Assembly: GCA_017449745.1 (NCBI GenBank)
Contig: JAFTFD010000345.1
Span: 1 to 36,685 of the forward strand
Direction of reading: 5' to 3'
Source: Lachnospiraceae bacterium
GTDB taxonomy: Bacteria; Bacillota; Clostridia; Lachnospirales; Lachnospiraceae
DNA length: 36,685 bases
The translations under genes and the position numbers were made by a program. A model generated the notes under the pieces. It searched no databases and was not told where the DNA came from. It saw nothing but the letters and a program-made list of their open reading frames with translations. Shown in pieces: positions 1 through 36,685 of this stretch; positions within the stretch are counted from its first letter, which is position 1; every line of letters starts with the position of its first letter.

Positions 1-842
1 ATGGCGCCCGTGTCTTCACGGATGACGGCGTTCCCGTGCTGAATGAGGACCTGCTGCGCAGTGCCCTTAAGAAAGCTGCCTCCCTTAATATGCCTGTCAG
101 TCTCCATGAGGAAGATCCTGCCTATATCTCGGAAAACGGGATCCATGCAGGCGGCCCGGCCGCTGAACACCTCGGGATCCGGGGCTCCGCGAGAGAGGCG
201 GAAATCAGCATGATCGAGAGGGATCTTAAGATCGCGGTGGAGACGGACGCCGCACTGTGCATCCAGCATATCAGCACCGCGGAAGGCGTAGCTCTCGTAC
301 GGGAGGCCAAAAAGAGAAATCCCCGCATTACAGCGGAGGCAACGCCGCATCATTTCTCCCTGACAGAGGAAGCTGTCATCGAAAGAGGCTCTCTTGCCAA
401 GGTCAACCCTCCGATCCGCACGGAGAAAGACCGCCTTTCGATCATCGAAGGTCTCGCGGACGGTACGATCGATATCATAGCGACCGATCATGCGCCTCAT
501 ACAAAAGAGGAAAAATCGGTCCAGCCGCTGTGGAAGGCTCCGAGCGGAATGATCGGCCTGGAAACTGCCCTCTCCCTTGGGATCCGGGAACTGGTAAACC
601 CCGGATATCTCACCATGATGGAACTGCTGCGGCGCATGAGCACAAATCCTGCCGATTATTATTCTCTCCCGGCCGGAAGGATCTTCGAGGGAGGTCCTGC
701 GGACCTTTGCCTGTTCGATCCTGCTGCCGAGTGGACCGTCGGAGAGACCTTTGCCTCCCGTTCCTCCAATTCACCCTTTATAGGGCAGACGATGCCCGGC
801 GTGATCCGGCACACCATCTGCGGCGGAAAGATCATCCTGTGA
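1..842 (+). CDS. pyrC: Dihydroorotase, 3' part (5' end outside window)
   Basis: Dihydroorotase cyclises N-carbamoyl-aspartate to dihydroorotate in cytoplasmic de novo pyrimidine synthesis. The frame is open from base 3 and the gene is cut by the window edge: upstream of the first in-frame GTG (36) it already reads GARVFTDDG, the TDDG segment of the amidohydrolase family, so 36 is not the true start. Visible family hallmarks are HEED, the ATPHHF metal-site segment, IATDHAPHT (metal-binding Asp/His) and the SGMIGLETAL substrate loop. The C-terminus ends normally (GVIRHTICGGKIIL). It converges on murF across a shared hairpin terminator. About 280 residues are visible of a usual 420-430. Confidence 0.95.
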   Translation, partial: GARVFTDDGVPVLNEDLLRSALKKAASLNMPVSLHEEDPAYISENGIHAGGPAAEHLGIRGSAREAEISMIERDLKIAVETDAALCIQHISTAEGVALVREAKKRNPRITAEATPHHFSLTEEAVIERGSLAKVNPPIRTEKDRLSIIEGLADGTIDIIATDHAPHTKEEKSVQPLWKAPSGMIGLETALSLGIRELVNPGYLTMMELLRRMSTNPADYYSLPAGRIFEGGPADLCLFDPAAEWTVGETFASRSSNSPFIGQTMPGVIRHTICGGKIIL

Positions 843-930
843 TCAGCAGCGGCAAGACTCAGCCTTGCCTGCGAACTGCGGATCTTCCAACGGAGAGAAG
901 GCTTTGCCGGGGAATACATCAAAAAGTGCA

Positions 931-990
931 ATCTTGAAAAGGGGCATGTGAGAGCGGATCCTGCCGCTGCCACATGCCCCTCCTTTATTT
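931..990. terminator. Bidirectional terminator between pyrC and murF
   Basis: A 10-bp perfect stem (GGGGCATGTG at 941-950, CACATGCCCC at 971-980) encloses a second stem AGCGG/CCGCT. The plus strand continues into a T-rich tail (TCCTTTATTTTCTT). On the minus strand the stem is followed by TTTTCAAG. It therefore can serve both convergent genes. Confidence 0.85.
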
Positions 991-992
991 TC

Positions 993-2390
993 TTATGCGT
1001 TTTCCCTGATAAATGCCGCCAGCTCCTCCAGCGCCATTCCGCGGCTCGCCTTGCACAGGAAAGCCGTGTCAGGAGCGATCAGGTCCTTTAAGACCTTTTT
1101 CGCCTCTTCCTTTGTGCCGCAGGCAAAGACGTTCTTCATGCCGCCTTTAACCGCCTCATCGGCCATAAAGGCACAGGCCTCGCCGACAGCTACCAGGGCA
1201 TCCAGCCCCATCTGCGCCGCACAGGCTCCGACCTCCCGGTGAAGCCGCTCGGAAGCCTCTCCCAGCTCAAACATATCGCCGAGAACGGCGACCTTCTTCC
1301 TGTCCGCTGCTTTTGAGAGGATCTGCAGACCAGCTTTCATGGACTGCGGATTCGCGTTGTACGTATCGTTATAGATCAGGATATTTCCGTCGCAATGGAT
1401 CATCTCCATGCGCATTTTTGTGGGAATATACTGCTGAATTCCCTCCTGGATCTCCTGCGGCGTCATGCCGAAATAAGTGCCCAGTGCGCAGGCTGTCAGC
1501 ACAGGATAAATAAAGTGCTGTCCGACGGCCGGCACGCGTACCTGATAGCTGCCGTTTTCGGGAGTCACTGCCGTGAAGACGGTCTCATCCTCTTTCTCCT
1601 GGCGAAGATCGAGAGCGCGGTAATCCGCATCCTCTGCCTCCCCGACATACGCAAGTTCACATTTCTGCAGCATTTCAGGATCTTCCCGGAGCCTTACCAG
1701 GAACTCGTCATCCCCGTTCAGGACGGCCAGTCCGCCCTCTCTCAACCCTTCAAAGATCTCGCATTTGGCTTTAAAAATATTCTCTTTGCTGCCGAGATTT
1801 CCGATATGGGCTTCGCCGATGTTGGTGATCACGGCTGCCGTAGGGCGCCCGATCCCTGTCAGGTAGGAGATCTCTCCCAGATGGTTCATTCCCATCTCAA
1901 CGACGGCGATCTCTGTTTTGCTGTCGATCCTGAGAAGCGTTCTGGGAAGACCGATATTATTATTGAAGTTCCCTTCCGTTTTCAGGACGTTGAATTTGCG
2001 TGAGAGGACTGCGGCGATCATATCTTTTGTCGTCGTTTTCCCCACACTGCCCGTTACGGCGATGACCGGGATATCGAATCCGGCGCGATAATAGCGCGCC
2101 AGATCTCCCGCAGCCAGAATCGTATCTTCCACCAGTACATAGAATTTCCCGGGCACATACTCTCCCGGATCTTTGGAGATCACGCATCCCGCCGCTCCGG
2201 CCTCGAGAGCCGCCTTCACGTATTTGTGGCCGTCTGTATTTTCACCGATATAGGCAAAGAACACATCTCCCGGCGCCGTCTTCCGGTTGTCCGACGTCGC
2301 ACCGGTGATCAGGATCTCCGGATCCCTGCAGTCCCCCAAGAGGACCCCGCCGACCGCCTGTGCCAATTCTGCAAGCCTGATTGCTTCCAT
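993..2390 (-). CDS. murF: UDP-N-acetylmuramoyl-tripeptide--D-alanyl-D-alanine ligase (MurF)
   Basis: MurF adds D-Ala-D-Ala to UDP-MurNAc-tripeptide, the last cytoplasmic step in making the peptidoglycan pentapeptide. The 465 residues show the Mur-ligase order: N-terminal UDP-binding domain (TSDNRKTAPGDVFFAY near 32-47), P-loop GSVGKTTTK (114-122), NFNNNIGLPRT (141-151), EMGMNH (165-170), the NDTYNANP signature (341-348) and a C-terminal domain with GDMFELG. Length is normal for the family. It lies 178 nt downstream of ddl on the same strand, which makes the substrate-generating and substrate-using enzymes neighbours. The gap holds two long hairpins (2417-2497), so expression of murF may be separated from or tuned relative to ddl. 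The Shine-Dalgarno is only moderate (AAAGG or GAGG just upstream of ATG). Confidence 0.96.
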   Translation of the reverse strand: MEAIRLAELAQAVGGVLLGDCRDPEILITGATSDNRKTAPGDVFFAYIGENTDGHKYVKAALEAGAAGCVISKDPGEYVPGKFYVLVEDTILAAGDLARYYRAGFDIPVIAVTGSVGKTTTKDMIAAVLSRKFNVLKTEGNFNNNIGLPRTLLRIDSKTEIAVVEMGMNHLGEISYLTGIGRPTAAVITNIGEAHIGNLGSKENIFKAKCEIFEGLREGGLAVLNGDDEFLVRLREDPEMLQKCELAYVGEAEDADYRALDLRQEKEDETVFTAVTPENGSYQVRVPAVGQHFIYPVLTACALGTYFGMTPQEIQEGIQQYIPTKMRMEMIHCDGNILIYNDTYNANPQSMKAGLQILSKAADRKKVAVLGDMFELGEASERLHREVGACAAQMGLDALVAVGEACAFMADEAVKGGMKNVFACGTKEEAKKVLKDLIAPDTAFLCKASRGMALEELAAFIRENA

Positions 2391-2416
2391 AGCCTCACGC
2401 CTTTCTCACAAAACTC

Positions 2417-2497
2417 GTAACTGTTCATGTTCGCTGAACACGAACAGTTACTGGCGGCTGGCAATGAAGTTTTTCTGTCGAAAAAGGCCAGCCGCCA
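2417..2497. repeat. Two adjacent long hairpins between ddl and murF
   Basis: Hairpin A (2417-2451) has perfect arms GTAACTGTTC/GAACAGTTAC with an inner GTTC/GAAC pair. Hairpin B (2452-2497) has 11-bp perfect arms TGGCGGCTGGC/GCCAGCCGCCA around a loop holding T5 and A5 runs. They abut with no gap. Neither ends in a clear T-tract in the direction of transcription, so they look more like a REP-type intergenic element or an RNA-stability/processing site than a simple terminator. Confidence 0.7.
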
Positions 2498-2567
2498 TGG
2501 CTCATTTTCGTAATGGTACGCCCTCAGCAGTAAATGCTTCGGGCTGCCTGAATAGTTTCCATATCTC

Positions 2568-3650
2568 TTACCATCGGTTCATCCGGATGCCGTCCTGCGC
2601 GATGATCTCGCAGAGCTCCTCATAGGAAATGCCGACAGCCGCTGCCTCCTGGGGAACCAGGGACGTAGGCGTCATTCCCGGAAGCGTGTTGATCTCCAGG
2701 AACCATACCTGGTCTTTCGCGTCAATAATAAAATCGCAGCGGGAATAAGTGGCCAGCTTCATGTATTTGTGAACGAGAAGCGCAGCCTCTCCCATCAGCT
2801 TTTCCACTTCCGGCGTGCATCTGCCGGGGCAGATCTCTTCCGTTGCGCCTGCCACATATTTGTTGGAATAATCGTAAAAACGCGTCTTAGGCGCGATCTC
2901 GACGGAAGGCAGTGCTCTGTCTCTTAATACCGCGCAGGTAAACTCGCGGCCTTCGATGAACTGCTCGATCAGAAGGTCATTTCCGTAGCGGAGGCACTCG
3001 CGGACAGCTCCTTCCACTTCCGATTCCTCGCGGACGATCACAACGCCTACGGAAGAACCGCCGGTCGGAGTCTTTACGACACACGGGACCTTCGTCTTTA
3101 CCTTCTCGATGATCCTGGGGATCTGTTCTTCGCGGACATCGTGATAGGATCTCCACTCGGGTACATGGCAGCCGATAGCTCTTAATTCGTTATTGACGAG
3201 CTGCTTGGTGATCAGCTTGTCCATCGTCATGCCTGCGCCCAGATATCCGGAGCCGGTAAAGGGGATGCCCAGCACCTCAAAGGTCGCCTGCACTCTTCCG
3301 TCCTCACCGTTCATTCCGTGCAGTCCCATAAAGACGACATCCGCCGCCTGGCAGATCTTCAGGACTCCGGTGCCGAACAGCGCCTTACTCTTTAATTTTC
3401 TGGAAGCTTTGACGGCCTCCAGATCCGGAGTCTGTCCGTCAAACACGACAGGCTTGAGCGGCGGCAGCTCCTCAAAAAGCTTTGCCGGGTCCGCCTGGAA
3501 CTCCTCTTCCATATCCTCAAGACCGAGGTACAGGTCCACCAGGACCGCCTGATGTCCGCGGCTGCGAAGGGCCCCGCAGATCTTGGTCCCGGAAATCAGC
3601 GATATATTTCTCTCGGTGCTAAGTCCACCGCACAATACAACTATTTTCAT
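2568..3650 (-). CDS. ddl: D-alanine--D-alanine ligase
   Basis: This ATP-grasp enzyme joins two D-alanines for the peptidoglycan stem peptide. Start is placed at the ATG at 3650 (MKIVVLCGG) because GGAG sits at the right distance in front of it. The upstream in-frame ATG (3662) overlaps this Shine-Dalgarno. The protein has 360 residues. Visible signatures are HGMNGEDGR (111-119, the HG.(N/Y)GEDG motif), TGSGYLG with the MDK segment, the glycine-rich ATP-grasp loop GGSSVGV (197-203), SRCDF (313-317) and EINTLPGMTPTS (329-340), which carries the Mg-binding Glu and Asn. It precedes murF, the next user of D-Ala-D-Ala. An unrelated aconitase-like gene lies upstream across 114 nt with inverted repeats. 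Confidence 0.96.
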   Translation of the reverse strand: MKIVVLCGGLSTERNISLISGTKICGALRSRGHQAVLVDLYLGLEDMEEEFQADPAKLFEELPPLKPVVFDGQTPDLEAVKASRKLKSKALFGTGVLKICQAADVVFMGLHGMNGEDGRVQATFEVLGIPFTGSGYLGAGMTMDKLITKQLVNNELRAIGCHVPEWRSYHDVREEQIPRIIEKVKTKVPCVVKTPTGGSSVGVVIVREESEVEGAVRECLRYGNDLLIEQFIEGREFTCAVLRDRALPSVEIAPKTRFYDYSNKYVAGATEEICPGRCTPEVEKLMGEAALLVHKYMKLATYSRCDFIIDAKDQVWFLEINTLPGMTPTSLVPQEAAAVGISYEELCEIIAQDGIRMNRW

Positions 3651-3660
3651 AATATTCTCC

Positions 3661-3733
3661 ATGCCGAAGCGTTAGCGAAGGCATCCCGCGGGAGAATTTC
3701 GCGATGAAGCACCCGTAGGATGCGATTCTCCCG
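3661..3733. repeat. Inverted repeats in the ddl leader
   Basis: Between the hydratase gene and ddl there is a small hairpin at 3661-3684 (ATGCC/GGCAT, with GAAGCG/GCGAAG-like inner sequence) followed by a larger one at 3689-3733 (CGGGAGAAT/ATTCTCCCG plus CGC/GCG). They occupy most of the 114-nt gap. The 3' side lacks a T-run on the minus strand, so this is not a classical terminator. It could be a dispersed intergenic repeat or a leader structure for ddl. Confidence 0.6.
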
Positions 3734-3764
3734 AATCGGAATTTGAGACGCTCCGCAGCGCCGG

Positions 3765-6080
3765 TTATTGTGCCGCTTTTTCTCTGTTATAGTTGATCAG
3801 GCACCCGTCCAGGATGATCCTTCTCTCCTCGTCAGTCAGGTCTCCGATCGTAAGCTCGAACGGGACCATGGACTGCGCCGCATCCGGGCGCACCACAAAG
3901 GCCCTGAAGGTCTTCGCCTTCTCTTCTACTGCCTTGCGGATGCCGGGAAGGAACAGCCAGTCACCCTTTTCAAACGGAAGCTCGCCTTCCGGAATGATAA
4001 ACGGCAGCATGCCCCAGTTGATCAGGTTGGAGCGATAGCGCTTGGTCGCATATTCATTGGCGATGTTCGCCCAGCCGCCGAGGACCTTCTGGCAGGAAGC
4101 TGCCTGTTCTCTTGCGGAGCCGTCGCCGGGTTTTACGGCAAAGATGGTCGACCCGACTCCGAATGTCTCATGGCTGACTCCGGAGAACTCCGGCATTGCC
4201 TTGACGTGATGGACGACAGGTGCCAGCTCCGGCAGCGCCTTGCCAGCGCATCCGCCGTTCATCAGCGCCTGCTGCGCCTCTCGGACTTCCTTGGCAAGCC
4301 CTACATAATCAGGTGCCTTTCTGGAGAGGGCGAACTGTGCAAGTCCCTCCGGATTGGAGCGGTAAGAGCTTGTCTCACCGGAAGGAATCAGTTCATCCGT
4401 GGTCGTCACGGGGTCGTGGATCTCCGCGACCACCTTGAGGAACAGGTCCTGTGTCAGGGCCGGCATCTTCGGCCAGTCCTTGATATTGGGTCCCAGCTGG
4501 ACCTCAACATCGGGATCTGCTTTTCCCTTGGAATCAAATACTCTTCTCTCATAGATCGCCGGATCATAGTGATATTCGTAGACAGGAATATCCTTGTCCA
4601 GGTCGGTAGCAGGCGTCAGGTAACCCTTGGCCGCTGCCGTCGCCGCGATGCTCCTCGCATCCATGAGGGCGACATAGCTGATCTGGCCGTTCTGCGGCTT
4701 CGAGCCTTCGCGGTTGGGGAAGTTTCTCGTTGAGTGGCGGATGGAGAATGCGTTGTTTGCCGGAGTATCTCCCGCGCCAAAGCAGGGGCCGCAGAATGCC
4801 GTCTTCATGATGGCACCTGCCTCCATCAGCTGCGCCGCGCAGCCGTTTCTCATCAGTTCGATGTAGACAGGCTGGGAAGCCGGATAGACGCTCAGGGTAA
4901 ATCTGTCATTTCCGATATCAGAACCGCTCAGGATCCCGGCGGCCTCACAAATATTTTCAAATCCGCCGCCTGCGCATCCTGCGATGATTCCCTGGTCAAC
5001 AAGAAGGCGTCCATCGCGGATCTTCTCCTGCAGATGGCACTCAACATTTTCGCCGAAGGAGACCTTTGCTCTCTCTTCCACCTCATGCAGCACATCCGGA
5101 AGGTTCCTGTTTACGTCCTCGATGGTATAGGCCATGCTCGGATGGAACGGCATAGCGATCATCGGCAGCATTGCGGACAGATCGATCTCCACGACGCCGT
5201 CGTAATAAGCTCCGGCTCCCGGTGTCAGCTGTTTATAGCCCTCTGGACGCTGATGGATCTCATACCACTGCCTGGTCGTCTCATCTGTCTCCCAGATGGA
5301 GGAGAGGCAGGTCGTCTCTGTCGTCATGACATCGATACCGATACGGAAATCGTTGGAAAGTCCGCGGATACCGGAGCCGACGAATTCCAGGACCTTGTTC
5401 TTTACAAATCCGTTGGCAAAAACAGCACCGACCAGTGCGATCGCGACGTCCTGCGGTCCGACGCCTCTTCTGGGCGTTCCCTTAAGATGGACAGCGATCA
5501 CCTCCGGGCGGGCGACATCATAGGTCTGCTTCAGGAGCTGCTTGACCAGCTCCGGGCCGCCTTCGCCAACAGCCATCGTTCCCAGTGCTCCGTACCTTGT
5601 GTGGGAGTCAGAACCGAGGATCATTTTGCCGCACTCGGCCATGGTCTCTCTTGCATACTGGTGAATGACTGCCAGATGGGGAGGAACATAGATCCCGCCG
5701 TATTTCTGCGCCGATGTCAGACCGAACATGTGGTCATCTTCGTTGATCGTTCCGCCTACTGCGCAGAGGGAGTTGTGGCAGTTTGTCAGGGCATAAGGGA
5801 TCGGGAATCTCTCCAGTCCGGATGCTCTGGCTGTCTGAATGATCCCGACAAAAGTGATATCGTGCGAGATCAGTTTGTCAAATCGGACCTGCAGATGGTC
5901 TTTATCCTGAGAAATATTGTGGGAAGAGAGGATCTGCCACGCCATCGTGCGGTCCTTTGCCTCTTCCTGTGTCAGCTGCAGTCCCGCTGCACCCAGCGCG
6001 GCATCCCTGTCGGCTGCATCCGCATAAATAAATCTGTCATCCCCGAGATAGTACGCGCCGCCTTTATGCAGTGTTACCAT
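3765..6080 (-). CDS. Aconitase-family hydratase, YbhJ-like
   Basis: A 771-residue [4Fe-4S] hydratase of the aconitase superfamily, closest in length and layout to the poorly characterised YbhJ-type proteins rather than to canonical AcnA/AcnB or LeuC. The cluster ligands are visible: GCAGGGFEN (C369) and CGPC (C430, C433). Other family motifs are GSDSHTRYG (156-164), a [10 protein letters not shown] stretch (252-261) where aconitases have their MGAE(I/T) segment, and [10 protein letters not shown] (450-459), the substrate-binding arginine loop. Start is set at 6080 (MVTLHKGG), because a perfect AAGGAGGA lies just before it. In-frame ATGs further up (6152, 6113) run through a hairpin and have no ribosome site. 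Substrate is unknown: the differences from canonical motifs make a citrate role uncertain. It stands alone between ddl and glgP. Confidence 0.85.
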
Positions 6081-6114
6081 ACACTCCTCCTTGTCTAACC
6101 TGTATGTGCCCATA

Positions 6115-6144
6115 AAGGCATCGGAGCCAAAGCTCCGATGCCTT
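6115..6144. promoter_or_regulatory. Perfect 12-bp hairpin in the hydratase leader
   Basis: Arms AAGGCATCGGAG and CTCCGATGCCTT enclose a 6-nt loop, 35 nt upstream of the hydratase ATG. On the minus strand the stem is followed by only TAT, so termination would be weak. Position suggests an attenuator-like or mRNA-stabilising structure for the hydratase, or an end for transcripts from glgP. Confidence 0.6.
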
Positions 6145-6191
6145 ATATTCAATCGTGTTTCGTCGCCGCAAACCTTACTGTACCTTTCTGA

Positions 6192-6323
6192 CTGGTTGTA
6201 TGCATAAGTCCATGAAGGGTCTTGCGAGGCGCCGGTCCTTAGGCGGCGTATTTTGACGCCTTAGTACCGCTGCGTCCGAGGATGAAGTGAGAACGTCCCT
6301 GAATGACTTATGCATACTGCCAG
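6192..6323. repeat. ~130-bp structured element with terminal inverted repeats
   Basis: Termini are CTGG..GTATGCATAAGTC (6192-6210) and GACTTATGCATAC..CCAG (6305-6323), with 13 consecutive perfect pairs. Pairing continues inward imperfectly through AGGG/CCCT. The middle holds another hairpin (6234-6268) with arms GGTCCTTAGGCG and CGCCTTAGTACC (10 of 12 paired) around an AT-rich loop. No coding frame or target-site duplication is visible. It lies in the 280-nt gap between glgP and the hydratase. It may be a MITE-like dispersed element or a structured RNA. Confidence 0.65.
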
Positions 6324-6360
6324 GAAGCTTTAACCATAACAGCCTCTGCGGCGACGCATC

Positions 6361-8865
6361 TTATTTGCTCTTTCTTCTGCTCTTCCTGGCATTCAGATCG
6401 ACAGGTGTCAGATGCCAGATGTCATCGACATATTCCTGGATCGTTCTGTCGGAAGTGAATTTACCTGTGCTGGCGGTATTCAGGATCGCCATCTTTGCCC
6501 AGGCCTTCTTATCCTCATAGGCAGCTACGATCCTGCGCTGTGCCTCCGCATAGGATGCGAAATCCTTGAGGATGAAATATCTGTCGGCAGGAGCGCCGCC
6601 GTGGCTCTGCAGAAGGGAATCATACAGAGGACGGAAGCGGTTCGGATCATCCGGAGAGTAGGTACCGTTGATCAGCTGGACCATGACCTGACGGATGTCG
6701 CCGTCATTGTTGAAGATCTCGTGCGGATCATATCCGCCGTTGTTCTCGTAGTTGATAACTTCCTGAGAGGACAGTCCGAAGATGAACATGTTCTCTTCGC
6801 CCATCTCCTCCGCCATCTCAACGTTCGCGCCGTCCATGGTTCCGATGGTGACAGCGCCGTTGAGCATGAGCTTCATGCAGCCCGTGCCGGAAGCTTCCTT
6901 ACTGGCTGTGGAGATCTGCTCGGAAATATCCGCTGCCGCAAAGATCAGCTCGGCGTTAGATACGCGGTAATCCTCGATGAAGACGACCTTGATCTTGTCC
7001 TCGATCGAAGGATCGTTATTGATCACATCTGCGACGGAGTTGATCAGCTTGATCGTCAGCTTCGCTGTCTTGTATCCTGCCGCAGCCTTGGCGCCGAAGA
7101 TGAATGTATGCTTCGGATAATCCATATTAGGATTTGCCTTGAGCTGGTTGTAAACATACATGACATGCAGGATGTTCAGGAGCTGGCGCTTGTACTCGTG
7201 CAGACGCTTGACCTGTACGTCAAAGATCGATCTGGGATCGACGGTAATACCGTTATGCTCTTCAATGTACTTGGCAAGGCGGACCTTGTTCTTGTACTTG
7301 ATTTGCATGAACTCTTTCTGTGCCTTCTTATCGTCGGCATAGTCCTTGAGTTCCGCGATCTGGGAGAGGTCTGTGATCCACTCATCTCCGATGTGCTCGG
7401 TGACCCAGGCCGCAAGAAGCGGGTTGGCATGAGCGAGGAACCTTCTCTGTGTGATACCGTTTGTCTTGTTGTTGAACTTCTCCGGGAACATCTCGTAGAA
7501 GTCGTGCAGGGACTCGTTCTTGAGGATCTCGGTGTGAAGTCTTGCGACGCCGTTGACGGAGAAGCCGGCAACGATCGCCATGTTGGCCATTCTGACCTGG
7601 CCGTCATAGATGACAGCCATAGCCTTGATCTTCTCGGCTACGTTGACGCCTGCGTGATCATATTTTTCATGGATCTTGATCTCAAAGCGGCGGTTGATCT
7701 CCTCGACGATCTGGTAGATACGGGGAAGGAGCCTGGAGAAGAGTTCGATCGGCCACTTCTCAAGAGCCTCCGCCATGATCGTATGGTTTGTATAAGCTGT
7801 GCACTGTGTGACGATGTCCCATGCCTCGTCCCACTCCAGCATGTACTCATCCATCAGGATGCGCATCAGCTCCGGCACGGTCAGTGTCGGATGTGTGTCA
7901 TTCATCTGGAAGACAGCCTTCTTGGGAAGGTCGTGGATGTCCTTGTTTCTGGACAGGAACTTCTGGATCGCCAGCTGTACGGAAGCGGAGACAAAGAAAT
8001 ACTGCTGCTTCAGTCTCAGTTCCTTGCCCTGTACATGGTCATCGCAGGGATAAAGGACTTCGCAGATGGTTCTTGCCAGGTTTGCTTCCTCGACAGCCTT
8101 CTGGTAATCACCCTTGTCAAAGGAATCCAGGTGGAAGCTCTCCATCGGCTCCGCGTCCCAGATACGAAGCGTGTCAACGAATCCGTTGCCGTAGCCGACT
8201 ACAGGCATATCATAAGGGATCGCCTTGACCGCTCTGTAGCCTTCCTGGCGGAACATTGTCCTGCCGTTCGGTCCGGGATAAGAGCTGACATAGCCGCCGA
8301 AGTGAACTTCCTGTGTGTACTCAGGCCTGCGCAGCTCGAACGGGTTGCCGTTCTCGAGCCAGTTATCCGGTGCCTCCACCTGATATCCGTCGCGGATCTG
8401 CTGCTTGAACATACCGTAGCGATAGCGGATGCCGCAGCCGTATGCGGGATAATTCAGGGTAGCGAGGGAATCCAGGAAACATGCTGCCAGTCTCCCGAGG
8501 CCGCCGTTTCCGAGAGCCGGATCGGGCTCTTCGTCTTCAATTTTGTTAATGTCAAAGCCAAGTTCCCTGAGTGCCTCCTGGACCGGCTCAAAAGCCTGCA
8601 GGTTGATGAGGTCGTTACCGAAGGCTCTTCCCATCAGGAATTCCATGGAGAGATAGTACAGAGTCTTGGGATTCTGCTCGTCAAACGCCTTCTGCGTGTT
8701 CATCCAGCAGTCGACGATCTGGTCTTTCAGGGCGTAAGCCGCTGCCTGGAAGATCTGCTCGGGCTTAGCCTTTTTGATCTCCCTGCGGTACATCGTACGA
8801 ATATTGTATTCGACGCTTCTCTTAAACAGGTCCTTGTCAAAATTCAACTGGAACTTATTCATCAT
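6361..8865 (-). CDS. glgP: Glycogen/maltodextrin phosphorylase
   Basis: This GT35 enzyme releases glucose-1-phosphate from alpha-1,4-glucans using pyridoxal phosphate. The 834 residues match the family length. Visible signatures are the N-terminal YLSMEFLMGR segment, DPALGNGGLGRLAACFLDS, the NDTHP loop, KTNGITQRRFL, QVKRLHEYKRQ and the PLP-site block EASGTGCMKLMLNGA, whose lysine binds the cofactor, followed by GTMDGANVEM. Start is set at 8865 (ATG, MMNKFQ), since GAAAGG stands ten bases ahead. A TTG three codons earlier is less likely. Together with glgC and glgD ~9 kb upstream on the same strand it points to glycogen storage and use. glgA and glgB are not in this window. Leader 8866-9034 contains strong inverted repeats. 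Confidence 0.95.
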   Translation of the reverse strand: MMNKFQLNFDKDLFKRSVEYNIRTMYRREIKKAKPEQIFQAAAYALKDQIVDCWMNTQKAFDEQNPKTLYYLSMEFLMGRAFGNDLINLQAFEPVQEALRELGFDINKIEDEEPDPALGNGGLGRLAACFLDSLATLNYPAYGCGIRYRYGMFKQQIRDGYQVEAPDNWLENGNPFELRRPEYTQEVHFGGYVSSYPGPNGRTMFRQEGYRAVKAIPYDMPVVGYGNGFVDTLRIWDAEPMESFHLDSFDKGDYQKAVEEANLARTICEVLYPCDDHVQGKELRLKQQYFFVSASVQLAIQKFLSRNKDIHDLPKKAVFQMNDTHPTLTVPELMRILMDEYMLEWDEAWDIVTQCTAYTNHTIMAEALEKWPIELFSRLLPRIYQIVEEINRRFEIKIHEKYDHAGVNVAEKIKAMAVIYDGQVRMANMAIVAGFSVNGVARLHTEILKNESLHDFYEMFPEKFNNKTNGITQRRFLAHANPLLAAWVTEHIGDEWITDLSQIAELKDYADDKKAQKEFMQIKYKNKVRLAKYIEEHNGITVDPRSIFDVQVKRLHEYKRQLLNILHVMYVYNQLKANPNMDYPKHTFIFGAKAAAGYKTAKLTIKLINSVADVINNDPSIEDKIKVVFIEDYRVSNAELIFAAADISEQISTASKEASGTGCMKLMLNGAVTIGTMDGANVEMAEEMGEENMFIFGLSSQEVINYENNGGYDPHEIFNNDGDIRQVMVQLINGTYSPDDPNRFRPLYDSLLQSHGGAPADRYFILKDFASYAEAQRRIVAAYEDKKAWAKMAILNTASTGKFTSDRTIQEYVDDIWHLTPVDLNARKSRRKSK

Positions 8866-8965
8866 GTAATACAAACCTTTCTGCAGCAGCTTCTGCCGCT
8901 TTGCGCCCGGCGGGTCCTGCCCCTTCCGGCGCTTCGCACATACACTGCCGTCTTTTTAGTTCGAT

Positions 8966-9041
8966 CTTTGCAGGCTCCTCCTGTCCCGGACAGGCGGCGC
9001 CTGCAAAGCGGCTGGCGACAGGATCTGACGTTCGTCAGATC
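8966..9041. promoter_or_regulatory. Two hairpins between ileS and glgP
   Basis: An 8-bp hairpin (GATCTGAC/GTCAGATC, 9022-9041) overlaps the ileS stop codon. A second one (8966-9008) has 10-bp perfect arms CTTTGCAGGC/GCCTGCAAAG with an inner CCTGTC/GACAGG stem. The second is followed on the minus strand by ATCGAACTAAAAAG rather than a T-tract, so efficient intrinsic termination is doubtful. It may separate the ileS and glgP messages or stabilise their ends. Confidence 0.6.
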
Positions 9042-12000
9042 TTCTCCACACCGATCGTTACTGTCTCACCGTTGATGTTCCATTGTTTCTCATTTGCCAG
9101 AGTCTCGCCGATCCCGATCTTCTCCGCGAGTACCTTGGAGGTGATCATATCCGCGTTCTTCAGGGCGATCTGCGCAAGACGCTCATTCCCGGAGAGGGAG
9201 AGACGAATGCGGTCCATAACTTCGAATCCCGAATCCTTGCGCATGGTCTGGATCTTGCTGATCAGCTCGTACACAAATCCCTCTTCCTTGAGTTCTTCCG
9301 TGAGATTCGTGTCGATGACTACTGTAATATTGCTGTCTTCCTGCGTGACATAGCCTTCCTTCTGGCTCATCTCGATCAGGAGGTCCTCCTGGGCGAGGCG
9401 GATCTCTTCTCCGTCTGCCTCAAAGACGATCGCACCGTTTGCGTTCAGCTCGTCCATCGCCGCATTTCCGTCAAGCTCCGCCAGGATCTTCTTAATAGAT
9501 CCGAGGTGCTTGCCATATTTAGGGCCGACTGTGCGCAGCTGGGGCTTAAACGTATAAGTCGTAAAGCTCCGGACATCCTCCGTGAACTCAACATCCTTCA
9601 CGTTCAGCTCGTCCTCGATGATCGTCACATAGAAATCATCCAGTGCTTTCGGTGCGCGGACATACATCTTGGCCAGCGGCTGGCGGTTCTTGATGTTAGA
9701 GGTGTTCCTGCAGGCGCGGCCCATGACCACGACCTTGAGGACCTCGTCCATGTTCGCCTCCAGATCCTTGTCGACCATTTCCGCATGGTACTCAGGATAG
9801 CTGCAAAGGTGAATGCTCTCAGGCGCATTCTTGTCGACGCTGCGGACGATGTTCTGGTAGATCTCTTCCGTGATGAACGGCACCATAGGTGCGGCGCACA
9901 GGCAGGCTGTCTTCAGCGCGGTGTACAGAGTCATGTAAGCATTGATCTTGTCCTGCTCCATGCCCTTTGCCCAGAAGCGCTCTCTGCCGCGGCGAACGTA
10001 CCAGTTCGACATATCGTCAACAAAGCTCTCGAGCACTGCTGCCGCCTCAGGGATCCTGTAGGCGTCGAGGTTTCTGTCGACCTTGTCCACCATCGTGTTC
10101 AGCCTGGACAGAAGCCACTTGTCCATAACGGGAAGCTTGTCATACTCCAGCTCATAAGCAGTGGGATCGAACTGGTCGATCTCTGCGTAGAGGGTGTAGA
10201 AAGCATACGTATTCCAGAGGGTTCCGAGGAACTTCCTCTGCCCTTCCATAACGGCCTCACCGGAGAAGCGCTTCGGCAGCCAGGGAGCGCTGTTCGTGTA
10301 AAAATACCAGCGGACAGCATCGGCGCCATAGGTATTAAGGGCTTCCATGGGATCAACTGCGTTGCCCTTGGATTTGCTCATCTTCTCTCCGTCCTTATCC
10401 AGGACGAGACCCATTACGATAACATTTTTGAAAGCCGGCTTGTTGAACAGAAGCGTCGCTTCCGCATGCAGGGAGTAGAACCAGCCTCTCGTCTGGTCAA
10501 CTGCCTCTGAGATGAAGGAAGCCGGGAATTCTTTTTCGAACAGTTCCTTATTTTCAAAAGGATAGTGGAGCTGCGCGTAAGGCATTGCGCCGGAGTCGAA
10601 CCAGCAGTCAATGACCTCAGGCACTCTGTGCATGGGCTTTCCGCAGTGCGGGCAGGGAATGACGACCTCGTCCACATAAGGCCTGTGGAGCTCGATCTGC
10701 TCGTTGGCGGGATCTCCGGAGAGCTCTGCCAGTTCCTTGCGGCTGCCGACGCTCAGCTGCTCCCCGCAGTCCGGGCACTCCCAGATGTTCAGGGGAGTTC
10801 CCCAATAGCGGTTGCGGGAGATCGCCCAGTCCTGGATGTTCTCCAGCCAGTTTCCGAAACGTCCCTCGCCCATGGATGCGGGCACCCAGTTGATCTCCTT
10901 GTTGTTTCTGACAAGGTCATCCCTGACCTCGGTCATTCTGATAAACCAGGATTCTCTTGCGTAGTAGAGCAGGGGTGTGCTGCATCTCCAGCAGTGCGGG
11001 TAATCATGTTCAAATTTAGGCGCAGCAAAGAGCAGGCCCCTCTTGTCCAGTTCCTTGAGGACCTCGGGATCCGCGCTGATCGCTCCCTCTGCGATCTCCT
11101 TGTCCGTGGGCTTGCAGCGCATGCCGCCGAAAGGAGTCTCTTCTTTCATGCGTCCCTGTTCATCCACCATCTGGACAAAAGGAGCATCATATTTTCTGCC
11201 GACACGGGCGTCGTCTTCACCGAAAGCAGGCGCGATGTGGACGATGCCGGTACCGTCTGTCATCGTGACATAGCTGTCACAATAGATGAAAAATGCCTTC
11301 TTGTGCTGTTTTTCCACAGCTTTGGCGGCGCACTCGTAAAGCGGCTCGTACTCTCTGTATTCCAGATCGGAGCCCTTCATGGTCTGCAGGACCTCATAGG
11401 CGCCCTTGCCGTTGTCTGTCAGTCTCCCGAGGACGCTGTCCAGGAGAGCCTCTGCCAGATAATAGACATTGCCGTCTGCGGCCTTGACCTTGGCGTAAGT
11501 GTCATCCGGGTTCACGCAGAGCGCGATATTGGAGGCCAGTGTCCAGGGCGTGGTCGTCCATGCCAGGAAATAAGCATCCTCGCCCTTTGCCTTAAAGCGG
11601 ACGATCGCAGAGCGCTCCTTGAGCGTCTTGTATCCCTGCGCCACCTCGTGGGAGGACAGCGGCGTTCCGCAGCTCGGGCAGTAAGGAACGACCTTGAATC
11701 CCTTGTAAAGGAGGCCTTTGTCCCAGATCGTCTTGAGTGCCCACCACTCGGACTCGATAAAATCATCGTAGTAGGTAACATAAGGGTTTTCCATGTCTGC
11801 CCAGAAGCCGACCTTTCCGGAAAACTCTTCCCACATTCCCTTATATGTCCAGACGGATTCCTTGCACTTCTTGATGAAAGGCTCGATCCCGTACTTCTCG
11901 ATCTCATCCTTTCCCTCGATGCCGATATGCTTCTCGACTTCGAGTTCTACCGGGAGACCATGGGTGTCCCAGCCGGCTTTGCGGGGGACCTCATATCCCT

Positions 12001-12223
12001 TCATGGTGCGATATCTCGGAATGATATCCTTGATCGCTCTTGTCTCAACGTGGCCGATATGCGGCTGGCCGTTGGCTGTCGGAGGACCGTCGTAGAACAT
12101 ATACATAGGTCCGCCTTCTGTGCGCTTGACGCTCTTCTCAAAGATCTGATTCTCCTCCCAGAACTTCTGCGTGTTCGTCTCGCGCTCGACGAAGTTCAGG
12201 TCGGAATTCACCTTTTTGTACAT
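9035..12223 (-). CDS. ileS: Isoleucyl-tRNA synthetase, long (IleS2/eukaryote-like) type
   Basis: Charges tRNA-Ile with isoleucine. Start is the ATG at 12223 (MYKKVN), directly behind a perfect AAGGAGG; the open frame upstream is untranslated leader. The 1062 residues show a Rossmann-fold class I core with GPPTANGQPHIGH (46-58, HIGH motif) and KMSKS (about 613-617), an editing domain with the WTTTPWTLASN segment, and CxxC pairs in CPSCGTP, CWRC, CPDCGEQ and CPHCGKP. Length and the PPTANGQPHIGH context fit the longer clade shared with eukaryotes rather than the ~930-aa IleS1 clade. In that clade natural mupirocin insensitivity is common; applying this here is inference. It has its own promoter and a 125-nt leader in which I cannot find the usual T-box. 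Confidence 0.96.
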   Translation of the reverse strand: MYKKVNSDLNFVERETNTQKFWEENQIFEKSVKRTEGGPMYMFYDGPPTANGQPHIGHVETRAIKDIIPRYRTMKGYEVPRKAGWDTHGLPVELEVEKHIGIEGKDEIEKYGIEPFIKKCKESVWTYKGMWEEFSGKVGFWADMENPYVTYYDDFIESEWWALKTIWDKGLLYKGFKVVPYCPSCGTPLSSHEVAQGYKTLKERSAIVRFKAKGEDAYFLAWTTTPWTLASNIALCVNPDDTYAKVKAADGNVYYLAEALLDSVLGRLTDNGKGAYEVLQTMKGSDLEYREYEPLYECAAKAVEKQHKKAFFIYCDSYVTMTDGTGIVHIAPAFGEDDARVGRKYDAPFVQMVDEQGRMKEETPFGGMRCKPTDKEIAEGAISADPEVLKELDKRGLLFAAPKFEHDYPHCWRCSTPLLYYARESWFIRMTEVRDDLVRNNKEINWVPASMGEGRFGNWLENIQDWAISRNRYWGTPLNIWECPDCGEQLSVGSRKELAELSGDPANEQIELHRPYVDEVVIPCPHCGKPMHRVPEVIDCWFDSGAMPYAQLHYPFENKELFEKEFPASFISEAVDQTRGWFYSLHAEATLLFNKPAFKNVIVMGLVLDKDGEKMSKSKGNAVDPMEALNTYGADAVRWYFYTNSAPWLPKRFSGEAVMEGQRKFLGTLWNTYAFYTLYAEIDQFDPTAYELEYDKLPVMDKWLLSRLNTMVDKVDRNLDAYRIPEAAAVLESFVDDMSNWYVRRGRERFWAKGMEQDKINAYMTLYTALKTACLCAAPMVPFITEEIYQNIVRSVDKNAPESIHLCSYPEYHAEMVDKDLEANMDEVLKVVVMGRACRNTSNIKNRQPLAKMYVRAPKALDDFYVTIIEDELNVKDVEFTEDVRSFTTYTFKPQLRTVGPKYGKHLGSIKKILAELDGNAAMDELNANGAIVFEADGEEIRLAQEDLLIEMSQKEGYVTQEDSNITVVIDTNLTEELKEEGFVYELISKIQTMRKDSGFEVMDRIRLSLSGNERLAQIALKNADMITSKVLAEKIGIGETLANEKQWNINGETVTIGVEKI

Positions 12224-12232
12224 AAAACCTCC

Positions 12233-12295
12233 TTGGGCCTTTCTCGTCAGCCCAATCGCGCAGGAACCTCTCCCCGGCTCTGCCGGCGGTGTTCC
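12233..12295 (-). promoter_or_regulatory. Structured ileS leader next to the ribosome-binding site
   Basis: Two hairpins precede ileS. One (12233-12255) has arms TTGGGC/GCCCAA, and its 3' arm runs into the AAGGAGG Shine-Dalgarno (12228-12234). The other (12263-12295) has GGAAC/GTTCC outside and CCGGC/GCCGG inside. The T-box core TGGNACCGCG is absent; the nearest match, TGGAACACCGCC, needs an insertion and has the wrong discriminator partner for tRNA-Ile. This may be a different translational control element or just a stable leader. Confidence 0.5.
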
Positions 12296-12356
12296 ATCTG
12301 TCTGCACCCGTTTCAGGTCATGCAAAAAAACCCTTTCCGGGCAATATCAGTCTAAT

Positions 12357-12385
12357 AGTTTAACGGACAGGCACCAATGTGTCAA
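12357..12385 (-). promoter_or_regulatory. SigA-type promoter of ileS
   Basis: On the minus strand a consensus -35 TTGACA (12380-12385) is separated by exactly 17 bp from -10 TAAACT (12357-12362). Predicted start is near 12350, giving a ~125-nt leader. A short CCC/GGG hairpin with a T7 run lies just downstream (12324-12341) and could cause early pausing or termination. Confidence 0.75.
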
Positions 12386-12403
12386 GGCAAGAATGCGGCG
12401 CGG

Positions 12404-15400
12404 TCACCGCAGCATCATGGCCATGTCTACGAGAAGGTTCTCTACGGAGGAGAGGAGCTCCTCTTCGTCGGTCACCGCGACGCCGGTAGTTTTGAGATTC
12501 AGAAGGAAATACGGTTTTCCTTTATATTCCCCCTTTGCCGCGCCCTTGGCGGAAAATTCAAGCCGTCCCCTGTATTTCTGCATAAGGAGCGGAATATTTT
12601 CGACTTTGATCGCGGCGCCGGGATCCATGATAAAGCGGGCTGTCCCATCGCCGCCCTCGATGGCGTCGATATCGATCCTGGCCGCCGTGGCCCGGATCAG
12701 CGCGATCCTCAGAAGGTTCTGCGCCGGAGCTGGGATCTTCTCTCCGAAGCGGTCCCGCAGCTCGTCTCTTACGTCATCGCAGTCCTCGACGCTGCTGATC
12801 GACGCGATGCGCTTATAAATATCGAGCTTCTGCACCTCGTTGACGATATAGGACTCCGGAATATAGGCATCCGCCTCCAGGTGGACGACCACATTTTTCT
12901 CCTCATGGGTCTCAGTTCCCTTGGCTTTTCTGACAGCGAGATCCAATAGCTTACAGTACAGGTCGTAGCCGACTGCGGACATATGGCCGTGCTGCGCCCT
13001 TCCGAGAACGCTGCCTGCGCCGCGGATCTCGAGGTCCCGCATCGCGATCCTGAAGCCGCTCCCCAGATCCGTGAACTCGCGGATCGCGGAAAGTCTCTTT
13101 TCAGCGACCTCTTTGAGGACCTTATCCTTCTTGTACATAAGGAAAGCATAGGCTGTGCGGTTGGATCTTCCGACGCGTCCTCGCAGCTGGTAGAGCTGGG
13201 ATAATCCCATCCTGTCCGCGTCATGGACGACGATCGTATTTACGTTGGAAATATCAAGGCCTGTCTCTATGATCGTGGTGGAGACCAGCACGTCGATCTC
13301 CCCGCGGATGAAATCGAACATGATCTTCTCCAGTTCCTGCTCGTTCATCTGCCCGTGGGCGAAGGAGACTCTCGCCTCCGGAACCATCTTCTGGATCCTG
13401 GCGCTCATGTCCGCAATATCATTGACGCGGTTATAGACATAATAGACCTGTCCTTTTCTTGAGAGTTCCCTCAGGATCGCTTCGCGGATCATCTCTTCAT
13501 CATATTCCATGACGTAGGTCTGGATCGGGACGCGGTCCTGCGGCGCCTCTTCCAGGACGCTCATATCCCGGATCCCGACGAGGCTCATATGGAGCGTGCG
13601 GGGGATCGGCGTAGCGGTCAGGGTCAGGACATCGACGTTTTCCTTAAGCTTCTTGATCTTCTCCTTATGGGTGACGCCGAATCTCTGCTCCTCATCGACG
13701 ATAAGAAGGCCCAGCTTCTTGAAACTGACGTCTTTTGAAAGCAGCCTGTGCGTTCCTATGACGATATCCACGCGGCCGGCCTTGAGGTCTTCGATCGTCT
13801 TCTTGTTCTCCGCAGCCGTCCGGAACCTGGAGAGATGCCCGATATTGACCGGATATTCTTTCATTCTCTCCGTAAACGTCCCGTAGTGCTGCTGCGCCAG
13901 GATCGTGGTAGGAACGAGGACCGCCACCTGGTACCCGTCCTGCACTGCCTTGAAAGCGGCGCGGATCGCGATCTCCGTCTTGCCGTAGCCGACGTCTCCG
14001 CAGATCAGGCGGTCCATGATCCGGGTGCTCTCCATGTCCTTCTTGGTGTCCTCGATCGCCATGAGCTGGTCGGGCGTCTCCTCGAATGGGAACATCTCCT
14101 CAAATTCGCGCTGCCAGACAGTATCCTTGCCAAAGGAGTGTCCCTGGATCGCCTGTCTGTGCGCATAGAGATCCACGAGATCCTGTGCGATCTCGTCGAC
14201 GGCGCTTTTTACCTTGGTTTTGGTGTTGCTCCATTCCTGGGTGCCGAGCTTGTTCAGCTTTGGCTTAGCCTCTCCGGCCGCGGAGTATTTCTGAAGGACG
14301 TTCAGCTCGGTCGGCAGCACGTAGAGAACGCCACCGCCGCCGTATTCGATCTTAATGTAGTCCTTGGCGACGTGATCGACCTCTATTTTTTCAACGCCGC
14401 GGTAAATTCCGATCCCGTGGTCCTCATGCACCACGTAATCGCCGACTTTCATGTCGCCGAAATTGCGGATCGACTCGCCCTCGTATTTTTTCTTTTTCTT
14501 TTTGGCTTTCTGCGCGCCGAAAATATCCGTCTCCGCGATCACCGCAAAGTTCAGGTCCGTATACTCAAATCCGTGAGAAACATTCCCGTAGTAGGTCATG
14601 ATCTCCCCGGGTTCCAGGACTCTGTCCGGATTTTCCGAATAAAAAGTCGTTACCTGATGCTCTGTCAGGTCCTGTGCAAGTCTTTTTGCTCTTGTGCGGG
14701 AGGCGGAGATGATGACGACCCTGCTCTTTTTGAGACGGTAGGTCTTCAGGTCTTTTTCGAGGGCCTCAAAAGAGCGGTTGTAAGGCGCGATGCTCCTGAC
14801 ATGAAGGGCGATACTCTCCGATGCCCCCATGAATTCCATGGCCTTTGCATTTGCCAATGTCGTAAGGCCAAGCTTCCGGTAGCTCTGCAGGAGCGCACGG
14901 ACGTACTCCGCGCTGCGGATCAGCTCCATCTGCCCGGGCAGTACATATCCCTTCTCCGAGCGGCTGATCATGCTCTCCCGGAACTCCGTCTCCACCGCGC
15001 CGGCATGTTCCTCAATATGCACCGGCTCATCCAGGAAGACCATCGTCTCCTTTGGATCAAAGAGCTGCAGTAGGCTGTCCGTCTGCGGGTAAAAATAATG
15101 GATATAGCCCTCCAGCCTTTCGTAGTCGCCATACTCTCCTGCCGCCTCGATCAGCTGGCTGATCTCATCCCTTAAACGGGAGGCCGCCTCCTGATGATGC
15201 TCCTGCCTGAGCTTTTCCGACACCTGGTCCGCCTCTTTCCGGATCCTCTCGAAGCCATCCTCCAGCCTTGCCCTTGAAATGATCAGCTCAGTCGCAGGGT
15301 AGATCCGCACGGATTCGAGCTGCTGGATCTTTCTCTGGCTGCTGATGTCAAAGGAGCGGATCGAGTCTATTTCATCTCCGAAGAGCTCAATACGGTACGG

Positions 15401-16027
15401 GTTCTCCTCTGTCAGGTCAAAAATATCGATGATGTCACCGCGCACGGAAAACTGTCCCGGCGAATCTACCTGGTAGTTTTTCTCATATCCCATCTCCACG
15501 AGCCGGGCCGCGATGTCCTCCTCGCTGATGATATCCCTCTTTTTCAGGTTGAGAATGCTCCCCTTTAACCTGCTGATCGGGATCTGCGGCGTCATAAGCG
15601 CCGCAAACGTCGTCACGATCGAGGCAGGGCGTCCCTCCATGATCCTGCGAAGGCACCGGATCCGATCCGTCTCGATCTCCCTGCTGCGCAGGTCCGCCTG
15701 ATAGAAGATCAGGTCCTTTGCCGGGAATACGGTCGTGTTCCTGTCATAGAAGGAATATTCCTGCTGGATCTCTCTGGCGCGGCGCTCCGAATAGGTTATG
15801 ATCAGCCGGAACCTTGCGTTCTCCGCCAGCTCTCGCTCCCTGCTGAGTGAATAAACCAGATGAAGCTTCTGGGAGGGCTGACATCCATCCGCCAGGACAG
15901 ACGGCGCCGGCGAGGGCGCAAAGCTCCCGTCCCCGGCAGTTTCAGCGCAAGCCTCGTTCTGGGCGAGAATTTCTTTTATCCTGTTGTATTCCTGCGACTG
16001 TGCAAGCGGTGAAGTCAGCGATTTCAT
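12404..16027 (-). CDS. mfd: Transcription-repair coupling factor Mfd
   Basis: Mfd removes RNA polymerase stalled at DNA lesions and recruits UvrA. The 1207 residues are full length. Domains in order: N-terminal UvrB-like region, the CarD-like RNA-polymerase interaction domain (MKVGDYVVHEDHGIGIYRG, from about 520), the SF2 translocase with Walker A GDVGYGKTE (about 676-684), DEEQRFG (about 776), TATPIPRTLHM and LVSTTIIETGLDI, then the TRCF C-terminal domain. Start at 16027 follows GGAG with suitable spacing and lies 3 nt after the pth stop, so pth and mfd form an operon, as in Bacillus-type genomes. Confidence 0.97.
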   Translation of the reverse strand: MKSLTSPLAQSQEYNRIKEILAQNEACAETAGDGSFAPSPAPSVLADGCQPSQKLHLVYSLSRERELAENARFRLIITYSERRAREIQQEYSFYDRNTTVFPAKDLIFYQADLRSREIETDRIRCLRRIMEGRPASIVTTFAALMTPQIPISRLKGSILNLKKRDIISEEDIAARLVEMGYEKNYQVDSPGQFSVRGDIIDIFDLTEENPYRIELFGDEIDSIRSFDISSQRKIQQLESVRIYPATELIISRARLEDGFERIRKEADQVSEKLRQEHHQEAASRLRDEISQLIEAAGEYGDYERLEGYIHYFYPQTDSLLQLFDPKETMVFLDEPVHIEEHAGAVETEFRESMISRSEKGYVLPGQMELIRSAEYVRALLQSYRKLGLTTLANAKAMEFMGASESIALHVRSIAPYNRSFEALEKDLKTYRLKKSRVVIISASRTRAKRLAQDLTEHQVTTFYSENPDRVLEPGEIMTYYGNVSHGFEYTDLNFAVIAETDIFGAQKAKKKKKKYEGESIRNFGDMKVGDYVVHEDHGIGIYRGVEKIEVDHVAKDYIKIEYGGGGVLYVLPTELNVLQKYSAAGEAKPKLNKLGTQEWSNTKTKVKSAVDEIAQDLVDLYAHRQAIQGHSFGKDTVWQREFEEMFPFEETPDQLMAIEDTKKDMESTRIMDRLICGDVGYGKTEIAIRAAFKAVQDGYQVAVLVPTTILAQQHYGTFTERMKEYPVNIGHLSRFRTAAENKKTIEDLKAGRVDIVIGTHRLLSKDVSFKKLGLLIVDEEQRFGVTHKEKIKKLKENVDVLTLTATPIPRTLHMSLVGIRDMSVLEEAPQDRVPIQTYVMEYDEEMIREAILRELSRKGQVYYVYNRVNDIADMSARIQKMVPEARVSFAHGQMNEQELEKIMFDFIRGEIDVLVSTTIIETGLDISNVNTIVVHDADRMGLSQLYQLRGRVGRSNRTAYAFLMYKKDKVLKEVAEKRLSAIREFTDLGSGFRIAMRDLEIRGAGSVLGRAQHGHMSAVGYDLYCKLLDLAVRKAKGTETHEEKNVVVHLEADAYIPESYIVNEVQKLDIYKRIASISSVEDCDDVRDELRDRFGEKIPAPAQNLLRIALIRATAARIDIDAIEGGDGTARFIMDPGAAIKVENIPLLMQKYRGRLEFSAKGAAKGEYKGKPYFLLNLKTTGVAVTDEEELLSSVENLLVDMAMMLR

Positions 16028-16030
16028 GTA

Positions 16031-16750
16031 TTACTCCGTGTCCCCGGTCTTCTCACCGGACTCCGGCTTCTCCGGATCTGGTGTCTCCTGAACCTTATTC
16101 TCCAGGTCCTGCTTTTCCGGTTCCTGTTTTTCCGATTCCTGTCTTTCCTTTTTCTTCTTTCCGGTCTTTTCCGGCTTGGTATTATACAGGGTCATCGCTT
16201 TATCGACGCCCTGTTCGATAATGCAGGCGATCGCATCCGCCGCCTTTTTTTCGGCTTCCACGAGGATCTTTTTATCTTCTCCCGTCGGATGTCCCAGCAC
16301 ATAGTTGGCCAGGTCCGCATTCGGGGACGGCTTTGCCCCCACGCCGACACGGATCCTGATAAAGTTTCCATCTCCCAGATGCTGCACGATGTTCTTAAGG
16401 CCGTTATGTCCTCCCGGGCTTCCCTTGGCCCTGATGCGCAGCTGCCCCTCCGGCAGGTCGATATCATCGGAGATGACGATCAGGTGCGTCTGATAGTCGA
16501 TCTTGTAGTAATCCACCACTTCCCTGACCGCTTCGCCGGACAGGTTCATATACGTCATCGGCTTCTGCGCGATCACTCTGGCGCTGCCGATTCTGCCCTT
16601 TCCGATCATGGATTTTCCAAACCGTGTGGGACCGTCGATCTTCCAGGTATCGATCAGTTCATCGAGAGTCTCAAATCCGACATTGTGCCTTGTTCCGTCA
16701 TATTGTTTTCCGGGATTTCCCAGCCCGGTGACCAGCCATACATTTTCCAT
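16031..16750 (-). CDS. pth: Peptidyl-tRNA hydrolase with charged C-terminal tail
   Basis: Frees tRNA from peptidyl-tRNAs that drop off the ribosome. The catalytic core (about residues 1-190) shows GLGNPGKQYDGTRHNVGF, including the conserved Asn and the catalytic His, then KPMTYMNLSG, SDDIDLPEG and GSPGGHNGLKN. A tail of about 45 residues, almost entirely Lys, Glu, Pro, Gln and Asp, follows (KPEKTGKKKKERQ onward to the end), which typical ~190-aa Pth proteins lack. It looks disordered and its function is unknown. The stop is 3 nt before mfd. A TATAAT (16790-16795) in the gap upstream could belong to its promoter, but I see no matching -35. Shine-Dalgarno is weak. Confidence 0.95.
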   Translation of the reverse strand: MENVWLVTGLGNPGKQYDGTRHNVGFETLDELIDTWKIDGPTRFGKSMIGKGRIGSARVIAQKPMTYMNLSGEAVREVVDYYKIDYQTHLIVISDDIDLPEGQLRIRAKGSPGGHNGLKNIVQHLGDGNFIRIRVGVGAKPSPNADLANYVLGHPTGEDKKILVEAEKKAADAIACIIEQGVDKAMTLYNTKPEKTGKKKKERQESEKQEPEKQDLENKVQETPDPEKPESGEKTGDTE

Positions 16751-16876
16751 TTCAGATACCTATATAATCATACATTTCACATTAATCATATTATACTGGG
16801 GGCAAAGGATGATATGATGCCTTTGACCTTAGCATCATACTATACATTGTTTTTCCGCAGGATACCAGTTCAAATT

Positions 16877-16908
16877 GGAAAATAGAAAAGAGAGGCTTTC
16901 GCCTCTCT
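16877..16908 (-). terminator. Intrinsic terminator after spoVG
   Basis: On the minus strand an AGAGAGGC/GCCTCTCT stem with a GAAA tetraloop is followed by TTTTCTATTTT. It closes the glgC-glgD-spoVG unit before pth. Confidence 0.85.
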
Positions 16909-16938
16909 TCTGCTTCGCACAGTTTTGTAATCGTAGTG

Positions 16939-17241
16939 TTAAAACTCTACTTCCTCAGTGATCGCATCCTCAAAAAGTGGATCCTGCAGGAGACTCTCCT
17001 GATATTTCTGAAGAATTGTTTCTTCCAACATACTCCTTGTTTCCGAATTAATAGGATGAGCTATATCGCGATACTCGCCGTCCGCCGTCTTCTTACTGGG
17101 CATTGCAATAAATAAACCCTTTTCGCCTTCAATTACTTTAATGTCATGTACCACAAACTCGTTGTCGATAGTAATTGATACGACTGCTTTCATCTTACCG
17201 ACTTTTGCAATCTTGCGTACTCTAACATCTGTAATTTTCAT
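16939..17241 (-). CDS. spoVG: SpoVG regulator
   Basis: SpoVG is a small nucleic-acid-binding regulator affecting sporulation septation, virulence or envelope genes in Firmicutes. The 100 residues start at [11 protein letters not shown] (17241), preceded at good spacing by GGAGAG; an in-frame ATG four codons upstream overlaps that Shine-Dalgarno. Family hallmarks are [38 protein letters not shown] and YRDIAHPI. The C-terminal tail is acidic. It starts 14 nt after the glgD stop and is followed by a terminator, so it appears to be the last gene of the glycogen operon, while pth-mfd follow just downstream as they do near spoVG in Bacillus. Confidence 0.95.
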
Positions 17242-17255
17242 AACGCTCTCCATTT

Positions 17256-18377
17256 CTAAATGTTATAGCGTTCGCCCTTCTCTTCAACGATGATTCGAAT
17301 ACCGTTCTCTCCTTTATAATAAGAATTTGCCTGAATTGTGCTGTCTGTTTCCACGATGCAGTTTTCTATGTAAGTATTATCTCCGATGTATACGTCATTC
17401 AATATCAGTGAATTCCTGATTACGCAGTTGTTTCCAACATACACTTGGTGGAAAAGAACCGAATCTTCGATTGTCCCGTTGACAATACACCCACTTGAGA
17501 GAAGGCTGTTTTTTACGTGAACTCCCTGGTTGTATTTCGCAGGAGGAAGATCCGCAACTTTTGTATGGACTTCCGGATACTCCTTAAAGAAAAACTGCCG
17601 AACATCGGGCCTTAAGAAATCCATATTTGTCTGAAAATAGTCATTTACTGAAGCGATATTTCTCCAGTAACCGTCAAGTTTGTAACCATAAATTCTCTTA
17701 ATGTCCTTGTATCGAATCAGGATATCCTGTACGAAATCAAACCGACCCTCTTCCGCGCACCGCTCGAGCAGCTCGATCAGAAGTCTCCTTCTGATCACGT
17801 AAATGCCGCAGGATATGATGTTCGAATTGACGATCAGCGGTTTCTCAACGAAATCCACGATTCTGCCGTCTTCGTCCATCCCGATGGTCCCGTAACGGTC
17901 CACGCTGACCTCGCCGGGCATGTCCTTACATACTACTGTAATGTCCGCCCTCTTGGCTACGTGATACTCCAGAACCTCGTTATAGTCCATTTTGTATACG
18001 CAATCACCCGATGCAATTACTACATAGGGCTCATGCGATGTTTTAAGGAAGCTGATGTTCTGTGCGATAGCATCAGCGGTTCCGCGATACCAATTATTAT
18101 TTTCGTTCGTAAAGGAAGGCGTAAAGAGGAACATACCTCCCTGTTTTCTGCCGAAGTCCCACCATTTCGAACTGCTCAGGTGTTCATTCAGGCTTCTGGA
18201 ATTAAACTGTGTCAGGACTGCTACCTTCTGGACACGGGAAAACTCCATATTGCTCAGTGCAAAGTCAATACTGCGGAAAGCTCCCGCGATCGGCATTGCA
18301 CATACTGCTCTCTTTCTGGAGAGTTCCTTCATCCGGTTGCTTCTGCCGCCGGCTAAAATAATGCCAATCGCTCTCAT
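17256..18377 (-). CDS. glgD: Glucose-1-phosphate adenylyltransferase subunit GlgD
   Basis: GlgD partners GlgC to make ADP-glucose for glycogen synthesis. Known GlgD proteins of Firmicutes are weak catalysts that modulate GlgC. The 373 residues have a nucleotidyltransferase fold followed by a left-handed beta-helix (hexapeptide-like repeats such as [13 protein letters not shown] near 325-345). The pyrophosphorylase loop is altered to [15 protein letters not shown], compared with [15 protein letters not shown] in the neighbouring GlgC, fitting a regulatory subunit. [11 protein letters not shown] retains the metal-site Asp. Its ATG overlaps the glgC stop (ATGA), with GGAGG upstream, implying translational coupling. 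Confidence 0.95.
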
Positions 18378-19648
18378 GATATCCCGTCCTCCCTGTTCAG
18401 CGTTCTGCCGCTCTCAAGTCTGCCGTTCGGATAGTCTTCTTTGACGGTTTTTCCGCAGACCATAACGTTCCTGCCGATAGAGACGAATTTGGGGATCTCG
18501 CTGTCCTCAGCGATAACTACCAGTCCGTCTGTGTAAATATGCGGCGCTGTTTCATTGGGGATCAGTTCTCCCTCTCCGATCCTGGCCCCGTCGCCAATGC
18601 TGGCCCGCTCTGCCACGATCGTCTTCTCCAGAAATGCCCCGCCGCCTATGGAGGCGTCGTTCATGATGATCGAATCCCGGATGACCGTATTCTCTCCGAT
18701 CATGACGTTGGAGCCGATGACGGAATTGAATACCTTGCCGTAGATCTCGCTCCCCTCGCCGACGATCGAGCGCTCCACCTGGGAGTTCGGTCCGTAGTAC
18801 TGCGGAGGAAGTGCTGCTACATTTGTATAGATCTTCCAGTATTCCTCATACAGGTTGAACTCAGGCACGATATCGATCAGCTGCATGTTCGCTTCCCAGT
18901 AGGACGTCAGTGTTCCGACATCCTTCCAGTAGCCGTTGAACTCATACGCAAACAGCCGCTCACCGCGGTCCTTACAGTATGGTATAACATGCTTGCCAAA
19001 GTCAAGCCCCGGCTGCTGCGCATTTACTGTCAGCGCTTCCTTGAGTGCCTTCCAGGAGAATATGTAAATTCCCATAGAGGCAAGATTGCTGCGGGGATGC
19101 TCCGGTTTTTCCTCGAAATCCACGATCTGCTTGTTCTCATCGGTGATCATGATTCCGAAGCGCTTCGCCTCTTCCATGGGCACCGGCATAACTGCGATCG
19201 TGACGTCAGCGTTGTTATCCTTATGGAACTCCAGCATGGACTCATAGTCCATCTTGTAAATATGGTCGCCGGACAGGATGAGAACGTAATCCGGGTTATA
19301 GGACTCCATAAAGCTGAGGTTCTGGTAAATAGCATTGGCCGTCCCGGTATACCACTCCGTTCCCTCGATCTTCTCATACGGAGGCAGGACAGTTACTCCG
19401 CCGATCAGGCGGTCCAGATCCCACGGGATCCCGATCCCGATATGCGTATTCAGTCGCAGCGGCATATACTGAGTCAGCACGCCGACGGTATCCACACCTG
19501 AATTAATGCAGTTGCTCAGCGGGAAATCAATGATCCGGTATTTGCCGCCGAACGAGACAGCAGGTTTTGCCATCTTTGACGTAAGGATACCGAGCCTGCT
19601 GCCCTGGCCGCCCGCAAGCAGCATCGCTATCATTTCCTTTTTGACCAT
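18374..19648 (-). CDS. glgC: Glucose-1-phosphate adenylyltransferase GlgC
   Basis: Catalyses ATP + glucose-1-phosphate to ADP-glucose, the committed step of bacterial glycogen synthesis. The 424 residues start at 19648 (MVKKEMIAM), because GGAGGG lies seven bases before; the ATG five codons earlier overlaps this site. Visible motifs are [53 protein letters not shown] (catalytic Asp), FEEKP and a C-terminal beta-helix. It is the first gene of glgC-glgD-spoVG, has an extended -10 promoter right upstream, and is divergent from murC. Confidence 0.96.
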
Positions 19649-19671
19649 AACACTACCCTCCATTGAACCTC

Positions 19672-19680
19672 ATTATAGCA
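19672..19680 (-). promoter_or_regulatory. Extended -10 promoter of glgC
   Basis: On the minus strand TGCTATAAT gives a perfect -10 with the TGn extension; no good -35 lies 16-18 bp upstream. The predicted start is near 19665, leaving a leader of only about 17 nt. Confidence 0.65.
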
Positions 19681-19893
19681 CACCAATCTTTTGAAAGGAA
19701 CCGCTTCTTATCAAGATGTATTGCCATATTCTACAAAGAATAAGGCTCCTTGAAACGTTTTTTGTACATATTTAAATGTGCTGGGAAAAGATATCTGTTT
19801 CTTCTTATAAAAATGCACAGAGTATGGAAGCCGTTCCCGGATCCGTCTGCCGGCTGGCCGATTTGTTCTTACCATCTTGGAATTTGGGGCAAA

Positions 19894-19922
19894 TTGCATT
19901 ATGATGTACGTGTATTTTATAC
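19894..19922 (+). promoter_or_regulatory. Possible promoter of murC
   Basis: TTGCAT (19894-19899) and TTATAC (19917-19922) are spaced by 17 bp, 25 nt before the murC ATG. The match is moderate. Confidence 0.4.
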
Positions 19923-19947
19923 CTAAGCTTTGGAGGCTAATACGATT

Positions 19948-21345
19948 ATGTATCAAATTGATTTCCAGCATCCGGTGCATGTCTTTTTCTGCGGCATCGG
20001 AGGCATTTCCATGAGCGGGCTCGCTGAGATCCTCAAGAGCCGCGGCTTTACCGTATCCGGTTCTGACCGGGCTGAATCTTCCATCACAGACAAACTGTCG
20101 CAGGGAGGTGTGCGTGTCCTGATCGGGCAGCGCTCCGAGAACATAACTCCCGATATCGATCTTGTGGTCTTTACCAGCGCGATCCATCCGGATAATCCCG
20201 AGTATATCAGGACTTCCGAGCTGAATATTCCCTCCCTCACGAGGGCGGAACTGCTCGGCCAGATCATGAAGAACTACTCCATGCCCGTAGCCGTCAGCGG
20301 AACGCACGGCAAAACGACGACGACGTCCATGATCTCCGAGATCCTGCTCGACGCGGATACAGACCCGACCCTTTCCATCGGCGGAAACCTGCCGAGCATA
20401 GGCGGAAACGTCCGCGTGGGCGGCTCCGGCTATTTTGTCGCCGAGGCCTGTGAGTACACCAACAGTTTCCTTTCCTTCTATCCCAGGATCAGCATCATCC
20501 TGAACATCGATGCCGATCATCTGGATTTCTTTAAGGATCTGAATGATATCAGGAATTCGTTCCGCAAATTCGCACAGCTCACGCCGGCAGACGGGGCACT
20601 GATCATCAATGCGGACATACCTGACCTGCAGGAGATCACGGAAGGCCTTTCCTGCAAGGTGATCACATACGGAAGAGACCCGTCCTGTGATTACTGGGCA
20701 GAAGACATCCGTTTTGACGGCGGTGCTCACCCCGATTTTCTCCTCTGCAGGCGTCTTGAGGACGGAACCGTGCTGCGGCGCCATGTCCGCCTCGGCGTGA
20801 CAGGAGAGCACAATGTATTCAACTCCCTGGCAGCTGCTGCGGCAGCAGATCTGCTGGAGATCCCTGCGGCGCACGTCGACAGCGCTCTTGAGCGTTTCAC
20901 CGGCACGGACCGGCGCTTCCAGCTCAAAGGAAAGATTGGCGGCATAACGATCCTGGATGACTACGCTCATCATCCGACGGAGATCGCCGCGACCCTGCGC
21001 AGTGCAAAAGCTACCGGCCATAAACGTGTCGTCTGCGTTTTCCAGCCGCACACATACAGCCGGACAAAGTCGCTCTTTGATGAGTTTGCCCATGCCCTCA
21101 GCGCGGCGGATCTGTGTATCCTGGCTGATATTTACGCAGCCCGGGAGACAGACACTTTAGGCGTCAGCTCCAGGATGCTCGCAGACCGCATCAATGAGAC
21201 GGGCGGCAGCGCTCTTTACCTGCCCTCGTTTGAAGAAATCGAAAATTACATTCGTAAAAATTGCCAAGAGGATGATCTGTTGATAACCATGGGCGCCGGA
21301 AATGTTTATGAAATCGGGGATCATCTGCTCAGTTCCGGCAGCTGA
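19948..21345 (+). CDS. murC: UDP-N-acetylmuramate--L-alanine ligase (MurC)
   Basis: Adds the first amino acid, L-alanine, to UDP-MurNAc. The 465 residues show the Rossmann-like GIGGISMSG (17-25), the P-loop GTHGKTTTTS (118-127), EACEYTNSFL, INIDADHLD-like metal segment (NIDADHLDFF), HNVFNSLAAAAAA and the C-terminal DDYAHHPTEI and FQPHTYSRT signatures. Start is the ATG at 19948 (MYQIDF): GGAGG precedes it, whereas the upstream TTG overlaps that site. It is divergent from glgC and followed by a 249-nt gap before dnaD. It is on the opposite strand from ddl and murF, so wall-precursor genes are dispersed here. Confidence 0.96.
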   Translation: MYQIDFQHPVHVFFCGIGGISMSGLAEILKSRGFTVSGSDRAESSITDKLSQGGVRVLIGQRSENITPDIDLVVFTSAIHPDNPEYIRTSELNIPSLTRAELLGQIMKNYSMPVAVSGTHGKTTTTSMISEILLDADTDPTLSIGGNLPSIGGNVRVGGSGYFVAEACEYTNSFLSFYPRISIILNIDADHLDFFKDLNDIRNSFRKFAQLTPADGALIINADIPDLQEITEGLSCKVITYGRDPSCDYWAEDIRFDGGAHPDFLLCRRLEDGTVLRRHVRLGVTGEHNVFNSLAAAAAADLLEIPAAHVDSALERFTGTDRRFQLKGKIGGITILDDYAHHPTEIAATLRSAKATGHKRVVCVFQPHTYSRTKSLFDEFAHALSAADLCILADIYAARETDTLGVSSRMLADRINETGGSALYLPSFEEIENYIRKNCQEDDLLITMGAGNVYEIGDHLLSSGS

Positions 21346-21352
21346 GAGCCCG

Positions 21353-21439
21353 GTTATCCCCGGTTTTCACCTTCGGATGGGCCTTCCGGAATGTGGATAT
21401 CCTGCTGCCCGTTTTCAACATAAAACGGACTTATCCACA
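21353..21439. promoter_or_regulatory. Cluster of DnaA-box-like sites upstream of dnaD
   Basis: A perfect TTATCCACA is at 21431-21439 (+). TGTGGATAT at 21392-21400 is an 8/9 match in the opposite orientation. TTATCCCCG at 21353-21361 is a weaker 7/9 match. They fall within 87 bp in the gap ahead of two replication-initiation genes, suggesting DnaA binding there. Confidence 0.5.
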
Positions 21440-21476
21440 ATTTTCGCAAATTCCCCTTTTCCAACGGTTTTCCGTC

Positions 21477-21500
21477 CCGGATTTTTGCCTCCGGTTTTCT
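21477..21500 (+). terminator. Weak terminator candidate between murC and dnaD
   Basis: A 5-bp stem CCGGA/TCCGG with an 8-nt loop is followed by TTTTCTT. It is short, and read-through into dnaD is plausible. Confidence 0.35.
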
Positions 21501-21594
21501 TGGCACTTTTACCATTTCGGGAGAGGAAGAGTTTATGATATACTCTCGATTGTCCTGAAAAAACGGATAGGAGAACATGTTAACGGGGAATGAT

Positions 21595-22407
21595 ATGGGA
21601 GCTTTTGCCATTTACAACGAAGCAAAGGCAGATTCGACTCTGATCTCGAATCTGTTTATCGATGAATATATGAAGGACGCCAACGACGCCCAGATCAAGA
21701 TCTATCTGTATCTTGTGCGGCAGATGAGCGCCGGTCTTACGACCAGCATCAGCGAGATGGCGGATCTTTTTAATCATACGGAACGGGAAGTCCTTCGGTC
21801 TCTGAAATACTGGGAGAAAAAAGGCCTTCTTGTGCTGGAAACAGATGCGCACGGCACTCTTTCCAGCATCCATCTGTGCGAGCTGCACAGGCAGGAGGCT
21901 GCAAATGAGAGCCACGTCATTTCGATTCTGCCCAAGCTGGAGCCTGCTGCTGCTTCGGAAACGGAGCAGTCCCTCGAATCCGGGCCTGAGGAGGAACCTT
22001 CCGCTCCTCCGAAAAAGAAAGTTTCCAGGCCCGTCTGCAGCTCGGAGGATATGGTGCGCAAGCGCGAGCTTCTGTTCATTGTAGAACAGTATATCGGCAA
22101 GCCCCTCTCTCCTTCCGAGATCCAGTCGATCTGCTATATGACAGACCAGCTGCATTTTTCAGATGAACTTGTGGATTACCTTGTGGCCTACTGTGTCGGT
22201 CTCGGCAAGAAAGATTTCCGCTATATTGAAAAAGTAGCCCTGAACTGGGCCGAACAGGGGATCACAACAGCAGGACAGGCTCAGAAAGCCGTCTATTCCA
22301 CACGCAAAAAGAAGCGGGCGCCTTCCGGAAAGGTCAGCAACAGCTTCAACAAAATTGAACAGCACGACTATAACTTTGCCGAGATAGAAGAACAGATCCT
22401 TCGTTAA
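21595..22407 (+). CDS. DnaD-domain replication initiation protein
   Basis: DnaD-like proteins remodel DNA and help load the replicative helicase in Firmicutes. The 270 residues start at MGAFAIYNEA (21595), with GGGGA at good spacing; an upstream ATG (21577) has its Shine-Dalgarno only three bases away. Residues 30-90 form a winged-helix region (ISEMADLFNHTEREVLRSLKYWEKKG split across 52-77). Residues 100-145 are a Pro/Glu/Ser-rich linker. A DnaB_2/DnaD C-terminal domain spans roughly 155-235, ending in the YIEKVALNWAEQGITT signature. Just downstream (2 nt) is the helicase loader. The DnaA-box-like cluster lies 156 nt upstream. Confidence 0.9.
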   Translation: MGAFAIYNEAKADSTLISNLFIDEYMKDANDAQIKIYLYLVRQMSAGLTTSISEMADLFNHTEREVLRSLKYWEKKGLLVLETDAHGTLSSIHLCELHRQEAANESHVISILPKLEPAAASETEQSLESGPEEEPSAPPKKKVSRPVCSSEDMVRKRELLFIVEQYIGKPLSPSEIQSICYMTDQLHFSDELVDYLVAYCVGLGKKDFRYIEKVALNWAEQGITTAGQAQKAVYSTRKKKRAPSGKVSNSFNKIEQHDYNFAEIEEQILR

Positions 22408-22409
22408 TT

Positions 22410-23405
22410 ATGGCCTTATCCAGAGAACAATACGATAATATCATGTTGGAGTACTCCCGGATCCGGGACGAGCACAGGCACGAGCTGACGCGCCGCAGGA
22501 ACCTGGTCTATGCCAGGATCCCTGAATTTCGCGAACTCGAGTCTGCGGTGCCCTCCCGCGCGGCGCAGTCCCTGCAGGAGCTGTTGGGAGAAGAGTCGGA
22601 TGCGGTAAACGTCCGCTCAAAGCTCCAGGAGGATCTCGAGCAGCTGCGGCTCCGCAGGGAGGCTCTGCTCACCGGGCACGGTTTTCCTGCCGATTACCTG
22701 GAGATGACTTATGCGTGCCCGCACTGCCATGATACTGGTTATATCGACGGGCAGAAGTGCCAGTGCCTGCGCGCCAGGGAGGTGCGTCTTCTTTATGACC
22801 AGTCGCATCTTCGGGAACTGACGGCGGCAAATAACTTTTCCGTCCTTTCCACGGAGTTTTATCAGGGCGAGGATCTTGACCGCTTCCGCCGCGCATGGCA
22901 GGCCACATGGAATTTTGTAAATAATTTCGATTCGGACTATGAAAATCTCTATTTCTATGGTACAGTCGGTACCGGAAAATCGTTTCTGTCGATCTGCGCA
23001 GCAAAAGAGCTGATCCAGAGCGGGCATTCCGTTCTGTATTTCAGCGCCGCTGCTCTGTTTGAAAAACTATCTGCCCTGGCTTTTAATTACCAGAATAAAG
23101 AGGAATACCGTACGTTCGCCGAGGATCTCGCTGATGTCCAGCTGCTGATCATCGACGATCTTGGCACGGAACTGGCGAGCAGTTTTGTCTCCGGACAGCT
23201 GTTCTCCATTATTAATGAGCGGCATCTTCGCAGAAGATCAACGATCATTTCTACTAATCTGTCACTTGAAGATCTGCGCAACCGGTATTCGGACCGGGTC
23301 TGTTCGCGGATCATAAGCGGATATACAGCATGCAAGCTGACAGGTCCTGACATCAGGATCATCAAGAAAGTGAGGAATAATGGAGCCAATAACAAGACGA
23401 AGTGA
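22410..23405 (+). CDS. DnaC/DnaI-type helicase loader ATPase
   Basis: AAA+ protein that loads DnaB-type helicase at origins. The 331 residues show an N-terminal coiled region (1-95), a zinc-ribbon-like CPHCHDTG..CQC (C103, C106, C117, C119), Walker A GTVGTGKS (184-191), Walker B LLIIDDLG (235-242) and a sensor STN (281-283). The order matches DnaI-type loaders with an N-terminal zinc-binding helicase-interaction domain, rather than IstB, which lacks the zinc motif; no transposase is nearby. It starts 2 nt after dnaD and overlaps the start of prs by 26 nt, so the three genes are probably co-expressed. Confidence 0.92.
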   Translation: MALSREQYDNIMLEYSRIRDEHRHELTRRRNLVYARIPEFRELESAVPSRAAQSLQELLGEESDAVNVRSKLQEDLEQLRLRREALLTGHGFPADYLEMTYACPHCHDTGYIDGQKCQCLRAREVRLLYDQSHLRELTAANNFSVLSTEFYQGEDLDRFRRAWQATWNFVNNFDSDYENLYFYGTVGTGKSFLSICAAKELIQSGHSVLYFSAAALFEKLSALAFNYQNKEEYRTFAEDLADVQLLIIDDLGTELASSFVSGQLFSIINERHLRRRSTIISTNLSLEDLRNRYSDRVCSRIISGYTACKLTGPDIRIIKKVRNNGANNKTK

Positions 23406-24588
23406 CAAACGCAGTCTGGAGTCGATCCCTGCCGGAAGTTTGGGCCTGATCCCGTTAAAAGGATGCCAGGAAATGGGCCGGGAGATCGATGAATACCTGA
23501 CCCGCTGGAGAGCGGAAAGGGAAAGCGAGCACAAGAGCAGTCTCGCCTTTGCCGGTTACCAGCGCCCTACCTACATCATCGACTGCGATCTTCCCCGTTT
23601 CGGGACCGGTGAAGGAAAGGGTGTCATGAAGCAGTCGGTGCGCGGCATGGATCTGTATTTCCTGGTCGACGTCGTCAATTACAGCATGACATACAAGCTC
23701 TTCGGCCAGCAGAACCATATGTCTCCGGACGATCATTTTCAGAATCTCAAGCGCGCTATAGCTGCAGTCGGTGGAAAGGCAAGACGCATCACCGTGATCA
23801 TGCCCTACCTTTATGAAGGACGCCAGCACAAAAGAGAGATGCGCGAGTCCCTTGACTGCGCGATCGCACTCCAGGAACTGATCCGGATGGGCGTCGATAA
23901 TATCATCACCTTCGATGCGCACGATCCCCGCGTCCAGAACGCGATCCCGCTTTCCGGTTTCGATACCGTACAGCCCGCCTATCAGTTTATGAAAGGCCTG
24001 CTGATGCACGTAGATGACCTTAACATCGATGCCGGCCACATGATGGTGATCAGCCCCGACGAGGCAGGCATGAAGAGAGCTGTCTACATCGCCAACGTGC
24101 TGGGTCTTGACATGGGCATGTTCTATAAGCGCCGGGATTATACGACTCTCGTGAACGGACAGAATCCTGTTCTGGCACATGAATTCCTGGGCTCCTCTGT
24201 AGAGGGCAAGGACATGATCATCATCGACGACATGATCTCTTCCGGGGACAGCATTCTGGAAGTAGCCAAAGGCCTGAAGGACAGGGGAGCCTCCAGGATT
24301 TTCATCTTCTCCACGTTCGGCCTGTTCACCCAGGGCATGGATATTTTCGACAGAGCTTACAAAGAGGGCCTTTTCGATTATGTCCTGACGACCAACCTGA
24401 TCTACCAGACTCCCGAGCTCCTGCTCCGCCCCTGGTACATCAGCTGCAGCATGAGCAAATACATCGCATACATTATCGATACGCTCAATCACAACAGTTC
24501 GATCAGCGACCTGCTCGACCCGAGCACCCGCATCCGTCACATCGTGCAGCGCTATAACGACAACGGCAGGCACATTCTCACAGATTAA
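23380..24588 (+). CDS. prs: Ribose-phosphate pyrophosphokinase, divergent long form
   Basis: Makes PRPP from ribose-5-phosphate and ATP for nucleotide, His and Trp synthesis. The 402 residues exceed the usual ~315. The N-terminal ~80 residues are an extension. Recognisable elements are MPYLYEGRQHKREMRE (ATP loop; classical forms read PYARQDRK), TFDAHDPRVQNA, VISPDEAGMKRA and the PRPP-binding IIIDDMISSGDS (classical DDMIDTAGT). These deviations indicate a divergent Clostridia-type subfamily; activity is inferred. Start at 23380 has a good GAGGAA site and lies inside the dnaC 3' end. A strong terminator follows. Confidence 0.88.
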   Translation: MEPITRRSDKRSLESIPAGSLGLIPLKGCQEMGREIDEYLTRWRAERESEHKSSLAFAGYQRPTYIIDCDLPRFGTGEGKGVMKQSVRGMDLYFLVDVVNYSMTYKLFGQQNHMSPDDHFQNLKRAIAAVGGKARRITVIMPYLYEGRQHKREMRESLDCAIALQELIRMGVDNIITFDAHDPRVQNAIPLSGFDTVQPAYQFMKGLLMHVDDLNIDAGHMMVISPDEAGMKRAVYIANVLGLDMGMFYKRRDYTTLVNGQNPVLAHEFLGSSVEGKDMIIIDDMISSGDSILEVAKGLKDRGASRIFIFSTFGLFTQGMDIFDRAYKEGLFDYVLTTNLIYQTPELLLRPWYISCSMSKYIAYIIDTLNHNSSISDLLDPSTRIRHIVQRYNDNGRHILTD

Positions 24589-24606
24589 TTAAATGCATAG
24601 AGAGCA

Positions 24607-24639
24607 AACGGGAAGGATCTTCGATCCTTCCCGTTTTTT
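24607..24639 (+). terminator. Strong intrinsic terminator after prs
   Basis: A 13-bp perfect stem AACGGGAAGGATC/GATCCTTCCCGTT with a TTC loop runs into six T's. It also separates prs from the convergent 853-aa gene. Confidence 0.92.
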
Positions 24640-24688
24640 GTCTCTTCGCGATCCGGCAGATTCATCTGATACCTGCCATGCTGCTAAA

Positions 24689-27250
24689 TCATTTTATATA
24701 GGTTATGTACCGGTTGCCCCCGCCTTCGCAGAGCGCCCTTGCCTCTTCTCTCGTCACAAGGATCTCCCCGCCGTTAGCCGGGTCGTACAGGGCTACTTTC
24801 TCCGGTCCGTATCCGAGGACCAGCACTGCGCCGTCCTCTCCCGCTGTCACGGCCAGAACGGCAGAGCCTGCCGACGGGTAATAGAGGATCGAGTCGAAGC
24901 TGCAGCCAGTGAGCTGCAGCACCTGAAGGCCTTTTTCCCTGCCTGCCTCTGCCAGGATCGCAGCCGCATCGACCCCCGCCTCCGGATCCGCTGCTGCCGG
25001 GGAGTAGTATCCCTCATATTTTAGCAGCGCATCCAGGCACGCTGCTGCTGGGCTGTCAGATCCCAGCTCGGAGCGAAATCCTGTCAGCTGGCATCTGTCT
25101 TGGGAGGGCTGCTCCCAGATATACCGGCCGCTTCTGTCTACGACAGCCGCGCCGCTGAGCGCTGCCCTGCGGACAGCTTCCGACTCATCCGTATAATCAT
25201 TTTCATAGCCATAAGTCCCATACAGGTAATAGATCTCTGTTTCCTGCTGTGATCCGTTCTGGCTGTCTGCGAGCAGGAAATCCGATGAGTGCACACTCCC
25301 GCCGGAGGAGACAGATCCTGTGAGCCTGAGTCCCTCCAGGGAGAATCCCTTGAGCGGAACGCTGACAAGTCTTCCGAACTCCGCATCCTGCTGCACCAGC
25401 GCCTGCGTCGAGGCGCCTGATGACGCCGTCGTCTTCATGATCTGGTCATCTTCTGTCGGTTCATAGACGACCGCCCCGGTCTCGTCCACTGTCCGGATCA
25501 GCCTGTGCAGTATGATCTGCGTCTGTGTCTCTTCGCAGTCGGAGATCAGGATATTTTCTTCCTGATAGTCTGTCAGGATATGAAGGCCGAAATCCACGAT
25601 CCGTATGTTGAACATCGGATAATAGGCTGTTCCGATCTGGTCCTTCGTCGCATCTTCCAGAGCCGCTGTCCCGTAGATGAAATCATCCCCCCGGAATCCG
25701 ACGGGAATCAGCTTTTCCCCCTGGCCCGCTTCGATCGTTTTCCTGGTCAGGTCTTCAAAATCGAGGAGCGTGATGTTCATAGGAACGTCCTTATCGCCCT
25801 CCGTTATCCAGGCGGCATATCTTCCGCTCTCTGATGACCAGATCTCTCCGGTCCGCACTTCCGGCAGGATCGCCTCCACGGCCCCTGTCAGGGTATCCAG
25901 AGCGCAGAACTGCCTGTCCAGCATCAGAAAGAGCTTGCCTCCCTGCTGCAGGTACGCTGTATTTTCGATCTGCGTACGCAGCATTTCATAGGAACCGTCA
26001 TACTCAATAAATGCCTGCTCGCTTAATGACCTTCCCGCATGCGTATACCGGCAGACGCTGATCCCGGTCCTTCCCTCATGCTGCCCGGAGCTCATATAGC
26101 CATACACGAGAAACGATATGTTCCCGCTGCCATCTATGTCCAGGATGCGGATATCATGGAGCCTGTCCATTTCCCTGCGGTCCCTGATCTCCTCATCGCC
26201 GAATCCGTAGACAGAAACCAACTCGTTGTCCGTCGAATAATACAGGTAAAGATTTCCGCAGGAAACAAAAGCGGTCGTTCCTGCTCCCCCGGAAGGAGCC
26301 GTACGGATCCCGGCATGGGATGTGATCCCCAGTTCAAAGCTCTCATGTCCGCTGCGGATATTTTTCAGATCCGGAATTTCTTCCAGAGTCCTTCTGTAAT
26401 CGATGAGGAAGAAACGCTCCGCGCCCTTGCGCACCCTGTAGTATTCCCTGTAAAACGCCTTTCTTTCTGCAGTGCCCGTCTCATCTTTGAGCGAAAGGAT
26501 CCCCTCGCTGTGCAGGACGACGGTATTGCCCCTGACACTGTCGACCGAATAGGCGGGCTCCTCCAGGTCCTCCGCCTCCAGGGAATAAAAAGTCAGCTCC
26601 TCCGGAGAACTGTACAGGTCTGTTTCCGAAAGATCCTGCTCCTCACTTCCCTGCGTCTCCAGGTACGTCCTGAAATAGGATTCCCTGGATTTATCCAGGG
26701 AGTTCTCATGAAATTCCCTGACAAAATCCAGGGCCTCACTGTGTACCTGGGAATCGCTGCAGATCACACGGGTCCAATATTTTGCCGGGTCCGCCCTCGC
26801 CGTGAGGACCTGCAGGACAAACAGATATTCCTGCCCGTTTTCGATCAGGTCCTTCAGGACCACGGACGAGTGCAGGATCCCCTTCTCATCGACCTCGATA
26901 TCCGACACGGTCCCGTTTTCGATCAGTCTCTTCCCGTCGAGGCTGCGGACCTCATAAGAGATCCCTGAGATTCCTTCCCCGAAGGGGTTTACCGCGAACC
27001 TGACGGTGCGGTCTGTCCCCGCAGGTGTCAGGACACTGCGGTATTTTCCCGGATCGATCTCCCCCGTCAGGCCCTGGAGCACATTGAACTCCCTGCCTTC
27101 CTCTTCAATGGACACGATGGCAAGATGCGGTCCCGAGAGAGGACTCTCCCGGACCGCATCGGCTTCGTTCATGGCAAATTTTTCGAGCAGCAGTACCGTT
27201 GCCGCAAAAACCGCTATGCTGTATATAATTCTCAGAATAGTATTGCGCAT
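24689..27250 (-). CDS. Membrane-anchored extracellular protein with propeller-like region and C39-like (inactive) C-terminus
   Basis: I do not recognise a named family. The 853 residues start with one hydrophobic helix (about 5-22, IIYSIAVFAATVLLLEKFAM) after MRNTILR, so the rest is predicted outside the membrane. Residues ~330-600 alternate short beta-like stretches (GNLYLYYSTDN, RILDIDGSGN, GKLFLMLDRQFCALD, GRYAAWITEGD), suggesting a propeller. The last ~120 residues resemble a C39-like papain fold: a helix ACLDALLKYEG, AVLAVTAG, then GAVLVLGYG and ALYDPANGG. The general-acid His expected before VLVLGYG is Gly, and the Cys position appears to be Pro/Ser, although Cys738 lies four residues away, so it may be a pseudo-peptidase. 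It starts 3 nt after the wall hydrolase stop, implying a shared transcript. Confidence 0.8.
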   Translation of the reverse strand: MRNTILRIIYSIAVFAATVLLLEKFAMNEADAVRESPLSGPHLAIVSIEEEGREFNVLQGLTGEIDPGKYRSVLTPAGTDRTVRFAVNPFGEGISGISYEVRSLDGKRLIENGTVSDIEVDEKGILHSSVVLKDLIENGQEYLFVLQVLTARADPAKYWTRVICSDSQVHSEALDFVREFHENSLDKSRESYFRTYLETQGSEEQDLSETDLYSSPEELTFYSLEAEDLEEPAYSVDSVRGNTVVLHSEGILSLKDETGTAERKAFYREYYRVRKGAERFFLIDYRRTLEEIPDLKNIRSGHESFELGITSHAGIRTAPSGGAGTTAFVSCGNLYLYYSTDNELVSVYGFGDEEIRDRREMDRLHDIRILDIDGSGNISFLVYGYMSSGQHEGRTGISVCRYTHAGRSLSEQAFIEYDGSYEMLRTQIENTAYLQQGGKLFLMLDRQFCALDTLTGAVEAILPEVRTGEIWSSESGRYAAWITEGDKDVPMNITLLDFEDLTRKTIEAGQGEKLIPVGFRGDDFIYGTAALEDATKDQIGTAYYPMFNIRIVDFGLHILTDYQEENILISDCEETQTQIILHRLIRTVDETGAVVYEPTEDDQIMKTTASSGASTQALVQQDAEFGRLVSVPLKGFSLEGLRLTGSVSSGGSVHSSDFLLADSQNGSQQETEIYYLYGTYGYENDYTDESEAVRRAALSGAAVVDRSGRYIWEQPSQDRCQLTGFRSELGSDSPAAACLDALLKYEGYYSPAAADPEAGVDAAAILAEAGREKGLQVLQLTGCSFDSILYYPSAGSAVLAVTAGEDGAVLVLGYGPEKVALYDPANGGEILVTREEARALCEGGGNRYITYIK

Positions 27251-27253
27251 AGA

Positions 27254-28576
27254 TCAATAAAAAATATGACCGCCGATGACGTACCTCGGAGTGATCTCCG
27301 GGATCGGCGTCCTGAAAAATATGCAGTCTGCCACCGTTGTCTGGCCCGCCATCGCCGCATCGGCCGCCTGGTAGCAGGCAGGCGTCGCGTCGTCCCTGGC
27401 CAGTGCCAGCGCAAGCCGTCCTGTCATAGCCGGCTCAAACTGCCACTTCTGATAGATCACCCCCGATACTGTATCGGGGAAGGCTCCGGACATCACCCGG
27501 TTGATCACGACCGCTCCGACAGCGACCTGCCCCTCATAGGGCTGGTTACCCGCCTCACAGTAGATCAGATTGGCCAAAAGATACCGGTCTCCCTCATCAT
27601 AGACCAGCTGGGAGATGTCTCTCCAATGAGAGGCAGCAGAGAGCGCTGCCAGGCGCCTTTCCTCTGCCAGCTGCGCCTCCAGCTGGGAGACCTGTTCATT
27701 CTGCTCCGCCAGCTGCTGCTCCAGAAGCGCCGCATTCTGCTGCGCTGCCTGGATCTCTGATTCTGTCAGCTCCATCGTCCCTTTCGTCTGGCTCAGAAGC
27801 GTCGTGACCTCTCCCCTTTTGGCCGCCTGCTGGTTCCTGAGCCCCGTCAGGGAATCCCGCTGGGAGGCAAGCTGTGCCTGGTCTTCTTCCAGCTGTTCTT
27901 TCTCTTTTTCCAACAGAGCCTGCTTCTCCTTGATCAGTTCCTGCTGAAGAAGGTATTCCCCCATCATTTTGACGTCATAATCGGATACCCTGGCCATATA
28001 CTGATTGATGGTCAGGAAGTCGGAAAGGCTGCGCGCACCGAACAGGATCTCCAGGTAGTAATTCTGTCCCTTCTCATAAAGGAAGCGGACTCTCTGTTTC
28101 ATCGCGGCGTACTGCGCCGCCTGCTGCCTTTCGGACTCCTCAAGCTGCGCCGTAGTGACGCGGATCTGCTCTTCCACCTCCTGCGCAGAGGCCTTCGTCA
28201 GTTCGATCTCCCGCTCCATATCCCCGATATCATCGTCCAGAGCGTTGATCTGGCCAGCGATCGCCGAGAGCTGGGCGTTGAGATTGCCGATCTCTCCTTC
28301 CAGCTGCCCGATCGATGCATTCAGTGCATCGATCCCTGTCTGGTTTTCGCTGATCGCGTCCTGTGTCTGCTGCTGGAGCTGTTTGGCCGCATCCAGCTTC
28401 TGCTGGGTCTCCTGCGTAGCTTGCACCGTCATCCCGAAAAAACTGACAGCGAGGAAAAGGGCCATGCTTTTCACAGCAGCGCCCTTACAAAGACTCCGCG
28501 CTGCAGCCGGGGCATTTACTGCTCCTTTTGCCGCAGTGCGGAGTGTATTCAGTTTCCGATATGATCGGTCAAACAT
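27254..28576 (-). CDS. Secreted coiled-coil cell-wall hydrolase with SleB domain
   Basis: An exported peptidoglycan hydrolase. The 440 residues have a positively charged N-terminus, a hydrophobic segment (38-53, MALFLAVSFFGMTVQA) with likely signal cleavage after VQA, and a long Glu/Gln-rich coiled coil (~55-310) of the PcsB/CwlO type, including FLYEKGQNYYLEILFGARSLSDF split over ~170-195. A C-terminal SleB/CwlJ-type hydrolase domain (~330-440) carries CEAGNQPYEGQVAVGAVVINRV with the putative catalytic Glu341. PcsB-type coiled coils are known to be gated by FtsEX; whether this one is gated is inference. It begins 3 nt after the dCMP deaminase stop and ends 3 nt before the 853-aa gene. Shine-Dalgarno is weak, suggesting translational coupling. 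Confidence 0.88.
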   Translation of the reverse strand: MFDRSYRKLNTLRTAAKGAVNAPAAARSLCKGAAVKSMALFLAVSFFGMTVQATQETQQKLDAAKQLQQQTQDAISENQTGIDALNASIGQLEGEIGNLNAQLSAIAGQINALDDDIGDMEREIELTKASAQEVEEQIRVTTAQLEESERQQAAQYAAMKQRVRFLYEKGQNYYLEILFGARSLSDFLTINQYMARVSDYDVKMMGEYLLQQELIKEKQALLEKEKEQLEEDQAQLASQRDSLTGLRNQQAAKRGEVTTLLSQTKGTMELTESEIQAAQQNAALLEQQLAEQNEQVSQLEAQLAEERRLAALSAASHWRDISQLVYDEGDRYLLANLIYCEAGNQPYEGQVAVGAVVINRVMSGAFPDTVSGVIYQKWQFEPAMTGRLALALARDDATPACYQAADAAMAGQTTVADCIFFRTPIPEITPRYVIGGHIFY

Positions 28577-28579
28577 GCA

Positions 28580-29065
28580 TCAGACCTGTATCTCGATCCT
28601 GCGCCCGGTAGGCTCGTACTGATAATACCGGACCCCGGCCGCATTCAGCATCCGTTTGCTGGCAAGGGTGGCATCGGAATCCGCATATTTATCGCTTGCA
28701 TAAACGACCGTCCTGATCCCGGCCTGAATGATCGCCTTGGCGCATTCATTGCAGGGGAACAGGGAGACATACAGCGTAGAGCCCTCCAGGCTCCCGCCCC
28801 TGTAATTCAGGATGGCATTCAGTTCGCTGTGTGTCACAAAGGGATATTTGGTGTTCAGTCCGGTTCCTTCCCTGCCCCACGGAAACTCATCATCGTCACA
28901 TCCCTTAGGAAGCCCGTTGTATCCCATAGACAGGATCTTATGATCCCTGCTGACGATGCAGGAACCCACCTGCGTGTTTGGGTCCTTGGAGCGCATTCCG
29001 GACAGCTGAGCAACTCCCATAAAATACTCATCCCACGTAATGTAATCCTCTCTCTTGGAAGACAT
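28580..29065 (-). CDS. dCMP deaminase (ComEB-like)
   Basis: Converts dCMP to dUMP, feeding dTMP synthesis. The 161 residues start at MSSKRED (29065), directly after AAGGAGG at ideal spacing. Zinc ligands are in THSELNAIL (His79, with catalytic Glu81) and PCNEC (C105, C108). The canonical HAE triad reads HSE here, a tolerated substitution next to the ligand. GSCIVSRD, GYNGLPKGCDD and the nucleotide-binding NTKYPFVTHSE context fit the deoxycytidylate subfamily better than cytidine or tRNA deaminases. It follows upp by about 30 nt and precedes the wall hydrolase by 3 nt. Confidence 0.92.
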   Translation of the reverse strand: MSSKREDYITWDEYFMGVAQLSGMRSKDPNTQVGSCIVSRDHKILSMGYNGLPKGCDDDEFPWGREGTGLNTKYPFVTHSELNAILNYRGGSLEGSTLYVSLFPCNECAKAIIQAGIRTVVYASDKYADSDATLASKRMLNAAGVRYYQYEPTGRRIEIQV

Positions 29066-29098
29066 GGCATACCTCCTTAAGTGCCGCAAGGCACTTTA

Positions 29099-29728
29099 TT
29101 ATTTTGTACCGAAGATCCTGTCACCGGCATCGCCCAGGCCAGGTACGATATAGCCGTGTTCATTAAGGTGATCATCGAGAGCGCCGACATAGACATCTAC
29201 GTCAGGGTGTGCTTCCGTAAAGGTCTTGATTCCTTCCGGAGCGGCGATTATGCACAGGAAATGGATCTTGCGGCATCCGTGATCCTTGAGCATCTGGACA
29301 GCTGCTGCGGAGGAGCCGCCTGTTGCGAGCATCGGGTCAACGACGAAGACTTCTCTCTCTGCGGAATCTGCAGGGAGCTTGCAGTAATACTCTACAGGCT
29401 TGAGCGTTTTGGGATCCCTGTAAAGACCGATATGTCCCACCTTTGCCGCCGGGATCATCTTGAGCATGCCGTCAACCATTCCCAGTCCTGCGCGCAGGAT
29501 CGGAACGACTGCCAGCTTTTTGCCCTTCAGCTCTTTCGCCACTGTAGGGGCGACCGGTGTATCGATCTCCACATCAGTCAGCTCCAGATGACGGGTCGCC
29601 TCATAGCACAGCAGCATGGCAATTTCGCCTACGGTTTCACGAAAAGCCTTCGTTCCGGTCGTTCTGCGTCTGATGAAGCCGATCTTATGCTGAATTAACG
29701 GATGATCCATGATAATAACCTGTGACAT
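29099..29728 (-). CDS. upp: Uracil phosphoribosyltransferase
   Basis: Salvages uracil to UMP with PRPP. The 209 residues start at [10 protein letters not shown] (29728) behind GAGG; the open frame upstream is leader. Visible are [26 protein letters not shown], the PRPP loop [12 protein letters not shown] and C-terminal uracil-binding [18 protein letters not shown]. All family hallmarks and the usual ~209-aa length are present. It lies between rpiB and dCMP deaminase. Its own promoter-like -10 is in the short gap after rpiB. Confidence 0.97.
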
Positions 29729-29805
29729 TGTTAAACCTCTACCTCTTTCCGCGGTCTTGTCCGCAAACATTTGATATTTTTTGCAGCCTCAATACTGCAT
29801 TATCC

Positions 29806-29814
29806 ATTATAGCA
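29806..29814 (-). promoter_or_regulatory. Extended -10 promoter of upp
   Basis: On the minus strand TGCTATAAT gives a perfect -10 with TGn extension about 80 nt before the upp ATG; no clear -35. It lies just past the rpiB stop, so upp and downstream genes can be transcribed independently of rpiB. Confidence 0.6.
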
Positions 29815-29829
29815 TGATTAAGCAAACCC

Positions 29830-30258
29830 TTACTGCTCTATTTTGCCGATCCTTCTGGCGTGACGCTCGTCACCGGAAAACGGTGTGTCGAGAAATGCCT
29901 TGACGATATCCAGAGCCAGGTTCGTTCCTACGATGCCTGCACCCAGAGCCAGCATATTTGCGTCGTTGTGAAGTCTTGTCAGAGTTGCCATCGTCGCATC
30001 GGTGCACAGCGCGCAGCGGATCCCTTTGACCTTATTCGCTGTGATCGAGATCCCGATCCCTGTCGTGCAGATCACGATTCCCCTGTCGCACTCTCCTGAT
30101 GCTACTGCCAGTGCCGCCGGCCTGCCGAAATCCGGATAATCGCAGGAGGCTGTATCATAAGTCCCGAAATCCTTGTATTCCAGGCCTCTCTCCTCCAGAT
30201 AATGCATGATCTCTTTTTTTAATGCCAATCCGCCATGATCACTGCCGAGCGCTATCAT
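29830..30258 (-). CDS. rpiB: Ribose-5-phosphate isomerase B
   Basis: Interconverts ribulose-5-phosphate and ribose-5-phosphate in the pentose phosphate pathway, supplying Prs. The 142 residues show GSDHGGLALK at the N-terminus, DYPDFG, the catalytic-Cys segment GIVICTTGIGISITANK and HNDANMLALGAGIVG. Length is typical. GGGGAA precedes the ATG. It is 90 nt downstream of sua5 and upstream of upp, an arrangement that links ribose phosphate to nucleotide salvage. Confidence 0.96.
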   Translation of the reverse strand: MIALGSDHGGLALKKEIMHYLEERGLEYKDFGTYDTASCDYPDFGRPAALAVASGECDRGIVICTTGIGISITANKVKGIRCALCTDATMATLTRLHNDANMLALGAGIVGTNLALDIVKAFLDTPFSGDERHARRIGKIEQ

Positions 30259-30348
30259 ATTACTGTTCCCCTTTCTGGTTTCCCCTTAGAAAACTTTCTT
30301 TAGAAAAAATATCTGTTCCCGGTTTTCTGAATTCTTCCGGAACACAGT

Positions 30349-31398
30349 TCAAACCTTTATGCACTTGTGTCCGGCCGCTTTCATCAGCCGGTTCATGATC
30401 GCCATGGAAAGGCCGCTCCCTCCAAAGGATTCCGAATAGATCACATCCAGTTCCAGATCATCGCACTCCCGAAGGATCCTGAACAGGTGTCTTGCGATCG
30501 CCTCGTTATCCTGTCTGCTCCCTGCGCTGAATATGCGGTCTGCCCTGTACAGGTCTTTGGTCTCATCCGTGCAGATCACGCCAGTCCTTTTCCCTGCCTG
30601 CGAGGCGCTTCTTACAAGGTCGTTGATGCAGGAAACGACGGCATCTTTTGTCCCCTCGACCAGCGTCAGGTCTCCTTTTGGCGCATAGTGCCTGTATTTC
30701 ATTCCCGGCGCTTTGGGCGCCTGTCCCGAATCTGCGCTGATCGTGGTCCTGTCGACGTCTACAGCTCCGAGGACCTGTTCCAGCATTTCCCTTGTCACAT
30801 AGCCGGGCCTTAAAATGATCGGCCTCTTATCCGTCAGGTCAATGATCGTCGACTCAAGCCCGATCCCGACCTCTCCTCCGTCGATGATCATTTCCACTCT
30901 TCCGTCCAGATCCTCCCGGCAATACCTCGCGATCGTAGGCGAAGGCCTGCCTGAGCGGTTGGCGGAGGGCGCAGCTATATAACCGCCTGATGCCCTGATC
31001 AGTTCCTGCGCGATCCTGTTGGAAGGAAACCGGACAGCGACTGTATCCAGTCCGCCTGTGGTCTCATACGGGATCACGTCATTTTTATGAAAGATCATCG
31101 TCAGCGGCCCCGGCCAGAAAGCCTGCGCCAAGAGCTGCGCCTCTTCCGGGATCTCCCGGACGATCGGCGCCACATCTTCGAGCCGGCACACATGGACGAT
31201 CAGGGGATTATCCGAAGGCCTGCCTTTTGCGGCGTAGATCTTCCTGGAGGACTCTGGATTTCTGGCGTCGCCGCCAAGTCCATACACGGTTTCCGTCGGA
31301 AACGCTACCAGTCCTCCGTTTTTAATGATCTCACCGGCCCGCCGGATCCCTTCCATATCCGGCGCGTCTTCCGGCATACTGATATATTCTGTAATCAT
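30349..31398 (-). CDS. L-threonylcarbamoyladenylate synthase, Sua5 type
   Basis: Makes the threonylcarbamoyl-AMP intermediate for the t6A37 modification of ANN-decoding tRNAs. The 349 residues have the two-domain Sua5 layout rather than the single-domain TsaC one: a YrdC domain (~1-205) with GGLVAFPTETVYGLGGDA, KGRPSDNPLIVHV, FWPGPLT and APSANRSGRPSPT, the PGMKYRHYAPKG linker (~232-243), then a C-terminal Sua5 domain with the YSESFGGSGLSMAIMNRL ending. It starts 18 nt after the GH18 gene. The Shine-Dalgarno is weak (AGGATG), so it is probably co-transcribed. Confidence 0.94.
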   Translation of the reverse strand: MITEYISMPEDAPDMEGIRRAGEIIKNGGLVAFPTETVYGLGGDARNPESSRKIYAAKGRPSDNPLIVHVCRLEDVAPIVREIPEEAQLLAQAFWPGPLTMIFHKNDVIPYETTGGLDTVAVRFPSNRIAQELIRASGGYIAAPSANRSGRPSPTIARYCREDLDGRVEMIIDGGEVGIGLESTIIDLTDKRPIILRPGYVTREMLEQVLGAVDVDRTTISADSGQAPKAPGMKYRHYAPKGDLTLVEGTKDAVVSCINDLVRSASQAGKRTGVICTDETKDLYRADRIFSAGSRQDNEAIARHLFRILRECDDLELDVIYSESFGGSGLSMAIMNRLMKAAGHKCIKV

Positions 31399-31416
31399 TC
31401 GTATCTGTTCAGCATC

Positions 31417-33579
31417 CTATGAATTCATATAATTTGCTATGATGTCCCAAACGTCCGGAGTCTCGAAGTCCAGCTTCCACTCCGCGACGCCGCCGATCCC
31501 CGCTGCCGTCATGGCATCGAGTTTGAGCTGCAGGGACTGCGTATCCTCTATCCAGATCTGCAGGAAGGTATCTCCTTCCGTAGCTTCCGCATAATTCTGG
31601 CCGCACTCGGCGTCCCAGGTCACAGTCATATTGTGGTTCGCAATGATCTCGGGGATGTTCTTCATGCCATAGGCTTCCGATGTGACAACGCCCCCGGTCG
31701 TTTTCCAGTATCTTGTATAGAACGGAACAGCGTTGATCACCTTCTCCTTGGCGATCCTCTCTACAGCCATGGCGATCCCGTCCGTGACATACCCGATCGA
31801 AGCAACGCTCCCCGCCTCCGAGGACCCGCCGTAATGCTCATCATAGCCCATGATGACCACATAGTCAGCGAAAACCCCCTGTTCCCGGATATTATAGTAG
31901 CTGTTGTATTCGTATGCCGGATAGTCATCGACGGACATGGTCAGGCCTTTGAGCCTGCAGGCGATGGAAAGCTCGCGGATAAACTGCACATAATCCTGTC
32001 CGTATCCCGCCTCGATCAGCTCGAAGTCAACATTGATCCCGTCGTATCCGTAGGTCGTACACTCCGTGATCAGCTGGTTGATCAGGTTATCCCTGGTATC
32101 CTGGGTCCCCAGGAAGGAGCTCTTGTTGACCAGCTCCGGGGAATTGATATTGTCGACGACCGCCCAGACCTTGAGGCCCATAGCGTGGGCAGTATCCGTG
32201 TAATACTGGCTCGCCATGCTGGTAATGTCGCCCTCTGCGTTTTTGACCCAGAAGATCGTAGGCGCGATCACGTTGACAGACTTTGTCGGCGCCATAAAGC
32301 TGCGGAGCGTATCATTTGCCGCCGCCGTGCTGTAGACATTGTGGAAGGCCATATTGACCTTCGTCCCCAGCATATGGGTCGTATACTCGGGCTCCACATA
32401 GCTGGTGACAGGTGTCGGCGTCTCCTCGTGGATATCGCGGATGCGCTTGTTTTCCACGTAGCCGATAAAACCGTCTTCGGATTTGACTCTGGACCAGGTC
32501 TCCATCTGCTCCAGCACAGTGACCTGATCACCCTTTTCCAGTTCCTTCAGGATCCTGCTCTTGATCCCTCCGCTCAGGCGGATCTGCGTACCGCGCGAGA
32601 TCTCCCCGACATTTTTCGGTTCCCATGCGGAATAGATCTGGAGCCTTGCCGGATCCTCGTATCCCTGGAAGGAGAAATTCGTATACTCTTTGACAAAATC
32701 AAGCGCGAGGTAGACGGAATCGCCGATCCTCCTGGCGGGAATATAGCTCTTTGTCTGCGTTTCGCTCCCGACCAGGACCTCATTGGAACCAAGGTGCGTC
32801 ACCACCTTGCGGTCCGGCAGGCAGTACATGATCATGCCGCTCAGGTCCGAGTAGTTCTGGACGCCGTAATAAAACCTGTCATTTAAATTGCTCTTGACGG
32901 CGTCCAGGGACAGATAGTAAGTCCCGTCCAGTCTCCTGGCCCTGATCTCTGAGATCTCATCCCCCCAGACAATGGCAACGTCCTCCGAACCGGAGCCGTC
33001 CGCTGGCTGGCTCATGGAGAAATACTCCTGCAGATCAGCCACCTCTTTTGAATAGGAATATTTATCGAGAAACAGCTTCACGCCAAAGGCGCCGATCATC
33101 ACGATCAGCAGCAGTACGGTAGCTGCGACCGGAGCTGCGGAAGAGCTGCTCTTTTTCTTTGCAGAGCTGCTGTTTCTTGAAGAGGATCTCCTGCTGGCAG
33201 AAGCGGACCTGCCGCCTGAAGAGGCCCGGCCTAAAGAGGCCCGGCCTAAAGAGGCCCGGCCTAAAGAGGCCTCGGTGGATCTCCTGCTGCCAGCGCTCTT
33301 CCTGGAAGAAGTCCTGCTCCTTGCGGCATTCCTGCCCCTGCTGCCCGATGATGAGGAGCGCCTTGCCGGCTGCTCATAAGACGGTTCATAATCACTGTCA
33401 AATTCATCATACATGCTGTAATCCGATGAATAGCGCGAGACCGTGTCGTAACCGTCATGGTCATCGGCATATCCGTCATAGCCCGGATCCGTGTAGGAGG
33501 CATCATATCCGTCATAGCTGTCGTATTCATCGTCCCATAAATCAGATGAGTCATACCCCGGATCGTATCTGTCGCTCAT
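31417..33579 (-). CDS. Membrane-anchored GH18-family glycosidase with SH3b domain and long cytoplasmic tail
   Basis: A 720-residue type II membrane protein. Residues 1-70 are Asp/Tyr-rich, 71-149 Ser/Arg/Lys-rich, and 151-171 form the only transmembrane helix (VAATVLLLIVMIGAFGVKLF). Outside are a region with two copper-amine-oxidase-N-like segments (~205-315), an SH3b domain (~328-382, ending FIGYVENKRI) and a GH18 barrel (~405-718). The catalytic motif is DGINVDFE (513-520, acid Glu520), as in spore-lytic YaaH/SleL-type N-acetylglucosaminidases. Expected target is peptidoglycan. Its tail holds three tandem SLGRA units encoded by a perfect 15-bp repeat. It has its own promoter and leads the long reverse-strand gene run. 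A role in vegetative wall remodelling, sporulation or germination cannot be separated here. Confidence 0.88.
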   Translation of the reverse strand: MSDRYDPGYDSSDLWDDEYDSYDGYDASYTDPGYDGYADDHDGYDTVSRYSSDYSMYDEFDSDYEPSYEQPARRSSSSGSRGRNAARSRTSSRKSAGSRRSTEASLGRASLGRASLGRASSGGRSASASRRSSSRNSSSAKKKSSSSAAPVAATVLLLIVMIGAFGVKLFLDKYSYSKEVADLQEYFSMSQPADGSGSEDVAIVWGDEISEIRARRLDGTYYLSLDAVKSNLNDRFYYGVQNYSDLSGMIMYCLPDRKVVTHLGSNEVLVGSETQTKSYIPARRIGDSVYLALDFVKEYTNFSFQGYEDPARLQIYSAWEPKNVGEISRGTQIRLSGGIKSRILKELEKGDQVTVLEQMETWSRVKSEDGFIGYVENKRIRDIHEETPTPVTSYVEPEYTTHMLGTKVNMAFHNVYSTAAANDTLRSFMAPTKSVNVIAPTIFWVKNAEGDITSMASQYYTDTAHAMGLKVWAVVDNINSPELVNKSSFLGTQDTRDNLINQLITECTTYGYDGINVDFELIEAGYGQDYVQFIRELSIACRLKGLTMSVDDYPAYEYNSYYNIREQGVFADYVVIMGYDEHYGGSSEAGSVASIGYVTDGIAMAVERIAKEKVINAVPFYTRYWKTTGGVVTSEAYGMKNIPEIIANHNMTVTWDAECGQNYAEATEGDTFLQIWIEDTQSLQLKLDAMTAAGIGGVAEWKLDFETPDVWDIIANYMNS
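33221..33270. repeat. 15-bp tandem repeat inside the GH18 gene
   Basis: Three identical copies of GAGGCCCGGCCTAAA (33221-33235, 33236-33250, 33251-33265) and the first five bases of a fourth. The period is a multiple of three, so copy-number change keeps the frame. It encodes the SLGRA units in the cytoplasmic tail (residues ~105-121). Confidence 0.95.
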
Positions 33580-33680
33580 GGACTCAATGTTTCCTTTCCG
33601 AATTCATTAAGTAAGCTCCGCTTACCAAACCTAAACTTCCGCCCATAAAGTGCGGAATATATCAAAGCATAGCCTACAGT

Positions 33681-33709
33681 ATTATACCAGAGAACTTGCT
33701 TTGCGTCAT
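33681..33709 (-). promoter_or_regulatory. SigA-type promoter of the GH18 gene
   Basis: A perfect TATAAT (33681-33686) is spaced by 17 bp from ATGACG (33704-33709), a 4/6 -35. The leader would be about 95 nt. Confidence 0.65.
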
Positions 33710-33738
33710 CTCTCAAAAAAAGGGCGCAAAATGTGCGC

Positions 33739-33815
33739 AAAAAAAGAGGCAGTCTTCCCGGTCCCGCCATGTGCTGCCGCTGCGGCAGGTGGCGCTGATC
33801 CCGGGAGACTGTCTC
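33739..33815 (-). terminator. Very long terminator-like hairpin upstream of the GH18 promoter
   Basis: Outer arms CAGTCTTCCCGG (33750-33761) and CCCGGGAGACTG (33800-33811) enclose CGCCA/TGGCG and CTGCCG/CGGCAG stems. On the minus strand it is followed by TCTTTTTTT. It would end minus-strand transcripts coming from 33.8-34.4 kb just before the GH18 promoter. Confidence 0.75.
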
Positions 33816-34539
33816 TCCCAAAAGGCTTATGCGGCTTTAATGCCCGCATCTGCCGACAGGTCGCTCAAAACGATTAGCCTGTCTTATATTTCCGTCTCTT
33901 TTTCAGGCTGAAGACAACCGCAGCGCCGGCATGCATGGCGGGACTCCGCGTTAATGAAACAGACGGCTGCGGGAGACAGATCTGGCTGCCCGTTCTGTGA
34001 CAGGCAGATGTGATGATAGACCGCATTTTGAACAAGTGCGGATGATATGATAAGAGAACAGCCTGAAGGAAGCGCGGAATTCCTGCAAAGAACAGTCCTT
34101 CCCGCTTCCCGGACTCCGGCACGCGAAACAGAAGGAGAGTTCCGTGGAGATCCACCCTTCGCGACATGCCGTTCCTCTTAACGGGATGTATCTTTTTTGA
34201 AAAATAGGATCCGGTGATCCGACGCAGCTATGCTGGATCGGTACCGATCTGTGAATTACTGAATCGTGAACTTATTTTTAAGAAGTAATTCGACGGCATA
34301 CAGCCTTAAGACAATGAAAGTACATTAAAGAATAATGATGCAAAGAATTGCTTAAAGACTAGATAAAGATATGGCTCACCCCCTCTCCGACACAGACTCC
34401 CCGCATCAGACGGTAGCCCTATTATATCGGGAAATTCTGGAAAACGGTCCTTCTTAATTACGAAACCCTCGGATTATGTGCATTTTTACGCGCCGCCCGA
34501 AATTTTTCACAACTAACCGCCGGCTCTACCCAAAGCCTA
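33816..34539. other. Gene-poor interval with relic-like frame and palindromes
   Basis: About 720 nt with no convincing gene. A 97-codon minus-strand frame (34167-33874) has AGAGGA before its ATG and ends in AGAAVVFSLKKRRK-like sequence, resembling a wall-anchor tail, but the rest is unlike a folded protein; it may be a decayed gene. A TATAAT lies on the minus strand at 34421-34426. Near 34200-34291 are GGATC/GATCC, the 14-bp palindrome GATCGGTACCGATC (34236-34249) and GAATTACT/AGTAATTC (34253-34260, 34284-34291). Composition turns AT-rich from about 34180. Confidence 0.5.
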
Positions 34540-34569
34540 TTGACGATATCCTTAAATTCACACTAAAAT
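34540..34569 (+). promoter_or_regulatory. Promoter of the mecA leader
   Basis: TTGACG (34540-34545) and TAAAAT (34564-34569) are spaced by 18 bp. Predicted start is about 34576, exactly at the first 36-nt repeat copy, giving a ~260-nt leader for mecA. Confidence 0.65.
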
Positions 34570-34574
34570 GATAC

Positions 34575-34808
34575 TAAGTTCAAAAGGCAGAAAAGCATGT
34601 TGTGCTTGCACAAGCAGGCTTTTCTATCTTTTGAACGCCAGACATGAGCAAGGAGCGATTTGCCATGTTTACAGGCAAATCAGCGGATTGCGAATGTTCG
34701 GGCAGGATCGCGGGAGCTGCGCTGCAGCGGAGCGATCCGGTATCATTTTCTTCTGATACGATTATCGTGATTTAAGTTCAAAAGGCAGAAAAGCATGTTG
34801 TGCTTGCA
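34575..34808 (+). repeat. Duplicated 36-nt leader repeat with alternative pairing, upstream of mecA
   Basis: Identical 36-nt copies lie at 34575-34610 and 34773-34808 (begin TAAGTTCAAAAGG, end TGTGCTTGCA). The arm 34618-34636 (GCTTTTCT..CTTTTGAAC) can pair over 19 positions with either copy, with one mismatch and one G-U. Between them are further stems: GATTTGCC/GGCAAATC, GGATCGC/GCGATCC and GTATCA/TGATAC. Copy 2 ends 14 nt before the mecA Shine-Dalgarno. Confidence 0.8.
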
Positions 34809-34835
34809 TTTACACAGCTTGCGAAAGAGGTGTTC

Positions 34836-35594
34836 ATGAAAATAGAGAAGATCAGTGACAGCCAGATCCGGATCACATTGACCGGAGAAGACCTGGCAGC
34901 GCGTCACCTCAAGCTCTCGGAACTGGCGTACGGATCCGAGAAGGCCAGAAAACTGTTTCAGGATATGATGCAGGAAGCCAACTACCAGTTCGGCTTCGAG
35001 GCAGACAATATTCCTCTGATGATCGAGGCGATCCCTCTGGCCGGAGGGAGTATCGTGCTGATCGTGACGAAGGTCGATAATCCTGAAGAGCTCGATTCCA
35101 GGTTCTCTTCTTTTTCGCCCTCCGTACAGGCCGTTCCCGGCGCCTCGGAAGGAACCCAGACGAGTGCCCTGGAGCAGCTGATCAGTTCCATCAGAAAGGA
35201 ATATACCCAGGAGGCCGTCAGCGCTCCCGCCGGTTCCCATGCTCCCGGACAGGCTGAAAACAAGCGCAGGGAATACGCAAAGCTCAGGGAATATTATCTG
35301 CTGCACCGTCTGTACAGCTTCCGTTCCGTTAACGATGCGACCCGGGCTGCCGCGGATGCGGCCGGTTTTACGGGGGAGAGTTCCCTGTATTACAGCGAAC
35401 AGGACCAGACCTACTATCTGTCTCTTTCCATGAAAGACGTCGATGAAATGGGCGAGATGCAGCGGATCCTGTCTGTCATCTCCGAATTCGGCACTTTAGT
35501 CCCCGCAGCATATGCCAGGGAACAGTACTTAAAAGAACATTGCAAAACCGTAATTGCCGACCATGCACTTCAGCGACTGAGCGCTCTTAACTGA
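34836..35594 (+). CDS. mecA: MecA-family adaptor protein
   Basis: MecA delivers substrates to the ClpC-ClpP protease and controls competence and other regulators in Firmicutes. The 252 residues start at MKIEKISDSQIRITLTGEDL (34836), with AAAGAGG in front; the TTG at 34800 lies in the repeat and lacks a ribosome site. The N-terminal substrate-binding domain (~1-85) includes FGFEADNIPLMIEAIP. A variable linker (~100-160) follows, then the ClpC-binding C-terminal domain (~165-250) with YSFRSVNDATRAA, SSLYYSEQDQTYYLSL and ISEFG. Length is slightly above Bacillus MecA (~218). Monocistronic, with a long structured leader and its own terminator. Confidence 0.9.
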   Translation: MKIEKISDSQIRITLTGEDLAARHLKLSELAYGSEKARKLFQDMMQEANYQFGFEADNIPLMIEAIPLAGGSIVLIVTKVDNPEELDSRFSSFSPSVQAVPGASEGTQTSALEQLISSIRKEYTQEAVSAPAGSHAPGQAENKRREYAKLREYYLLHRLYSFRSVNDATRAAADAAGFTGESSLYYSEQDQTYYLSLSMKDVDEMGEMQRILSVISEFGTLVPAAYAREQYLKEHCKTVIADHALQRLSALN

Positions 35595-35609
35595 GCGCTC
35601 CTTTTATTT
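35579..35609 (+). terminator. Terminator overlapping the mecA stop
   Basis: GAGCGCTC (35579-35586) and GAGCGCTC (35593-35600) form an 8-bp stem with loop TTAACT, followed by CTTTTATTT. The TGA stop lies at the start of the 3' arm. Confidence 0.85.
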
Positions 35610-35644
35610 CTGCCAAATTATAGCGCTGCAAATACCTAAAAACA

Positions 35645-35673
35645 TTGCAAACAACGCCCCTGAATGCTAATAT
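35645..35673 (+). promoter_or_regulatory. Promoter of the pyruvate:ferredoxin oxidoreductase gene
   Basis: TTGCAA (35645-35650) and TAATAT (35668-35673) are separated by 17 bp. The leader of about 75 nt holds an inverted repeat at 35691-35727. Confidence 0.55.
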
Positions 35674-35690
35674 TGTGGGTATGATAGATA

Positions 35691-35727
35691 TACTGTGTGT
35701 GCTCCCTTTTGCCTTGCATACACAGTA
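35691..35727 (+). promoter_or_regulatory. Inverted repeat in the oxidoreductase leader
   Basis: TACTGTGTGTGC and GCATACACAGTA pair over 12 positions (one G-U) around a 13-nt loop, between the predicted start and the AGGAGG site. It could be a leader hairpin or a regulator-binding site. Confidence 0.5.
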
Positions 35728-35741
35728 CTATGACAATCTGA

Positions 35742-36685
<944 letters not shown>

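Follow-up and report, generated by a model that had tools for sequence, protein, structure and literature searches.

An RF01699 element of probable MITE-like nature in front of mecA of a Lachnospiraceae bacterium

Background

The leader of mecA in the window analyzed here, the whole stretch of 36,685 nucleotides of contig JAFTFD010000345.1 from a Lachnospiraceae bacterium, contains two identical copies of a 36-nt sequence and an arm that could pair with either of them, which raises the question of whether the leader is a two-state RNA switch or the trace of an inserted sequence. Both possibilities had been put forward in a first-pass annotation of this DNA. The gene itself, named from its sequence, is presumably that of the ClpC adaptor and not the PBP2a resistance gene. 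It lies in an open frame at 34800-35594 with an inner ATG at 34836, and matches were found in 58 of the 61 genomes of the genus, its own included. The features referred to below are as follows, in coordinates of the window.

34540..34569, plus strand: promoter-like TTGACG-18-TAAAAT before the element (10 of 12 consensus positions; candidate)
34569..34587, plus strand: left terminal repeat of the element (TGATACTAAGTTCAAAAGG), with 1 mismatch to the pattern that has 68 genome matches
34569..34745, plus strand: RF01699 Clostridiales-1 RNA, full length, with closing stem, copy 1/arm hairpin and two further stems (113.5 bits, cut-off 48, model 1-166 of 166)
34575..34610, plus strand: copy 1 of the 36-nt repeat, which forms the 5' side of the first hairpin (window self-comparison)
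34615..34636, plus strand: arm complementary to copies 1 and 2, 3' side of the first hairpin (86% over 22 nt each)
34750..34766, plus strand: decayed right terminal repeat (12 of 17 letters shared with other own-genome copies, a score reached at 6 of 36668 positions in the window)
34768..34808, plus strand: partial second copy of the left end, with exact copy 2 at 34773-34808 (repeat identity, 36-mer uniqueness, same arrangement in other copies)
34824..34830, plus strand: Shine-Dalgarno-like AAAGAGG of mecA (sequence)
34836..35594, plus strand: mecA (presumed ClpC adaptor), the next gene, in sense (open frame with inner ATG; homologues in the genus)
16790..16837, minus strand: very short derivative of the element, before the gene at 16031-16750 (left end at 16819-16837 with 2 mismatches; right half read by eye)

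Results

Comparison of the window with itself bore out the layout described in the first-pass annotation, in which one arm is complementary to each of two identical 36-nt copies. The direct repeat at 34575-34610 and 34773-34808 is 100% identical at a spacing of 198, and the arm is 86% complementary over 22 nt to 34578-34599 and, equally, to 34776-34797. TGAT precedes copy 2 (34768-34771) as it does copy 1, and the TGAT of copy 2 begins 199 nt after the start of the element. When the own genome (4.16 Mb in 393 contigs, 91% complete) was searched for the exact 36-mer, it was found at the two places in the window only, the third-best place having 3 mismatches and the backwards-pattern control giving 0; therefore, the repeat is not due to chance. 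TTGACG-18-TAAAAT upstream is only a candidate promoter, as 2 sites of this quality are present in the 701-base region compared with 1.4 in shuffles.

The structured stretch proved to be a full-length match to Rfam family RF01699, well over the cut-off. The first hairpin of this match is built from copy 1 and the arm; copy 2 lies outside of the match, between it and the ribosome-binding site of mecA. The first-pass annotation had recognized no described riboswitch class and missed the match to this family. In the discoverers' table (PMC2864571), the row for RF01699 marks it as a probable RNA that is probably neither cis-regulatory nor a riboswitch. The type given to it in Rfam is sRNA.

The predicted fold is supported by covariation among copies. 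In 18 copies, 24 of the 28 predicted pairs show changes on both sides. In an alignment of 110 copies, which was made to a model from the 18 copies and thus leans to structure, and in which related copies inflate such counts, 97.7% of the cells are paired and 603 are double-change cells (145 in shuffles), with a covariation score of 0.507 (0.138 in shuffles and at most 0.050 with the partners slid). At the paired columns G-U is found 35 times and A-C 14 times, indicating that this strand is favored. Wobble pairs are rare (35 of 2870 cells), and given this rarity the folded molecule may be single-stranded DNA rather than RNA. By our own reading of alignment A1, the second and third long stems each contain a purine-rich inner loop, GRAG opposite CGGA, and the first hairpin mostly ends in CUYG; these loops may serve as contacts, either with proteins or in tertiary structure. 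We also considered whether one subfamily's long outer stem is an inverted copy of the target and dropped the idea, because outer-stem letters are shared between the copies in genomes G056 and G008.

The first-pass annotation had proposed a genome-wide search for other copies, and this search gave 29 RF01699 matches in the own genome, of which 18 are over the cut-off and 8 are approximately 177 nt long. The window copy is one of these 8 and has 80-89% identity with the remaining seven over the Rfam span. Within the genus, 31 of the 61 genomes, own included, have a match, 27 of them over the cut-off, and up to 37 matches were found in one congener. Across the class, a match was found in 9 of 291 genomes (own included); 7 of these 9 belong to the own family, for which 10 genomes are listed. 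When named genomes were scanned for the third-stem motif, at least 117 stretches matched; among the 80 titles listed, most are Lachnospiraceae, Clostridiales or genera that we take to be Lachnospiraceae, and a few are Clostridium, Clostridiaceae, Eubacteriales or just Bacterium. Where halves of the element lie at contig ends, the inner sequence is common and the flanks are different, as expected of recent copies.

Short forms and solitary left or right ends are also present. In the own genome, for instance, two solitary left ends (L066 and L069, on contigs C228 and C45) are located directly before start codons, where their AAAAGG could act as a ribosome-binding site. Two short copies in opposite orientation on contig C129 (L071 and L072, at approximately 30.4 kb and 57.2 kb) have identical flanks, which indicates a duplicated segment or an assembly effect. 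The gene behind the very short derivative on the minus strand of the window, at 16031-16750, looks like pth.

The ends of the element are MITE-like. Full copies in the own genome span from TGATGCTAAGGTCAAAAGG to the complement of TGATATTGGGGTCAAAAGG, approximately 200 bp, so that the right end falls beyond the Rfam model, and the 19-nt terminal inverted repeats were found as 68 ends in the own genome with at most 2 mismatches, the backwards pattern giving 0. Across many genomes, 131 copies had enough flank for examination of the right end, which was scored as complementary when at least 14 of 21 letters paired with the left end; 20 of the 131 passed, compared with 0 of 131 in the control, and 111 failed. 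An exact direct repeat of 7-9 bp that begins with AT flanks 11 of the 20 copies that passed, and the other 9 are without exact duplication; in control pairings of left and right flanks from different copies, a match of that length occurs in 1.4%. In the window copy itself the right end is decayed but still recognizable (12 of 17 letters), and no target duplication is recognizable. Three of the features by which MITEs are known, namely short length with many dispersed copies, terminal inverted repeats and target site duplications, are thus found for the RF01699 element, the first as approximately 200 bp and 29 own-genome matches and the other two at the level of the family. The view of the leader as an inserted dispersed element, one of the two possibilities raised initially, is strengthened by the many copies, the terminal inverted repeats and the target duplications.

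For 141 copies we analyzed the placement relative to the surrounding genes, which were called mechanically as open frames. The following gene runs in sense in 88 copies, is antisense in 28 and is absent from the available stretch in 25 (p ~2e-8); the preceding gene runs in sense in 85 and is opposed in 50. Among those 85, there are 45 in which the stop codon of the preceding gene ends between -8 and +3 nt from the start of the element; these stops are TGA (25) or TAA (20) and never TAG, which makes up 76 of 500 in the background. Many copies themselves start with TGA or TAA, and therefore a frame cut by the insertion would also end there. The protein ends before the copies look natural, as we judge them, for YchF, uracil phosphoribosyltransferase, GyrB and a response regulator. 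Of the copies in 33 co-directional gaps, 19 begin no more than 3 nt from the stop, compared with 5.5 expected if starts were uniform. Furthermore, a TATAAT-like box is located 0-8 nt before the element in 35 of the 85 copies that are not at a stop (9.3 expected from shuffled flanks) and in 14 of the 53 copies at a stop (3.5 expected); the window copy belongs to the former group and lies behind such a box. Part of this placement may be due to selection against insertions at other positions and to a preference for AT-rich targets, as opposed to true targeting.

One site could be followed across genomes. Behind upp, in 12 Butyrivibrio-type genomes that were picked as element carriers, some of them at this very site, the element is present in 6 with a fold recognizable by the model, and by eye the site holds a relic in 2 and is empty in 4, one of the empty sites having another neighbor gene. 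The site was therefore gained and lost. The window genes that match the upp site (28580-29089 and 29099-29770, minus strand) are approximately 10 nt apart, without room for the element.

Second copies are not peculiar to mecA. In 44 of 129 copies, part of the element recurs within the 250 nt downstream, compared with 5 upstream and 3 in the reversed control, and for the first 55 nt alone the numbers are 26 downstream, 4 upstream and 0 in the control. The arrangement is thus a trait of the RF01699 family and not of mecA. Copy 2 in the window most likely arose locally, by duplication of the left end from copy 1, because the two copies share letters found nowhere else in the own genome; this one letter combination also speaks against an independent second insertion as the origin of copy 2. 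The earlier suggestion that the element brought its own duplicated end is therefore right in that a partial second copy is common in the family, and the uniqueness of the 36-mer suggests that in this leader the duplicate was most likely made in place.

A search for PF00872 in 4 genomes and an inspection of five stretches between facing ends revealed no autonomous partner of the element; the open frames in the five stretches did not look transposase-like by reading, a few of the facing ends enclosing host genes only, and one protein was scanned with family models. An IS256-type mobilizer, guessed from the length of the duplications, received no support, as no PF00872 member over the cut-off was found in the 4 genomes. 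The one sub-threshold match is an IS6-like protein, and ends of the RF01699 element are not located beside its gene. Contig C123 of the own genome encodes a 485-aa IS6-like transposase with an N-terminal cysteine-rich part (L245, 835-2292), which is below the NCBIfam IS6 cut-off.

Discussion

This work suggests that the mecA leader very probably contains a MITE-like, non-autonomous element of approximately 200 bp with an RF01699 core, which was inserted before mecA and whose left end was later duplicated on the spot. Alongside what was computed, namely family membership, dispersal, terminal inverted repeats, target duplications in other copies, the covarying fold, the sense bias and the uniqueness of the 36-nt sequence, we propose the following course of events. 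The element, moved by a transposase supplied in trans, would have entered sense-wise directly behind the -10-like box in front of mecA, and its left end would later have been duplicated just behind it. On this view mecA would be transcribed through the element, the mRNA would fold as Rfam predicts, and the pairing between the arm and copy 2 would be a by-product of the duplication. Counting against this reading are the failure to find an autonomous partner in the genomes and stretches searched, the decayed right end of the window copy and its lack of a recognizable target duplication, and the 9 of 20 copies without an exact duplication and 111 of 131 without a clear right end.

Several other explanations were considered. 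In a two-state mecA switch, as proposed in the first-pass annotation, the arm would pair either with copy 1 or, once transcription has proceeded further, with copy 2, thereby changing access to the ribosome-binding site. The two pairings are equally strong by construction, the computed energies are -107.0 kcal/mol for the full leader, -101.4 kcal/mol with copy 1 held single-stranded and -98.9 kcal/mol with copy 2 held single-stranded, and the best fold of leaders cut at 34810 or 34840 uses copy 2, so that two states are possible on paper. However, the hairpin with copy 1 is the first to form (-28.2 kcal/mol by 34640), and it prevails in the full leader, with 17.1 expected pairs compared with 2.5 for copy 2. 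The comparison of mecA leaders in relatives, which had been suggested at the outset, also went against the switch: the element is absent from all 29 other mecA loci fetched from the 58 genomes with a MecA match, own included (at least 700 nt of upstream sequence in 28 and only 138 nt in one; the MecA of the best-scoring congener is 55% identical), and thus is not conserved before the same gene as would be expected of a riboswitch. Furthermore, the second pairing is found in one genome only and between identical copies, which give no covariation, and downstream second copies occur at many genes of the family. With 0 of 29 loci and a 36-mer unique in the own genome, the riboswitch reading was set aside for lack of comparative support, and a switch at mecA appears highly improbable.

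Alternatively, the host could have taken over the mobile element after insertion, in which case selection would maintain its fold as a leader or intercistronic RNA with an effect on translation or on the stability of the transcript. This is conceivable but doubtful. The presence of the element behind upp in half of the Butyrivibrio-type genomes with its fold still recognizable, the sense bias (88 compared with 28) and the excess of G-U over A-C at paired columns are consistent with such a role, whereas the empty and relic sites behind upp in genomes picked as carriers, the scarcity of wobble pairs, and the lack of any sign of age or use at mecA, where none of the other 29 loci has the element, argue against it. 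A free small RNA with its own promoter and an end near 34745-34772, for which mecA would merely lie downstream, would agree with the Rfam type and with the discoverers' judgment of probably not cis-regulatory in the table of PMC2864571. In contrast, no terminator-like site was found between 34745 and mecA, the two in the scanned region both being elsewhere, the promoter-like box would serve mecA too, and the copies sit sense-wise before genes, making this explanation quite unlikely.

If a MITE-like insertion is the correct reading, then an RNA listed since 2010 as likely non-regulatory is to be re-read as a family whose copies behave like transposable-element insertions, and such a fold in a single leader should not be taken for a gene-specific switch. 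This raises the question of why a covarying multi-stem fold is retained in a transposable element and why that element sits at -10 boxes and stop codons. It is a possible, if rather unlikely, idea that RF01699 represents a class of transposable elements that needs its own multi-stem RNA, or single-stranded DNA, fold to move, enters sense-wise at gene borders (behind a -10 box or at a stop codon) and would ride in host mRNA as a ready-made leader or spacer RNA. No paper treating RF01699 as mobile was found in the open-access literature, judged by titles and the starts of abstracts, and the main text of a MITE review (PMC10969869) does not mention Lachnospir, Clostridi or Rfam.

Compared with RF01699 as published, the stretch in the window is a full-length, over-cut-off member of the same family. 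RF01699 appears in PMC2864571 as a table row; the present analysis adds its terminal repeats and right end, the target duplications and the second copies in tandem. Among known elements, PMC10969869 describes QMITE2 of Coxiella burnetii with terminal repeats of 23-29 bp, a core of 113-145 bp, direct repeats of 7-9 bp and a strongly folded transcript, and the RF01699 element resembles it in all four, a likeness of description; a covarying multi-stem inner fold such as that of the RF01699 element is not part of that description of QMITE2. Similarly, the account in PMC3049150 presents BOX, RUP and SPRITE of Streptococcus pneumoniae as small, dispersed and probably non-autonomous elements with folded transcripts, some of which are co-transcribed in leaders, and the RF01699 element is like them in these respects, again by description. 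In contrast to BOX, RUP and SPRITE, which are enriched downstream of coding sequences according to the same account, most RF01699 copies have the next gene in sense, and many lie at a stop codon or directly follow a -10-like box.
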